A stretch of DNA of 64,000 bases from a bacterium HR28 (GTDB lineage Bacteria > Chloroflexota > Chloroflexia > Thermomicrobiales > Thermomicrobiaceae). Of this stretch, positions 1 to 64,000 are shown one piece after another. Numbering within the stretch: the first letter of the stretch is position 1; each line of letters starts with the position of its first letter. The stretch covers positions 310,001 through 374,000 of the forward strand of contig BEIE01000001.1 in the NCBI GenBank assembly GCA_002898255.1, in the 5' to 3' direction. The notes below the pieces were generated by a model that had not been told where the DNA came from, did no database searches, and saw only the letters and a program-made list of their open reading frames with translations. The position numbers and the translations under genes were made by a program.

Positions 1-645
1 AAAGTCGAGAGCTTGCCCCGCACTGATTTGCTTGTTGAAGTGCTGCCACCCGTATTGCTCGGCGATTTTCCCGCTCACAGTCAGTTCTTGACAATGAAGA
101 AACCAGATCCGTCCCCCTTCGCCGGCACGCAGCACCGATAGCGGGAGAAAACGCAGGGCCAGCGTGCAGAGCCCACAGAGTTCAACGCCAAATGCCAGCC
201 CTGGATAGAAATTGACGGCACCAGACGTCAACGGTAACCGATCCCGCCGAAGAGGGGAGAAGGTCTCCGCGGGGCGAAGATCGCCACAAACAACGCATCG
301 CTGTAGGGAAGCGCTTTGGTCACGCACTGCGGCAATAGCACGTTTGAGGTCCTGATCCAACGCATCCCGATACTTTCGGCGGACACCATCAGGTCCATTC
401 TTCCAGTTCGACGGGTTGACAAGCTCGCTGTTCGGGAATACCTGGGACAGTGAGCTCTTCGCGAAGGCGCGGTCGAGGTTCAGGCCGAGCGCCTGATCGC
501 TGGTCATGATCCGCTCGAGTTCACGACAAGCAACCTTCAGGTGCCCCTCGTCAAGGTCCTCAAGCCGGTTCACCTTGGCCACAGCAGCAAGTGCTGCCAA
601 CCCGGCATCAACGAATGGCTGCCCAGTCCAATGCACTCCACTCAT
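1..645 (-). CDS. cas8a1: Cas8a1/Cst1-like Cascade large subunit, N-terminal part (runs off left edge)
   Basis: Translating the minus strand from the ATG at 645 gives 215 residues with no stop before the window edge. The start reads MSGVHWTGQPFVDAGLAALA, which resembles the WTG-x-PFVDxG opening I know from Cas8a1/Cst1/Csx13-type large subunits. A CVVCGD motif (about residues 116-121) and a CGLCT motif (about 157-161) form the CXXC...CXXC zinc-binding pair of that family. The protein would be the large Cascade subunit that recognises the PAM in a type I-B-like system. Its ATG overlaps the cas6 stop as ATGA, so the two are probably translationally coupled. The remaining cas genes (cas7, cas5, cas3, cas4, cas1, cas2) would be expected to the left, outside the window. 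Family assignment is from motifs and context only. Confidence 0.75.
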   Translation of the reverse strand, partial: MSGVHWTGQPFVDAGLAALAAVAKVNRLEDLDEGHLKVACRELERIMTSDQALGLNLDRAFAKSSLSQVFPNSELVNPSNWKNGPDGVRRKYRDALDQDLKRAIAAVRDQSASLQRCVVCGDLRPAETFSPLRRDRLPLTSGAVNFYPGLAFGVELCGLCTLALRFLPLSVLRAGEGGRIWFLHCQELTVSGKIAEQYGWQHFNKQISAGQALDF

Positions 646-1421
646 CGCTCACCTGCCTCCTGCGGGCTGGCCTGTGTCTCCGCGCTTGCTCTCACCTCCT
701 CCACATACCCAAAGCCTTGACTGTTTTTCGCACCGAGGCCGGCTTCGAGGGCTAGCCGGAGATACTCCGGCGGCCCCTCCAAGAGAAACCGCCCTACCCA
801 GCCCTCAATCCAGGTCTCTTTGTACCGCTCCAGTCGTTTCCCTCGGGGATGGACCGCCAGCGGCCGGATCCGTACCGCACCACCCCCGCCGTTCTCCATC
901 CCCAGCACCCGCGCCTTCCGCTGCAGGTTCGCCACCACCAGCTCGCCAAACTCCTCGTTCAGCGGGTTGTAGTACTGCGTGCGACGCTTCCCCTCGATCT
1001 CCAGCGTCCGATACACCGTGATCGGCGAAAGGGCCCGTACCACGAGCCGCTCCTCCAGCGGCGGCAACGCCAGCGTGGCAATCTCCCGCACCGCAAACTC
1101 CAACGTCGCAATGCGCACCCGGCCAAACCCCAACAAGCCCGCCGCCAGCCCCAGCGCCAGATCCCGCTCCGGCGATGCAAAGCGGAACCAGACCGGCCCC
1201 GTTACCTCTACCCCTTCACCCGGCCGATACCGCACCTCCCCATGCAGCTGCGAGAACACAAACAGCTTCAGCGGCCGTTCACCTGGCCAGTAGGCACCAT
1301 CGTGCAACGGCTGACCAATCTCCCGCGGCAAGTGCCGGTAGATCATCGCCTGCAGCGCTTCACGGTAATGCAGCGGGAGGAGCCCCAAGCGGTCCGGCTC
1401 CAGCCGGATCTCTAGACGCAC
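642..1421 (-). CDS. cas6: CRISPR endoribonuclease Cas6
   Basis: The 259-residue protein begins with the Cas6-type RAMP ferredoxin-like fold (MRLEIRLEP; LPLHYREALQAMIYRHL at about 16-32). An LHDG segment at about 38-41 supplies a histidine where the family often has its general base. The C-terminus carries the glycine-rich RNA-binding loop GLGAKNSQGFGYVE, the Cas6 hallmark. It should bind the repeat hairpin of the pre-crRNA and cut 8 nt before the spacer, leaving a CUUGAAAC handle. The GTG start at 1421 is favoured by an AGGTGA ribosome-binding site six bases upstream and lies about 30 bases after the predicted transcription start. It is the first gene of the cas operon and shares an ATGA overlap with the Cas8-like gene. 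Confidence 0.9.
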   Translation of the reverse strand: MRLEIRLEPDRLGLLPLHYREALQAMIYRHLPREIGQPLHDGAYWPGERPLKLFVFSQLHGEVRYRPGEGVEVTGPVWFRFASPERDLALGLAAGLLGFGRVRIATLEFAVREIATLALPPLEERLVVRALSPITVYRTLEIEGKRRTQYYNPLNEEFGELVVANLQRKARVLGMENGGGGAVRIRPLAVHPRGKRLERYKETWIEGWVGRFLLEGPPEYLRLALEAGLGAKNSQGFGYVEEVRASAETQASPQEAGER

Positions 1422-1457
1422 TGTCTCACCTACCCAATCGCATTGCTGTTCTCGCTA

Positions 1458-1487
1458 ACCATAACCGCCCGACTGATTCTCTGTCAA
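1458..1487 (-). promoter_or_regulatory. Promoter of the cas operon
   Basis: On the minus strand a perfect TTGACA (1482-1487) is followed after 18 bases by TATGGT (1458-1463). This is a sigma-70-type promoter about 40 bases upstream of the cas6 GTG. No other gene lies between it and cas6. Confidence 0.65.
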
Positions 1488-1521
1488 GAGCTTCCTTCGC
1501 TTTCTAGTCTCCTCGGTCGGT

Positions 1522-1546
1522 GGGAACACTGGTGTTCCCGTTGAAC
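1522..1546. promoter_or_regulatory. Dyad element, copy 1 (GGGAAC-N6-GTTCCC-GTTGAAC)
   Basis: GGGAAC and GTTCCC form an inverted repeat around six bases, followed directly by GTTGAAC. The same 25-base arrangement with a different centre occurs at 4112-4136. Both copies are followed within about 25 bases by a TCCCCTCCCC-like run. This copy lies 35 bp upstream of the -35 box of the cas operon promoter, a suitable place for an operator or activator site. Confidence 0.4.
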
Positions 1547-2736
1547 CACAGCTTCTCGCAAGTCCCCTCCCCACGCGCACAGCAAAACGTGACGGCGGTC
1601 GCCTGACCTCCGTGCGGTGCTGCAGATCTCCGCGCGCAGCACAAAAGAGCAGCGAGGCTCCGGAGCAGCTGCCGTACTTGCTGCGGCCGCCGGCTCGTGA
1701 CGGATGGCGTGGGCATCTCCCGCGTCTCAGGAGACCGCGACGACTAAGCAACTGCGCACCACGCCAGCAACGCGATCCGGCGGTAGTAGGTAGCCTACGA
1801 GACACGGCACTCACGCACGTACCTCTTGCTGCGTACCCCTATCACTCACCGCCTGGCGAGCGATGGGGCAGCGGACGTGAGTGGGAGGAGACGCGAGCGG
1901 TGTTCTGGTGACAACCCGCACAATGCGTGCACCATCCGCACATCACTGTTCAGCACGATTCCTTTCCAACCTGGTGCGCTCTCCATGAGGACGTCACCCA
2001 AGCAGGAAACGCCTGACAGACACCATACTGCGAGCCCTGTGGATCCGGCTCTGGCAGCCGGCAGACTGGTCAGCGCAGAACCCGCGAGAAAGCGTTGGCT
2101 TCAAAAGCTGGCCCTCCAAGCGCTCCTTCGGCAGTTGACTCGTAAAGCCTCGGCTGATCGTCTCAAGCGACTGCAACGGGGTTCTGACCGAGGTATCAGC
2201 ACACTCGAAATGGCCACGGCTGCCCACCGGCGCCATGATCTGTTGGAATCCGAGCAGCCGATATAGCCCAGTCAGACCATCTTCGCTCCCGGAAGCTCAT
2301 CCGACCTTGAGGACTATCTTCCTCATCGCGCGGCACGGCTCGCGGAGTTGAGTGCCCAGCCTCCAGCAACGATCGGCCAAGGTGGAGGAACAGCGAGGTC
2401 CGCAACCATACCGAGTGCGCGGCGATGGCGCTCGACTTTCCCCAGGAATGATCATTGGGCCCTGATGAACCAGCCAGGCGGACGCTCTGTGTCGCCGGTT
2501 ATCGTTCTCCAGCGGTGATCCGGTGAAGCAGGGCAGAGGCGAAGACCAGTCACCAGTCGTCCTGCTTGAAAAAAACTGGGAACACGGAAAGACGTCATAG
2601 GGATTCCCTGAGCGCTGCACGAGCAGGGGAAGGCTGTGGCACCGTTGGAGACGAGTGCCCTGGCCACGAGTGGAACAGTGCGGGAACCTTGTCGGTGAGG
2701 GGTCGCCTCACGCGGCACAATGAGTCTAGCGAAATC
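1547..2736. other. Gene-poor stretch between cas operon and tRNA genes
   Basis: Open frames here (for example 1826-2266 plus) are short, overlap each other on both strands, lack good ribosome-binding sites and give compositions rich in Arg, Ser and Pro without recognisable motifs. I see no supported gene, RNA or mobile element. Confidence 0.4.
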
Positions 2737-2769
2737 AACCCCTGCTGGATCACCCGACCAGCAGGGGTT
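2737..2769 (-). terminator. Terminator of the tRNA-Ser pair
   Basis: A perfect 12-bp stem, AACCCCTGCTGG with CCAGCAGGGGTT, encloses a 9-base loop. In the minus direction it is followed by a T-containing tail (TTGATTTCG, counting the last stem bases). It lies about 27 bases after the 3' end of the tRNA-Ser(GCU) gene. Confidence 0.7.
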
Positions 2770-2795
2770 CCGTGTTACCCGCGGCTGACAACCCT

Positions 2796-2890
2796 TGGCG
2801 GGAAGGGTGGGATTCGAACCCACGGGGGCGAGTTTTGCTCGCCCCAATCGCTTAGCAGGCGACCCCTTTCGACCTCTCAGGCACCTTCCC
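2796..2890 (-). tRNA. tRNA-Ser (anticodon GCU)
   Basis: The minus strand folds as a class II tRNA. The acceptor stem GGGAAGG pairs with CCTTCCC, the discriminator is G, and CCA is encoded (2796-2798). The anticodon loop CTGCTAA gives GCU, which reads AGC/AGU serine codons. There is a long variable arm (GGGGCGAG with CTCGCCCC) and a T-loop GGTTCGAATCC. It is the downstream gene of a two-tRNA transcript. Confidence 0.95.
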
Positions 2891-2907
2891 AAGGAACGGA
2901 CTTCCGG

Positions 2908-2991
2908 CGGAGAGGGAGGGATTCGAACCCCCGAGGCTCATCGCCTTGCCGTTTTCAAGACGGCCGCCTTCAACCACTCGGCCACCTCTCC
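2908..2991 (-). tRNA. tRNA-Ser (anticodon UGA)
   Basis: The minus strand folds as a class II tRNA with acceptor GGAGAGG pairing with CCTCTCC and discriminator G. The anticodon loop CTTGAAA gives UGA (UCN serine codons), and the T-loop is GGTTCGAATCC. The three bases after the discriminator are CCG, so the CCA end is not encoded, unlike its neighbour. It starts about 50 bases after the predicted promoter and is separated from tRNA-Ser(GCU) by 17 bases. Confidence 0.95.
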
Positions 2992-3046
2992 GCGCACCAC
3001 GCTCTGGCGTGACAAGCAGACGCTCGAGCGTGAAGCCCGTAGCCAC

Positions 3047-3076
3047 AGTATAGCAGCCTTGCCGGACACCAGTCCA
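3047..3076 (-). promoter_or_regulatory. Probable promoter of the tRNA-Ser pair
   Basis: On the minus strand TGGACT (3071-3076) is followed after 18 bases by TATACT (3047-3052), a near-consensus -10 box. The first tRNA begins about 50 bases downstream. Confidence 0.5.
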
Positions 3077-4832
3077 GGCCAGTGACACCGGCCGAATAGA
3101 CCGGACGACCTACTACACGGCAGGCTACCCCGATCCCGGAACGATTGGCACGCCAGGCCACACACCAGCACCCCTGACTGCACTCCGCAGACCCTCGTCT
3201 TCCGCTGCCCTGCTCCACATCGTCTGCACAGTCGGCCAGCAGAAGCCACTCGCCGACTCCTCTCTGCGCCGGAGCGGGAGAAGCATGCTCACGACAGGCT
3301 CGCCCTGTCTCGACACGGAGGGACGTCTGGACGACGAGGAATACCATTACACAACCGAGGGCCCCGTAACGACCGGTCGTCGTCCATCGTACCTGGCACC
3401 AACGGGATCCAGAGCACTCGCGACACGGTCAGATTCCCTGTCTCCGGTAAGGAGATACGTGCACCCCAGCTGTGGCACACAAGGGCAAACGCAGGTATCC
3501 ACGACTACGCAACCGGCCCATCGCTGTCTCTGCGCCCCGTGATATCGAATACTCCCTGGCGGTGCGACAACCTGCCGGTGTGTCTTTCAATCCGCACCGA
3601 GTGTCCCCCGCTGCGCCCGGAGAAGCGGGTCCTCCACTATGACACGGACGTGTTGGGGATGACTGCGTTGGACAGGGCGCTGCACTTTTCCCGGGGGACT
3701 TGTGCCCGAGCAACACTCAAGTCCATCTCATTGATGTGGCGCCAAGCATGGGGCTTGTTCGTGATATGCTCCCAGGGCCAGCCCGCGCTCCACTCTGTCA
3801 GTGCGGCACAGTTTTCGCCGTCATGCAGACCAACTGGCGATGTCGTGCCATGCCAGCTCTTCCGGAAAGACGCGTGTCAAGCAATGTCCGACCAGCACGG
3901 ATACAGGCAGGAGCTCACGTCTGCTGAGTTGCCAGCTGCACGGTCGGTAGCGCTCGCCGTCAACGGCCAGAGTTCACCGTTGCCGAGTTACCCACGTGGA
4001 AGACGGTTGTTCGCGCACTCGGGAATGCGGAACCTCTGGTTGAGACAAGGGCAGACACCACCGTCTCGGCCCACAAAGCGAGCGTCAGGGAACCCGATTG
4101 TCCAGGTCGACGGGAACCAGATAGTTCCCGTTGAACGCGTTTTCCCCTCCCCCAGAACAATACCTTCTGTTCACCAAAAACGAGATCGACGGAACGGACA
4201 GCAAAGATCGTCGTTCGAAGGCAGGAATGGAGCGGCGCGATTGAGCGCGTGTGAGAACTTCCTCCCGGAGACTCCTCTCCGGCTTCAGGAGATGCCCGGC
4301 TCGCAAACTGCGCGACCGCGAGATCTTGCGCCGGAGACCAAAGCCCGAGAGACGGAGCCGCCGAACCTTCCGCAGTACTGAGGCGACAGCGCCCCCGCCA
4401 AGACTCAGCCCCGGTGCGGTTTCGCCGCCTCCGCACTGCGGTGAGTCGGGAGCAAAACGTTTCCTCTTCGTGCCTGATGCTGGGTGGTAGACGAATCCTC
4501 GGAGGAGACACCCCTTGTCCACGCCGATCGCGGTTCGTACCGGCTGTGACAGGCCGGATTCGCTCATCCACTGAAAAAGCAGCTCAGGGAGCAACCACGC
4601 GGGTCGGCTCGTCACGACGGGAATTCTGACACCTCACCTTCGGAAAAGGAAGGTCTCCCCACACCACTGGCCGCTCTGGTAGTGGCTGCTGCTCCATCCC
4701 ACTGCGACCCCTTCTCGGGACCAGAGTCACCGCATCGTCGACCCCCGGTAGCGCTAAAAACCCAGGGGGTCGACGAATTCCCGCGCCCGCGCACCTGCCC
4801 ACAATCACGCCACCTTGGATGTACCCACCCCC
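3077..4832. other. Gene-free stretch upstream of the CRISPR leader
   Basis: The longest open frame (3539-4381, plus) has no convincing start signal. Its composition looks non-coding (rich in Arg, Ser, Pro and Gln with scattered Cys), and it is overlapped by equally long frames on the other strand. Apart from the second dyad element at 4112-4136 I see no supported gene. Small RNAs cannot be excluded by eye. Confidence 0.4.
4112..4136. promoter_or_regulatory. Dyad element, copy 2 (GGGAAC-N6-GTTCCC-GTTGAAC)
   Basis: This has the same length and layout as the element at 1522-1546: GGGAAC, six variable bases, GTTCCC, then GTTGAAC. A TTTTCCCCTCCCCC run follows shortly after, as at copy 1. It lies about 700 bp before the predicted array promoter. 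Its role is unknown. Confidence 0.35.
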
Positions 4833-4861
4833 TTGTCACTCCCCACTTCCGGCGTTATCCT
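4833..4861 (+). promoter_or_regulatory. Predicted promoter of the CRISPR array, in the leader
   Basis: TTGTCA (4833-4838) and TATCCT (4856-4861) are separated by 17 bases. They place a transcription start about 30 bases before the first repeat at 4900. The position at the end opposite to the worn repeats fits a leader promoter reading rightwards through the array. Confidence 0.5.
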
Positions 4862-4899
4862 TAACACGCGACACGCTCGTCTCTAGGCCGAGGCTCTGG

Positions 4900-7800
4900 G
4901 TTCTGGCAGTACCTATGAGGGCTTGAAACATCTTCTCGCCGACCGACGTCTTGATTTCGTCCCAGAGTTCTGGCAGTACCTATGAGGGCTTGAAACACGT
5001 GAAGGCCTCGCGGATGCGGGCGCGGAGTGCGAGTTCTGGCAGTACCTATGAGGGCTTGAAACTCTCGTTCGACGCCAGCGACCTCGCGCAACTCGAGTTC
5101 TGGCAGTACCTATGAGGGCTTGAAACGAATCCGGATACGGTAGCGCTGGAGCACAGCATCGAGTTCTGGCAGTACCTATGAGGGCTTGAAACTGGCCATC
5201 GCCGAGCCAGGCATGCTCGTGCGGACGAAGTTCTGGCAGTACCTATGAGGGCTTGAAACAGGCGGTGTCCGGGGTACTCACGCATCGTTCACGGCGTTCT
5301 GGCAGTACCTATGAGGGCTTGAAACCTGCTTCAGCTTCCGCCACGAGCCGTCCCACTCGGCGTTCTGGCAGTACCTATGAGGGCTTGAAACGCTGGCCAG
5401 GCTGGTGGTCGACGGGGTACGCCGCGGAGTTCTGGCAGTACCTATGAGGGCTTGAAACTGCGCTGGCTGGTCTACGACCAGACCGGCGAGCTCGAGTTCT
5501 GGCAGTACCTATGAGGGCTTGAAACGTGCCTCCCCTGGCACGCCGGGGACACTCAGCTCGGGTTCTGGCAGTACCTATGAGGGCTTGAAACTCTCCTGCG
5601 TTACGTCTGGCTCGAACATCCCGACGGGTTCTGGCAGTACCTATGAGGGCTTGAAACGACGGGGTCACGCCAGCGATCGTCGAGCGGTCGCTGGTTCTGG
5701 CAGTACCTATGAGGGCTTGAAACCGAGGAGGTACTCCTGCGCGTCGTGTGGGATGCTCGCGTTCTGGCAGTACCTATGAGGGCTTGAAACTTCCTACGGC
5801 GATGGGTCGTCGTAATGAGCTTCTTCGTTCTGGCAGTACCTATGAGGGCTTGAAACGACTGGATCGTGTTGACGACAGCATTCACGATGTTCGTTCTGGC
5901 AGTACCTATGAGGGCTTGAAACTAGCGTCTCGGCGACGACTTCCTCCAACGAGTCGTCCGTTCTGGCAGTACCTATGAGGGCTTGAAACTCGCGATCGCG
6001 ACGAGACTCTTCACGACCACCTCGGTTCTGGCAGTACCTATGAGGGCTTGAAACCAGGTCGGGTGCCCGCACTGCACCGACTGGTGGGAGCGTTCTGGCA
6101 GTACCTATGAGGGCTTGAAACGTGGATGAGAGGATCGTCTGGATCGTCTCCTGCCAGGGAGTTCTGGCAGTACCTATGAGGGCTTGAAACGCTCGTCACC
6201 CTGCTCGCGTCCCGGCCGCACCCGCGAGTTCTGGCAGTACCTATGAGGGCTTGAAACTGTAGCCATCGAGCGCGCCGTCCTCCGCGAACTCGAGTTCTGG
6301 CAGTACCTATGAGGGCTTGAAACATAACTACATCGTCGCCTTCGCGCGCGGCGAGTCGGTTCTGGCAGTACCTATGAGGGCTTGAAACGCACATGGTACT
6401 GCTCGAGGATCGATTCCACCTGCTGTTCTGGCAGTACCTATGAGGGCTTGAAACTGTCTGAGACTCGCGTGACGCACAGCGGCGGCAAGGGTTCTGGCAG
6501 TACCTATGAGGGCTTGAAACGACCTGGTGTTGCGCGAACCAGTGGCGGTCCTCGTGAGTTCTGGCAGTACCTATGAGGGCTTGAAACGTACACCCAGCGC
6601 CCTTGTACCCCGACCGAGAACACTAGTTCTGGCAGTACCTATGAGGGCTTGAAACCTCGAACGCCCGCACCTGGAGCGTGTTCCCTTGTACCGTTCTGGC
6701 AGTACCTATGAGGGCTTGAAACGTGATCAGTGCGGTTGGTGGGCTGGCCCAGCAGCTGGTTCTGGCAGTACCTATGAGGGCTTGAAACGAGTATCGAGAG
6801 CGTGGTGATCATCTGCATGGCCATTGTTCTGGCAGTACCTATGAGGGCTTGAAACTCCAGTAGTCGCTGTGACAACGTGGACAGCTCACCAAGTTCTGGC
6901 AGTACCTATGAGGGCTTGAAACTGCTGGCAACTGCGGCAGCGGCATTTACGGGTCTTCGTTCTGGCAGTACCTATGAGGGCTTGAAACCACACACCGACA
7001 CACGGCACACACCGACACACCGGCAGTTCTGGCAGTACCTATGAGGGCTTGAAACGGAAGAAAGTACGGGAGCGCAAGAAGGACTTTTCGGGTTCTGGCA
7101 GTACCTATGAGGGCTTGAAACGATACCGACACCCACACCCACACCCACACCCACACACGAGTTCTGGCAGTACCTATGAGGGCTTGAAACCTGCGACGAC
7201 TGTCGCAGACTGGTCTGTCCTGGCCGCGTTCTGGCAGTACCTATGAGGGCTTGAAACTAGTACTTACTCTAGTATTTCCATATTCAACCCTAGTTCTGGC
7301 AGTACCTATGAGGGCTTGAAACCTCGGTGGCGGTTCCCTCGCGAACGAGCAGCTCTACGAGTTCTGGCAGTACCTATGAGGGCTTGAAACACACGGTCGA
7401 CTACGGGACGGCCTGGGGTTCCCCGTGTTCTGGCAGTACCTATGAGGGCTTGAAACGGCACGCGAGCGCACCGTCCAGCTCAGATCGACGCGCGTTCTGG
7501 CAGTACCTATGAGGGCTTGAAACTTCCAAGAACAGCTCGGCGGCATCGCGACGGAAGCGGTTCTGGCAGTACCTATGAGGGCTTGAAACGGCGAGGTGCG
7601 CCTTGGCGTCGCGCTGCGCCTCGCTCGTTCTGGCAGTACCTATGAGGGCTTGAAACCGAGATCGGGGAGGAGATGCACCGGAACCGGAACTCGTTCTGGC
7701 AGTACCTATGAGGGCTTGAAACGAGGATGAGGGCGCGGAGCATCTCGCGCAGTCGTTCCTGTTCTGGCAGTACCTATGAGGGCTTGAAACAACCGAGCGA

Positions 7801-10800
7801 CGAGCGACCCGACGACGAAGCGGACGCGTTCTGGCAGTACCTATGAGGGCTTGAAACTACGCTGTGAGTTGGCTGGTCACGCTGATCGCGCTGGTTCTGG
7901 CAGTACCTATGAGGGCTTGAAACGCGCGACCCGCGTGACCAGCGACCAGCATGATCAGCAAGTTCTGGCAGTACCTATGAGGGCTTGAAACTTCAGTGGC
8001 ATTAACATAATAACCAGAGCCAGGGTCGTTCTGGCAGTACCTATGAGGGCTTGAAACGTGGATGAGGAACCCGCGCGCGCGCGGGTTCTGGAGGTTCTGG
8101 CAGTACCTATGAGGGCTTGAAACTGTGTCGGTGTGTGTGGGTGTGCCGGTGTCGGTGTGTGTTCTGGCAGTACCTATGAGGGCTTGAAACCACACGGCAC
8201 ACCGACACACCCGACACACGACACCCGTTCTGGCAGTACCTATGAGGGCTTGAAACCTGCCCGCGATCGTCCAGCTGCGGCCGAACGGACCATGTTCTGG
8301 CAGTACCTATGAGGGCTTGAAACTCTGTCGTGAGAGACGCGAAGCGCTCTTCGCCGTGAGTTCTGGCAGTACCTATGAGGGCTTGAAACAGCGTCTCGTG
8401 CCCGGCTGGCGAGAGCTTCCCCGGTAGTTCTGGCAGTACCTATGAGGGCTTGAAACACGGCGCGGCAGGTCGCTCGGTGCTCGCGCATCGAGCAGTTCTG
8501 GCAGTACCTATGAGGGCTTGAAACTCGTATAGAGCTTCCGGTGTCAAATAGATTCCCGGAGTTCTGGCAGTACCTATGAGGGCTTGAAACAAGTATCTAA
8601 CGCGGACAGTAGCTGATAGTCAGGTTTATGTTCTGGCAGTACCTATGAGGGCTTGAAACTAGTAACGACGATGTCCGGATACACACACGGAACCGTTCTG
8701 GCAGTACCTATGAGGGCTTGAAACGGAGCAGGTCGAGGTGCCGGTCGGCGCCACGCTGAGCGTTCTGGCAGTACCTATGAGGGCTTGAAACCCGAGCCGC
8801 CGGCGCGCGGCATCGGCGACTGGGTGCGCGTTCTGGCAGTACCTATGAGGGCTTGAAACGTGGTCGCGACGGGTTGTACTGCACCGCCTCGCTCAGGGTT
8901 CTGGCAGTACCTATGAGGGCTTGAAACTTGCTGTTGGCGTCACCAGGCGCGCCACGTTCAGGCACGTTCTGGCAGTACCTATGAGGGCTTGAAACCGGCG
9001 ATCGAGCCCGGGACGATCGTGGTGGCAGAGCCAGGTTCTGGCAGTACCTATGAGGGCTTGAAACTCGACTGCAGTCGCTCGCGCACGTCGACCACGTCCT
9101 GTTCTGGCAGTACCTATGAGGGCTTGAAACATGGTTCTGGGCGCTGGTTTGATGTCGAGGAAGCGCAGGTTCTGGCAGTACCTATGAGGGCTTGAAACAA
9201 TAGCCAAGCCGGCTCACCGCGCCAGGTGCGACCGGTTCTGGCAGTACCTATGAGGGCTTGAAACCTGGGTTGTATCCCGAGGAATAACGCACTCGAAGTA
9301 CCGTTCTGGCAGTACCTATGAGGGCTTGAAACATCAACGGCGTCCCGCCCGACGAAGTGCGCCGTGTGCGTTCTGGCAGTACCTATGAGGGCTTGAAACA
9401 GCTTGAGGAATGTATTCCGCGCAACATTGACTGTGTGTTCTGGCAGTACCTATGAGGGCTTGAAACAGCTTGCGGTATAGCGGGCTCGTCTCAATACGCA
9501 GGGTTCTGGCAGTACCTATGAGGGCTTGAAACCTGGGGGCTGGTCGAACCGCTCGTCTGGAACCGCGTTCTGGCAGTACCTATGAGGGCTTGAAACCCCC
9601 TCACCGCCTGGCAGGCCGCAGCGCAAGCCGCGTTCTGGCAGTACCTATGAGGGCTTGAAACCCCAGGCTGCGGATCACCGCGTTGATCGCCCCGGTCACG
9701 TTCTGGCAGTACCTATGAGGGCTTGAAACTACGTCGAGTTCGGGACGCGCTTCATGGCCGCGCGCGTTCTGGCAGTACCTATGAGGGCTTGAAACCATCG
9801 CCTTCGTCGACAACGAGTACCGGCAGTATGACCGTTCTGGCAGTACCTATGAGGGCTTGAAACCCGACCCTCGTACGGCCCGCGGAGCAAGGGGATCCAG
9901 GTTCTGGCAGTACCTATGAGGGCTTGAAACCACGGCAACGTAGACGCGCTCGGTGCAAAAACTGCGATACGTTCTGGCAGTACCTATGAGGGCTTGAAAC
10001 GTGCCTGACCCTGGCCGTCAGCGCGCTCCTGCAGCGGTTCTGGCAGTACCTATGAGGGCTTGAAACAGGTTCCGGGTGGCTGCCTGAGGGCGCCAGGACG
10101 CGTACGTTCTGGCAGTACCTATGAGGGCTTGAAACCTCTTCATCCGAGTGTGCGGTCACCTCGGCCAGCTCGTTCTGGCAGTACCTATGAGGGCTTGAAA
10201 CGGCCTATTGGCGCTGTTTTCACGTGTCGAGCGAGGAGTTCTGGCAGTACCTATGAGGGCTTGAAACGCGCGACGTTCCGCACGCCCTCGTGCGCGAAGC
10301 TCAGTTCTGGCAGTACCTATGAGGGCTTGAAACAGCAAGTGCACGCGCCGCCCGGCGAACCGCTCAATCGTTCTGGCAGTACCTATGAGGGCTTGAAACG
10401 CCGCTCACTCATCAACTCCCTCGAGGATCTCTCCCAAGTTCTGGCAGTACCTATGAGGGCTTGAAACGAATGTAGCTCACTGAATCATCCTGGTGCACCC
10501 GGCGTTCTGGCAGTACCTATGAGGGCTTGAAACGCCGCCCGGGAGCAGCATAGGCCGCGAGCAATCGCGTTCTGGCAGTACCTATGAGGGCTTGAAACCT
10601 CAATGTTCCGCTCATCCCCATAGTCGAAGAAGAGGTTCTGGCAGTACCTATGAGGGCTTGAAACCCTTGAAGGCATCCTCCACCAGCTTCAGCACCTCGC
10701 GTTCTGGCAGTACCTATGAGGGCTTGAAACCGAGGTTGCCCCAGCAGGCAGAGGAACGGACAGTGCGGTTCTGGCAGTACCTATGAGGGCTTGAAACTGC

Positions 10801-13800
10801 TGACCGGGTAACTTTCGACCGCCACCCCGTCGTGTTCTGGCAGTACCTATGAGGGCTTGAAACTGTCGCATCCGCGCCAGGCGAAGCGCCAGCTGTCGGT
10901 TCTGGCAGTACCTATGAGGGCTTGAAACCGCCCAGTCCCTTCCTCTCTCCCTCCCTCGCCCACGTGTTCTGGCAGTACCTATGAGGGCTTGAAACCTCCT
11001 AGCAGTCGTGCACCTGGTCACACACCTGCAGTTCTGGCAGTACCTATGAGGGCTTGAAACTCGGAAGATCGACGATCTCATAACCAGCCTGGCGGGTTCT
11101 GGCAGTACCTATGAGGGCTTGAAACAGAAACCACCGCGCCGTAGACGAACAGCCGTCCTCTTGTTCTGGCAGTACCTATGAGGGCTTGAAACCCTCGATC
11201 ACCTGGCGGGCGAGCGTCATGGCGATCGTTCTGGCAGTACCTATGAGGGCTTGAAACTGTCTCAGTGCTCGAGCGCGCTGCGCAGGCTCGCGAGTTCTGG
11301 CAGTACCTATGAGGGCTTGAAACTCGACCGGCCTGCCTTCGAGCAAGCCGTCCATCGCCGTTCTGGCAGTACCTATGAGGGCTTGAAACTCGGGACACTG
11401 AGCGTCGCCGGGCAGGCAGCGACGCGTTCTGGCAGTACCTATGAGGGCTTGAAACGAAGAGGTCAGTGGCATCGAGGGGCTGCTGGCCGAGTTCTGGCAG
11501 TACCTATGAGGGCTTGAAACGCTTGTTCTTGTCTTGTGCCGTACGCGTACGGCAAGTTCTGGCAGTACCTATGAGGGCTTGAAACCTCGCGCTCGCGCGC
11601 GAACTCCGGGGACAGCGCCTCAAGTTCTGGCAGTACCTATGAGGGCTTGAAACCGGGCAGGCGGCTCGCCCGGGATAATCGATGTCCACGTTCTGGCAGT
11701 ACCTATGAGGGCTTGAAACATGACATCGGAAGGATCGATGCGCGGTGGGAGCGCGAGTTCTGGCAGTACCTATGAGGGCTTGAAACGGCTCCGGGTGCTC
11801 CCAGGGTGCCAAGCGACCAGTGGTTCTGGCAGTACCTATGAGGGCTTGAAACACGGCGTAGCGGGTCGGCCCTTCTGGCCAGACCTGGTTCTGGCAGTAC
11901 CTATGAGGGCTTGAAACTTTGGCCGGCATAGCGGTCCGCTCGCCGCATGACCTCGTTCTGGCAGTACCTATGAGGGCTTGAAACCCAGGTTCCTTCGCGG
12001 TAGTAGAGGCGGACAGCCTGGGTTCTGGCAGTACCTATGAGGGCTTGAAACGTCTTCCCAGTGGAGGGCTGCTTGCTCTCCTGGGCGTTCTGGCAGTACC
12101 TATGAGGGCTTGAAACCGACAAACGGCAGTGGCACTGCGTCGAACGGCAGTATGTTCTGGCAGTACCTATGAGGGCTTGAAACTGCCGCAACCTCTCCCG
12201 GGCCAGCCAGCGGAGGAACGTTCTGGCAGTACCTATGAGGGCTTGAAACTGCCGCAACCTCTCCCGGGCCAGCCAGCGGAGGAACGTTCTGGCAGTACCT
12301 ATGAGGGCTTGAAACTCGCCATAAGCTACCGCTTCTTAGGCTCTGCCCGCGTTCTGGCAGTACCTATGAGGGCTTGAAACGCAAGTAGACGACGTCGCCG
12401 TCCGGGTCGAGTTGTGTTCTGGCAGTACCTATGAGGGCTTGAAACAACTATCCGCGCATCACTGCCGCGGAGCTCGTGACAGAGTTCTGGCAGTACCTAT
12501 GAGGGCTTGAAACTGCAAGATCTCCGCAGCCGCGCGGAGCGCGCTCATACGTTCTGGCAGTACCTATGAGGGCTTGAAACTGATGCTGCTCCTTTCGTGT
12601 TAGAACCAACCTGCGAGTTCTGGCAGTACCTATGAGGGCTTGAAACGAGCGCGGTCGTCTCACTCGAAAGGGCGAGGGTTAGTTCTGGCAGTACCTATGA
12701 GGGCTTGAAACCTGCCAGGCCGCGCGGCGGGTCGGGAAGGCGAGTTCGTTCTGGCAGTACCTATGAGGGCTTGAAACAGCGGCTGCACGTCCGGCACGCG
12801 AGCGCGCTGGTGAGTTCTGGCAGTACCTATGAGGGCTTGAAACGACGTCCGCTTCTGCACCGAATGCAAGGGGCTGGGCGTTCTGGCAGTACCTATGAGG
12901 GCTTGAAACGTGCGACACTCCGGTTCGATTGGCTCATCGGTAGACCGTTCTGGCAGTACCTATGAGGGCTTGAAACTTCTGCTCGGCGGTCTTCCCGAGC
13001 AGGATGGCGAGCGTTCTGGCAGTACCTATGAGGGCTTGAAACATCCCATGCACGATCACGTCTCGGCCACGTCCCCTCGTTCTGGCAGTACCTATGAGGG
13101 CTTGAAACTCGAGCCCTATGCCGAGCCGGTCGCCCATGAAGATGAGTTCTGGCAGTACCTATGAGGGCTTGAAACACACGATCTCGCAATCGCTGTTGGC
13201 CCACCCAACAAGGTTCTGGCAGTACCTATGAGGGCTTGAAACCGCGTTGCTCAGGTGTCCAATCCGGGAGACGGTTCGTTCTGGCAGTACCTATGAGGGC
13301 TTGAAACGTATTCACGCCCAGGCGCCGCGCCAGCTCGGACTGCGTTCTGGCAGTACCTATGAGGGCTTGAAACTATCAATGGAAGGGATTTTTGAAGGAA
13401 GCGGTGCGGTGTTCTGGCAGTACCTATGAGGGCTTGAAACCTTTTGACTGGGCTCAAAGTAACCACCCCCAGTGGGCGTTCTGGCAGTACCTATGAGGGC
13501 TTGAAACCCCGAGGCACGGGTTCATAGAGTCCCGGGCAGTGAGGTTCTGGCAGTACCTATGAGGGCTTGAAACTTCGACGCCGCGCACGCCTGGTCGCGG
13601 CCCTGGGGGGTTCTGGCAGTACCTATGAGGGCTTGAAACCGCTGCAGTGTCCCCTGTGGTGCCTCTTCCAATGGCGTTCTGGCAGTACCTATGAGGGCTT
13701 GAAACCGCGCGCTGCTGATCCAGACGCCGAACTCGTCGTGAGTTCTGGCAGTACCTATGAGGGCTTGAAACGCGCACAGTGCTGGCGGCGGACGTAGGCG

Positions 13801-16800
13801 ATCGCCTGTTCTGGCAGTACCTATGAGGGCTTGAAACCCAGACCAGACCGCGCTTCGCCGAGGCGTACCCGGCCGTTCTGGCAGTAGCTATGAGGGCTTG
13901 AAACCCTCGACGAGGAGTTCTTCCGGCGGCTGCGGTGCGGGTTCTGGCAGTACCTATGAGGGCTTGAAACGTTGAGCGTGAGGACGCTCGCATCCCAAGC
14001 CACGAAGTTCTGGCAGTACCTATGAGGGCTTGAAACATGCTGTTCAACGAAGGGGCGGAAGATGCAGAACTCCTCGTTCTGGCAGTACCTATGAGGGCTT
14101 GAAACGGCGCCTGAGCGAACGATCTGTGCTCTGAACCAGGTGGTTCTGGCAGTACCTATGAGGGCTTGAAACTCGTCCGGATCACAGCCAGGCGGCAGGC
14201 GCAGGCGAGTTCTGGCAGTACCTATGAGGGCTTGAAACTTCTTGTGCTTTTCGAATACTGCTAGGTACTCGGTCGTTCTGGCAGTACCTATGAGGGCTTG
14301 AAACGAGACCATCGCTCGGAGTCCGGCACCGAAATTCTGGGTTCTGGCAGTACCTATGAGGGCTTGAAACACGGCTCTTGCTGGGAACTTTTGTTCTCTG
14401 AGGAGTGTTCTGGCAGTACCTATGAGGGCTTGAAACGAGAATCGCCCATGCCGCGAGCGTCGTCTTGCCGACGCGTTCTGGCAGTACCTATGAGGGCTTG
14501 AAACTTACGTAACGGTGACGTAACCGTTACGCCTTGATCGCGTTCTGGCAGTACCTATGAGGGCTTGAAACGGCGGGGTTGAGGTGAGCGGTTCGCTCAT
14601 CGGGAACGTTCTGGCAGTACCTATGAGGGCTTGAAACTCGGCCGCCTTGCCGAGGATCAGGCGGTAACCGTCGGTTCTGGCAGTACCTATGAGGGCTTGA
14701 AACTCGCTCGTGAAGGCGCCGCTCGTCGCGTCCAGTTGCCGTTCTGGCAGTACCTATGAGGGCTTGGAACGCCGGAAGTACACGGATTCTTCCTGTTCTT
14801 CGGCCGGGTTCTGGCAGTACCTATGAGGGCTTGAAACCTGGAGCGGCGCGCCCAGGCGGTGCGTGGCGCGCTGGGTTCTGGCAGTACCTATGAGGGCTTG
14901 AAACACTCAGCTCGCCTGCCGTAGCGGTGGGTGACGCGGTCGTTCTGGCAGTACCTATGAGGGCTTGAAACCCCCGAGAGACGCCTATTCTTCCCCGAGA
15001 CTGGACAGTTCTGGCAGTACCTATGAGGGCTTGAAACCTACAGGTACTTGACACTCAAGACAGCCAGGTTTAGTTCTGGCAGTACCTATGAGGGCTTGAA
15101 ACTTCCGTAGCCGCAAGGTTCGATTCCCAGCGGACGTTGTTCTGGCAGTACCTATGAGGGCTTGAAACGCGTGCGCAGCAGGGCCCCGGGTCCCCTCCAG
15201 CTCGGTTCTGGCAGTACCTATGAGGGCTTGAAACAGCGGTCGTCGCGGATTATACGGCGCAGGTTTGATCTGTTCTGGCAGTACCTATGAGGGCTTGAAA
15301 CTCATCGAGGCCTCACGTCTCCTGCAGACGTTCGGCGTTCTGGCAGTACCTATGAGGGCTTGAAACCCGGTCATGGGGAAGGTGAGCATGTCCAGTTCGC
15401 AGGTTCTGGCAGTACCTATGAGGGCTTGAAACTCGCACTCAACACCTCCTCAGCGCGCGTCGCTCTCGCCTCGTTCTGGCAGTACCTATGAGGGCTTGAA
15501 ACCATCGCGAACTTGCAGAAACTGCGCGAGGAACAGCAGTTCTGGCAGTACCTATGAGGGCTTGAAAACGCTCACGCGGTCGTTATGGACGCGGAGAGAG
15601 CCCGGTTCTGGCAGTACCTATGAGGGCTTGAAACTTACGTAACGGTGACGTAACGGAGCACAGTGCTATGAGTTCTGGCAGTACCTATGAGGGCTTGAAA
15701 CGCGGCGAGACGGTGCCGAGGGCGACGAGTGGCCAGAGTTCTGGCAGTACCTATGAGGGCTTGAAACGTGACATTCACGTATCACACCTCCGACAGCAAT
15801 CCGGTTCTGGCAGTACCTATGAGGGCTTGAAACGCGCCTGGCGTGGCATATATCGTCTCGGCGTTGGCGTTCTGGCAGTACCTATGAGGGCTTGAAACTA
15901 GATAGATTGAGCGAGAATGATGGCATCTTGTGGGGTTCTGGCAGTACCTATGAGGGCTTGAAACCAGGACCGTAGAAGTGCACGAGGATGGTCGCCGCGG
16001 TTCTGGCAGTACCTATGAGGGCTTGAAACGATAGCCTCATCGAGTTCGGGCGGCCGGGCCACACCGTTCTGGCAGTACCTATGAGGGCTTGAAACGCCCT
16101 CAAAGACCTCTCGAACAACCTCGCACAACTCGTTCTGGCAGTACCTATGAGGGCTTGAAACCAAGCTCCTCGACCTCAAGGCCAAAGCTGGGGCTGGTTC
16201 TGGCAGTACCTATGAGGGCTTGAAACAGGCTTGCCTGGCTTGTACGCTGCGGCCGGGATCGTTCTGGCAGTACCTATGAGGGCTTGAAACCTCGAGCACA
16301 TCCCCGAGCCGGGCCGGCCGGAGCACCGTTCTGGCAGTACCTATGAGGGCTTGAAACTGAGACGGCCAACACCGCCCCGGGAGCGAACGCGGAGAGTTCT
16401 GGCAGTACCTATGAGGGCTTGAAACTGACTCCGGGAAGGCTTCCGCGCCTTCCCTATGCGTTCTGGCAGTACCTATGAGGGCTTGAAACGTTCTTGCAGT
16501 TGCTCATTCGTTGCCTGGCCGAGGTGGTTCTGGCAGTACCTATGAGGGCTTGAAACACTGGCTCGGCGTCTGGGGGTCAACCGGGCGCAGGGTTCTGGCA
16601 GTACCTATGAGGGCTTGAAACAGCTGCGCGAGCGTGCCGAGCAGATGGCCAAGCGGCTGTTCTGGCAGTACCTATGAGGGCTTGAAACCAGATCGTTGAG
16701 CAGCTCGTGCCTGGCAAGAAGTACCGCGTTCTGGCAGTACCTATGAGGGCTTGAAACTAATCTCGATAGATACGCCAAGTAGTTCGTGAGCAGGGTTCTG

Positions 16801-17485
16801 GCAGTACCTATGAGGGCTTGAAACCGGCCGGATCGCTGGTCGGCCGTTCGGCCGCGCCGCCGTTCTGGCAGTACCTATGAGGGCTTGAAACTATGTTGTG
16901 ATCACCCCATCGAGGTTTACTCTAATCGTTCTGGCAGTACCTATGAGGGCTTGAAACGGTTCTTGGCGAAGTGCGCCTCGTCCAGGATGAGGCGTTCTGG
17001 CAGTACCTATGAGGGCTTGAAACGCACGAGGCCAGGATGCCACTCGAAGACCGCCCGCGTTGTGGCAGTACCTATGAGGGCTTGAAACGGTGTAGTAGTG
17101 GTCGGGGGTCGGGCCCAGCCAGGGTCCTGGCAGTACCTATGAGGGCTTGAAACCTCCTGGAGGACGTCCGGCTCAAGCGCGAGCTCTACGTTCTGGCAGT
17201 ACCTATGAGGGCTTGAAACACTATGGGTACTACGAGCTCAGCTAGCTTATCAAGCTGTTCTGGCAGTACCTATGAGGGCTTGAAACTGAGTTCGAAGGGG
17301 GAATGGTTGACGTTCCAGGTTCGGTTCTGGCAGTACCTATGAGGGCTTGAAACCAGCGATATCGCTGCATCATAGAATGAAACTGCAGCGTTTTGGCAGT
17401 ACCTATGAGGGCTTGAAACCTGGTTTCTCTCGTACTTCTCAAGACATCTGTTACAGTTCTGGCAGTACCTATGAGGGCTTGAAAC
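4900..17485 (+). CRISPR. Very large CRISPR array, about 190 repeats of 30 bp (type I-B-like)
   Basis: A 30-bp repeat starting GTTCTGGCAG and ending GGGCTTGAAAC recurs every 64-70 bp (mean about 66) without interruption. I counted 190 copies and 189 spacers by hand; the count may be off by one or two. The ending CTTGAAAC is the typical 8-nt 5' handle left by Cas6 in type I-B systems. Almost all copies are identical. Variants seen are one base change at about 13888 (unit at 13875), one at about 14767 (unit at 14741), an extra A in the unit at 15539, GTTGTGG at 17059, GTCCTGG at 17124 and GTTTTGG at 17390. Variants cluster at the right end, so the left end is leader-proximal and new spacers should enter at 4930. 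Two adjacent spacers (12184-12219 and 12250-12285) are identical. Confidence 0.98.
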
Positions 17486-17515
17486 TACTCGGGGGCGAGT
17501 GAGTGAAGGGGAGTT

Positions 17516-17758
17516 GTGATAGATCTACCGCGCTTCAAAGTGACGGTCTTCGACTTTGAGTCGACGGCGTTCGCGGGGGTGCTCTGCGACACGCAAGAGG
17601 AGGCCTTCGCGTACGCCGAAGAGTACATCCGCGCTGCCGCCGCCCAACTCGACCTCACGTTTGAGGCGGTCGGCGTCGGCACCTGGATCGGGTACGACCG
17701 TTCCGGGGCGCCGCGGGTCGGCGTCGCAGTCACCGCCCGCGACGTCCCGCTCCCTTGA
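17516..17758 (+). CDS. Small uncharacterised protein lying between distal repeat copies
   Basis: The GTG start is preceded by a GAAGGGGAG ribosome-binding site about five bases away. The 80-residue product has a protein-like composition: an alternating hydrophobic start (FKVTVFDFES), a likely amphipathic helix (about residues 27-42, EEAFAYAEEYIRAAAA), then strands (AVGVGTWIGYDRSG, VGVAVTARDVPL). This suggests a compact alpha/beta fold. It begins 30 bases after the last intact repeat (ends 17485) and stops 4 bases before a worn repeat copy at 17763, so it sits where spacer-repeat units would be expected. No membrane segment, signal peptide or cysteine pair is present. I do not recognise the family. 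It may be a cargo insertion in the array or a chance frame, though GC-rich third positions and the ribosome-binding site favour coding. Confidence 0.5.
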   Translation: MIDLPRFKVTVFDFESTAFAGVLCDTQEEAFAYAEEYIRAAAAQLDLTFEAVGVGTWIGYDRSGAPRVGVAVTARDVPLP

Positions 17759-17762
17759 CAGC

Positions 17763-17858
17763 GTTCTGGCAGTACCTATGAGGGCTTAACATGGGAGGCG
17801 GGCTTCCGCGTACGGCTGAAGCTGAGCGGTTCTGCTAGTACCCACGAGGGCTTGCCAC
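17763..17858 (+). repeat. Two worn CRISPR repeats beyond the array end
   Basis: At 17763 a copy starts GTTCTGGCAG but ends GGGCTTAAC, with two bases lost near the end. At 17829 a second copy reads GTTCTGCTAG at its start and GGGCTTGCCAC at its end. Their spacing is exactly 66 bp, the array period, so they are the old distal units separated from the intact array by the 277-bp segment carrying the small ORF. Confidence 0.8.
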
Positions 17859-17942
17859 TGGAAGGTGTTGAGGGCTGACGCAGGTGTGAAGTGCGCGGCA
17901 CTCACAGAACCTCTCAACGATCGTAAAGAAAGGGGGGGCTCG

Positions 17943-18602
17943 ATGACAACTTGGTCGGTGATGGTAACCTGGGTTCCGAGGCGACAGCATCCAGCCCTTA
18001 CCACGGCCCGCGAGTTAATGCACAGTATCCCGCCGAGTCTCCCTCGGCTTAAGGCAGCTGCCCTCGACTTGGCTAGCCAGGCACGGGAAACGCATCTCTG
18101 GGGGGAGGCGAGCTACTCGAGATCCCATGCTAGCCTGTCTCTCGCTCGACTTCCACAAGGCCCGCATAGCCCTGAGCTCTCGCTGCTCCTGACGCTGGAA
18201 GTCAACGACGGTGAGGTCACCCTTACTATCCACATCGACGCTCAAGGAACTGGCCTGGCCTATCTGTGGCAAGAGGAGCGCGTCGAGCCGTTGGATGAGG
18301 CCCGGGTTCGGGAGGTGGTGAAGGCAGCTCTCCAAGACCTCACTGAGTACTGGGCACAGGTTGAGGTCAAGCCAGGATTAATTCTCGTTGGAGCTACTCC
18401 CCTCACCGTAACTGAGGAACTGGAACTCTCTCCGGTCTGGCGCTGCCCCCGCTGCCCGATCGGAGCAAAGCTGGACGAAGTCCTCCTGCACGTGCAAAGT
18501 CCAGGGCACGTTGCCAGCCTACTTGGCATCACCGAGGAAGAAGCAGCCCAAGCCCAAGTACTGCGAGTCGGTGTCTGGCCAGACGAGATGGACGCACAAT
18601 GA
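17943..18602 (+). CDS. Uncharacterised protein next to the CRISPR array
   Basis: The 219-residue protein starts at ATG 17943, chosen because GAAAGGGGGG lies just upstream; a longer frame from 17865 would start inside the last worn repeat unit. Features seen are an aromatic N-terminus (MTTWSVMVTWVPRRQ), a central region of likely beta strands (LSLLLTLEVNDGEVTLTIHID), and a C-terminal WRCPRCP motif at about residue 170 that could be half of a zinc ribbon. No transmembrane segment is visible. Its stop overlaps the ATG of a further short frame as ATGA, which suggests a once-longer operon. I do not recognise the family. Position beside the array may be coincidental. Confidence 0.6.
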   Translation: MTTWSVMVTWVPRRQHPALTTARELMHSIPPSLPRLKAAALDLASQARETHLWGEASYSRSHASLSLARLPQGPHSPELSLLLTLEVNDGEVTLTIHIDAQGTGLAYLWQEERVEPLDEARVREVVKAALQDLTEYWAQVEVKPGLILVGATPLTVTEELELSPVWRCPRCPIGAKLDEVLLHVQSPGHVASLLGITEEEAAQAQVLRVGVWPDEMDAQ

Positions 18603-18703
18603 CCACCTCGACACCCCTCAGTCCGGACAACGAGGTCAGGCTCCCCGGGGCTCACTGTATCTTCCACATCTCGCCAACCTTCTTGTTAGTACTCTGGATC
18701 TAA
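18599..18703 (+). pseudogene. Short 34-codon frame coupled to the upstream gene, possibly a gene remnant
   Basis: An ATG overlapping the preceding stop (ATGA) opens a frame of 34 residues (MTTSTPLSPDNEVRLPGAHC...) that ends at TAA 18701-18703. The ATGA coupling is typical of real genes in this window, but the product is too short to assign. It could be the start of a truncated gene or a genuine microprotein. Confidence 0.25.
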
Positions 18704-19506
18704 CTACCACGTCTGCCACGGAGGTGAAGCAGGAGCAAGCCTGCAAACTTCTTCCCGAAACCCATGGCGTGTACTACGCCAGAAACTGAGATGCCAGTCC
18801 CTTCGTCGAGTACTCCGTCGGTGGAAAACCCGAGATAGGCCGAGAGCGGCCGCTGTCTCCTGCACACTCCCTTCGAGTAGCGGCGTCTGGGGAAACTCGG
18901 TCTGGTCCGATGCAAGCGTTCTAGCCTCACTGTTGAGGGGTTGCAACTACTGGCCAGGATCGAGCTCCACCTCGTGCCAGAAGATCCTTGCAATAGCGCC
19001 TGGCGATCTGAGGAGCGCTACGTTCCTGAGAACACTTGTCCTGTGTAGTTAGATCGAAAGGATACTTTCAGTGTTCGGAAACGTGCTGCCCACGTAGTTT
19101 GCTGTCGTTCCGATGCTGGTTCTGGCATGAGCAACCAGGGTTCGATGCGAAGATTTACATTATAAAAGGGCAGTGTAGCCATAGGCTCTAGGTCTCCTTG
19201 CGATCGTTCCAGCCGCCCAGCGCTCATGCAACGGGAGAACCCGCGGCGCAACATGCCCTCACCGGCTGTGAAACGCATCGCTCTAACACCTGCCCGCAGC
19301 GACCGCAAGAGATGGGCATCGCTCTGGCTTCGGCTGCACACTGTCAGCCCCCATGCCCCTACTTCTTCCTTCTTCCGGGCCACACACCCGCTGACGCGCA
19401 GGCTTTAGTCCTCTTCCCGCTCAAGAGGCGAGCAAAACTGCCCCAGTGAATACCAGCTTTCTGGTTGGGCTACCTGCCGCCTTGTCGCCCTCTCCCTCAC
19501 ACCGTC
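18704..19506. other. Non-coding stretch with one orphan repeat-like sequence
   Basis: No frame here has both a ribosome-binding site and a protein-like product. Apart from the CRISPR-repeat-like 30-mer at 18918-18947, nothing is recognisable. Confidence 0.4.
18918..18947 (+). repeat. Orphan CRISPR-repeat-like 30-mer
   Basis: This 30-base stretch starts GTTCTAGCC and ends GAGGGGTTGCAAC. It matches the array repeat at 21 of 30 positions without gaps, including the first five bases, TGAGGG and the final AAC. It stands alone, with no second copy at 66-bp spacing on either side. It may be a relic of an array with a related repeat, or chance. Confidence 0.3.
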
Positions 19507-19535
19507 TTGACAGGCGGTTCTCTTTCCCTTAGAGT
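19507..19535 (+). promoter_or_regulatory. Promoter of the secreted repeat protein gene
   Basis: A perfect TTGACA (19507-19512) and TAGAGT (19530-19535) are separated by 17 bases, about 65 bases before the start codon at 19605. Confidence 0.6.
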
Positions 19536-19604
19536 AGGTGCAACTGTCGATGACGCAATGGGCGCGAGCGCTGCGGCAGTGCCCGCGCCCCTTCCAGGGA
19601 GGGA

Positions 19605-22010
19605 GTGCGAGTCGTGCCGCGTGTGCTCTCGCTTCTTGCTGTGTGGTGTGTGTTGTTTCCTTTCCTCGCACTTGTTGATCCGGTTGCTGCACAAGAATCC
19701 CCCGTTGCCACCCCACGGCTCGCTTTCCCCTACGTTCCCAACGGAGAACGCTATGCCGACACCGGCCCCTGGTACGGCACGATCATCCTTCAGAATCCTG
19801 AAGCCGTTCCCCTCACGGTCGAACTCCGGACCACGAGCGGTACCGCTCTCCGAACGGTGGTCATTGATCCCCACGCTTCTAGCGTCGTCTCTGCCGAGCA
19901 GCTCTTCGGCACTTGCCGACAGTACCGCACGGTGGTCCGACAACACCAGCCGGATGGCATCGATGAGGTCACGTTGCCTACGGCAACGCTTTCGGTGGAC
20001 CGTATCGAAATCCCGAGCTTCCAGGCTGGGATCGATTACACCTGGCAGGTCCTCGGCGCCGAGCTCCAGATCGACTGGTCCCTCGCCGGCTGGGAACCGG
20101 CCGGTGAGTACCAGGTCATGGTCATCGACTGCCCCGACGGGCAGCCGGTGATCATCACTCTGCTTGATCCACCAACTGCACTGACGGCCGATGCCTCCGC
20201 CTGCGTCAGCCGCACACGTGCCGTCGAGCTCTCCGCAGTCAAAGGAACCCTGGACAGCGCCGACGCAGTCCGTCTCCCTGAGGGGCTCGGACCAATTACC
20301 GTGGTCGAGGTCCGCTACGGCCCGCGGTATTGGGCCAGTCTCGGCCTCGGCGATCCTGCTGCAGTTGATACCTCCGGCCGCTGGCAGGCCACGGTCAGCG
20401 GCGGCGCCGTGACTATCCAGTGGGGCACGCTATCCGGTGACGACGACGGAGGGATTCCGACTGGGGCGCGTTATTCGGTCATCGTTCACGCCCAGGAGAC
20501 GGTTTGCCGCGAACCACGGCTCACGGCGATGCTACTGCTGACCGCCGGATCACCGGCCGCACCGGATGGCTCGACCACCGGGGCCGCAATCGTTTCCAGC
20601 CTCCCGGCTACCATACTCAGCCAGTCCGGTTCGCAAGCTGTCCTGCCACTCATCCAACGTCATAACGGGTGGACAACCGTCCTCCACCTCGCCCACCGCG
20701 GCTCAATGACCTGCTCGCTTCAACTTGCGCTCCGCGACGGGCGCGGCGAGCTCCGTTGGTCCAACACTCGCTCCCTTGCCCCGGGCGAAGTTTGGCATCT
20801 TGACCTCCGCACGCTCGACCTCCCCGCCGACTTCATTGGCACGGCTTGGCTGCAGAGCAGCTGCGGAACCCTCGCAAGTGCCGACCGGATCAAGCCGAGC
20901 CACAAGCTCGCGCTGACCAACGTCGCGGTCGATCCTGACCACACACCAAGTGAATTGCTGCTCCCGATCGTCTATTCCAACCACAACGGTTGGAACACAG
21001 GGCTGGCTGTCACGAACCTCTCTCGGAGTCAAATCACTGTCGATCTCGCATTCCACAATCCAAGCGGCACGCTTGTTCGGTCAGAGCGGCGGACACGCGC
21101 ACCCGCTGAACAGGAGATCCTCTACCGCCCCGATCTCCCGCCCGGATTGCCTAGCCAGACACCACTCACCCCCGCCGAAGGAGACCAACCGAGCGGCCAA
21201 GCCCTTCAGCTCTTCTCGCTCCAGGTGCGAGCCACTGGTCCCGTTGCTGTCATCGGCGATACGGTGAAATACGTGGCCGATACCGGCCGGGCCTTGACTT
21301 TGCCTGCGACAACAGCTGTTCCGGCAGGCGTCTCTTTGCTCTTGCCACTCCTGCGTGTCGCCGTGCCGGTAGAAAGCGGCGACGTCACGGGGATCACTGT
21401 CGCCAACGCCGCTCTGGGGCAGGCGCCGACGACGGTCGAGATTTGGCCCACTGCTGCGCCGGTCCCACTTCGCATCACAATCCCGATGAGCCCACGCGGC
21501 CTGGGGATCGTCTATCTGCCTGAGCAGTCACCCCGCCTGACCCAATTTACCGGTATGGCGGTCCTCTGGGCAGAAGCTGGGGCGGCCGCAGCTGCCGCCA
21601 CGCAAGTCAACGCCACTATCATGGGCGACGGTGCAACCGCGACGCCATTGACCGCTGGTTGGGCCGTGCCGGTCCTGGGAGTGAGCCTACTCCCGACCTG
21701 GGACGCACGAGGTCCGAGTGGTCAGCCTGATATTGGGCTTACCGCTGTCGGCCTCGCCGGTACGCCCCTCATCGTCGAGGTGATCGATGGGAGCGCGGAC
21801 GTCGATACCGATCCGGCTTGTGCCAGTAGCTCGCCGATCCACTCACCTGGCAGCGGGAACATCACCATGTCCTTGTTCGTCTGCGCCCTCGACCCGGTGA
21901 CACCGCCAGTATTCACAGCACGCCTCTGGTGGGACCGTGGCACAACGCCAGGGACGCTCGATCCCGGTGACGAACTCCTGGCCGAACAGCAGGTCGCTCT
22001 TCCGCAGTGA
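19605..22010 (+). CDS. Secreted surface protein with YNGWNT-type beta repeats
   Basis: The 801-residue protein has an N-terminal signal peptide: basic MRVVPR, a hydrophobic stretch LSLLAVWCVLFPFLALV, and a likely cut after VAA-Q. A first module (about residues 38-105) carries GPWYGTIILQNP. Two later modules open with LPLIQRHNGWTTVLHLAH (about 346) and LLPIVYSNHNGWNTGLAVTN (about 450). These are the NGW-T repeats common in secreted Chloroflexi proteins, probably beta sandwiches. No membrane anchor or sortase motif is seen at the C-terminus. The GTG at 19605 follows AGGGAGGGA very closely; the in-frame GTG at 19614 has better spacing and is an alternative start. The promoter at 19507 makes it a single-gene unit. 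The function is unknown; structural or adhesive roles are plausible. Confidence 0.8.
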   Translation: MRVVPRVLSLLAVWCVLFPFLALVDPVAAQESPVATPRLAFPYVPNGERYADTGPWYGTIILQNPEAVPLTVELRTTSGTALRTVVIDPHASSVVSAEQLFGTCRQYRTVVRQHQPDGIDEVTLPTATLSVDRIEIPSFQAGIDYTWQVLGAELQIDWSLAGWEPAGEYQVMVIDCPDGQPVIITLLDPPTALTADASACVSRTRAVELSAVKGTLDSADAVRLPEGLGPITVVEVRYGPRYWASLGLGDPAAVDTSGRWQATVSGGAVTIQWGTLSGDDDGGIPTGARYSVIVHAQETVCREPRLTAMLLLTAGSPAAPDGSTTGAAIVSSLPATILSQSGSQAVLPLIQRHNGWTTVLHLAHRGSMTCSLQLALRDGRGELRWSNTRSLAPGEVWHLDLRTLDLPADFIGTAWLQSSCGTLASADRIKPSHKLALTNVAVDPDHTPSELLLPIVYSNHNGWNTGLAVTNLSRSQITVDLAFHNPSGTLVRSERRTRAPAEQEILYRPDLPPGLPSQTPLTPAEGDQPSGQALQLFSLQVRATGPVAVIGDTVKYVADTGRALTLPATTAVPAGVSLLLPLLRVAVPVESGDVTGITVANAALGQAPTTVEIWPTAAPVPLRITIPMSPRGLGIVYLPEQSPRLTQFTGMAVLWAEAGAAAAAATQVNATIMGDGATATPLTAGWAVPVLGVSLLPTWDARGPSGQPDIGLTAVGLAGTPLIVEVIDGSADVDTDPACASSSPIHSPGSGNITMSLFVCALDPVTPPVFTARLWWDRGTTPGTLDPGDELLAEQQVALPQ

Positions 22011-22126
22011 GCGGCTCGATGCGGCTGTAGTAAGCGGATGCGCGGCCGTCTGTCCTGCTACACTCGTTGTTGTGCGCTGGCAACGGCGCCAGCGCTGAGT
22101 CCGGCGAGGAAGCCGTAGGGTGTGCC

Positions 22127-23701
22127 ATGGCTGAACTGCTTCTCCGCGATCTCTGCCGTTGGGATCGTCGTTTTACGCTTGTCTGCCCACCGGGACAGAC
22201 TGAGGAACTCGTACTCGAACGACCTGTCTCCTGGGCAGTGAATGTGCGCGCTGCACCGCCCTTCTTGCCCCCGCTCCGCGGTGACGAGCTCATCATCTTG
22301 AGTGGCCGAGTCCTCCGCGAGATCGAAGCCACCGGAATGGCCAATGCAGCAGAGCTCCTCGAGACACTCGCTGAAGCACCAATCGCCGCGCTCGTGACCG
22401 AACCCAACCTCTTCGAGGAACCGATCGGCTCGCTGCCTTTCCTCTTGTTTCCTGGACCGATCCCGCTCGACCTCGAATCGACGCTGAACCGCCTGCTCAC
22501 CGAGCAACGGCGCGCGCTCTACCGCCTCTCCACCGAGTTGACCCGGGAGTTCTCGCGTGCGGCCTTGACAGGGGGGATCGAAGCGGTCGTCCAGGCTGCC
22601 GCACTTGCCAGCGGTCGCTCACTCGTCCTCCAGGACAGCGAAGGACGTGTTCTAGCCGCCGCTGGTCCTGCCCCTGTACCCGCGCCACCGACGGCGCTTG
22701 CACATGCCCGTCCCCATCCAACGGTGCGGACACTACCGGAAGGGCGTGGCGAGCGTCTCCTGACAACACTCAGCGCCAGCGGGCGGCTTGCCTATCTTTC
22801 TCTCCTCGCTCCGGAAAGCGGTACGGAACGCGACCGCCTTGTCCTCTCGTTGCTCGCCGGGCTTTGCGCGAGTCTGCTTGCCCAAGAGGGTCGGTCCACG
22901 CGCCCCGCACCGCTGAGCCAGCTTGTCGCCGACCTCTTGCTCGGTCGTCTGAGTGACAATGTTCTTCCCCATGCTGCTCAGCGCCTCGGCCTCGATCCAA
23001 ACGGCCCCGTCGTTGTTGCGCTCCTCGGCAGTGAGACACCGGAGACACGTGACCAGCTCCTCCGGCGCCTCATGGATCCCGGCACGCGCGATCGAGTTAC
23101 GGCTATGGGCGAGGCACTCGCTGTTCTTCTCACCCCAGAGGAAGCCGCTCAGATCGAGGCTCGCGCCGGAGCGCTTGCACCGCGTCGCACCTTCACACTG
23201 ATCGGCCCGTCCCTTGCCGAGCGACGGAACACAAGTCAGGAGTGGTACCTCGCCTTCGCAAGACCGCTCTCCCGGCTGCGCGCAGCCCCAGAAGGACTGC
23301 GGCAAGCCCGTTTCTTGGCTGGTCTTTTGCGAAGCGGAGTTATCGCCGGTCCAGTCGCCCGGTTCGACGACCTAAGCGTCACCGGCCCCTTCGCCCTTCT
23401 CTACCACCTCTGGGGTCACCCAGAAGCCGAGGCGTTCCGTCAGCGGGTGCTTGGGCCGTTACTCGAGGATGACGAGCGCGCAAACGAACTCTTGCAGACC
23501 CTCGCAGCATTCCTTGAGTACGGCAGCGCGTCCGAAGTCGCCGCTCGCCTCGGTATCCATCGCAACACGGTCGCCTATCGGCTGGCACAAGTCGCAGAAC
23601 GGACGGCGCGTAACCTCAGCGACGCGCGCGACCGCTTGCTGCTCTATCTCGCGCTTGCCCTTGGGGCCCTACCACCCGCCGAGCCCGAAGCTCCTCAGTG
23701 A
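22127..23701 (+). CDS. PucR-family transcriptional regulator
   Basis: The 524-residue protein has the layout of PucR/CdaR regulators. The N-terminal about 110 residues (LLRDLCRWDRRFTLVCPPGQ... LLETLAEAPIAALVTEP) match the PucR purine-catabolism regulator domain. The middle resembles the degenerate GGDEF-like region. The C-terminus (about 455-515) has the PucR helix-turn-helix, with LLQTLAAFLEYGSASEVAARLGI followed by HRNTVAYRLAQV. Such proteins activate catabolic genes in response to small molecules; the target here is unknown. The ATG at 22127 is preferred over an upstream in-frame start at 22067, since the domain begins right after it. Its 3' end overlaps the convergent gene at 23695 by 7 bases. 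Confidence 0.85.
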   Translation: MAELLLRDLCRWDRRFTLVCPPGQTEELVLERPVSWAVNVRAAPPFLPPLRGDELIILSGRVLREIEATGMANAAELLETLAEAPIAALVTEPNLFEEPIGSLPFLLFPGPIPLDLESTLNRLLTEQRRALYRLSTELTREFSRAALTGGIEAVVQAAALASGRSLVLQDSEGRVLAAAGPAPVPAPPTALAHARPHPTVRTLPEGRGERLLTTLSASGRLAYLSLLAPESGTERDRLVLSLLAGLCASLLAQEGRSTRPAPLSQLVADLLLGRLSDNVLPHAAQRLGLDPNGPVVVALLGSETPETRDQLLRRLMDPGTRDRVTAMGEALAVLLTPEEAAQIEARAGALAPRRTFTLIGPSLAERRNTSQEWYLAFARPLSRLRAAPEGLRQARFLAGLLRSGVIAGPVARFDDLSVTGPFALLYHLWGHPEAEAFRQRVLGPLLEDDERANELLQTLAAFLEYGSASEVAARLGIHRNTVAYRLAQVAERTARNLSDARDRLLLYLALALGALPPAEPEAPQ

Positions 23702-24108
23702 GGACGCTGTCGGCGCGGCCGTAGCCCCAACTCGGCCGCCGTGCGCCCCAACACGACACGTTCGAACGACACGACCTGAATATCGGACACGGGAATCCAG
23801 TGCCAACCGAGCGGCAGAGGAAGTCGCCCTACGGCGATAGCCCCTGCTCCCAACGGCAGGGCATCGTCTGGCACAGTGGCATATCCGTTGGCTGCAGTCT
23901 GGACCGAGGGACCAGGATTCCCAAGCGGTGCAGTCGGCTGTGGCCCGAGAAGTTCGCCGGACACGCTGCTCCCCTCGCTCGGAAGAGCCCGCACTGGTCG
24001 CGTGCTGGGCGCAGGCCCAAGGCGAATCCGCCGCACCGTCCCGAGGTACACCCAGTCGGCGGTGTAGACATCCATGCCAATGCGCAGATCACGCGTATCG
24101 AAGGCCAC
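23695..24108 (-). CDS. Small uncharacterised protein, PRC-barrel/DUF2171-like start
   Basis: The 137-residue protein begins VAFDTRDLRIGMDVYTADWV then YLGTVRRIRLG, a pattern like the short beta barrels of PRC/DUF2171 proteins (G-M-D-V-Y...D-x-x-YLG-x-V). A Pro- and Gly-rich linker follows. The end (LPLGWHWIPVSDIQVVSFERVVL) again looks like barrel strands. The GTG at 24108 is chosen because AGGAG lies seven bases upstream; the longer frame has Arg/Ser/Pro-rich non-coding composition. It converges on and overlaps the PucR-type gene by 7 bases. Its function is unknown. Confidence 0.55.
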   Translation of the reverse strand: MAFDTRDLRIGMDVYTADWVYLGTVRRIRLGPAPSTRPVRALPSEGSSVSGELLGPQPTAPLGNPGPSVQTAANGYATVPDDALPLGAGAIAVGRLPLPLGWHWIPVSDIQVVSFERVVLGRTAAELGLRPRRQRPH

Positions 24109-24212
24109 TCTTCCGCTCCTGCTCGTCCGATCAGGACCTATCGGCGACGACGCTCGGCCCCGCGTTCCCGTAGTATAAGGAAGCGAGCTCCGTCTGCGGG
24201 AAGGGGGACAGG

Positions 24213-25925
24213 GTGCGAGGACGGACGCGACGGGAGTTCCTCGCGAGTATCGGAGCACCAGCCCTGGTCGCCGTAGCAATCTCTAGTCACAGGACGGCAG
24301 TGATCCGTGCAGCGGCCGACGAGGCGACAGAGGTGCTCGAGCGGATCAACCGCTGGCGCGGATGGGCCGGTCTGATACCTTTGACAAGACACCCAGCACT
24401 CGAGGCAGCCGCGCAAGCCCATGCCAATTACTACCGGCTGAACATTGGAGATCCCGACTTAGCAGGCATGGGCCTACATCGCGAGAAGCCAGGAAACCCA
24501 GGCTTCACCGGCGAGGATATCCTCGCCCGAGCCCGTGCCCAGGGCTACGAAGGTTCGGTCAACGAGAACATCGGGCTGACCGGCTCGCTCTCCGCTTCCG
24601 TCAACGCATTTCTGGGAACAGTCAACCACCGCTTGCCGCTCCTCGACCCACGCTACCAGCACATCGGGTTCGGCACCGTGAACGAGGGTACGGTGCGGAT
24701 CGAGGTGCTTATGGTCGGCACCACGGCACCCTGGAGCGAGCAGGCTTCTCCCGAGTGGGTGCTCTGGCCACTTGACGGGATGACTGGTGTCCCAACGCAT
24801 TTCTGGGGCGAAGCACCCAATCCGTTTCCTGGTGCCCAATACCCCCTTGGCTACCCGATCACCGCGAAGTATTTCGGCCCGGGAACTGTAGTCTTCACCC
24901 GCGGCGAGCTCCTGCGCGAGGGTCAGCCTGTTCCCGTCCATTTCGCGACTGGATCAGGTTGGCTGACACGCCGTGCTGCATTCCTGGCAGCGACGGCACC
25001 GCTCACATTGGGAACGAGCTACCAGTATGTCATCGAGGGGACAATTGATGGCCAGCCATTCCGACTCAGCGGGACCTTCCGGACCGCATCCACAAGCGGC
25101 GAACCACTCGCTCCCGGTGCGCCTGCGTTGTCTCTGCCACTCCCACCTGGGCTTGCTGCAGCCCCCGCGGCCATCCAGCAACGCTGGATGGCAATCGACG
25201 GTCCAGTCGCGAGCGGCTATCGCGAGGGCTGGATCTTCGGCCCCGATGCCTGGGCCGTACGCTGGGAACCGTATGCCGAAGCTCCTGGCGGGCGTCGCCA
25301 GGTTGTCTACTTCGATAAGGCTCGGCTTGAACTCACTAATCCCAACGCCGACCTCACGTCACTCTGGTCGGTGACGAGCGGCCTTCTCGTTCGTGAAATG
25401 GTGCTCGGGCAGTTGCAGACCGGTGACTTTCGTTTCACATCCCGCACGTCACCCGAAGTTCCACTCGCCGGGGATCCCGCTCCGCTCAACCCTGAGGCAC
25501 CGACCTACGCAGGTCTCCGGCCGCACAGTGCGCTGGTCACTGGAAGGCCTTCACCAGATCGCCGCGGGCAGCAGATCAGCGAGGTCCTCCGTCGTGATGG
25601 AGTCGTCAGCGAAGACCCGACCCGCGTCGGAGCGACCTATGCAGCCTACGATCCAGTCACTGGGCATAATGTGGCGAGCCCATTCGTGGAGTGGTTCCAG
25701 ACGCAACCCTGGGATCCGCTCTTCATTATTGGGCGACCGATCGCCGAGCCATACTGGGCACTCGTCCGGTTGCAAGGTGAGGTACGCTGGGTGCTGGTCC
25801 AGGCGTTCGAGCGGCGGCTCCTCACCTACACGCCCGACAATCCGGAAGGCTGGCGAGTTGAGATGGGGAATGTCGGGCGACACTACTACGAGTGGCGGTA
25901 TGGCACACCACCGCCGTCGAGCTGA
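24213..25925 (+). CDS. Tat-exported CAP-domain protein
   Basis: The 570-residue protein has a twin-arginine signal (RTRREFLASIGAPALVAVAI). A CAP/SCP domain follows at about residues 38-175 (VLERINRWRGWAGLIPLTRH, AAQAHANYY, NENIGLTGS, INHR-like VNHRLPLLDPRYQHIGFG). After that comes a linker and an Ig-like region to about 295. The C-terminal part (QRWMAIDGPVASGYREGWIFGPDAW, RRQVVYFDKARLELTNP, LLVREMVLGQLQTG) resembles a module I recall from many secreted Chloroflexi proteins. CAP proteins are extracellular, and their bacterial roles are mostly undefined. The GTG start is preceded by GAAGGGGGACAG. It is divergent from the small gene at 23695-24108. Confidence 0.8.
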   Translation: MRGRTRREFLASIGAPALVAVAISSHRTAVIRAAADEATEVLERINRWRGWAGLIPLTRHPALEAAAQAHANYYRLNIGDPDLAGMGLHREKPGNPGFTGEDILARARAQGYEGSVNENIGLTGSLSASVNAFLGTVNHRLPLLDPRYQHIGFGTVNEGTVRIEVLMVGTTAPWSEQASPEWVLWPLDGMTGVPTHFWGEAPNPFPGAQYPLGYPITAKYFGPGTVVFTRGELLREGQPVPVHFATGSGWLTRRAAFLAATAPLTLGTSYQYVIEGTIDGQPFRLSGTFRTASTSGEPLAPGAPALSLPLPPGLAAAPAAIQQRWMAIDGPVASGYREGWIFGPDAWAVRWEPYAEAPGGRRQVVYFDKARLELTNPNADLTSLWSVTSGLLVREMVLGQLQTGDFRFTSRTSPEVPLAGDPAPLNPEAPTYAGLRPHSALVTGRPSPDRRGQQISEVLRRDGVVSEDPTRVGATYAAYDPVTGHNVASPFVEWFQTQPWDPLFIIGRPIAEPYWALVRLQGEVRWVLVQAFERRLLTYTPDNPEGWRVEMGNVGRHYYEWRYGTPPPSS

Positions 25926-25999
25926 CCGCACAAGGCAGCAAGGACTCTCGGAAGGTAGGACGCTCACTGATTCGGCACGCAAGAAGGAAGAGGCAAGCG

Positions 26000-26497
26000 A
26001 TGAGCGCGAGTCGAGACCGACGGATAATCTTGGAAGAGGCACGGCGAGCACTGGAAGCACAACTCGCGATTGGGGATCGGACACCAGAACTTCTCGAGGA
26101 GGCCTGTCGCATCCTCGAGCACAGCGTGCCATGGTATGACTGGGTCGGCATCTACCTTGTCGAGGGAGACGAGCTCGTGCTCGCCGCCTGGTCAGGGCCG
26201 GCCGCAACAGAGCACGTGCGGATTCCGATTGGTCAAGGAATCTGCGGCGCGGCAGCACGCGAGGGCCAAACGATCATCGTCCCGGACGTACGCGAAGACC
26301 CACGGTACCTGCAGTGCTTCCTCTCCACCCGCTCCGAGATCGTCGTGCCCATTCGTCGCGGCGGTACGGTGATTGGCGAAATCGACATCGACAGTGATCG
26401 ACTTGCCGCATTCGACGAGGACGATCGGGTGCTCTTGGAGTGGCTGGCAGAAAGACTCGCTGAGCGCTTGCCTCAGGCGGGCACGGCTGCGGTCTGA
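26000..26497 (+). CDS. GAF-domain protein, similar to free methionine-R-sulfoxide reductase
   Basis: The 165-residue protein is essentially one GAF domain: YDWVGIYLVEGDELVLAAWSG, then VRIPIGQGICGAAA, VPDVREDPRYLQCF, SEIVVPIRRGGTVIGEIDID. The order and the cysteines in GICG and YLQC match the fRMsr (YebR) family, which reduces free methionine-R-sulfoxide with thioredoxin. The third family cysteine, just before VRIP, is His here, so catalysis is plausible but not certain; a ligand-sensing GAF protein is the alternative. The ATG at 26000 follows AGAGGCAAGCG. Its 3' end overlaps the convergent GDPD gene by 25 bases. Confidence 0.75.
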   Translation: MSASRDRRIILEEARRALEAQLAIGDRTPELLEEACRILEHSVPWYDWVGIYLVEGDELVLAAWSGPAATEHVRIPIGQGICGAAAREGQTIIVPDVREDPRYLQCFLSTRSEIVVPIRRGGTVIGEIDIDSDRLAAFDEDDRVLLEWLAERLAERLPQAGTAAV

Positions 26498-27294
26498 CGA
26501 AAGAGTTCGTCCCAGGTCCAAGCGATTGTAGGACGGAGCTGCCGATTTGTTAGCGACTGCAGCAGTTGCACTGGCACATCGCTTGTCAGCGCACGCACAC
26601 CAGCCCGAAGCAGGCGCATCGCTTCACGCGGATCGTTGACGGTCCAGCTCGTCACCTGCCACCCCTGGAGACGCAACCAGCGCGTGAGCCAGGGTGTGAC
26701 GACCCGGTGTTGTAAAGCCACAACGTCGGCCCGTGCCAACCGCAGTGTCAGTGCGAGTTGAAAAGCCATGAGTGACCGGACAGGAAAGGCGCTGCGCCCA
26801 GCGACCGGCCGCGGCATACGCGTGAACGTGTGACCATGCGAGAGTCCGCGGTACGCGATGGGCAAGAACCCTGCAAGGCGACGGAGGCTCGCGGCATGCT
26901 GACTCGTCACATAGACGCGCTCTGGATGGCCCCACCGCTCGACCACGCGCGCCAGTTGCCGCTCGTACCCGCTTCCTTTCAAGTCAAGATTCACAAGCGC
27001 TCGCGCACCGAACTCCTCGAGAAACTCCTCAAGTGTCAGGAGCTCCGGCACAGCGATGCGCAACGCCTCCAAACTCGCATGCCGCACCACGAGCCGCCCG
27101 CCTCCCGGAAGCGGCACCACACTGTCGTGCAGGAGCACCAATGTGCCATCGCCGGCCTGGCGAACGTCACATTCGAGCGCTGGCACTCCAGCCGCGAGCG
27201 CCGCCCGGAATCCCTCCGCGCTGTTCTCTCCCCGCGCCGCACTGCCCCCGCGGTGAGCAATCAAGGTGAACGGCTTAATAGTCCGGGATCGCAT
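26473..27294 (-). CDS. Glycerophosphodiester phosphodiesterase
   Basis: The 273-residue protein carries the GDPD TIM-barrel signature: IAHRGG (His14), ENS then GFRAALAAGVPALECDV, and LLHDSV with the second catalytic histidine. It should hydrolyse glycerophosphodiesters to glycerol-3-phosphate and an alcohol. It is the last gene of a minus-strand operon and overlaps the upstream PAP2 gene by 34 bases. A GTG at 27306 is an alternative start, but it lies directly on the AAAGG ribosome-binding site, so ATG 27294 is preferred. No signal peptide is seen, so it is cytoplasmic. Confidence 0.85.
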   Translation of the reverse strand: MRSRTIKPFTLIAHRGGSAARGENSAEGFRAALAAGVPALECDVRQAGDGTLVLLHDSVVPLPGGGRLVVRHASLEALRIAVPELLTLEEFLEEFGARALVNLDLKGSGYERQLARVVERWGHPERVYVTSQHAASLRRLAGFLPIAYRGLSHGHTFTRMPRPVAGRSAFPVRSLMAFQLALTLRLARADVVALQHRVVTPWLTRWLRLQGWQVTSWTVNDPREAMRLLRAGVRALTSDVPVQLLQSLTNRQLRPTIAWTWDELFRQTAAVPA

Positions 27295-27962
27295 GACGAT
27301 CTGCACCTTTCCGGCGGCGCACCAAGCAGCCGAGTTAGCCCGAACCAGCTTCCACCGAGCAAGTAACCACCGAGTACGTCGGTCAGCCAGTGATGTCCGA
27401 GGTAGATCCGCGAAAGCCCCACCAATCCGACTAGGAGCCCAGCCAACGCCAGGAGCACACCGCGCAACCAGCCCCAGCGGACGTGCTCGGCTGCCGCCGT
27501 GAGTGCCGCGAGCCAGAAGGCAGTGTAGGTCACGACGTGGCCACTCGGATAGCTGGCGTCACGAGGTTGAGCCACTACGATCCGCACTGCCGGATGGTTC
27601 GGGCGCGGCCGACGAACCAACCGCTTGGTCACGAAGCTGATTGTGCTGGCCATCCAGGTGAAAAGGAGATTGACGGCGGTTCGGCGCTGACCACGCAGCC
27701 AGAATGCTGCGATCACTGCGCTCGGAATGAACACGCTCTGCGGCGGGAAACCGAGCCAGCTCACCCAACGCAACAATCTTGCAGCCGCTCGGGGCATCCG
27801 AGACTGGATGCCACGCGTAATTGCCAGTTCGGTCGCAGACTCGGGATGTCGTCGCACCCACACAGCAAGGATCACATAACCAAGGAGCGCCGAGAGCGCA
27901 ACAGCAAGACCGGGAAGTCGGCTTCGGCAACGCATCGCGCCCGTGCAACCGCCTTCTGTCAT
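27261..27962 (-). CDS. PAP2-family membrane phosphatase
   Basis: The 233-residue protein has several hydrophobic segments (about 17-35, 77-90, 98-112, 165-183, 196-210). All three phosphatase motifs are intact: KRLVRRPRP (113-121), YPSGH (138-142) and SRIYLGHHWLTD (184-195). Such enzymes dephosphorylate lipid phosphates such as undecaprenyl pyrophosphate or phosphatidic acid at the membrane. Its ATG overlaps the ispH stop as ATGA, so translation is coupled. Pairing with a glycerophosphodiesterase and the isoprenoid enzyme IspH suggests lipid or isoprenoid-carrier turnover, which is an inference. Confidence 0.88.
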   Translation of the reverse strand: MTEGGCTGAMRCRSRLPGLAVALSALLGYVILAVWVRRHPESATELAITRGIQSRMPRAAARLLRWVSWLGFPPQSVFIPSAVIAAFWLRGQRRTAVNLLFTWMASTISFVTKRLVRRPRPNHPAVRIVVAQPRDASYPSGHVVTYTAFWLAALTAAAEHVRWGWLRGVLLALAGLLVGLVGLSRIYLGHHWLTDVLGGYLLGGSWFGLTRLLGAPPERCRSSCDPGLLSRSP

Positions 27963-28921
27963 TCCGCAAAGTCTTCGACATCGGGCGCCTCGTAACGCCA
28001 GAGGCGCTCTGGCCGCTGATACCCAAGCGCAGCCAGTCGATCAACGACGGCAAGCACGACCTCGTCCGGTGTCGACGCCCCCGCCGTGATCCCGACAACG
28101 CGCTTTCCTTCCAACCAGGCAGGGTCGATCTCCTCTGCCCGCTCGATGTGATAGCTGGGGACACCACAAGCCCAACCGACCTCGGCGAGACGAGCCGTGT
28201 TCGAGCTCTTCCGACCGCCGACCGCAAAGAGCACATCGACTTCACGCGCCAGCGCGCGCAGCGCCTCCTGCCGCTCCCATGTCGGTTGGCAGATCGTGTT
28301 GACGATACGGATCTCCCCACCGTGGCGTGCAACCCAGTTCGCCAACGCGAGTGCAAAAGCAAGGAACTCGTCCGTCTGCTTGGTCGTCTGGCTAACAACG
28401 GCAACCTTGCGCGGTGGCGACACGACGCCCGGCATTCCGCGGGGGCCGTTCCACGGAAGATCCTCGAGGTGCTTTGCTGCGACTGCTCGACTTGTCCCCG
28501 CCCAGCCTAGGACGCCACGAACCTCGGGATGATGCGCATCGCCGTATACGACCAAGAAGTATCCCTGGCGCACCAACTTCTCAGCGAGCCGCTGGACTTT
28601 GGTGACGAGCGGACAGGTCGTATCGATGAGCTCAAGCCCCGCCGCTTGCGCTTCTTGCGCCCGCTGTGGCCCAGCACCGTGTGCCGTGATCGCCACACGC
28701 CGGAATCCACGCTCCCGTGCCTCGGCAACCGAGCTCACCGGTTCGATCCCTTGCGCCCGCAACCGATCGACGACCTGCGGGTTGTGGATCACATCTCCTA
28801 CTGTCGCGATCGGCCCGTGCTGGGCAGCCTGCTGGATAATCTCGAGCGCCCGACGAACACCCCAGCAGTAGCCCATCACCTCGGCCAGGACGATCCGTTT
28901 CTCGGTGGCCGCTACGGTCAT
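27959..28921 (-). CDS. ispH: 4-hydroxy-3-methylbut-2-enyl diphosphate reductase
   Basis: The 320-residue enzyme catalyses the last step of the MEP pathway, making IPP and DMAPP from HMBPP. The three cysteines holding the [4Fe-4S] cluster are in GYCWGVRRA (C19), DTTCPLVTKV and NTICQPTWERQ. Substrate-binding histidines are in GDVIHNPQVV, TAHGAGP and GDAHHPEV. The terminal motif GASTPDEVV is also present. ATG 28921 is used because GAGGAGG lies six bases upstream; the longer frame from 29104 overlaps the upstream gene and has no family match. It follows a HAD hydrolase gene by 28 bases and is coupled to PAP2 by ATGA. Confidence 0.95.
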   Translation of the reverse strand: MTVAATEKRIVLAEVMGYCWGVRRALEIIQQAAQHGPIATVGDVIHNPQVVDRLRAQGIEPVSSVAEARERGFRRVAITAHGAGPQRAQEAQAAGLELIDTTCPLVTKVQRLAEKLVRQGYFLVVYGDAHHPEVRGVLGWAGTSRAVAAKHLEDLPWNGPRGMPGVVSPPRKVAVVSQTTKQTDEFLAFALALANWVARHGGEIRIVNTICQPTWERQEALRALAREVDVLFAVGGRKSSNTARLAEVGWACGVPSYHIERAEEIDPAWLEGKRVVGITAGASTPDEVVLAVVDRLAALGYQRPERLWRYEAPDVEDFAE

Positions 28922-28949
28922 CACTCGCCTCCTCGCGCACACCGGCGCC

Positions 28950-29660
28950 TCAGCCGAGCCCCAGTATACCGTCTGGTCGCGGCTCGCTCGCATCACCGCT
29001 TGCCCAGCGCTCGACCATTCGGTAGAGCTCCCAGAGGGAACACACGACCAGTGGTGGCGCGCCCTCCCCGTTCCATTCCCGCCCAAAGCGATTACACCAC
29101 ACACTCACCAACCCGGCTCGGCGAGCTCCGACGACGTCGTTCAGCGGATGGTCACCAACGTACAGCGCCTCTTCAGGCCGTACGCCAGCAAGAGCAAGTG
29201 CATGAGCGAAGATCGCCGGATCTGGCTTGGCTACACCTACTTCTTCGGAGATCACGACGATGGGGAAGAGCCGCTCGATCCCTAGGCGCTCCAGCTTCGC
29301 TCGCTGGATGTCGCTTGGGCCATTGGTCACGAGCCCTGTCAGCAGACGCCCTTGCAGCGCCCGCACGACCGGCAGACTATCAGGGAACAGTTCGAGACCA
29401 TAGAAACGGTCGCTCGCATAGACTGTGAAGGCACGCTCCAGGAGAACCGCATCGGTCACGCCGGCTCGCGCCAACACATGCTCCAGCCCTTCCCAGGTGT
29501 GACTGGGCTGGGCGAGGGCGGCTTCTACCACCGCCTGTGGCGGCAGCGTCAGCCGATCGGCCGGGATCGTCCGAAGTGCCCGTTGGACGCGTAACCGGAA
29601 CGACGCGCTGTGGTCGCAAAGCGTATCGTCGAGATCGAACAGCACAAGACGAATCGCCAT
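28950..29660 (-). CDS. HAD-superfamily hydrolase
   Basis: The 236-residue protein has the HAD motifs: FDLDDT (Asp9, Asp11), TNGPSDIQRAKLERLG, the lysine in GVAKPDP, and VGDHPLNDVVGAR. The helical cap between motifs I and II places it in subfamily I, similar to phosphoglycolate phosphatase or YjjG-type nucleotidases. The substrate cannot be told from sequence. The start MAIRLVLFDL at 29660 follows a GGGGG ribosome-binding site. It is first in the minus-strand operon with ispH, PAP2 and GDPD. Confidence 0.85.
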   Translation of the reverse strand: MAIRLVLFDLDDTLCDHSASFRLRVQRALRTIPADRLTLPPQAVVEAALAQPSHTWEGLEHVLARAGVTDAVLLERAFTVYASDRFYGLELFPDSLPVVRALQGRLLTGLVTNGPSDIQRAKLERLGIERLFPIVVISEEVGVAKPDPAIFAHALALAGVRPEEALYVGDHPLNDVVGARRAGLVSVWCNRFGREWNGEGAPPLVVCSLWELYRMVERWASGDASEPRPDGILGLG

Positions 29661-29766
29661 CAAACCCCCGATGCCAAGCCTACGGTGCACTTCAATCTTC
29701 GGTCAACCTTCGGCGCGCCTTCCCTTGTGCTCGGTATCCTCTGCAGGAGGACCGCGAAGGGGAACG

Positions 29767-31512
29767 ATGGAGCGCCTAGGTCACCTATGGAAGATGTTCC
29801 GGGCACGGCCAGGCTATTGGGTCGTGGTGTTGTTTCATCTCGCTGTGATTTCTGGACTCACTGCCACGATGCCGCTGAGCGTCGTCGCGCACCGCATGGC
29901 AGTCCGTGGGATCGAGACAGGGGAGGAGACGATACCGATTCCTCTTACTGACGTGAATCCGCTCGGCATCAATACGTTCCTCCAGGCCGAACCCGATCCT
30001 GCGCGTGTTGCCCAGATGCTGGACATGATTGCCGCTGCAGGCTTCAGCTATATCCGACAGCCCTTCTTCTGGTACGAAATCGAGCCCGAGTCGGGAGTGT
30101 TTTGGGACGAGAAGTGGGGCGTCAGCACCTGGGAAAAGTACGATCGCATTGTGCGGCTGGCCCGCGAGCGCGGGCTAGAGATCATTGCGCGACTCGATAA
30201 ACCACCCCGCTGGGCGCGGGACGGTCAACCAAACCTCGAGGAATGCCCGGACGGACCACCAACCCGCTACGAGGACTACGCCCGCTTTGTCCACGCAGTC
30301 GTGTCGCGGTATCGCGGGCAAATCCGCTACGTGCAGATCTGGAACGAGCCGAACCTACGGAACGAGTGGGGCTGTCAGCCAATCGATCCGGCCGCCTTTA
30401 CCCGGCTCCTCGCCCTGGCTTATCGGGCTGCAAAAGACGCCGATCCGAATGTACTTGTGCTCATGCCCGGGCTTGCGCCAACCGACCAGACTGGGCCGGA
30501 AAATTTGAGCGATCTCCTTTTTCTCGAAGGGATGTACCAGGCCGGTGCAGCCCCGTACTTCGATATCGCGAGCGCCATGATCTATGGATACGGCTATCCC
30601 CCAAATGACCGGCGCGTTGAGTTCGCGCGCAACAACTTCTCCCGTATCATCCAGACACGCGAGATCATGATCCGCTACGGTGACGCGGCGAAACCGCTCT
30701 GGGTCTCCGAATACAACTGGGTCGCATTCCCACCGGACTGGCGGGGACGCCCCTCCGTCTGGGGTCGCCCTGTTACCTTGGAGCAGCAAGCACGCTACCT
30801 CTATGAGGGTTATCTCCGCGCACAACGTGAATGGCCATGGCTCGGCGTCCTCTGCGTCTGGTATTTCCGTTGGTGGCTCCCGCCCGATGACCCAGAAAAT
30901 TGGGCCGATCCGACACGAGGGTTCGCCATCGTCGAATGGGATTTCACACCACGGCCAGCCTATCAACTTCTCGCCCATGCACGCCCTGTGCTGGATCGGG
31001 CTTGGACTGGCGTCTACCCCGCGACCAGCCGGTATTGGAGCGCCGACGCGGGCTGGGAGCTCCGGCAGACACCGTTCGGCACTGCGTGGGAGCCGACGCG
31101 CCAAGACGCGCGGCTTGCCTTTCCTTTCGGTGGCCCACGGCTAGATCTTACCCTCCTGCCGGGTACGCGTATCACCGTACAGGTTGATGACCAGCCCCCA
31201 CGCCGTATCGTGGTCACAGGCCCTTCGCCGCAACGAATCACCGTCGTGGAAGGACTCACTGACGCGCCTCACACGCTCTTCGTGACGGCAGAAGGTGACA
31301 GCGGCGGAGTCCTGGAGGCGAAGGTTATCCGGCGCCCCTTTATTTTGGATGCGTTACCGTGGATCCTTGGTCTCTCTGCAGGCGTCCTGGGGTTGAACCT
31401 TGCCTCACTTCTCTGGATTCTCCGGGCACTGTACCACGGGAGATTCACGAGGACTCGTGTGCACGGAGGGACGCCAGGCACCGCGCAAGCGCATCCCGCC
31501 AGTCGGGCATGA
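29767..31512 (+). CDS. Membrane-anchored glycoside hydrolase (cellulase-like clan A fold)
   Basis: The 581-residue protein has an N-terminal membrane segment (about 17-38) and a second one near the C-terminus (about 525-555, WILGLSAGVLGLNLASLLWIL), with a basic tail. The TIM-barrel domain starts at about residue 65 (LGINTFLQAE, IRQPFFWYEIEP). VQIWNEPN (Glu194) fits the acid/base and WVSEYNW (Glu315) the nucleophile of clan A hydrolases, resembling GH39/GH5-like proteins. The barrel should face outside, acting on a surface or extracellular polysaccharide. ATG 29767 follows GAAGGGGAACG. Its last 68 bases overlap the convergent rmlD-like gene. The exact family and substrate are uncertain. Confidence 0.75.
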   Translation: MERLGHLWKMFRARPGYWVVVLFHLAVISGLTATMPLSVVAHRMAVRGIETGEETIPIPLTDVNPLGINTFLQAEPDPARVAQMLDMIAAAGFSYIRQPFFWYEIEPESGVFWDEKWGVSTWEKYDRIVRLARERGLEIIARLDKPPRWARDGQPNLEECPDGPPTRYEDYARFVHAVVSRYRGQIRYVQIWNEPNLRNEWGCQPIDPAAFTRLLALAYRAAKDADPNVLVLMPGLAPTDQTGPENLSDLLFLEGMYQAGAAPYFDIASAMIYGYGYPPNDRRVEFARNNFSRIIQTREIMIRYGDAAKPLWVSEYNWVAFPPDWRGRPSVWGRPVTLEQQARYLYEGYLRAQREWPWLGVLCVWYFRWWLPPDDPENWADPTRGFAIVEWDFTPRPAYQLLAHARPVLDRAWTGVYPATSRYWSADAGWELRQTPFGTAWEPTRQDARLAFPFGGPRLDLTLLPGTRITVQVDDQPPRRIVVTGPSPQRITVVEGLTDAPHTLFVTAEGDSGGVLEAKVIRRPFILDALPWILGLSAGVLGLNLASLLWILRALYHGRFTRTRVHGGTPGTAQAHPASRA

Positions 31513-32296
31513 TGATCCCCAGGGCGGGTGCTGCCAGACTTGTCAGCACACCGTTCCGCGGTGGACGTGCCGCACGGCGGAACTCACTTGCCGGAATCGG
31601 ATCAACGGGAACAGCGAGATCGAGCAGCTCAAGCACGGCAACTGCCCACTCGTACCACGACGCTGCTCCCTGATTGACGAGGTGAAACGTCCCATACGCC
31701 GGCTGAACCACCAGCTGCCAGAGAGCACGGGCAAGGTCATCAACAAACGTGGGATTCCCGTATTGATCGGCCACCATGCGTAGGCGCGGCTGCTCGCGAG
31801 CAAGCCGAAGAACTGTCGTGACGAAGTTCCGGCTGTGCGCGTCATAGAGCATCGCCGTGCGCACGATAGCGTGCCGCGGGCAGAGTGCACGTACGACCTC
31901 TTCGCCAGCCAGCTTACTCGCCCCGTAGACACTGAGCGGGTTCGGCCGATCAAACTCGTGATATGGCTCATCACGCTCGCCGTCAAAGACATAGTTTGTT
32001 GAAATGTATACGAGGACAGCGCCTGCTTCAGCACACGCTGTCGCAACGTGCTGTGCGCCGAGGGCATTGACCCGCCACGCACGTTCCGGGTGGCGTTCGC
32101 AGCCATCGACGTCGGTCCAGGCCGCACAGTGGACAATGAGCTCCGGCTCAATCCGAGCCACGATTGCACGGACTGTTGCCGGATCCGTGACATCACAGTC
32201 GCTCGAGCCGAGCGCGACCACTTCCATCCCCGCCGGCGCGGTACGGAGGAGCGCCCGGCCGAGTTGTCCATGCCCACCAGTCACCAGCACGCGCAT
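31445..32296 (-). CDS. rmlD: dTDP-4-dehydrorhamnose reductase
   Basis: The 283-residue short-chain reductase has the Rossmann start MRVLVTGGHGQLGRALL, NAD(P)-site segments DVTDPATV and HCAAWTDVDGCE, the STNYVFDG motif and the catalytic YGASK (Tyr/Lys). These are typical of RmlD, which makes dTDP-L-rhamnose for surface glycans. Rml A, B and C are not in the window. ATG 32296 follows GCGGGGACGAG. The convergent overlap of 68 bases with the glycoside hydrolase gene is unusually long. Confidence 0.85.
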   Translation of the reverse strand: MRVLVTGGHGQLGRALLRTAPAGMEVVALGSSDCDVTDPATVRAIVARIEPELIVHCAAWTDVDGCERHPERAWRVNALGAQHVATACAEAGAVLVYISTNYVFDGERDEPYHEFDRPNPLSVYGASKLAGEEVVRALCPRHAIVRTAMLYDAHSRNFVTTVLRLAREQPRLRMVADQYGNPTFVDDLARALWQLVVQPAYGTFHLVNQGAASWYEWAVAVLELLDLAVPVDPIPASEFRRAARPPRNGVLTSLAAPALGIIMPDWRDALARCLASLRAHESS

Positions 32297-32390
32297 TGCT
32301 CGTCCCCGCCCTCGCACAATCCAGCAGGCTACTATACCCTGCGTGGGAAGAGGCGCTTCCAGTAAGGTGATGAGGGAAAGGAGGGGAACA

Positions 32391-33233
32391 GTGCGATTCG
32401 GAGCTCACATGTCGATCGCGGGTGGTGTCGATCGCGCGATCGATCGTGCCATCGAGATCGGGTGCGAGGCGGTCCAGCTCTTCACCAAGAGCAGCAACCA
32501 GTGGAAAGCCCGTCCATTGGCGCCAGACGAGATTGAACGGTTCCGAGAGAAGGCAGCCCGTTATGGCCTTCCCGTCGTTGCCCACGACAGTTACTTAATC
32601 AACCTGGCGAGTCCGGACGATGCACTTTGGGAGAAGTCGATCGCGGCGTTTCGAGAGGAACTCGAGCGCTGCGAGGTGCTCGGCATCCCTTATTTGGTCA
32701 CCCATCCCGGATCGTTCGGCGATGCAGGGTTGGAATTCGGGATCCAGCGGGTTGCGGAGGCGCTCAACCGTCTGCACACCGATCTTCCTGGTTACCGGGT
32801 CATGACGCTCCTCGAGACGACAGCCGGACAAGGCAGCAGCCTTGGCTACCGATTTGAGCAGCTTGCAGCGATCGTCGAGCGTGTGCGTGAGCCAGAACGT
32901 GTGGGCTATTGCTTCGATACCTGTCATGTTTTCGCTGCGGGGTACGAACTCCGAACTCCGGAAGGGTATGCGCAGACGATGGAGGAATTCGATCGTATCC
33001 TCGGGCTGGACCGGCTGTTCGTCTTTCACCTGAACGACTCGAAACGCGAATTGGGATCACGCATCGACCGCCACGAGCATATCGGGAAGGGGAAAATTGG
33101 TCTTGAGGGGTTCCGTCTGCTCGTGAACGATCCGCGGTTTGCCAATCACCCAGGGTTGCTTGAAACCGAAAAGAGTCCCGACATGCACGAGGACGTGGAA
33201 AACTTGCGAGTACTCCGAAGTCTCCTCACATAA
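32391..33233 (+). CDS. nfo: Endonuclease IV (AP endonuclease)
   Basis: The 280-residue protein matches Nfo throughout: VRFGAHMSIAGGVDRAI, FTKSSNQW, VAHDSYLINLASP, THPGSFG, LLETTAGQGSSLG, GYCFDTCHVFAAGY, FHLNDSKRELGSRIDRHEHIG, LLETEK. The His/Asp/Glu residues in these motifs bind three zinc ions. It cuts DNA 5' to abasic sites in base excision repair. The GTG start at 32391 follows GAGGGGAACA. It stands alone, divergent from rmlD. Confidence 0.95.
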   Translation: MRFGAHMSIAGGVDRAIDRAIEIGCEAVQLFTKSSNQWKARPLAPDEIERFREKAARYGLPVVAHDSYLINLASPDDALWEKSIAAFREELERCEVLGIPYLVTHPGSFGDAGLEFGIQRVAEALNRLHTDLPGYRVMTLLETTAGQGSSLGYRFEQLAAIVERVREPERVGYCFDTCHVFAAGYELRTPEGYAQTMEEFDRILGLDRLFVFHLNDSKRELGSRIDRHEHIGKGKIGLEGFRLLVNDPRFANHPGLLETEKSPDMHEDVENLRVLRSLLT

Positions 33234-33288
33234 AGACACGAAAGTCCTGGATCGGCGCACGTTCACCACGATGAACAGGCCGGGATGG

Positions 33289-33294
33289 TATGAT
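33289..33294 (+). promoter_or_regulatory. Possible -10 box for the two-component operon
   Basis: TATGAT lies 83 bases upstream of the sensor kinase start in the gap after nfo. No good -35 box stands at normal distance, so this is a weak call. Confidence 0.3.
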
Positions 33295-33376
33295 AAAGCA
33301 ACGGCGGCAACCGTGAGTGTGTCGTTTCCCCAACGCGAGGACTCTCGGGCCGTCCGGACGGCACCTCCAGAGAGCG

Positions 33377-34477
33377 GTGACGATCGTGGTTGAAGGTATT
33401 GCGCATATTCTGAGCGACCTGACGCGGGAAGCGGAGGAGGCAATCACCAGTTTGGAGCGTCATGTCTCAACCATCCGCGCCCGCGTTGACGCGCTCGCTG
33501 GAGAACTGGAGCAACAGCGCATTCGTGCCCAGCTTCGGCTGGAGGAGCGACTTGTCGAAGCGGCCGGGCAGCTCTCCGAGGAAGAAGTGGCGGAACTCCG
33601 CGCCTTGGAGGATCAGGTGGTGAACGACCTCGTTCGGGCGCAGGCGCTTAGCCGGCAGCTCGCAGGATTCTTGCAGCTGCTCGCAGTGAGTCGCCAACAA
33701 TTGAGCGGGGCCGGGACACTCCCTGATCTCGACGCGGCTAAAGATCTCCTTGTCCGGCAAGCGATGGTTCGCGCACAAGAAGAAGAACGACGGCGGCTCG
33801 CACGGGAGATTCATGATGGACCTGCACAAGTGCTGGCCAATGCAATCTTGACCGTCCAGTACCTGGCACGGCTGGCCGAGCGCAGTGATCTCCGCGGTGA
33901 ACTCTTTCAACAAGAGCTCGCGCGGGTTGAGTCAGCACTTCGCGAGGGGCTAAGCGAGACACGCCAGTTCATGTTTGCTTTGCAACCCACAACTCTCCAA
34001 CAGCACGGGTTGCTCCGGACCATCGCACTGTACACCGAGACCGTACGACGCCACTTCCCAGCCGAGCTGATCCTCCAGTTGCCCGAGTCGCTTCCCCCCT
34101 TAACCCCTGAGCAGGAACTCGCAGCCTTCCGGGTCATCCAGGAAGCCCTCCATAATGTCCAACGCCATGCTCGTGCCCGGCATTGCTGGCTAAGGATTTC
34201 CGCGCATCCGTCCGAAATAGTCATCGAGGTGATCGACGACGGGCAGGGCTTCCGCCCCGGTGCCGTCGTTCCAACCTCGAGCGGTGGCTTCGGGCTCCAG
34301 GGGATGCGCGAGCGCGCCGAGCTCGTCGGAGGCCAGCTCGAGATCCAGAGCGAGCCCGGTCACGGCACGACAATCCGGTTGCGACTTCCACTCGCGACGA
34401 GCGGACGTGCTAGCGACACGGAGAACGAGCAGGCTGAGGAAGCGAGAGTAACGCAGCAGAAGGAGCGGATCGCATGA
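33377..34477 (+). CDS. Cytoplasmic sensor histidine kinase, DegS/NarL-partner type
   Basis: The 366-residue kinase lacks membrane segments. Residues 1-130 are mostly charged coiled coil (SDLTREAEEAITSLERHV and following), as in DegS. The H-box EEERRRLAREIHDG carries His146, then HisKA_3 dimerisation helices. The ATPase domain has EALHNVQRHARA (N-box), DDGQGF (G1), GGFGLQGMRERA (G2) and GHGTTIRLRLP. The GTG at 33377 is used because AGAGAG lies just upstream; a second GTG at 33386 is possible. It shares an ATGA overlap with the response regulator gene, so the two are coupled partners. The signal is unknown. Confidence 0.85.
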   Translation: MTIVVEGIAHILSDLTREAEEAITSLERHVSTIRARVDALAGELEQQRIRAQLRLEERLVEAAGQLSEEEVAELRALEDQVVNDLVRAQALSRQLAGFLQLLAVSRQQLSGAGTLPDLDAAKDLLVRQAMVRAQEEERRRLAREIHDGPAQVLANAILTVQYLARLAERSDLRGELFQQELARVESALREGLSETRQFMFALQPTTLQQHGLLRTIALYTETVRRHFPAELILQLPESLPPLTPEQELAAFRVIQEALHNVQRHARARHCWLRISAHPSEIVIEVIDDGQGFRPGAVVPTSSGGFGLQGMRERAELVGGQLEIQSEPGHGTTIRLRLPLATSGRASDTENEQAEEARVTQQKERIA

Positions 34478-35211
34478 GCCCAATCAATATCCTCATCGTG
34501 GACGACCATCCACTCTTCCGCAGCGGCATCCGCTGGAGCTTGGAGCAACATCCCCAGTTTGTGATCGTGGGCGAGGCTTCTGACGGAAGCGAGGCGCTGC
34601 GGCTCGCCGACGAACTCTCACCAGACGTCATTCTCGTCGACCTCAGCTTGCCAGGCATGAACGGGCTTGAGGTCGCACGCGCACTCAAGCGGCGACAGCC
34701 ACAAGCCGGGGTCATCATCCTCACCATGCACCAAGACGACGAGCAGCTCTTCAACGCCATCCGTGCGGGAGCATCCGCCTACTGCACGAAAGACATCGAG
34801 CCAGAGCAGCTCATCGATATCATCGTCCGTGTCGCTCGTGGCGAATATCTCATCAACGAAATGGTGCTCTCTCGCCCGTTCGTCGCCTCCCGCGTCCTCG
34901 ACCAGTTCCGCGAACTGTCTCGTTTGGATCGCACCGCGAGTGGTTTCTTCTCTCCCTTGACGCCACGCGAAATCGAGATCCTCGATTGCGTTGCTCGCGG
35001 ATACAGTAACAAGGAGATTGCGCAGGTTCTCAACATAAGTGACCAGACAGTCAAGAATCACATCACCTCGATCCTGCGCAAGCTTCAGGTGAACGACCGG
35101 ACGCAGGCTGTCATCTACGCACTACGACATGGCTGGATCAAGCTCGAAGACACCGAGGATGGCGTTCCAGGGACGAATGTCGGCATCGGACGCGAGCGAG
35201 GACGCCGTTAG
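34474..35211 (+). CDS. NarL/LuxR-family response regulator (DegU-like)
   Basis: The 245-residue protein has a receiver domain (ILIVDDHPLFRSG; phospho-acceptor Asp56 in DVILVDLSLPG; Lys106 in AYCTKD). A LuxR-type helix-turn-helix follows at about 165-225 (LTPREIEILDCVARGYSNKE, IAQVLNISDQTVKNHITSIL). Phosphorylation by the upstream kinase should switch DNA binding. The start overlaps the kinase stop as ATGA, and the stop overlaps the convergent mutL stop by four bases. Confidence 0.92.
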   Translation: MSPINILIVDDHPLFRSGIRWSLEQHPQFVIVGEASDGSEALRLADELSPDVILVDLSLPGMNGLEVARALKRRQPQAGVIILTMHQDDEQLFNAIRAGASAYCTKDIEPEQLIDIIVRVARGEYLINEMVLSRPFVASRVLDQFRELSRLDRTASGFFSPLTPREIEILDCVARGYSNKEIAQVLNISDQTVKNHITSILRKLQVNDRTQAVIYALRHGWIKLEDTEDGVPGTNVGIGRERGRR

Positions 35212-36935
35212 CGCCGGCCGAACTGTCGCTCCAGTTCTTCGGTACTCAAGTGCACCACTGTTGGCCGTCCGTGCCCACAGGCCAGCGGTGCACGGCACTG
35301 TTCCAGCTGGCGAATCAATTCGCGCATCTCCGACAGCGAGAGCTCTTGTCCCGCGCGAATCGCTGAGTGACAAGCCGTGCTGATGGCCACCTGCTCAAGT
35401 GGTGTCGTCCCTCGTCCACCGGCCGCAAGTTCGTCCAGAACCGCCAGAAGAACCCGTTCGATACTCCGCTGCACAACCGCTGGTACTGCGCGGACAGCGA
35501 CGCTGACCCCGCCAAACGGCTCGATCTCCCACCCGAGACGAACTAACTCGTCCGCGTAGCGCTCGAACGCCTCAAGCTGTGACGGTGCCAGTTCCAAAAT
35601 GAGCGGTTCTAGAAGTCGCTGCTGCTCCACGCCGTGCGTCGCGAGCTCTTCCAACAGGCGCTCGAGCAAGATCCGCTCGTGGGCTGCATGCTGGTCAATC
35701 AAGTACATCCCATCCGGCCCCTCGGCAATGATGTATGCCTGCCTGATCTGCCCGAGCACGCGAAGAATGGGCAAGCGCTGGTCACTCTCCGTCCGAGAGT
35801 CCTCAATCGGTGACACCGGCAACGGTTCGGGATCTGGCCGTGTCATCACCGGCGCGGCACGGGTCGGATCCGCGACGAGCAGCCGACGCTGCACCGCCGG
35901 CGGGGAGAGCGGACTGAAGGTCACCGCCGGGGGCGACTGCTCAGGAAGATGCGCTAGGAGCGTCCGGCGAACCGCTTCATGCACCGCAGCCGCGACCGCT
36001 CGCTCATCAGCGAAACGCACCTCACGCTTGGTCGGATGCACATTGACGTCGACCCGCTCCGGTGGAAGCTGTACGGCGATGACACCAATTGGATATCGTC
36101 CCACCATCAGGAGCGTGTGGTATGCCTGCTCGGCCGCTGCGACCAGCGTGCGACTCTCGACCCAGCGCTGGTTGACAAGAATGAAGAAAGCCTGTCGGTT
36201 CGCTCGGGATACTGCGGGAAGCCCGATCGCTCCCGTGACCGTCACCTCATCGTGAGGCACCGGTTCAATCGGCACAATCTGCGCTGCCGTCTCAAGGCCG
36301 AAGACACCGGCGAGAGCATCGACCAGCTGACCGCTTCCCGGCGTTGCGAGAGCCATCCGGCCGTCAACGATGAATTCAAACCGCACGTCCGGGCGCGCCA
36401 ACGCCAGCGCCGCCAGCGCACGCTGGATGTAGGCAACCTCGGTTGCATCCTGGCGCAGAAAGCGCCGCCGCGCTGGAACCGTCGCGAACAGGTCGCGAAC
36501 GGTGACCACGGTTCCTGGGGCTGCGCCAACCGGTTCCACCCGAGCTGGCCGACCGAACCGGACGCGCAACCGCGCACCAGAACTCGCTCCAGGGATGCAA
36601 GACACAATCTCGAAGTCGCTCACCGCGCTAATCGCGGCCAACGCCTCGCCACGGAATCCGTAGCTCAGAACGTGCGCGAGATCCTCGAACCGACGAAGCT
36701 TTGAAGTGGTGTGCCGCTCGACCGCCAGCGGAAGCTCCTCCGCTGGTATGCCGCACCCATCGTCCTGGACGCGGATCAGCTCACGGCCGCCAGCCGCGAC
36801 CTCAACGCGGATCATACGCGCGCCCGCGTCTAGCGCATTCTCGACGAGCTCCTTGACGACCGAGGCAGGACGCTCTACGACCTCGCCAGCAGCAATACGG
36901 CGAACGGTCGCCTCGTCGAGTCGGACGATCGGCAT
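35208..36935 (-). CDS. mutL: DNA mismatch repair protein MutL with endonuclease motif
   Basis: The 575-residue protein begins with the GHKL ATPase: IAAGEVVERPASVVKELVENA (catalytic Glu), then DDGCGI, TSKLRRFEDL, YGFRGEAL. The C-terminal part contains DQHAAHERILLERL, the DQHA-x2-E-x4-E motif of MutL proteins that nick DNA. It also has ACHSAIRAG and CGHGRPT, a slightly changed form of the usual CPHGRP zinc site. It should therefore nick the error-containing strand without MutH. A GTG one codon upstream (36938) is an alternative start. MutS is not in the window. Confidence 0.95.
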   Translation of the reverse strand: MPIVRLDEATVRRIAAGEVVERPASVVKELVENALDAGARMIRVEVAAGGRELIRVQDDGCGIPAEELPLAVERHTTSKLRRFEDLAHVLSYGFRGEALAAISAVSDFEIVSCIPGASSGARLRVRFGRPARVEPVGAAPGTVVTVRDLFATVPARRRFLRQDATEVAYIQRALAALALARPDVRFEFIVDGRMALATPGSGQLVDALAGVFGLETAAQIVPIEPVPHDEVTVTGAIGLPAVSRANRQAFFILVNQRWVESRTLVAAAEQAYHTLLMVGRYPIGVIAVQLPPERVDVNVHPTKREVRFADERAVAAAVHEAVRRTLLAHLPEQSPPAVTFSPLSPPAVQRRLLVADPTRAAPVMTRPDPEPLPVSPIEDSRTESDQRLPILRVLGQIRQAYIIAEGPDGMYLIDQHAAHERILLERLLEELATHGVEQQRLLEPLILELAPSQLEAFERYADELVRLGWEIEPFGGVSVAVRAVPAVVQRSIERVLLAVLDELAAGGRGTTPLEQVAISTACHSAIRAGQELSLSEMRELIRQLEQCRAPLACGHGRPTVVHLSTEELERQFGRR

Positions 36936-37210
36936 CACTCACACCCCGCGGGCCAGTATACCGCGTGACTCATCAACCCTCGTCTGTGGATCCGCGAAAA
37001 TTGCTGCTCCGCGCCCGAACTCTGAGGCCAACGGAAGCTCCTGCGGCGCACTGGCGAGTGCGTTTGGCGTTCTGACGACTGGATGGCTTGACCGGGCGAC
37101 GAAAAAGCCACCATTCTACGGACACGAGAACGACACTGTTCCCATTGCTCAGGAAAATGGTTTCCCGCTATGCTGCAGGGAGCGAACCTGTCGAGATGGA
37201 GAGAGGGCAC

Positions 37211-38467
37211 ATGGCAAGGCTGAGCACTGTCACAGTCAGTATCGGCCATGTCGAAGTGGCGAAGATTCTCCTCCCAGCGCTCGAACTCCTCCTTGTGCGT
37301 GCCCATGAACTGATCGATGACGGTATCGAGGAACCGCCGTACGCGCGCTGGGTGCGGGACACTGGCTACGCCCTTGTCGCATCGCTTCGACAACAGCTCC
37401 GCGACGTGCCGTGGGGCGAACGCCCGCTCAAAATGACATTGGACGCCGACGGACTAGGGTTGCTTGCCGCTGCCCTCGGTGCACTCCGCCGACAAGCCCA
37501 GGACCGCACCGATCACCCCCCGAACACCGCACTCGAAGAAACCCGTCAGCGCCTTTGGCTGAGCGTCCCTCTCGACATGGAGATGGCATGGTGGTTGGGC
37601 GCAGAACTCGTCAGCAACGAACTGGTCCCGTTAGTCAGGATGATTCGCATCCACGCGGAAAGCCCGGGCGATGACGACTATGCGGAACGACTGCTGCAAG
37701 CCGCGTCCGCAGCCTTGCAGACACAACACACTGATGCCGTACGCTTCGTCGCCTCGCTAGGCGAGCTCGCGTGGCTCGCGCGATGGACAGCACGGTCGAC
37801 GGCAGCTCCTCGCCTACAGACGATCCTCGACCAGGTGATCGATCCTCTCATCCGCGAGCGCCAGGCCGCACAGGAGCGAGAGGCCGCACAGCAAAGGACA
37901 AGAGCGAACCCGACGAGCGAACGAGCAAAAGATACGGGTGCTTCGGCCCGATACACCACAAGTGACCAACGAGAGAACGCAACCTCACGGCACGGCTCCA
38001 CAGGCGGTGCTGAATCGCTCGGAGCCCCTGCCCCTGTTCTGCGACGGCTCCTCGCCGCACTCATCGACCTTTTCGTGTTTGGTACCTTGTCAAGTGGCAT
38101 CGCGGCAGTCGGGAATGTCCTCTTCGTCGGTGACGCAACAGGTTTCATCTACCTGCCTGCGGACATGTACGATCGGTTGTATGGGTTCCTCTCCTCTGTC
38201 GTTCCGCTCGTTGCAGGGTATTTCTATTGGATTTATCCAGTCGGGCGTTGGGGAAGCACGCTTGGGAAGCGTGCTGTCTCGCTCAAGGTCGTCAATACAC
38301 AAGGTGCAGCTCCCGGTCAAGCAAAGGCCCTGGGCAGAGTACTCATCGCCGCGCTCCTCGGCTGGCTCCTGTTCCTTCCCTGGTGGCCAATTCCCTTCCG
38401 CCTCGATCGGCGCGGACTACACGATCTGGCGGCCGACGTGTGGGTGATCGTTGACCCACTTGCGTAA
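37211..38467 (+). CDS. RDD-family membrane protein with long N-terminal soluble domain
   Basis: The 418-residue protein has a soluble N-terminal half (1-about 215), mostly helical and unrecognised, then a charged low-complexity linker (about 220-270, RERQAAQEREAAQQRTRA). The RDD membrane domain follows, with VLRRLLAALIDLFVFG, membrane helices and WGSTLGKRAVSLKVVN, ending RLDRRGLHDLAADVWVI. RDD proteins are integral membrane proteins; some act as ion antiporters, most are undefined. ATG 37211 follows GAGAGGGCAC. It is divergent from mutL. Confidence 0.75.
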   Translation: MARLSTVTVSIGHVEVAKILLPALELLLVRAHELIDDGIEEPPYARWVRDTGYALVASLRQQLRDVPWGERPLKMTLDADGLGLLAAALGALRRQAQDRTDHPPNTALEETRQRLWLSVPLDMEMAWWLGAELVSNELVPLVRMIRIHAESPGDDDYAERLLQAASAALQTQHTDAVRFVASLGELAWLARWTARSTAAPRLQTILDQVIDPLIRERQAAQEREAAQQRTRANPTSERAKDTGASARYTTSDQRENATSRHGSTGGAESLGAPAPVLRRLLAALIDLFVFGTLSSGIAAVGNVLFVGDATGFIYLPADMYDRLYGFLSSVVPLVAGYFYWIYPVGRWGSTLGKRAVSLKVVNTQGAAPGQAKALGRVLIAALLGWLLFLPWWPIPFRLDRRGLHDLAADVWVIVDPLA

Positions 38468-38602
38468 CCACCTGGGTCGAAGACGAACACGTTCCGCTGC
38501 TGGGCAATGGAGTGGAGCTCCGGCATGCCCTGGAACCTGCCCCCTTGTGATCTCGATTCACCCGGCTCGTGACTACAAAAACGCTCTAGTGGAACGAAGA
38601 TC

Positions 38603-38631
38603 TTGACACCACGTATCGAGTCATTTAATCT
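38603..38631 (+). promoter_or_regulatory. Promoter of first peptide-binding protein gene
   Basis: TTGACA (38603-38608) and TAATCT (38626-38631) are 17 bases apart. The -10 region and the following TCTGAA-CAGCATCCG stretch recur almost unchanged upstream of the paralogue at 41107-41135, so the promoter was duplicated with the gene. Confidence 0.65.
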
Positions 38632-38691
38632 CTGAATCAGCATCCGCGCGGAGCGAGAGCAACCGAATCCGCCAGACGGGGGGAGGATGGC

Positions 38692-40392
38692 ATGCGTCCA
38701 TTGACACGCCGACGTTTCCTGGGGATCACGGCAGGAACGATCGCTTCGGCATTGCTTGTCGCTTGTCGTAGTGGTCAAGCGCAGGTCACGCCAACGGTGG
38801 CACCGGCCGTCGGGACACCTGAGCCGACAAATACTCCGGTCGCCATGCCAACGGCTGTCATGGAAGTCACCCCAACCCCAACGACAGAAGCTGTCCGGCG
38901 CGGTGGCATCCTCCGCATGAACCTGCCAGGCGATCCAGCCAATCTTGACCTGCATCAAGCGACCACAAGCACCGACCTGTGGTGCGTTGCCCCCTGCTTG
39001 GAGACATTGCTCGAGTTTGACCCGAACGACCAAACCAAGATCCTTCCTTGCCTTGCCCAGCGGTGGGAGGTCTCGTCGGACGGACTTACCTACACCTTCT
39101 ATCTTCGGCAAGGTGTCCGGTTCCACGATGGCAGCCCCTTCACCAGCAAGGACGTCCAAGTCAATTTCCAGCGCATCATGAACCCACCCGAAGGGGTCAA
39201 CAGCCCCCGCGGCGTCTTCTTCAATACCGTCTCCCAAATCGAAACCCCCGACGACTTCACCGTCCGCTTCCTCCTCTCCCAACCCGACCCCGCCTTGCTC
39301 TACAACGTCGCCATCCCCTGGACCGGTATCTACCCCGCCCACCTCATCGAGTCCGGCGCCGACCTCCGCGATACCAAGAACATCATCGGCACCGGCCCCT
39401 TCAAGTTCAAAAGCTATACCCCAGGGGTCTCCTATGAACTCGAACGGAATCCGAACTACTGGGCGCCTGATCTACCCTATCTCGACGGCATTGTCTTCTA
39501 CCCGATGGCCGATCCGAACGTCGCTGCGCAAGCCCTGATCGCCGGCCAGATCCACTTGAACCGCGGATTGGGAGTTCCTCCGCTCGATCTCTTTGAGGGG
39601 CACAGCGATATCCGCGTCGTCGGCGTGCCAACGACGCTGGTCTGGCGACTTGTACTGAACGGGCGACAGTTCGAACCCTTCAAGGATCCCCGGGTACGGG
39701 AAGCGATCAGCCTGGCGATCGACCGTGATGCGATGATCGAAATCGGCACCGAAGGGCGCAGCGTCCTCTCCGGTTGGATGCACCCATATGGCGCTTGGGC
39801 GCTCCCTGAAGAACGGGTCCGGCAGGCACGCGGGTTTGGGAAGGATAAGTCTGCAGACATCGAACGAGCGAAGCAACTTCTTGCCGAAGCTGGCTTCCCG
39901 AATGGGTTCGATGTCGAACTCCTGGCGTTCGCGCTTGGCACTCCTGTGACACAGAGCCTCGTCGCTGACCAACTCGGTCAGATCGGGATCCGGGTGACAG
40001 TCGCAAACTTACAGCTCGGCGAATATGTGCAGCGGGTCGTAGCGCGAGAGTTCCAGATGTCACTCGGGTTCAATGCACCGTGGGTTGACGAGCCGAAGTC
40101 AACGTTCGCTGCGTGGGTCACTGATAATGAGCAGGCGAGCCTCACAGGTCTCTGGTCACAGGAGCTGATCCAGCTCTACCAGCAGATCGATCGAGAGCTC
40201 GATCTTCAAAAGCGCAAGCAGTTGACGCAGGAACTCGATTTCCGCACGCTTGACGATCCGGCTTTCGGCATGATCTACCTGTTTCGCCCAGTCATCTGGC
40301 ATATCTATCGCCCAGGCGTGCTCGCGGGCTGGACGCCACAACCGAACTACAACCTCACCGAGAAGCACGCAACAACTTGGTTGCGTAGCTGA
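38692..40392 (+). CDS. ABC transporter peptide-binding lipoprotein, copy A
   Basis: The 566-residue protein starts with a Tat-like motif (TRRRFLG) and a lipobox LVAC with Cys25, so it is anchored to the outer face of the membrane. A Pro/Thr linker (about 30-65) follows. The rest is a family 5 (DppA/OppA) binding protein: FYLRQGVRFHDGSPFTSKDV, GTGPFKFKSY, LERNPNYWAPDLPYLDGI. A strong ribosome-binding site (GGGGGGAGGATGGC) precedes the ATG. It has its own promoter and a terminator after it. It is a tandem paralogue of 41193-42890, with a near-identical internal block. Confidence 0.9.
   Translation: MRPLTRRRFLGITAGTIASALLVACRSGQAQVTPTVAPAVGTPEPTNTPVAMPTAVMEVTPTPTTEAVRRGGILRMNLPGDPANLDLHQATTSTDLWCVAPCLETLLEFDPNDQTKILPCLAQRWEVSSDGLTYTFYLRQGVRFHDGSPFTSKDVQVNFQRIMNPPEGVNSPRGVFFNTVSQIETPDDFTVRFLLSQPDPALLYNVAIPWTGIYPAHLIESGADLRDTKNIIGTGPFKFKSYTPGVSYELERNPNYWAPDLPYLDGIVFYPMADPNVAAQALIAGQIHLNRGLGVPPLDLFEGHSDIRVVGVPTTLVWRLVLNGRQFEPFKDPRVREAISLAIDRDAMIEIGTEGRSVLSGWMHPYGAWALPEERVRQARGFGKDKSADIERAKQLLAEAGFPNGFDVELLAFALGTPVTQSLVADQLGQIGIRVTVANLQLGEYVQRVVAREFQMSLGFNAPWVDEPKSTFAAWVTDNEQASLTGLWSQELIQLYQQIDRELDLQKRKQLTQELDFRTLDDPAFGMIYLFRPVIWHIYRPGVLAGWTPQPNYNLTEKHATTWLRS
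39088..39428 (+). repeat. Near-identical 341-bp block shared with the paralogue (copy A)
   Basis: This block matches 41589-41929 with only four differences that I can find, while flanking parts of the two genes differ clearly at the DNA level. Third codon positions inside the block are almost all C. It encodes the conserved FYLRQGV...GTGPFKFKSYTPGV region. Confidence 0.85.
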
Positions 40393-40438
40393 GACACTCT
40401 GGCGGTGGTCAAATTCCTGTGCCGCCTGCGTCAAACCG

Positions 40439-40476
40439 ACACCGGGCCTGCTCACACCTACGGGTAGGCCCGGTGT
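40439..40476 (+). terminator. Terminator after peptide-binding protein A
   Basis: An 11-bp stem, ACACCGGGCCT with AGGCCCGGTGT, encloses a 16-base loop and is followed by TTCCTTT. It lies 47 bases after the stop codon and separates copy A from the second ABC cluster. Confidence 0.8.
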
Positions 40477-41106
40477 TTCCTTTCACTCCTGCGCTCTTCT
40501 TGCCACCTCCCAATGAGTTGCTCCAATGCCCTGGCGTCGACCGTATCGCTCCCGCGCGAATGGGCCGCCACAGTACAGCGGCTCCCGTTTGCCTTACCCC
40601 ATTCCCGGGACTAGACCACTTCACGCCGAGCTCCACTCGTCTCTCATCGACGGGTCAGCGTGTATCGTTTCGTCTCCCGGAACCTTTTTGCACGCCGCAC
40701 CACTGACCGCCGCCTCCTCCGCTTCCACTGCAAAGCGGTCCATGAGTGATCCTCGGCTGGTGCCTGGCGGAATTACCCCACTACCTGTTACCACCTCGCC
40801 CTGTGCCTCCACCCTGCTCCATCATCGCACATAAGTTAGGACCCACTACTCTTGGTCCCTTGCCACCACGCGACGACGCGTCAACCGATACAGCTCAACT
40901 CCCGGTCTCATGGCCCACAACGCACTCGCGCCGTATTCCTCTCGCGGCATGAGAATAACGGGTACTGTCCCGCGTCTCCGCGTTCAAGCTCAAACTAACC
41001 TGTTCAGCATAGCCGAACGCCGCCAACATGAGTGCCTAGCAAGCCATCACTGCTGAACAGTTTGGAGAAGACGGCCGACTTAGCCATTCAGGTCCCACGC
41101 GAGATC
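40477..41106. other. Intergenic stretch between the two binding-protein genes
   Basis: No supported gene: the open frames are short, Pro/Ser/Thr-rich and lack ribosome-binding sites. I see no repeat or RNA structure. Confidence 0.4.
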
Positions 41107-41135
41107 TTGACAGCGAAAAGGGGACGAGTTAATCT
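41107..41135 (+). promoter_or_regulatory. Promoter of peptide ABC operon
   Basis: TTGACA (41107-41112), 17 bases, TAATCT (41130-41135). It is the same arrangement as at 38603-38631 and is followed by a related 5' leader. Confidence 0.65.
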
Positions 41136-41192
41136 CTGAACCAGCATCCGCAAGCGTACTCGGTGAGCGGTACAACGTGAAGGAGGAGAGAC

Positions 41193-42890
41193 ATGCGTAC
41201 CTGGACCAGGCGTCGCTTCCTTAGCACCACGGCGGGAGCTCTGGCTTCGGCACTCTTGGTTGCATGTCGCGGCGGCCAGCCTGAGCCGACTCCAGCACCC
41301 ACTACAGCTCCAGCCGCACCCTCCCCAACAACGCCACCTGTATCCTTGCCTACCCCAGTTATGGAAGTCACACCAACCCCGACGACAGAAGCTGTCCGGC
41401 GCGGCGGCATCCTCCACTTCAATCTGCCCGGCGATCCGACAAACCTCGATCTGCACCAGGCCACCACAAGCACCGACCTCTGGTGTATCGGCCCCTGCTT
41501 CGACACGCTACTCCAGTTCGATCCCCATGATCAGACCAAGATCTTGCCTGACCTTGCGATCCGGTGGGATGTCTCCGCGGACGGTATGACCTACACCTTC
41601 TATCTTCGGCAAGGTGTTCAGTTCCACGATGGCAGCCCCTTCACCAGCAAGGACGTCCAAGTCAATTTCCAGCGCATCATGAACCCACCCCAAGGAGTCA
41701 ACAGCCCCCGCGGCGTCTTCTTCAATACCGTCTCCCAAATCGAAACCCCCGACGACTTCACCGTCCGCTTCCTCCTCTCCCAACCCGACCCCGCCTTGCT
41801 CTACAACGTCGCCATCCCCTGGACCGGTATCTACCCCGCCCACCTCATCGAGTCCGGCGCCGACCTCCGCGATACCAAGAACATCATCGGCACCGGCCCC
41901 TTCAAGTTCAAAAGCTATACCCCAGGGGTTGCCTTTGAGCTCGAACGGAATCCCAACTACTTTGACAAGGATCTGCCGTACCTCGACGGCATCGTTGGGC
42001 ACCCAATGACTGACTGGAACGCCGTCGCGCAGGCGTTCTTGGCTGGCCAGCTGCACCTGTATCGCTCGCTCACCACCCCGCCGTTGGATCTCTTCCAAGG
42101 CAAGGCCGACATCCAGGTCGTCGGCGTCCCAACGACGCTCGTCTGGCGCCTCATCCTCAACGCGAGAAAGTTCGAGCCATTCAAGGACGAGCGGGTCCGC
42201 CAGGCAATTAGCCTCGCCCTGGATCGCGAGGCGATGATCCAAGCGATGACCGAAGGGCGCAGCGTCCTCTCCGGTTGGATGCACCCATATGGCGCCTGGG
42301 CGCTCCCTGAAGAACGGGTCCGGCAGGCACGCGGTTTTGGAAAGGACAAAGAGGCCGATCGCCAACAGGCCAAGCAGCTCCTGGCGGAAGCTGGCTTCCC
42401 CAACGGACTGGAGTTCGAGCTCCTTGCCTTTAACCTGGATGTCACGACTCCCAGCCTTATAGCCGATCAGCTTGCACAAGTTGGGATTAAGGCAAATGTC
42501 CAAATCCTCCAGCTTGGTGAGTACGTCCAGCGCATCGTCGCCCGCGAGTATCAAGTGGCACTCGGCTTCAACGCACCATGGGTCGATGAGCCAAAGTCAA
42601 CGTTTGGCGCCTGGATTACCAACAACGAGAACGTGAGCCTGACCGGTCTGTGGTCAGACGAGCTCATCCAGCTATACCAGCAGATTGAGCGTGAGCTGGA
42701 CGTGGAAAAGCGTAAGCAGATGACACATGAACTTGATTTCCGAACCCTGGATGAGATCTCCTTTGGTATGGTCTATGTCTACCGGCCGGTCATCTGGCAT
42801 GTCTTCCGTCCGGGTATCCTGGCCAACTGGACGCCACAGCCGAACTACAACCTGACGGAGAAGCACGCAACAACCTGGCTCCGCTCCTGA
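41193..42890 (+). CDS. ABC transporter peptide-binding lipoprotein, copy B
   Basis: The 565-residue protein is a paralogue of 38692-40392 with the same Tat-like TRRRFLS motif, LVAC lipobox (Cys25), Pro/Thr linker and family 5 binding domain. Ligand-contact regions outside the shared block have diverged (VGHPMTDWNAVAQAFLAGQL against VFYPMADPNVAAQALIAGQI), so the two probably bind different ligands. Two permease genes follow in the same direction, 55 bases downstream. ATP-binding subunits are missing from the cluster. Confidence 0.9.
   Translation: MRTWTRRRFLSTTAGALASALLVACRGGQPEPTPAPTTAPAAPSPTTPPVSLPTPVMEVTPTPTTEAVRRGGILHFNLPGDPTNLDLHQATTSTDLWCIGPCFDTLLQFDPHDQTKILPDLAIRWDVSADGMTYTFYLRQGVQFHDGSPFTSKDVQVNFQRIMNPPQGVNSPRGVFFNTVSQIETPDDFTVRFLLSQPDPALLYNVAIPWTGIYPAHLIESGADLRDTKNIIGTGPFKFKSYTPGVAFELERNPNYFDKDLPYLDGIVGHPMTDWNAVAQAFLAGQLHLYRSLTTPPLDLFQGKADIQVVGVPTTLVWRLILNARKFEPFKDERVRQAISLALDREAMIQAMTEGRSVLSGWMHPYGAWALPEERVRQARGFGKDKEADRQQAKQLLAEAGFPNGLEFELLAFNLDVTTPSLIADQLAQVGIKANVQILQLGEYVQRIVAREYQVALGFNAPWVDEPKSTFGAWITNNENVSLTGLWSDELIQLYQQIERELDVEKRKQMTHELDFRTLDEISFGMVYVYRPVIWHVFRPGILANWTPQPNYNLTEKHATTWLRS
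41589..41929 (+). repeat. Near-identical 341-bp block shared with the paralogue (copy B)
   Basis: Partner of the block at 39088-39428, at a constant offset of 2501 bases with no gaps. Confidence 0.85.
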
Positions 42891-42945
42891 TGCCAGTGGA
42901 GTGGGCGCAGCAGGGTTGGAGGGCGACTCGGAAAGGCAGACGACG

Positions 42946-43908
42946 ATGTTCCTGCAATATCTCGCTCGGCGAGCGATCGGCGGTTTCCTGGTCGTCCTAT
43001 TAGCCACCTTCGTCGTTTTCGTGTTCATCCGGGTGGCCGGAGACCCTGCTGCGTTGATTGTTGGCGGTACAGGGGAAAATATCACCATTAACCCCGAGCG
43101 TGTTGCTCAGGTGCGGCAACAGCTGGGTCTCGATAAACCGCTTATTCTCCAGTTCGTTGACTTTCTTGCTGGTCTCATTACCGGGGGGCTTGGGAATTCG
43201 TTCGTCACGGGGCGGCCGATCGCGGACGAACTCCGCGTTCGGCTGCCTCTCACAATCGAGATCGCCCTCTTGTCTGAGTTCACCGCCTGGATTTTCGCGC
43301 TCCCACTCGGGCTGTTCAGTGCGCTCCGGCGTGGACGCTTCACTGAAGCCCTCACAAGGATTTTCTTCTTTGTCGCCTCTGCAGTACCCGCCTACTGGCT
43401 AGGGCTACTCGTTCTCATCTTCGTTCTCCTGACATTTGGCTGGCGTCCACCACTTGGCCTCGTTCCCCCAACACAAAACCTCTGGGTCCATCTCCAGCAA
43501 ATCGCCCTTCCTATCCTTGTGCTCGGCTTCGTCTTGGCGGCAGGCCTCGTCCGCTTCATCCGGAATGCAGTCCTGGAGGTACTCCAAGAGCCGTTTGTCC
43601 AGGTTGCTCGCGCGAAGGGGCTTGCCGAATCAACGGTCGTCATGCGACACGTGTTGCGCAACGCCTTCGCGCCGACGCTCGCCTTCTCCGGCCTGCGCGT
43701 CGGCTACCTCTTGGGCGGTGTGGTCATTGTCGAGACGACCTTCAACCTCCCGGGGCTTGGGCTCTTCTTCGTCGAGGCTGTCGCCCGGCGAGATTTCCCG
43801 GTCATCCAGATCGCTGTCCTCATCCTAGGAACCGCTTTCGTCATCATCAACCTCTTGACGGATATCGCTTGTTCGCTGATAGATCCCCGGTTGCGCGAGA
43901 GGGGCTAA
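42946..43908 (+). CDS. Peptide ABC transporter permease, DppB type
   Basis: The 320-residue protein begins with the DppB-type first helix (LARRAIGGFLVVLLATFVVFVFIRVAGDPA) and has about six membrane segments. The permease EAA-like loop reads VARAKGLAESTVVMRHVLRNAFAP and contacts the ATPase. ATG 42946 follows GGAAAGGCAG; an upstream frame from 42901 lacks family similarity. The next permease starts three bases after its stop. Confidence 0.92.
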   Translation: MFLQYLARRAIGGFLVVLLATFVVFVFIRVAGDPAALIVGGTGENITINPERVAQVRQQLGLDKPLILQFVDFLAGLITGGLGNSFVTGRPIADELRVRLPLTIEIALLSEFTAWIFALPLGLFSALRRGRFTEALTRIFFFVASAVPAYWLGLLVLIFVLLTFGWRPPLGLVPPTQNLWVHLQQIALPILVLGFVLAAGLVRFIRNAVLEVLQEPFVQVARAKGLAESTVVMRHVLRNAFAPTLAFSGLRVGYLLGGVVIVETTFNLPGLGLFFVEAVARRDFPVIQIAVLILGTAFVIINLLTDIACSLIDPRLRERG

Positions 43909-43911
43909 ACC

Positions 43912-44790
43912 ATGGCTGAAGCTGTCGCGACACCGATAGCCCGCGAGCGAGTGTCGGCCGTACGACGGCGTATTCCTTGGGTCGGGATCACCATCGTAGC
44001 TCTCCTCACGCTCATTGTCCTTACCGGACTTGTTGGCCCCTCGGTGAATTCACGATCCCCAACTGCGACGAATGCCATGGCCCGGCTCAAGCCGCCGTCC
44101 ATGCAGTACCCCTTTGGGACCGACGAGCTTGGCCGCGACATTTTCACCCGCGCCCTCTACGGGCTTCGCACAACGCTCCTTATCGCCGTTCCTGGTGGGC
44201 TCCTGGGGACAGTTGTCGGCACGCTGCTTGGACTCATCGGCGGTTATCGTCGTGGCATCGTCGACTTTCTTCTCCAACGGGGCGTCGAGCTCGTCACTGC
44301 CATTCCCTCGCTCGTGGTTGCAAGTGTCGTTGTTGCCGTCCTTGGCCCTGGACGTATCCAGCTGATTGGCGCGGTCGCCCTCTCGTTGACACCGGTCGGA
44401 GTTCGCGTCATGCGCGCCGCCACGCTTCGTGTTTCGGAATCGCTCTTCTGCGAGGCGGCGCGCGCACTCGGCGCGAGTCACTGGCGCATTATGCTTCGGC
44501 ACGTCTTGCCCAACTGCCTGGGGCCAGTTGCCGTCTTGGCATCACTCAATCTCGGGGCAGCAATCTTCGTTGAGACAGGCCTCAGCTTCCTTGGTCTCGG
44601 TGTGCAGCCCCCCAACCCCTCCCTTGGCAACATGCTGACCGGAGCAGCCTCACTGTACTTCTCACGGGCACCCTGGATGGTCATCTTCCCAGGTCTTATC
44701 GTGACGGTTCTCATCCTGTGCTTCAACATCCTTGGTGACATGCTGGCCGACTACTTCGATCCACGCCTCCGCAGCCAGACCAATGCGTAA
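43912..44790 (+). CDS. Peptide ABC transporter permease, DppC type
   Basis: The 292-residue protein has the DppC layout: a short cytoplasmic start, a first helix (WVGITIVALLTLIVLTGLV), the YPFGTDELGRDIFTR motif, five further helices and the loop EAARALGASHWRIMLRHVLPN. It should pair with the DppB-type protein. A GAGAGGGG ribosome-binding site lies inside the end of the preceding gene. A terminator follows at 44817. Confidence 0.92.
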   Translation: MAEAVATPIARERVSAVRRRIPWVGITIVALLTLIVLTGLVGPSVNSRSPTATNAMARLKPPSMQYPFGTDELGRDIFTRALYGLRTTLLIAVPGGLLGTVVGTLLGLIGGYRRGIVDFLLQRGVELVTAIPSLVVASVVVAVLGPGRIQLIGAVALSLTPVGVRVMRAATLRVSESLFCEAARALGASHWRIMLRHVLPNCLGPVAVLASLNLGAAIFVETGLSFLGLGVQPPNPSLGNMLTGAASLYFSRAPWMVIFPGLIVTVLILCFNILGDMLADYFDPRLRSQTNA

Positions 44791-44816
44791 TCACTGCAAA
44801 CGGCCACACTCCCAAG

Positions 44817-44845
44817 CCCGGGTTCCACAGCGGGACCTGGGTTTT
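44817..44845 (+). terminator. Terminator of peptide ABC operon
   Basis: The 10-bp stem CCCGGGTTCC with GGGACCTGGG (two G-U pairs) has a 5-base loop and is followed by TTTT. It lies 26 bases after the DppC-type stop. Confidence 0.75.
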
Positions 44846-45222
44846 CCGTTCACCCATCCGCGGCACCCCTCACTCCTCGCTCTACCGGCACAGGGTGCGA
44901 ATGGTCCTCGAGGGCTCGATGCCATCAGATGCGTAGATCCACACCTTTGACAATCCCCCTGGTCTGCCTTCGCGGGGCAGGCGGCACGGTGCTGTTTTCT
45001 GACCGAATTACTCGACCGTATGGCAGCGCTGCCCTGACGCAACCAACTCCCTCCGACACCCGGCTCGCGCTCGTGCTTGCCTTGCCTATACAGGCGCACA
45101 ATCCGCACTGAGACAGCCACGCACTCGACTCCACTGCTTTCCCGGTTGGGAATCAGCACGCCGCAGTCGGAAGAGGAGAGCCTTCAACCAGGTCTCGCCC
45201 TTCCTCCTCAAAGGTGGGCCAC
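44846..45222. other. Intergenic stretch before sugar ABC operon
   Basis: No supported gene, repeat or RNA is visible. Confidence 0.4.
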
Positions 45223-45251
45223 TTGCGCACTCACCCGATGTCTGGTACTGT
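45223..45251 (+). promoter_or_regulatory. Probable promoter of sugar ABC operon
   Basis: TTGCGC (45223-45228), 17 bases, TACTGT (45246-45251). The start codon is about 60 bases downstream. Confidence 0.45.
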
Positions 45252-45275
45252 AGTAGCGACTTCAGTGACGAGAAT

Positions 45276-45310
45276 CCGCGTCGTGACGCGGAGTGTTCGA
45301 AAGGTCGAAC
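45276..45310 (+). promoter_or_regulatory. Two tandem inverted repeats before the sugar permease gene
   Basis: CCGCGTC-GT-GACGCGG (45276-45291) and GTTCGA-AAGG-TCGAAC (45295-45310) lie between the promoter and ATG 45314. The loop of the second contains the AAGG ribosome-binding site. They could be a repressor operator or an RNA structure hiding the ribosome-binding site. Confidence 0.5.
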
Positions 45311-45313
45311 ATC

Positions 45314-46258
45314 ATGGCACTGCTCCGTACCGTTGAACGAACCAGCGTTCGGGCAGGGGTTCGACCAACGCGTCTTGGACGTGACTTTTGGCTGGGATAT
45401 GCCCTGACACTCCCTGCGTTTTTGGTCGTTGTCGGGCTTGTCGCTTATCCACTGGGCTACGCCTTTTGGCTTTCGCTTCAGGACATTAAGGTGGGCGGGC
45501 AAGGGCAGTTTGTTGGACTTGCCAACTACGCCCGTCTTCTCTTCGATCGCGACAGCCGAATCTATGGGCTCTTTTGGAATAGCGTCAAGGTGACCTTCCT
45601 TTACACTGGTGGTGCATTGGCTGGCAAGTTTATTATCGGTATGGTAAGCGCGTTAATTCTCAATGCACAGATTCGGGCTCGCCACTTCTGGCGTACTCTT
45701 CTCTTTGTTCCCTGGGCTATCCCAGCCGTCGTTTCCGCCTTTACCTGGCGTTGGATGTACAACGATGTCAACGGCGTCATCAATACCCTCTTGACCAACC
45801 TCGGTCTGGTTGATCGTCCCATTCTCTTCCTTGCCGATCCGAAGCTGGCACTCTGGTCTGTGCTCATTGCGGCAATCTGGCAAGGCGCTCCTTTCTGGAC
45901 AATGACCTTCCTAGCTGGCCTTCAAGCTATTCCTCGTGAACTTTATGAGGCCGCTGCCATTGATGGTGCAACACCATTCCAGCAATATTTCCGCATCACG
46001 CTCCCGCTTCTCACACCGGTTATCACCGTCACTGTTATGCTTTCAGCGATCTGGACTTCCAACGCCATCCAGTACGTCTATATCCTCACGAACGGTGGTC
46101 CAGCCAACGCCACCCAGACCTTCCCGCTCCTGGCCTATCACGAAGGTATGCAAGCGTACGATTTGGGAATTGCCTCGACGATCCCGCTAGTCTTCTTCCC
46201 TGTTTTCGCTGTTTTGATCTACTTCCTCACTCGGCGGATGCTCCGACAGGAAGGATAG
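45314..46258 (+). CDS. Sugar ABC transporter permease, MalF/UgpA type
   Basis: The 314-residue protein has about six membrane segments (first YALTLPAFLVVVGLVAYPLG), WNSVKVTFLYT, and the EAA loop ELYEAAAIDGATPFQQYFRITLP. This is typical of carbohydrate-uptake family 1 permeases. ATG 45314 is preferred over GTG 45293 because AAAGG lies at reasonable distance. The second permease starts four bases after the stop. Codon use looks slightly less GC-rich at third positions than in neighbouring operons. Confidence 0.9.
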   Translation: MALLRTVERTSVRAGVRPTRLGRDFWLGYALTLPAFLVVVGLVAYPLGYAFWLSLQDIKVGGQGQFVGLANYARLLFDRDSRIYGLFWNSVKVTFLYTGGALAGKFIIGMVSALILNAQIRARHFWRTLLFVPWAIPAVVSAFTWRWMYNDVNGVINTLLTNLGLVDRPILFLADPKLALWSVLIAAIWQGAPFWTMTFLAGLQAIPRELYEAAAIDGATPFQQYFRITLPLLTPVITVTVMLSAIWTSNAIQYVYILTNGGPANATQTFPLLAYHEGMQAYDLGIASTIPLVFFPVFAVLIYFLTRRMLRQEG

Positions 46259-46262
46259 GTCG

Positions 46263-47162
46263 ATGGCTGAAGCAGCTGGTCCTCTCGAGCGCGTTCGCCC
46301 CGCGGAACGGAGTCTCGGCCTGTGGTTAGCTCGCCGGAATCGCGGCTACTATATCATTGGCTACGCGGTACTACTCTTTCTTGCTCTCTGGACACTCTTC
46401 CCTGTTTACTGGCAATTGGCAACCTCCCTGCGCTCAGACGTCGATCTCTTCAGCTCAACAGTAACACTCATTCCTCGCATCATCACGACCGAACACTATG
46501 AAAAGATCCTCGGCCCTTCTTATCCCTTCTTGCGTCAACTTCGCAATAGCGCACTCGTTGCGCTAGCAACAACGGTTATTTCGACGCTCCTTGGCGCGAT
46601 GGCTGGTTATGCATTGACCCGCCTCCGCTTTGCGGGACGGACTGTTCTCGCCCGACTGCTTGTCTACGCCTATCTTGCGCCGGGCACGATTCTCTTTATT
46701 CCGATCTTCGTCATGATGAGCCGACTCGGGTTGCGTGACAACCTCGTCGGGCTGACCTTGGCGTATCTCACGTTCACTGTACCCTTCGCCACCTGGATGC
46801 TGATGGGCTATTTCCGGACTCTCCCGATCGAGCTTGAAGAGGCTGCTCTGATCGATGGAGCAAGCCGCTGGCAGATCCTCTGGCGGATTATGGTTCCGCT
46901 CTCAGGACCAGCCCTGGTGGTAGCTGCTGTGTTCGCCTTTACGCTCTCGTGGAACGAATTTCTGTACGCACTTGTCTTGCTCCAAAAACAGGAAGTCATG
47001 ACGGCGCCGGTCGGACTCTCCGCCTATGTGATTGGCGACCAGTACTACTGGGGTCAGATGATGGCAGCAGCGACGATCATGTCACTTCCTCCACTGGTGG
47101 TCTACCTGTTCGGACAGCGTTGGGTGATTGCCGGCTGGACGAGCGGAGCGGTCAAGGACTAG
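46263..47162 (+). CDS. Sugar ABC transporter permease, MalG/UgpE type
   Basis: The 299-residue protein has the MalG layout: a first helix (YIIGYAVLLFLALWTLFPVYWQ), then FLRQLRNSALVALATTVIST. The EAA loop ELEEAALIDGASRWQILWRIMVPLS follows, and the C-terminus ends with FGQRWVIAGWTSGAVKD. It pairs with the upstream MalF-type subunit. AGGAAGGATAGG inside the previous gene end is the ribosome-binding site. Confidence 0.92.
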   Translation: MAEAAGPLERVRPAERSLGLWLARRNRGYYIIGYAVLLFLALWTLFPVYWQLATSLRSDVDLFSSTVTLIPRIITTEHYEKILGPSYPFLRQLRNSALVALATTVISTLLGAMAGYALTRLRFAGRTVLARLLVYAYLAPGTILFIPIFVMMSRLGLRDNLVGLTLAYLTFTVPFATWMLMGYFRTLPIELEEAALIDGASRWQILWRIMVPLSGPALVVAAVFAFTLSWNEFLYALVLLQKQEVMTAPVGLSAYVIGDQYYWGQMMAAATIMSLPPLVVYLFGQRWVIAGWTSGAVKD

Positions 47163-47180
47163 GCCGAGAGGAGGAGAACC

Positions 47181-48629
47181 ATGGGTACGCACTTTTCCCG
47201 GCGTCGCTTCCTTGCGCTGTTGACGGCTGGGCTCGGCACCACACTCGCCGCGTGTGCCGGTGGGCAAGCGACGCCGACGCCTGCGCCACAACCGACCCCG
47301 ACCGCAGCACCGGCTGCCTCACCAACCCCCGCCGCAGCGAGAACACCAGCGCCTGCTGCGACACCAACCGCAGTTGCCGCACAAGGGCCGGCACTCACGC
47401 CTATCCCTGGTCGAGAGGTCGTGGTCTGGCAGACTGTTGACTACTTGCCTGAGACGACCGCACTGATCAAGCAGCGCCTCGAGGAGGTTGCACAGAAAAA
47501 CGGGTTTACCATTTCCTTTGAAGAAATTCCCAATAACCCGCAGGGATACAACCGGTTCAACGCTGCGGTCCAAGCAGGCACGCCACCCGATATCTACCGG
47601 CTCTATGATTATCAAACCCAATTTTGGCGCGCGCAGGGCCAAACCGCCGATGTGACCGATCTTGTCGCGCCCTTCCTCCAACAAAACGGTGGGGTCTGGG
47701 AACCGGTTGAACTCACCTGCACCTTCAAGGGACGCTGGTGGGCGACACCACTTGCCGTGAATGCCTGGCCCTTCCACACCCGACAGGACCTTCTCGATCA
47801 AGCTGGCTTCAAGTACCCAGCGAACTGGGATGAATTCCGCCAACAGGGGAAAGCCCTCACCAAGCCCCCGCTCTACTACTATGGCATGACCCTAAGCCGC
47901 ATCAATGACACGAACAATCATACGCTCGGCATGGTCTGGACCTTTGGTGGAAAGCTCCAGAATGAGGACGGCTCGCTCGCTGTCACGGCCAATGACAAGG
48001 CGTGGCTCGATTGTCTGGCATTGATCCAGGCCATGTATCTCGAAGACCAAATCATTCCGCCCGGATCCGTGAACTGGGATGACGGTGGTAACAATCAGGG
48101 TTACCAGAGCGAACAGTTAGTGCTTACCTCCAACCCGACAAGTGTCTACAACTGGCTCCTGAAAAACAAGCCGGAACTTGCTCAAAAGACCCGTTTCTAT
48201 AGCTATCCCGCGGGACCGGCGGGCTCCTTCGGGCAGGTCGACGTCTGGACTGAAGGGCTCTTCAAGAACGGCAAGGGTGGGGACAACGCCCGCATTTGCC
48301 TGGTTGCCTTGATGGAGCCGACCTGGTATTCCAGCTATATCAACGAGCAGCTCAAGGGACGCTTTATCCCGTGCTGGAAAGATATGATTAAGCACGACCT
48401 CTGGCAGAAGAATGAACTTTATTCGGAATACCAGAAGATTATCTCCACCGGACGTATCATGGCTTATGCTGCGCCACCGCTGGGTGCCTTCGGTGAACTC
48501 GCAACCAAGTTCGTCATTGGCGACATGATGCAGGATCTCTGTGTACGACGTCTCTCGCCGCAAGAGGCTTTGTCCAACTTTGTTAAGGCGGCGCAGGAAA
48601 TCTGGAGCAAGCCCGAAAATCGCGCCTGA
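47181..48629 (+). CDS. Sugar-binding lipoprotein (extracellular solute-binding family 1)
   Basis: The 482-residue protein has a Tat-like SRRRFLALLTAG signal with lipobox LAAC (Cys25) and a Pro/Ala/Thr linker to about residue 75. The family 1 fold follows (VVVWQTVDYLPETTALIKQR, FNAAVQAGTPPDIYRL, TPLAVNAWPFHTRQDLLDQA). It should deliver a sugar or oligosaccharide to the two upstream permeases. It is the last gene of this transporter unit, and the ATPase is not in the cluster. A GAGAGGAGGAGAACC ribosome-binding site precedes it. Confidence 0.9.
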   Translation: MGTHFSRRRFLALLTAGLGTTLAACAGGQATPTPAPQPTPTAAPAASPTPAAARTPAPAATPTAVAAQGPALTPIPGREVVVWQTVDYLPETTALIKQRLEEVAQKNGFTISFEEIPNNPQGYNRFNAAVQAGTPPDIYRLYDYQTQFWRAQGQTADVTDLVAPFLQQNGGVWEPVELTCTFKGRWWATPLAVNAWPFHTRQDLLDQAGFKYPANWDEFRQQGKALTKPPLYYYGMTLSRINDTNNHTLGMVWTFGGKLQNEDGSLAVTANDKAWLDCLALIQAMYLEDQIIPPGSVNWDDGGNNQGYQSEQLVLTSNPTSVYNWLLKNKPELAQKTRFYSYPAGPAGSFGQVDVWTEGLFKNGKGGDNARICLVALMEPTWYSSYINEQLKGRFIPCWKDMIKHDLWQKNELYSEYQKIISTGRIMAYAAPPLGAFGELATKFVIGDMMQDLCVRRLSPQEALSNFVKAAQEIWSKPENRA

Positions 48630-48651
48630 TCGATTCCTCAGCACGACTACA

Positions 48652-48685
48652 GCGCGGGGGATGTATGGGTCGACGTCCCCCGCGC
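48652..48685 (+). terminator. Strong hairpin after sugar-binding protein gene
   Basis: The perfect 10-bp stem GCGCGGGGGA with TCCCCCGCGC encloses a 14-base loop. No T run follows, so it may stabilise or process the upstream mRNA rather than terminate. It ends 19 bases before the GroEL-like start. Confidence 0.5.
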
Positions 48686-48704
48686 ATTCACGCAGGGGGA
48701 CCCT

Positions 48705-50321
48705 ATGCGTCCGTCGACTAGTCGCGTCCGTTTCCACAGAGAGGCACGAGCTCCCCTCCTCGCGGGTTGCGCGACGTTCGCTCACTTACTGGGCACAACC
48801 CTCGGTCCGGCCGGTCGCGTGGTCGCCGTGAACCGGGTGCTCAAGGTGGGTCCTCCTGAAATGCTGGCAAGCGCTGCCTTGATTGCCCGGCGCACCTTCC
48901 GCTTGCCAGACCCCTTCCAGAATGCCGGTGCCATGCTCCTTCGTCACGCCGTGTGGCGGGTCTATGACCGCACCGGTGACGGAACCGCCACCACTGCTGT
49001 CCTGGCGTCTCGCCTACTCCACGAGCTCGATCGTCTTCTGACCGCTGGATATTCCCCGCTTCTGCTCACTCGGGGACTGGATCGCGCTGGCCACACGATC
49101 GCCGAGGTGCTCCGCTCCCTCGCTCGTCCTGTCGCTGACATCCGAGCACTCGCTGGTCTCCTCTCCTCTCTACACCTTTCGCCCGAAACCGAAGACGAAC
49201 TCCTTGACAGCCTCGAGGGGCTTGGTCCGGATGGGATCGTTTTGGTTGATCCGGATCATCACCCAGACGTCCAAGTGCAACTCATCCAGGGCGTGCACTG
49301 GCAGAGCCGGCTACTTGCGCCTGAACTCCTCCCACCGAACGTCGCCAAACTGCAGCTAGTGGAACCACGCATCCTGCTCACCGACTGGAAGCTCGAGGAA
49401 GCGTCCCAACTCCTCCCGCTGCTCGAGGAGTGTGCACGCCGCGGTGTGCGTCGCTTGCTTATTGTGGCCAGCGAACTCAGTGGGCACGCGCTCGCTCTTC
49501 TACGCACCAACCTCGAACGTGGCGTGCTTCACCAGGTCGCTGCCGTCGCAGCTCCCTCGGTAGGACTCCAGCAGACACGTATTTTGGAAGATCTTGCGGC
49601 ACTCACCGGTGGACACGCTTTTCTCCAAGCGGCTGGTGACCGGCCTGAGCATGCCCGCTACGCCCACCTTGGTAGTGCGCGTCAGGCACTGGTGACACGC
49701 TGGACGTTCGCGCTGGCAGGCGGACGCGGTGACCGAGCAGCGATCGAACGGCGTATCGCACTTGCCGAGGCCGAACTGGCTGCAGCTGACGACGAGTCCG
49801 CCCGCCGCCGCGCACGCGAGCGCCTCGGCCGCTTACGCGGCGCCTTCCTCCACATTCGCGTCGGTGGGACGACACCGACCGAACAGGAGTACCGGTGTCT
49901 TGCGCTCGAAAGTCTAGCCCGGACACTCCAGACCGCACTCGCCACGGGCGTAGTTCCAGGCGGCGGCGCAAGCTTCGCCGTCGCCGCACGCCGTCTCGCC
50001 GAACAGGAACTGTCCCTCCCACTCGAGGAACGTGCGGCATTTCATGCGGTTCGGACAGCATTGCTCGAACCACTGCGAACACTCGCGCACAATGCCGGAG
50101 TCGATCCCGCAGTGATTGTCCACCGGAGTCTGGAGGTTGCGCCCAACCTGGTCTACGATGTTCTGGCTGACCAGTGGATCGACCCATGGTCAGCGCCACT
50201 CCTTGATCCGCTCGGCGTCCTCGAAGCAGCGGTCGAGACTTCGCTCAGTCTTGGGCGCACCTTCCTAACCACCGACGTGCTCGTGCACCGCACCTGGCCA
50301 GCTTCCAGCGCCGAGCCATGA
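48705..50321 (+). CDS. Divergent GroEL/Hsp60-like protein
   Basis: The 538-residue protein is colinear with GroEL: LGTTLGPAGRVVAVNRV near residue 30, TGDGTATTAVLASRLL (GroEL GDGTTTATVL) near 90, an apical-like middle, and ATGVVPGGGASFAVAARRL near 410. The TKDG-type segment with GroEL Asp52 is replaced by KVGPPEM. By eye the position of Asp398 is also not Asp, while the Asp of GDGT is kept, so ATP hydrolysis is probably impaired or altered. The glycine/methionine tail is absent. It starts just after the sugar ABC unit and is followed 18 bases later by the propeller gene. Its role is unknown; the cell surely has a normal groEL elsewhere. Confidence 0.75.
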   Translation: MRPSTSRVRFHREARAPLLAGCATFAHLLGTTLGPAGRVVAVNRVLKVGPPEMLASAALIARRTFRLPDPFQNAGAMLLRHAVWRVYDRTGDGTATTAVLASRLLHELDRLLTAGYSPLLLTRGLDRAGHTIAEVLRSLARPVADIRALAGLLSSLHLSPETEDELLDSLEGLGPDGIVLVDPDHHPDVQVQLIQGVHWQSRLLAPELLPPNVAKLQLVEPRILLTDWKLEEASQLLPLLEECARRGVRRLLIVASELSGHALALLRTNLERGVLHQVAAVAAPSVGLQQTRILEDLAALTGGHAFLQAAGDRPEHARYAHLGSARQALVTRWTFALAGGRGDRAAIERRIALAEAELAAADDESARRRARERLGRLRGAFLHIRVGGTTPTEQEYRCLALESLARTLQTALATGVVPGGGASFAVAARRLAEQELSLPLEERAAFHAVRTALLEPLRTLAHNAGVDPAVIVHRSLEVAPNLVYDVLADQWIDPWSAPLLDPLGVLEAAVETSLSLGRTFLTTDVLVHRTWPASSAEP

Positions 50322-50339
50322 AGCGAGAGGATACGTTCA

Positions 50340-52163
50340 ATGGCTTTTCCTCAACTCGTGTGGCGCGAACTCCTGCGCGAGACCGGCGGTGCCGTGCTTG
50401 CGCTCGCGACCGACGGCCGGAGCATCCTCGCGGGGACAGCGAGCGGTGCATTCTTGGCGGCAGTGGAAAGTGCCGTCTGGACACCGATCGAGTTCCCCGC
50501 AGACAGGGTGCGGTTGGAACTCGCACAGCCAGTTGCACTTGCTCCCTGGGGAGACCGCTACATCGCCACGCCGAACGGTATTTTCCGGCAGCACGCGGAC
50601 GGGACATCATGGGAGCACTGTTTGGGGGCTGGACTCACGGTAGCGATACGAACGGCGCAAGCCGACGGCTACTTCGTCGTAGTCGCCGATCGGCTGGACG
50701 GTGTTCTGGTCTCTCGCAACGGCGGCACCGACTGGCAACCGGCCAACGCAGGGCTCGCCGCTTTCTCTGAGATCGTCGATCTCGTCCTTTCCCCGCGATT
50801 CGCTCAAGACCACCTCGCGTTGCTCGTGACCGCAGATGCTACCTACATCAGCCGCTCGCGTCGCTTCACCTGGCGACCGGTAGCACACCCGCCCGGATCA
50901 CTCGAGTGCGCGGCCATCCTTGCTGGAGAGCAAGGCACGACCCTCTTCATCGGTGGGGAATTGGGTCTCTTCCGCTCTGACGACTTCGGTCGCTCCTGGC
51001 AGGCCGTCTCACTCCCGCTCGATGGCCCCTGTAATGTGCTCGCAACTGATCCTGAGGCGACCGTCCTGGTGGCGTCGATCGACCGAACCATCGTACGCTC
51101 GTGGGATGGCGGACGAAACTGGGAACGCCTCCCCGAGGTGCCAAGTCATGTGTTGAGCCTCGCAGTCCCTGACCAGCAGCAGGTTATCGCTGGGACGCTC
51201 TCCCGTGGCTGTCTCCGTTGGGAAGCGCAGTCGGCTACCTGGCGAGCGTGGAACGCGGGGCTCTACGGGCGACTTCCGGTTGGCTTGCTCGTCCGACCAA
51301 CCGAGGGTGCACCCAAACTTGTAATTGCTGATTACTCGGGTACGATCGCGCACTCAGACGACGGTGGACAAACATGGGCACACGTCGAACTCGACCTGGG
51401 ACTCGCGCAGCTCGTTGGGGGTAGAACCGGCCCAGTCTTCGCCCTGACGCTCGAGGGAATCCTACGTTCGACGGAGTTAGAGCAGTGGCAGATGGTGCTC
51501 CAACTCGAGGATATCGCGGAGGCCGCCTGGTTCCTCGCAAGCGATGACGGCCAACGAGTCTTTTTCGTTGTTCAGGATGTCGAGGACACAGACGAACCAA
51601 TCGTGCGGATCCAGTACTCGCTGGATCAAGGACTCACCTGGAACACGTTGCAGATAACCGAACTCGCAGTGGTGCGCGGAGCTACCCTCTCGCCTGACGG
51701 ACAGATGCTCGCACTCGTGACCATCCTGTCCGAAGCCCCCCACCCGACGCTTTCCCTCTGGGTTGGCCAAGAACAGCAGTGGATCCACCGCCGCTGGCCG
51801 GATGGCTTGGACGAGGCGAGCCTCTTGCGCCTGTCTTGGTCAGCGAGCGGTGACGCGATCCTCGCTGTCGCCGACGAAGACGTCTGGCTCATCCGGGCCA
51901 TCCCTCCGCAACGACCACGGATCACCAAAATCGGTCGACTGCAATCTCCAGCCACGGCTCTCTCTCATGACGCAGGCACCGGCTGGTTACTCGCGACTGG
52001 GACAACGCTCTGGCAGTGCAATGCCCAAGGTCAGCTCCAACGTCTCGAGCCGGAGTGCCCCGGGCATACCATCGTCGCTCTGGCTAGTGTGCCGAACTTG
52101 CCCCAGTTGATCGGTTATGCAGCTGATGCTGGTGGCAGCCTCTGGTCCTGTGTGCGAAAGTAA
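50340..52163 (+). CDS. Asp-box (BNR-like) beta-propeller protein
   Basis: The 607-residue protein contains at least five Asp-box repeats of S-x-D/N-x-G-x-x-W type: [36 protein letters not shown] and SLDQGLTWN, spread from about residue 125 to 440. They indicate a propeller of the sialidase/Vps10 or Ycf48 kind. No signal peptide or lipobox is present, so it should be cytoplasmic, which is unusual for Asp-box proteins. It begins 18 bases after the GroEL-like gene and is probably co-transcribed with it. No catalytic sialidase motif is seen. Confidence 0.7.
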
Positions 52164-52395
52164 GAAGCAACCTTTGATTGTACAGGCCATTCGCAGTGCA
52201 GCAGAATCCTCACATCGCTACGCTACTCGGGCGCACAGCTTCGACTGGTTCTGTTGTCTATCCGGGCCAGTCGCCGTGGTGTCTCCGGCCCCCCAACCGT
52301 GTGAGCGATTGAGGGCAGGCGCTCAGGCTTCGAAGATCCGATGTCGCTCTTCGTTACACTTGCAGAGAGATGCATGCACGACGAGGAGGACCGAC

Positions 52396-52779
52396 ATGCC
52401 AACGCAACCGAGCAAAGAGTTGGAGCGGATCCCGAACCCGAAGCCGGAACGCGACTACGAGATCGAGATTACGACGAATGAGTTCACGTGCGTCTGCCCG
52501 AGAACCGGCCAACCGGACTTTGCAACGATTACAATCCGCTACGTTCCAGATCAGTGGATCGTTGAACTCAAGTCCTTGAAGCTGTATCTCTGGTCGTTCC
52601 GGAATGAGGGACACTACCACGAAGAAGTTACAAACACAATTTTGGACGACCTCGTCCGCACGCTCCAGCCGCGGCGCATGACGGTGATTGCTGACTTCAA
52701 CATCCGTGGCGGGTTGCACACAGTGGTTACGGCGCGCTACGAGCGGTCGGCTGGGGAGCTCCAGGCTGCCGCCGACTGA
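52396..52779 (+). CDS. queF: NADPH-dependent 7-cyano-7-deazaguanine reductase (QueF)
   Basis: The 127-residue protein is the short, single-domain Que[17 protein letters not shown] with catalytic Cys34 and Asp41, the NADPH motif [14 protein letters not shown], and HYHEEVTN with the substrate-binding Glu. It reduces preQ0 to preQ1 in queuosine synthesis. ATG 52396 follows GAGGAGG at six bases. I see no preQ1 riboswitch-like pseudoknot in the 232 bases upstream. Confidence 0.93.
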
Positions 52780-53300
52780 TGAACATCCGGCTGACCACCA
52801 GCGCGCTTCACCGATTCCGGCCTGAAGAGGCAATTTCCGCCGCGCGTCATGTTCGCTGGGAGGCGGGAGAGGTAGGCGTCGTTGGTCTTGGTTGACATCG
52901 CTTCCGCTGTCAGAGGTTTGGCGAAAGATTGCCGCATTTGCATCCGGTTCGAGTAGGACCGCTACTTGAACATGGAGGGAACTCGCGAACCGCACTTCCT
53001 CGGCTGGAAACAGCCCCTCGTTGTTCTCTCTCACAATGTGCGGTCGAGAGCAGCTCCCCAGGCAACGAGGATGATATGGCCAGTCCTGGCAAGAATTCGG
53101 CCGAACCGCGGCGGGCGTGGGACGGCTTTGTCTACGCCGTGCCCTGCATGTTCCGAGCGCAACATCCACACCGAACACGTTCGTCATTCAGGAACGGGTG
53201 GGGGAGACACTGCGCACGGCGCAGGAAAGCGTCCCTCCGCGCATTGCCACACCGACCCAATCCGCTCCAGTCGTGACCACACGTGTTGGAGATTCTGTGC
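52780..53300. other. Intergenic stretch after queF
   Basis: No supported gene or RNA: the frames are short, overlapping on both strands and lack ribosome-binding sites. Confidence 0.4.
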
Positions 53301-53329
53301 TTGACAAGTTGGCTTATTCGCCTTAATCT
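53301..53329 (+). promoter_or_regulatory. Promoter of the phosphotransferase/carboxylase operon
   Basis: TTGACA (53301-53306), 17 bases, TAATCT (53324-53329), the same -35/-10 pair as the peptide-binding protein promoters. It leaves a 5' leader of about 250 bases before ATG 53584. Confidence 0.65.
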
Positions 53330-53583
53330 TCATCTCTGAAGCTCAGTGGACGGGATACGAGCAGTCGAGGCCGAATCCGCACCGCGACGGACTCGAGTGA
53401 ACGTGAATCAGGCGTCTCGAGAGGCATTCACTGAGCGCTCATGGCAAGCCTTCAGAATTTCTGCAGCAATGCCGTGGCGGCTCATCGAGCGCACCAGTGG
53501 AGGAGCAAGAGCGGTAGAGATCCGGCCGAGGCGATATCCCGGACACGAGCACCGTGCGGCCGTGAGGAGAGCGGGGGTTGTAC

Positions 53584-55398
53584 ATGAGCGGAACACTGCG
53601 CTTTCCGAGCCCGTTCGAAGTTGAAACCCCAGCCGGCTGCGAGGGCTGGGAGGAAATGTACCCTGCGTACATGCGCTTTTCTGAAGCCCGTCGCGAATTA
53701 GAGGAGTCACGCCTCTGGTTCTATAACGGGATGCACTTTCCTGAACCAATTTCACCCTTTGACGTGATTACTGCCGAGGCATTTTACATCGCAATAGGTG
53801 AGATGAACGCCCGCTTCTTTTGCATTCCCCCTGCGATGGGTGTCGACTTCCGGGTCCTAAACGGGTACGTCTACATCAGCGGCATTCCCGTCCTCGATCC
53901 CCAGAAGATTCAGGAACGCGTGGAACTATTCCAGCGCCGTGCCGGCCATTACTATGAGAACTGGAGCACGATCTACGAGGACTGGAAGCAGCGCGTCATT
54001 AATGAGATTGAGGCGCTGAAAGCGATCCCCTTCCCCCACTTGCCGGAGATCGAGCCGGAGGAACTTGTCTTCGCGCATCGCGGCATCGGCACCTCGATGA
54101 CGGTCTTCGAGAGCTATAACCGAGTAATCGAAAGCCTCTTCCGCATTGCCCAGATCCACTGTGAGATCGTGATGATCGGTTTTGCCGCATACCTTACCTT
54201 CTATGATTTCTGCAAGCGCTTCTTCCCGGAGATCCCGGATCAGCAGATCACCCTGATGGTTTCTGGTATCGACGTCAGCATGATGCGCCCCGACAAGGAA
54301 CTCCGCGTACTCGCTCAGCGGGCTGTGGAACTCGGCCTCGCTGAGAAGTTCAGCGAAGGGCGATCCTGGCGGGAGGTCTTCGCTGATCTCGAGCAGCACG
54401 AGAACGGGCGTGCTTGGCTGCAAGAATGGAATGAGCGCGGCGAACCATGGTTCTGGATCAACGCCGGTGACGGCCTACAGCACCAGTTCCGCGCTTGGCG
54501 TGACGATCCGAGCCCAATCTTCCCTATCCTCATCGAATACGTGAAGCGAGCCGCACGCGGTGAGTCGATCGAGCGCGACACCTCCCAGGTGCGTGAGGAG
54601 CGAGACCGCATCACCGCCGAATATCGCGCCCTCCTCCCAAGTGAGGCCGATCGCCAGGCCTTCGATCAGCTCCTGGCACTCGTACGCCAGGTGTATTACG
54701 CGATCGAAGATCACAAGTTCTGGGTCGACCACTGGTTCATGAGCGTCTGGTGGAACAAGCTGCGGGAGCTCGGCGCACTTTTCGTCGAGCATGGCTTCTT
54801 CCGTGAAGTCGATGATCTCTTCTACTTGCATTGGACTGAGGTCAGCCAAGCTCTCACTGATCTCCTGCTTGGGTGGTCGATCGGCACCGAGCCTTATGGG
54901 CCGAAGCATTGGCCAGCAGTTATCGAACGACGCAAGGCCACCTTGGCCAAGCTTCGCGCGTTTAATCCGCCGCCAGCCCTCGGTGTCGTCCCGGAGCAGA
55001 TCGCCGATCCAGCCATCGTCATGCTGTGGGGCATTACACCGGAACGCCTGCGCGCCTGGATCACCAAGGACGAAGGCAATATCTTGCGCGGCTTCGCTGC
55101 CTCTCCAGGCATCGTCGAGGGGCCGGCCCGCGTTATCTTCGATGTCGCAGAGCTCAAGTCTGTTGAGGACGGCGAGATCCTCGTCTGCTCCGTCACCGAG
55201 CCAAGCTGGGCACCGGTCTTCGCCAAGGTACGCGGCATCGTCACCGATATCGGTGGGGTCATGTCCCACGCGGCGATCGTCGCCCGCGAGTACAGCGTCC
55301 CCGCCGTTCTAGGCACTGGCGTCGCAACCAAGCGAATTCGAACGGGTCAGCGACTGCGTGTGGATGGAAACGAGGGGACGGTGACCATCCTCGACTGA
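53584..55398 (+). CDS. PEP-utilising-enzyme-like phosphotransferase (phenylphosphate synthase alpha-like)
   Basis: The 604-residue protein lacks the ATP-grasp domain of PEP synthase. Its last about 90 residues are the swivelling phosphohistidine domain: GFAASPGIVEGPARVI, GEILVCSVTEPSWAPVF, IVTDIGGVMSHAAIVARE with His562, VPAVLGTG, and VDGNEGTVTIL. The size and the absence of ATP-grasp match the alpha subunit of phenylphosphate synthase, whose separate beta subunit supplies the ATP site; no such beta gene is in the window. The N-terminal about 500 residues, helical and aromatic-rich, would be the acceptor-binding part. ATG 53584 follows GCGGGGGTTG. It is first in an operon with biotin carboxylase-type genes. 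Confidence 0.7.
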   Translation: MSGTLRFPSPFEVETPAGCEGWEEMYPAYMRFSEARRELEESRLWFYNGMHFPEPISPFDVITAEAFYIAIGEMNARFFCIPPAMGVDFRVLNGYVYISGIPVLDPQKIQERVELFQRRAGHYYENWSTIYEDWKQRVINEIEALKAIPFPHLPEIEPEELVFAHRGIGTSMTVFESYNRVIESLFRIAQIHCEIVMIGFAAYLTFYDFCKRFFPEIPDQQITLMVSGIDVSMMRPDKELRVLAQRAVELGLAEKFSEGRSWREVFADLEQHENGRAWLQEWNERGEPWFWINAGDGLQHQFRAWRDDPSPIFPILIEYVKRAARGESIERDTSQVREERDRITAEYRALLPSEADRQAFDQLLALVRQVYYAIEDHKFWVDHWFMSVWWNKLRELGALFVEHGFFREVDDLFYLHWTEVSQALTDLLLGWSIGTEPYGPKHWPAVIERRKATLAKLRAFNPPPALGVVPEQIADPAIVMLWGITPERLRAWITKDEGNILRGFAASPGIVEGPARVIFDVAELKSVEDGEILVCSVTEPSWAPVFAKVRGIVTDIGGVMSHAAIVAREYSVPAVLGTGVATKRIRTGQRLRVDGNEGTVTILD

Positions 55399-55422
55399 CC
55401 AGTGAGAGTGACTCTCTCAGCT

Positions 55423-55457
55423 CCACCACGGGCCGTCTCATGACGACTCCGTGGTGG
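55423..55457 (+). terminator. Hairpin between phosphotransferase and biotin carrier genes
   Basis: The perfect 9-bp stem CCACCACGG with CCGTGGTGG encloses a 17-base loop and is followed by TTGTTGG. It may act as a partial terminator or an mRNA processing site that sets unequal expression of the operon genes. Confidence 0.4.
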
Positions 55458-55500
55458 TTGTTGGTGCAGTACGCTCGGAGAGGAAACACGGGAGGAGCGC

Positions 55501-56055
55501 ATGGAACTGACACCTGAGGACGTGCAAGAGATTCTTCGGATCCTCGAGCAGTCTTCGTTCGATGAACTCTACCTCGAGACACCACAACTGAAACTAATCG
55601 TGCGCCGCGGACAGGGAACCGGCACGGCGGTTCCAGTTCCACCGGCAAATCCGGTGCAGACAGCGGAGACACGCTCCGAGCCTCCACGAGCGACGCCAGT
55701 CAGCGAGGCAACTGCCCAGGCGGCGCCACCGACCGCCACGCCAGACAAGCCGGCCCCGGCAACAACAGCGGCGGATCGCCTCATCCCAATCTCAGCACCG
55801 CTCAAGGGCATCTTCTATCGCGCGCCGCGCCCTGGCGCTCCACCCTTCGTCGACGTCGGCAGCTCTGTGCAGGAAGACACCGTCGTCGGCATTATCGAAG
55901 TGATGAAGCTCATGCACTCGGTCCTCGCTGGAGTCCACGGCGAAATTGTTGAAGTCTGCGCCGAGAACGGCCAGGCAGTCGACCGCGGCCAGCCGCTCTT
56001 CCTCGTTCGCCCGAGCGAAGATGCCAGCGTCTCGTCGGCACCGGACGCATCGTGA
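55501..56055 (+). CDS. Biotin carboxyl carrier protein
   Basis: The 184-residue protein has an AccB-like start (VQEILRILEQSSFDELYLET), a Pro/Ala/Thr linker (about 42-92) and a biotinyl domain (about 95-172). The biotin motif is IIEVMKLMHS with Lys136. It carries carboxybiotin to the carboxyltransferase encoded 12 bases downstream. A biotin carboxylase subunit (AccC) is absent, so it must be shared from elsewhere. GAGGAGCGC precedes the ATG with good spacing. Confidence 0.92.
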   Translation: MELTPEDVQEILRILEQSSFDELYLETPQLKLIVRRGQGTGTAVPVPPANPVQTAETRSEPPRATPVSEATAQAAPPTATPDKPAPATTAADRLIPISAPLKGIFYRAPRPGAPPFVDVGSSVQEDTVVGIIEVMKLMHSVLAGVHGEIVEVCAENGQAVDRGQPLFLVRPSEDASVSSAPDAS

Positions 56056-56067
56056 GGGAGCTCAGTC

Positions 56068-57612
56068 ATGGCACCACGCATCCAGCTTATCGACGTGACA
56101 CTCCGTGACGGGAATCAGAGTCTCTGGAGCGCGATCGGGATCGATACGCGGACAGTCGTCGACGTCGCCCCTTGGCTTGATCGGGCAGGTTTCAAGTGCA
56201 TCGACTTCACGACCAGCACCCACATGGCAATCAGCGTGCGCTATCACCGGGAAGATCCCTATGAGAAGATCCGACTTGCCCGCCAGCTTATGCCGAACAC
56301 TCCTCTCATCTTCATGACCACCGGCATGCGTTTCATCACTTGGGAACCAGCGCCACGCGCCATCATCCGCTTAGCGATGCGCGTCATGGTCCGCCACGGC
56401 ATTCGCCGCATTCAGATCGTTGAGCCTATGAACAACATGAGTGCGCTCCTGGAGGCTGCCAGGATCGCGCGCGAGGAAGGAGCAGAACAGGTCGTCGCCG
56501 GGCTCGTCTACAGCATCAGCCCAGTTCATACGGACGAGTTCTACGTCCGCTGCGCCGAGGAACTCGCTCGGGAACGCCAACTCATCGATACGGTTTACAT
56601 CAAAGATCCGTCCGGACTCCTCACGCCAGAGCGGGTTGAGACGATCGTACCGGCGCTACGACGAGCACTGGGTGACGATATGCCGCTCGAGATCCATTCA
56701 CATTGCACCATGGGTATGGCACCCCTCTGTTATCTGCGGGCAGTGCAGCTGGGTGTCCAGACGGTGCACACGGCCATCCCACCACTCGCCGAAGGCACCT
56801 CACTACCATCCATCTACCGAACAGTGGCCAACCTGCGGGAACTCGGCTTTGAGGTCGATATCGACCTCGAACCGCTTGCCTACGTCTCCGAGTATCTCCA
56901 GCGTTTGGCACGCCGCAAGAAATTCCCGGTCGGTCGCCCACTGGAATACGATGTCTCCTATTACCGTCACCAGGTTCCTGGCGGGATGATCACGACTCTC
57001 CAGCGACATCTTAAAGAGGTAGGAGCAGAACACCGTTTCGATGCAGTGCTGGAGGAGATTGTCCGGGTACGAGCGGAGCTCGGCTACCCGATCATGGTCA
57101 CACCCTACTCGCAGCTCGTCGCCACGCAGGCGCTCCTGAATATCGAATCACGTGAGCGCTATGAGAAGGTGCCAGACGAGGTGATCAAGTATGTCCTTGG
57201 CCGCTTCGGCCCGCCTCCTGCACCGATCGACCCTTGGGTGAAGGAACGCGTCCTCTCTCTCCCGCGTGCGCGGGAACTCGACGTTCCTATCCCCGAGCCG
57301 ACTCTTGAAGAACTGCGGCGCACGTTCGGTGCGACCATCTCGGATGAGGAACTCCTCCTACGGTGGGCCCTCCCGGCCGACCAGGTCGATGCAGCACTGG
57401 CCCGCAAGATAGGCCACCCTGCGCCGACCGGGAACAACCTCACGCATCCGATCGCACAGCTCATCGCCGAAGTCGCCCGGAAACCATCGATCAGCTACTT
57501 CCACCTCGAGAAGGACGGTATTCGTCTCACGCTTAGCCGGCAGAACGGTCTGCCCCTGAGCGTGCAAGCGTCGACGGAGGGGAGTATCCCGCATGACCGT
57601 CACCCAGCGTGA
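56068..57612 (+). CDS. Biotin-dependent carboxyltransferase (PycB/OadA/5S type)
   Basis: The 514-residue protein has the HMGL-like TIM barrel start (IQLIDVTLRDGNQSLWS), the carboxylated lysine in VYIKDPSGLLTP (Lys179), and metal ligands IHSHCTMG (His210, His212). The conserved C-terminal carboxylase domain also fits (HQVPGGMITTLQRHL, RVRAELGYPIMVTPYSQLVATQA). Relatives transfer CO2 between carboxybiotin and pyruvate or oxaloacetate. The usual RDAHQS is RDGNQS here, and the acceptor may differ. There is no fused biotin domain; the separate carrier lies upstream. The gene end overlaps the HAD gene by 20 bases. Confidence 0.85.
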   Translation: MAPRIQLIDVTLRDGNQSLWSAIGIDTRTVVDVAPWLDRAGFKCIDFTTSTHMAISVRYHREDPYEKIRLARQLMPNTPLIFMTTGMRFITWEPAPRAIIRLAMRVMVRHGIRRIQIVEPMNNMSALLEAARIAREEGAEQVVAGLVYSISPVHTDEFYVRCAEELARERQLIDTVYIKDPSGLLTPERVETIVPALRRALGDDMPLEIHSHCTMGMAPLCYLRAVQLGVQTVHTAIPPLAEGTSLPSIYRTVANLRELGFEVDIDLEPLAYVSEYLQRLARRKKFPVGRPLEYDVSYYRHQVPGGMITTLQRHLKEVGAEHRFDAVLEEIVRVRAELGYPIMVTPYSQLVATQALLNIESRERYEKVPDEVIKYVLGRFGPPPAPIDPWVKERVLSLPRARELDVPIPEPTLEELRRTFGATISDEELLLRWALPADQVDAALARKIGHPAPTGNNLTHPIAQLIAEVARKPSISYFHLEKDGIRLTLSRQNGLPLSVQASTEGSIPHDRHPA

Positions 57613-58450
57613 CCTACTCCGTGTCCGTGCATTCGTGTTTGATGTCGACGGTACCCTCATCTTATCGGAGAGCCCTGATTGGAGCGGCGCGATCCCCTTA
57701 CCTGGTGCAGTCGAACTCCTCACCTGGCTCAACCAGCACGGGTATCCGTTCGCACTCTTCACCAGCGGGAGCACTGAACTCCCGGGGACATACGCTGCAC
57801 GTCTGCGCGCAGCTGGACTTCCGGTGGCGGACTGGCAGGTGGTCACGACCGGAGTCACAGCAGCCGAGATCATCGCGACAGAATATCCGGGCCGCGCCGT
57901 TTTCGTCCTCGGGGAAAGAGGAACGCGGGAGCCACTTCTGGCCCGCGGGATCCCGGTCGTCGAGGGAGAGGACGGCAAACACGCTGGCGTTGTCCTGGTT
58001 GGATGGAGTCGTTCGCTGACGTATGATCAACTCGACATCGCGTGCCGAGCCGTCTGGAACGGGGCCGATCTTCTGGTCACCTCCGCTGCTCGGGCGTTTG
58101 TCTCGAAGCAGGGGCTGCGGCCCGGCTGGTCATGGTCGATCGCAGTCGCGATCGCCGAAACGACGGGGAAAGCGCCGCGTGTCGTCGGCAAACCATCGGT
58201 TGAGGCGCTTCGCGCCGTCGCTCGGCTCCTTGGGACCGTTCCAGCCGATGTCGCGGTCGTCGGTGACGATCCGGATCTTGAACTTCGGATGGGCCGGGAA
58301 GCCGGCTCAGTGACGATCCAGGTTCGAACCGGACGGGGCAGCGAACCGGTCGAGACTCCAGAGATCGGTGACCTCGTGATACGCGGTGTCGACGAGCTAC
58401 TTGTGTTGCTCCACGCGATTCGTGCGAAGGAGGATGCCCCGGACGAGTGA
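57593..58450 (+). CDS. HAD-superfamily phosphatase, NagD-like
   Basis: The 285-residue protein has FVFDVDGTL (Asp17, Asp19), LFTSGSTELPGTYAARLRAAG (motif II region), GKPSVEALRAVA (motif III lysine) and VVGDDPDLELRMGREAG, with a type C2 cap as in NagD/p-nitrophenyl phosphatases. Its ribosome-binding site GGAGGGGAG lies within the end of the carboxyltransferase gene, which it overlaps by 20 bases. In context it could remove phosphate from a product of the phosphotransferase; this is inference. Confidence 0.82.
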   Translation: MTVTQRDLLRVRAFVFDVDGTLILSESPDWSGAIPLPGAVELLTWLNQHGYPFALFTSGSTELPGTYAARLRAAGLPVADWQVVTTGVTAAEIIATEYPGRAVFVLGERGTREPLLARGIPVVEGEDGKHAGVVLVGWSRSLTYDQLDIACRAVWNGADLLVTSAARAFVSKQGLRPGWSWSIAVAIAETTGKAPRVVGKPSVEALRAVARLLGTVPADVAVVGDDPDLELRMGREAGSVTIQVRTGRGSEPVETPEIGDLVIRGVDELLVLLHAIRAKEDAPDE

Positions 58451-58461
58451 GGAGCTGGGCA

Positions 58462-59793
58462 ATGGCCGAGCGACGGTACTGGAATGAGGTGATGGAGACC
58501 ATTGATCCAGAACGTCTCTGGCAGCTGGAAGACGAGCGGCTCCGCTGGCAGCTCCGTTGGGTGTGGGAACGCTCTCCGTTCTACCGGCAGAAGTTCAGTG
58601 AGGCCGGGATTGATCCACTTACGATCGGACGCGACTCGTTACACCTACTTCCATTCACCGTCAAAGATGAAGTGCGACGCACACAGCAAGATTACCCACC
58701 GCTTGGCGGACATGCCTGTGTCCCATTGCATGAGGTCGTCCGGATCCATGCGTCCTCGGGGACAACGGGTCAACCAACGCTCGTCGGATTGACTGAGGCG
58801 GACGCCAGGGCATGGAATGAGGTCCTCGCCCGATTCTTCTGGACCACCGGCGTGAGACCAGGAACACGTGTTTGGCTTGCGGTCACCCTGGGCTGGTACA
58901 TCGCCGGGCTGAGCTTCTACGAGGCACTTCGCGCGATCCAGGCTACTGTCTATCCGTCCGGCACGATGGAGGCTACGCGAACCTTCAACGTGATCCAGCG
59001 GGCCGGGGTCGACTACATGGTCTCGAGCCCCACCTTCGTCAACTTCCTCACTCATGTTGCCCGCGAGCGGCTCGGGATTGATCCGGCCTCGCTCGGCATC
59101 AAAGCGATGGCGTTGGGTGGCGAGCCTGGAGCTGGTGTTCCCCAAATCCGCCAGCAGATCGAGGAAACCTGGGGCTGCAAGGTCTACGACGCGATGGGAA
59201 CTGCAGACTTCGCACCGATCCTTTGGACGGAGTGCGAAGCACAGGCCGGCATGCACTTCGTCGGACAAGGCTTCGTGATCGCCGAGTTCATCGAACCCGA
59301 GACCGGTCGTCCTATCGAGCCGAAGGAAGGGATGCTCGCTGAACTCGTCTACACGGCAATCCAACGCGAGTGTGTCCCACTGATTCGCTTTCGAATCGGT
59401 GATCTCGTACGAATTGAGGGAACAGGGCGATGTGAATGCGGCCGTACTGGGATCCGGATCCGCTGCGTCGGTCGTGTCGATGACATGTTTATCGTCCGCG
59501 GCGTGAACGTCTTCCCCAGTGCGGTCGCTGACGTCATCGCCTCCTTCCGCCCGCGCGTCACAGGTGAATTCCAGATCCGGTTGCCAGCTCGCGGACTGCC
59601 TATCGATCCTCCTGTCCCCATCGTCGTGGAGCTCGGCCCGGAGCCCGGTGACCTGCACAAGCTCAAGCGTGATCTCGAAGAGGCGATCCGTGCCCAGCTC
59701 ATCTTCCGTGCTACCGTCCAACTCGTTCCCAAAGGGGAACTCACACCAACTGGCACGATGAAGCGTCAGGTTATCGTCCGCGGCGAAGCATAG
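58462..59793 (+). CDS. Phenylacetate-CoA ligase-like AMP-forming CoA ligase (PaaK family)
   Basis: The 443-residue protein follows PaaK closely: YWNEVMETIDPERLWQLEDE, WERSPFYRQKFSEAGI, LPFTVKDEVRRTQQDYPPLG, the AMP motif SSGTTGQPT (98-106), GGEPGAG, YDAMGTADF, LIRFRIGDL, and IRCVGRVDDMFIVRGVNVFP. Such ligases make acyl-CoA thioesters of aromatic or other carboxylic acids with ATP. ATG 58462 follows GAGGAG. It is the last gene of the operon and should activate the acid formed by the preceding enzymes. The substrate cannot be read from the sequence. Confidence 0.88.
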   Translation: MAERRYWNEVMETIDPERLWQLEDERLRWQLRWVWERSPFYRQKFSEAGIDPLTIGRDSLHLLPFTVKDEVRRTQQDYPPLGGHACVPLHEVVRIHASSGTTGQPTLVGLTEADARAWNEVLARFFWTTGVRPGTRVWLAVTLGWYIAGLSFYEALRAIQATVYPSGTMEATRTFNVIQRAGVDYMVSSPTFVNFLTHVARERLGIDPASLGIKAMALGGEPGAGVPQIRQQIEETWGCKVYDAMGTADFAPILWTECEAQAGMHFVGQGFVIAEFIEPETGRPIEPKEGMLAELVYTAIQRECVPLIRFRIGDLVRIEGTGRCECGRTGIRIRCVGRVDDMFIVRGVNVFPSAVADVIASFRPRVTGEFQIRLPARGLPIDPPVPIVVELGPEPGDLHKLKRDLEEAIRAQLIFRATVQLVPKGELTPTGTMKRQVIVRGEA

Positions 59794-60090
59794 TCACCGC
59801 TTCACACTTCGCTTCGAGGCCAGCACACCCCACTCTTGTCCTCATGCGACGACAGATTTGCCTCAGCTATCTCCAAACGTCTCGCCGAATCCGACAACCT
59901 TTCTCCTCCGCTGAGAGCACCTGTTAACGCACGCTCGAGTGGCTAAGAGGTACAGTGTCTGCCAAGGACCTTTTACTTGGTTCGATATATCCTTGTACCG
60001 ACGCGCTTATGACGTCGCTTGCAGCGACATCGAGACCTCGAGCCGTCTCCCATGCACGCCTCTTGTCCCAACCCACGATGCGTTCGCTCC

Positions 60091-61059
60091 TCATCCTGCC
60101 AGCGCGCGCTTTAGCACCGCCAAGATCTCTGCACTCGCTCTCTGGCTGACCCACGCTGAAGGCGCAAAGGCATCAAAGCCATGAAACGCACCAGCATAGA
60201 CGTGGAGTTCCGTCGGCACCCCCGCCTGCATTAACCGCTGAGCATAGGCAATGTCCTCGTCGCGAAAGAGGTCGGCAGTCCCAACCATGATGTACGCGGG
60301 CGGCAATCCCGCCAGAGTCTCCGCACGGGCTGGTGCCGCATAGGCCGGAACATCGGAGCTCCCTGGCTCACAGCCCAAATAGGCTTGCCAACCGATCTGG
60401 TTCCACTCCCGTGTCCAGATCAGCCGTCGGTCGGTGATCTCATGGCTTGACGGAGTCTCATTCCGGTCATCAAGCATTGGGTAGATCAGCAGTTGAAAAC
60501 GCACCGTGAACTCACCCCGATCGCGAACCAGGAGTGCGAGTGCTGCGGCTAGCCCACCGCCGGCACTCGCCCCAGCGATCGCTATTCGCTGGGGGTCAAC
60601 GCCCAGTTCCGCTGCCCGCCGAACGAGCCAATGCAGCGCTGCGTAGCAGTCCTCTAGTGGTGCCGGGTATGGATGCTCCGGTGCAAGCCGGTAGTCGACC
60701 GAGGCAACCAGAGCGGGCAACGAGTGGGCGAACTCCGCACACTGCAAATCGTTCATCTCCGGCGAGCCCATAACGTAACCGCCACCATGAATCCAGAGGA
60801 GCGCCGGGAGCGGTCCGCGCGCCTCTGTCGGACGGTATAGGCGCACACGTACAGCCGTACCGTCCTTGGTATTTGGCGCGAACTCATCTGTGATCGCAAC
60901 GTCGGACGGCAGTGGCGGAGCGAGTTGGGCAAGCGCCTCGCGCAGGATTGCAAGTCGCCGACGCGCCATAGGAATGTCATGAAGATCAAGCAAGAACTCT
61001 TCCGGTACTGCCGCAAGCGCCTCTGCAAGTTCCGGATCGAGCCGGTCCAGGACAGACAT
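60091..61059 (-). CDS. Alpha/beta-hydrolase, hormone-sensitive-lipase (HSL) family esterase
   Basis: The 322-residue enzyme has the family IV oxyanion motif HGGGYVMGSP (91-100), DYRLAPEHPYPAPLED, the nucleophile GASAGG (Ser164), the acid in ADLFRDED (Asp262) and the base in FHGFD (His292). It should hydrolyse short-chain esters in the cytoplasm; no signal is present. It is transcribed towards the operon ending at 59793 and is a single gene. Confidence 0.9.
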   Translation of the reverse strand: MSVLDRLDPELAEALAAVPEEFLLDLHDIPMARRRLAILREALAQLAPPLPSDVAITDEFAPNTKDGTAVRVRLYRPTEARGPLPALLWIHGGGYVMGSPEMNDLQCAEFAHSLPALVASVDYRLAPEHPYPAPLEDCYAALHWLVRRAAELGVDPQRIAIAGASAGGGLAAALALLVRDRGEFTVRFQLLIYPMLDDRNETPSSHEITDRRLIWTREWNQIGWQAYLGCEPGSSDVPAYAAPARAETLAGLPPAYIMVGTADLFRDEDIAYAQRLMQAGVPTELHVYAGAFHGFDAFAPSAWVSQRASAEILAVLKRALAG

Positions 61060-61443
61060 CGCCGCACCTCGCTTCGCCTGAACACCACCGACGCCTGGAG
61101 CCTACTGCACCACCGGTTCGTCCGCAAGGAGTGCCTAGCTGTGTAGGTCATCCGGCACCGATCACACGAAGCGTGCCAGTCATCACGGGACCATCACGCG
61201 TTCCAGTAAATCCGCACGCTTCTTCACCGGTTCGGCGTTCTGGAGTTGCCTATCTCCCATTTCGTGAGAGGTGTCCGAGCCCCTCGTCGGGTTCGCGCCA
61301 CACTCACCCGCAGCACCTCAGTGGTTCGCGTCTACCTCTTCACCGACTGCCCCCTACGCTCCGTGCGTGGCTCCGGCCACGCTGCAGCGACCAGGAGCAT
61401 AGGCACATGCGGCCTGACCGTGCCGCCAAATGGAGTCGACGCC
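61060..61443. other. Intergenic stretch between two minus-strand genes
   Basis: No supported gene. The frames are short and Arg/Ser/Pro-rich. A short resemblance to the start of the CRISPR repeat at 61237 is not sustained. Confidence 0.4.
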
Positions 61444-62325
61444 TCAAGCGCGCGCCGACTCAATCGGTTCGAATGCCGCGACAATCATGCTGTAGTAGCT
61501 CGGTGCCTCGTAGCAGAGCACCTCGCCACGTAGTGGCACTCGTCGCATGACTCCGGCGAGCATCAGTGTCTGCCACAAGCCGTCAATCGCGGCGTTCGTC
61601 GCCTGCTCTTCCGGAAGATCGATCAGCCGACCAGGATCGTTGGCCCGGAGCGCTTCAACAACGAGCTGGTCGACCACTGCCGCATCAGGGTGGAAGCCAT
61701 ACGGGCCGTCTGCCCGATGTGTATGGGCCCAATCGCAGCTCGCGATAAAGGCGATCCGTCGCCCGTCACGCTCGGCTGCCAACGCCACCGCCTCGCCGAA
61801 CGTCACCAGGAGCTCCCGCGGGACACGTCGCGATGGCGTCACTATCACGACAGGCGGGCCGCTGTCCTCTTCGGGCGGCGGCGCAAGGACGTCCCCATAC
61901 CCAACCAGATTGCGCCCGTGACCGAGAAACCAAAGTGGAGTCATTGTCCCCCAGTCGAGCGGAATCACTGATTGGTCCCAACGATTTCCGGCAAATCCGG
62001 CCAGTGCGATCGGTACGCCGAGTTCACGCGCCGCAGCAGCGATCCCCTCGGTGGCCATACGATCCAGTGGCACATTCATCTCAATCTGCCGCCCGTGCCA
62101 GCGCAACGTTCCCGCACCGCGCGCTGTGTAGGCCAGGCAAACCATGCCGTCCACGCGGACTCCGTGCGGCGTGGCCACCACCAGGACATCCGGCCGGGCA
62201 GCGGCGCAGCGCTCTCCCAGCTGGAACATCGCAGCGCGCGTTTGTAGACCGCCCTCCGCATCCGCGGAGAGTTCCGGGATAATCGGAAAACCGTGCGGGG
62301 CGACCGCTCCGAAAACGATTCCCAT
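61444..62325 (-). CDS. Class III extradiol dioxygenase-like protein (LigB/MEMO fold)
   Basis: The 293-residue protein has the LigB-superfamily histidines: VAPHG (His11), VVATPHGVRV (His54), and ASCDWAHTH near residue 200. It also has a central VIPLDWGTMTPLWFLGHG segment typical of the beta subunit of protocatechuate/aromatic ring dioxygenases. It could cleave a catechol-like ring with Fe(II), or belong to the MEMO-like branch of unknown role. Its nearness to a PaaK-type ligase and esterase makes aromatic breakdown plausible. It is divergent from the haem protein gene. Confidence 0.75.
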   Translation of the reverse strand: MGIVFGAVAPHGFPIIPELSADAEGGLQTRAAMFQLGERCAAARPDVLVVATPHGVRVDGMVCLAYTARGAGTLRWHGRQIEMNVPLDRMATEGIAAAARELGVPIALAGFAGNRWDQSVIPLDWGTMTPLWFLGHGRNLVGYGDVLAPPPEEDSGPPVVIVTPSRRVPRELLVTFGEAVALAAERDGRRIAFIASCDWAHTHRADGPYGFHPDAAVVDQLVVEALRANDPGRLIDLPEEQATNAAIDGLWQTLMLAGVMRRVPLRGEVLCYEAPSYYSMIVAAFEPIESARA

Positions 62326-62639
62326 CGTCCGCTCCTCTCACTCGTCGGACGTAGTATCGACGGCACTACGAAGGAGCGCAACGACTGCCCCACCGCGAAG
62401 TGGCGCAAGAGCCCCGTATTTCCACCCACCAGGCGTGGAGGAAGCAAACAGCGCTGTTCTCACTGGGCTGCGAGCTCAGCGAAGAGCGGGTATTCCGTCT
62501 AGGCATTCTGGAACTTGGAAACGCCCCCTGACTCCCCAAGCGTCGCCAACCGGTTACTCACCGTTTACATTCACAACCGATACTCGGTCTCGACAAGTGA
62601 CCGCCCATATGGTGGGGGAAAACGGCAAGGGGGTTTGAG
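62326..62639. other. Divergent intergenic region
   Basis: It separates the LigB-like and haem-binding genes and must hold promoters for both. No convincing -35/-10 pair stands out by eye. Confidence 0.35.
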
Positions 62640-63218
62640 ATGAGCAATTCGGTCACCACCGTCCGAGAGGCAAAACCACGGTGGGTGCGGCGCATTGCAC
62701 TGATTCTTGGTGGCACGTTGGTCACTGTCTTTGTCGTTCTCCAAGGAGTGGCCTTGGCGCTGCCACGGAGTAATCCGCCGGTGATCGCAGAACCCCCGTG
62801 GGACAGCCCGCAGACGCGCGAACTTTTCATGCGCGCTTGTGGTGACTGTCACTCGAATCAGACGAACTGGCGTTGGTACACATATGTCGCGCCAGCAGCA
62901 TTTCTCGCCTACCGCGACGTCACCGAGGGGCGACAGAAATGCAACGTCTCCGAGTGGGGCGTTGGTGGCGAGCAGAAATGTGACGAATCGGCCGAAACGA
63001 TTCAAAAGGGAACAATGCCGCCCTGGTTCTACTTACCGCTCCATCCAGAAGCACGACTCTCCCCACAAGAGCAACAGCAGCTGATCCAAGGTCTCCTTGC
63101 TACTTTCGGTGAAGGCGGAGAAGGCCCTGGTCGCGAGGGCATCCCGGGTGGAGAGAACGAAGAGAATGAAAGCGAAGAAGGCCTTATCCCTCGTGCAATT
63201 GCCCTTCGCCTGTCCTGA
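62640..63218 (+). CDS. Membrane-anchored haem-binding (c-type) protein
   Basis: The 192-residue protein has one N-terminal membrane anchor (about 19-41) and a CGDCH haem c site (67-71) in FMRACGDCHSNQTNWRWY. A GTMPPWFYLPLHPEARLS segment offers Met as axial ligand, as in the Haem_bd domain family. Two further cysteines (RQKC, EQKC) lie between and could form a disulphide. The C-terminus is Gly/Glu-rich. The domain should face outside and carry electrons or sense redox. AAGGGGGTTTGAG is the ribosome-binding site. Confidence 0.85.
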   Translation: MSNSVTTVREAKPRWVRRIALILGGTLVTVFVVLQGVALALPRSNPPVIAEPPWDSPQTRELFMRACGDCHSNQTNWRWYTYVAPAAFLAYRDVTEGRQKCNVSEWGVGGEQKCDESAETIQKGTMPPWFYLPLHPEARLSPQEQQQLIQGLLATFGEGGEGPGREGIPGGENEENESEEGLIPRAIALRLS

Positions 63219-63620
63219 CGATTGGCCAGTGAGCCGCCTAGTGCCTTGGGAGGCACCCTTGCTCGAGACAGTGCACGCGGGACGGGCCGTGGGCCACCAA
63301 CGATCCGAGCAACCGGGCATCGCCTCGGTCCACAATCGCCCGCCCCGTGTATCACTCCATCCGGGCCAGCCGGGGGAAGCCGCGCACTCATTTTCCCCGG
63401 AGAGACAACCCTTTCGGCTGACATTCGGTCAGGGAGGAGTGTGTCGCAATTTCCCTCGGGAAGAGCAGGGTGCTCGCTAAGCGACCAGGGGATGTTACTC
63501 AGAGGAGTCTCAGCTTGGGGGCAGGCCCAGACCGGGCATTTCACCGCCGCACGGATCGCTAGCACAGAACACGGAGCGGTGCAGCGCACCGCCTGCAGGA
63601 ATCAGCTGCGCCCAAAGGGC
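63219..63620. other. Intergenic stretch before T-box leader
   Basis: No supported gene; short frames on both strands only. Confidence 0.4.
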
Positions 63621-63650
63621 TTGACAAACCCTGGACGGCTCTGCTAGGCT
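63621..63650 (+). promoter_or_regulatory. Promoter of the T-box-controlled transcript
   Basis: TTGACA (63621-63626), 18 bases, TAGGCT (63645-63650), directly before the T-box leader. Confidence 0.65.
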
Positions 63651-63895
63651 TTTGGGCAAAGGCGCGGAAGGGAAGCAGTAGCGCGCCGAATCCGGCCAGC
63701 GAGCCGGGGTGTGGTGGAAGCCCGGTCCGGAGTGGCGCGCGAACTCGTCCCGGAGCTGCACTCGCGAACCCAGGGAGTAGTGGGTGCCGGGTTGCGCCCG
63801 TTATCGCGCAAAGAGTGGGCGTCGCTGCTCGTTGCAGCGGCGGCCAAGTAGGGTGGTACCACGGGAACGGCCCGTCCCTTCGCGGACGGGCCGTT
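63651..63895 (+). promoter_or_regulatory. T-box leader (tRNA-sensing riboswitch), probably leucine-specific
   Basis: The T-box core AGGGTGGTACCACGG (63850-63864) is intact and includes the UGGN bulge that pairs with the tRNA end. It is followed by a 12-bp terminator stem AACGGCCCGTCC with GGACGGGCCGTT (63866-63895). Upstream, Stem I base pairs GCGCGCC (63681-63687) with GGCGCGC (63734-63740), and GAGCCGGGGTG...GTGGAAGCCCGG fits its upper part. After the stem, GAA-CUC-GUCCCGGAG places CUC (Leu) as the likely specifier codon; a shifted reading (ACU or UCG) is not excluded. It should let transcription continue when tRNA-Leu is uncharged. Confidence 0.8.
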
Positions 63896-63914
63896 TGGTG
63901 TCAGAGGGATAGCA

Positions 63915-63998
63915 ATGATCCACGGCATTTCGAGCTTGCTCCAACTCTCCCTTAGCCGGCCCCGCAGAGGGGCCATCGGAGACGCGGGACGGCTGTGA
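63915..63998 (+). CDS. Short leucine-rich ORF after the T-box (possible leader peptide)
   Basis: An ATG with AGAGGG upstream opens a 27-codon frame, MIHGISSLLQLSLSRPRRG and so on, with four Leu codons within six (TTG, CTC, CTC, CTT). It is followed in the same frame by a GC hairpin, GGCCCC-GCAGA-GGGGCC (63958-63974), and stops at TGA 63996-63998, two bases before the window end. This layout resembles attenuation leader peptides of leucine or branched-chain amino acid operons. The regulated gene lies beyond the window. Confidence 0.45.
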   Translation: MIHGISSLLQLSLSRPRRGAIGDAGRL

Positions 63999-64000
63999 CG

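Follow-up and report, generated by a model that had tools for sequence, protein, structure and literature searches.

A pathway in which phenolic ketones are phosphorylated and then carboxylated by a biotin enzyme, the Hpe/Acv pathway, was published in 2022 (PMC9618137). In Rhodococcus rhodochrous GD02, acetovanillone and 4-hydroxyacetophenone are first phosphorylated by HpeHI. Only in this form, and not as free ketones, are they carboxylated by the biotin enzyme HpeCBA, and the NagD relative HpeD then takes off the phosphate. These first three steps were shown with purified enzymes, and HpeE and HpeF were proposed to make and to split the CoA ester, respectively (PMC9618137). The phosphorylated residue of the Hpe kinase is His581 in the motif T/SxxGGxxxH, and HpeH is similar to the part of rifampin phosphotransferase that comprises the swivel and substrate domains (PMC12167813). 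In the sections of the reports that treat Sphingobium lignivorans SYK-6, acvABCDEF is described as homologous to hpeHICBAD and arranged in the same order (PMC9618137, PMC13101465), and VceA/VceB are given for the last steps in place of HpeE and HpeF (PMC9618137). Since HpeE is absent from SYK-6, it does not define the Hpe/Acv kind as a whole. According to the section on Aromatoleum aromaticum EbN1, which we compared by description only, the three-part 4-hydroxyacetophenone carboxylase Xcc of this strain is homologous to HpeCBA and has hpeHI homologues adjoining, but serves an anaerobic ethylphenol route (PMC9618137).

Five genes of a Thermomicrobium species very probably form the carboxylase half of a pathway of the Hpe/Acv type; for this assignment, the assayed proteins of GD02 and SYK-6 were compared by their published descriptions. 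The initial annotation had proposed a candidate new pathway, on the ground that known phosphorylation-carboxylation routes work without biotin. This was wrong, as the Hpe/Acv pathway does exactly that. All parts encoded by hpeHICBADEF of GD02 (alpha, beta, carrier, biotin carboxylase, carboxyltransferase, phosphatase, CoA ligase and hydrolase) have counterparts in this genome, and in the sister genus Sphaerobacter they lie together. In contrast to GD02, the Thermomicrobium set is found on two contigs, includes a second alpha paralogue and has a PaaK-type ligase, not HpeE. With the Acv system of SYK-6, as far as it is described in the sections cited above, the set has the homologous kinase, carboxylase and phosphatase genes in common, whereas a PaaK-type ligase and an HpeF-like protein are found here and VceA/VceB there.

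The window, a stretch of 64,000 bases, corresponds to bases 310001-374000 of contig C1 of a genome of 3.12 Mb in 8 contigs. Among named relatives, Thermomicrobium sp. CFH 73360 is the closest, with a carboxyltransferase that is 97% identical. The five genes are present on the same (plus) strand as initially annotated. The first (53584..55398, ATG start, 604 aa; PF00391, NF006151) encodes a PEP-utilizer protein resembling the kinase alpha subunit HpeH/AcvA, termed alpha1. It is followed by genes for a biotin carboxyl carrier protein of the HpeC type (55501..56055, plus strand, 184 aa; PF00364, BCCP model), a carboxyltransferase of the Hpe/Xcc type, that is, a phospho-hydroxyphenylethanone carboxylase subunit (56068..57612, plus strand, 514 aa; PF00682 and PF02436), a HAD-IIA (NagD-like) phosphatase of the HpeD type (57593..58450, plus strand, 285 aa; PF13344/PF13242) and a PaaK-type CoA ligase (58447..59793, plus strand, 448 aa from the GTG at 58447; PF00501 and PF14535). 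Judged by the start of the Sphaerobacter orthologue, the ATG at 58462 is the more probable start of the ligase. The intergenic gaps amount to 102 and 12 bases and are otherwise negative, an operon-like spacing. That one promoter serves all five genes, as had been stated, is unproven: no sigma-70-type promoter was scored upstream of the operon, where a bare TTGACA lies at about 53303 without a good -10.

Pfam and NCBIfam agree with the protein families named in the initial annotation, and the catalytic residues are located exactly where it had put them. In alpha1, the phosphohistidine His562 lies in TDIGGVMSH, which fits the motif T/SxxGGxxxH. The carrier has Lys136 in EVMKLM, and the carboxyltransferase has Lys179 and the HSH at 210-212 with His210 and His212. 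The Pfam search also agrees that alpha1 has no ATP-grasp domain; the protein consists of a substrate-binding and a swivel domain. An AlphaFold2 model of alpha1 (mean pLDDT 88, pTM 0.88) had rifampin phosphotransferase as its best fold match (Z 23.4, rmsd 4.0, 484 residues), and this fold search named no family more specific than that.

A biotin carboxylase and an ATP-grasp beta subunit had been listed as missing. Both were found in the genome, close together on contig C2. At 405.8-410.3 kb lies alpha2, another PEP-utilizer protein and a paralogue of alpha1 with 66% identity. It is followed after 25 bases by an HpeI-like PPDK_N (ATP-grasp) protein, and the gene of the biotin carboxylase AccC is convergent. 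Counting the C2 genes, the genome encodes the two-part dikinase, an HpeH-type alpha with a separate ATP-grasp HpeI, as well as the three-part biotin carboxylase of the Hpe/Xcc branch, with carrier and carboxyltransferase in the window and AccC on C2. The other AccC, on C1, is encoded beside fabG, fabH and a short ribosomal-protein-like ORF; it was taken as a fatty-acid enzyme and therefore left out of the pathway. Thermomicrobium roseum carries a syntenic copy of the alpha2/ATP-grasp/AccC locus on its 918-kb plasmid, and C2 may accordingly be a second replicon.

In a Sphaerobacter-like genome (G007), a single cluster on one strand holds AccC and, further along, alpha2, ATP-grasp, alpha1, carrier, carboxyltransferase, HAD phosphatase, PaaK-type ligase and an amidohydrolase-2 protein (HpeF). 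The same single-cluster arrangement was found in a second Sphaerobacter genome (L049/L091). In Sphaerobacter, two HpeH-type subunits flank one ATP-grasp subunit. Three sequence features are particular to the set of the window: two HpeH-type subunits per HpeI, a PaaK-type ligase for HpeE, and the distribution of the operon over two contigs.

Conservation of the gene set was analyzed in a scan of one genome per species, in which a carboxyltransferase alignment used as the query gave 430 relatives, and 80 loci were kept. Together with six further loci, these 86 were typed by tblastn with known proteins, which replaced a local gene caller that had mis-called genes in high-G+C loci (e.g. L048). Counts were restricted to scan loci whose flanks extend at least 5.5 kb before and at least 2.5 kb after the carboxyltransferase gene, 53 in all, and are raw, without a background set. 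In these well-flanked loci, the carboxyltransferase was accompanied by a carrier (52/53), a HAD phosphatase (46/53) and a biotin carboxylase (46/53). A pair of alpha and ATP-grasp subunits adjoined it in 28 of the 53, and a Tm-1-like (UPF0261) protein was present in 18 of the remaining ones. The initial annotation had tied its proposal to related genomes keeping the genes together, and they do: kinase, carrier and HAD phosphatase stand jointly beside the carboxyltransferase in 40 of the 53 loci. Judged by the typed loci, many phyla have conserved this gene set. The Rhizobium plasmid pRlBT01c, a complete annotated example, carries alpha, beta, carrier, biotin carboxylase, carboxyltransferase, HAD phosphatase, CoA ligase and amidohydrolase in one run, and a Rhodococcus locus (L085) has the same gene order. 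Within the family (21 genomes, 14 of them good), carboxyltransferase, alpha1, alpha2 and the C2-type ATP-grasp protein were all found in one and the same set of six good genomes; as these six come from two genera only, they represent few independent co-occurrence events.

Carboxyltransferase and carrier could also belong to an ordinary split pyruvate carboxylase, which together with an unlinked AccC forms oxaloacetate and has the other genes as incidental neighbours. PycB is indeed the best NCBIfam match of the carboxyltransferase, but its 330 bits stay under the cut-off of 402 bits. The solved homologues are PycB, OadA and transcarboxylase 5S, and with PycB and transcarboxylase 5S the protein has the fold and the metal/carbamate-lysine site in common but differs in clade and in substrate-site residues. 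In a FastTree phylogeny of 109 proteins, one branch with 100% local support (FastTree local supports, not bootstraps, in a tree with a few long branches) separates the window protein and 86 further Hpe-type proteins from all 22 PycB, taken from Chloroflexota. The clustering with PycB that the initial annotation had named as speaking against its scheme was thus not observed. Both groups alike retain Lys179, the two His and the Asp of RDG, while PycB-invariant Gly-Gly-Ala-Thr-Phe, Arg and Asn are replaced by Thr/Ser-Ser-Thr-His-Met, Thr and Arg, which are conserved in the Hpe group. At position 85, the Arg of LLRG, which we take to contact pyruvate in pyruvate carboxylase, is present in 22 of 22 PycB; 79 of the 87 Hpe-type proteins have Thr instead, and the window protein has Thr85. 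Tree and residues led us to reject the PycB reading, the conserved kinase, carrier and phosphatase genes also argue against it, and we consider a split pyruvate carboxylase very improbable. Phenol carboxylation of the phenylphosphate type, by PpsAB and a Ppc carboxylase, would account for the identity of about 44% between alpha1 and Azoarcus PpsA, and PpsAB and CreHI belong to the same two-part dikinase family as the window alpha. In those systems, however, a UbiD-type carboxylase or a P450 oxidation comes next, not a biotin carboxylase. The Azoarcus cluster (L086) contains the UbiD-type ppcABDG genes, whereas in the window set their place is taken by a biotin carrier and a carboxyltransferase, and Pfam found no UbiD-type carboxylase genes in this set. 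This candidate was therefore rejected, and the chance that it applies is negligible.

HpeH, PpsA and CreH resemble the alpha subunits to much the same degree (about 45%), and alpha alone therefore cannot name the substrate. The same chemistry might act on another phenolic or enolisable ketone, a bulkier one from lignin or a non-aromatic methyl ketone, with two alphas for two substrates and one ATP-grasp partner. Alpha1 and alpha2 form sister clades, each with Thermomicrobium and Sphaerobacter members (support 98/96 for both clades together, in a tree with no resolution at its base). As each clade holds both genera, the duplication is older than the Thermomicrobium-Sphaerobacter split. Both proteins have the catalytic His and retain almost all of the 136 positions that are near-invariant in HpeH. 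At 22 positions the two clades are fixed for different residues; one of these is W191A in alpha1 (TTG-start numbering), a Trp in other HpeH. The same genome encodes a third alpha, with its own HAD phosphatase and a LigM-type demethylase. These features of the alphas are in favour of another ketone. Along its length, however, the carboxyltransferase shows about 45-53% identity with those of the Hpe type; this points to the same class of substrate, and we regard a different ketone as unlikely. The paired alphas might, tentatively, constitute a new dikinase arrangement, in which two substrate-binding/swivel subunits with different pockets are charged by one ATP-grasp partner, either as separate dimers or as a heterodimer.

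For the Hpe/Acv-type pathway, homology to the worked-out system and the conserved gene set support well the order of phosphorylation, biotin-dependent carboxylation, dephosphorylation and CoA activation that had been proposed initially. From these we infer the reactions in this organism as well as the roles of the ligase and the two alphas. The substrate would be 4-hydroxyacetophenone, acetovanillone or acetosyringone. The two-part dikinase, consisting of alpha1 and/or alpha2 and the ATP-grasp protein of C2, would phosphorylate the phenolic OH of the 4-hydroxyphenyl methyl ketone through His562. The C2 biotin carboxylase, together with carrier and carboxyltransferase of the window, would then carboxylate the phosphorylated ketone with CO2 at its acetyl methyl group. 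The HAD-IIA phosphatase, encoded directly after the carboxyltransferase as in the Hpe/Acv systems, is predicted to remove the phosphate, yielding 4-hydroxyphenyl beta-ketopropionate. The CoA ester of this acid would be formed by the ligase, which is of the PaaK type rather than the acetoacetyl-CoA synthetase-like HpeE type and has a 77% identical orthologue in the Sphaerobacter cluster. The PaaK-type ligase occupies the slot of HpeE in other hpe clusters. Finally, an HpeF-like amidohydrolase on C2, 83% identical to the one in the Sphaerobacter cluster, may split the CoA ester into hydroxybenzoate and acetyl-CoA. The distribution of HpeF is looser: two genomes of the family have it but no carboxyltransferase, and in one genome with the carboxyltransferase (G002) HpeF was not found.

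Further genes of the window and of the genome bear on a lower route. An alpha/beta-hydrolase esterase (60091..61059, minus strand; PF07859) and a LigB-type extradiol dioxygenase-like protein (61444..62325, minus strand; PF02900) are encoded beyond the operon, and both lie beside the set also in L089 and L090. The esterase is not found there in Sphaerobacter; it adjoins the set only in Thermomicrobium, and its membership in the set is not shown. The LigB-type protein, 1.7 kb beyond the operon, is the only LigB found in the genome and could possibly carry out ring cleavage, a role that is unproven. Several O-demethylases of the LigM/DesA type are present per genome and would fit methoxylated substrates or products such as vanillate or syringate. 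Besides the similarities of the alphas, the distribution of HpeF and the origin of the co-occurring genomes from two genera, two more observations count against the Hpe assignment: neither PobA (TIGR02360) nor an intradiol dioxygenase (PF00775) was found in the genome, and the C2 biotin carboxylase does not nest with Hpe biotin carboxylases from other phyla.

In our literature search, which covered the main texts of the papers cited here, no paper on Thermomicrobium and acetovanillone was found, and neither Thermomicrobium nor Sphaerobacter was found named with the Hpe/Acv pathway; given this scope, we do not claim to be the first to see it. What appeared to be an incomplete new pathway is most probably half of a known one, divided between two contigs. 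This assignment extends the lignin-ketone pathway of mesophilic Rhodococcus and Sphingobium to the thermophilic genera Thermomicrobium and Sphaerobacter. Research on acetovanillone would thereby gain a kinase, a carboxylase and a phosphatase that are heat-stable. If the two alphas share one ATP-grasp partner, these thermophiles may be able to use a wider range of phenolic ketones. The paired alphas offer a natural test of substrate choice in two-part dikinases.

The genome of HR28 carries a third HpeH/PpsA-like kinase alpha subunit on another contig (C6), 47% against the alpha subunit of the window. At this locus (L046, 6448-10781, minus strand) the alpha gene, a HAD-IIA phosphatase gene (42% against the window phosphatase) and a LigM/DesA-type O-demethylase gene are consecutive, and the run is without a carboxylase. 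The trio could possibly phosphorylate, demethylate and then dephosphorylate its substrate. A fourth, distant alpha (29%) was found on contig C2 (L045, 4130-13662), where a separate ATP-grasp subunit accompanies it. Alpha and ATP-grasp subunit are predicted to be a further two-part dikinase. The locus also includes molybdenum-hydroxylase genes and one gene of cyclase-like type.

Typing of the 86 carboxylase loci by tblastn revealed that a Tm-1-like UPF0261 protein replaces the two-part kinase in 27 loci, namely L082 (8874-10121), L084 (6963-8195) and 25 others. This protein is probably MarK, named as a single-component kinase in PMC13101465. The host of L084 is Sphingomonas bisphenolicum, a bisphenol A degrader. 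Its carboxylase genes are preceded by genes for a thioesterase and for a protein of the beta-keto acid cleavage type (5579-6906), which we take to resemble the VceB/VceA pair.

The window also contains a chaperonin-like ORF of 538 aa (48705-50321), which appears very divergent compared to GroEL.

LigM/DesA-like O-demethylase matches number five or six per genome in HR28 (G000) and its relatives G001, G002, G006 and G007. These matches suggest that the five thermophiles may grow on methoxylated aromatics.
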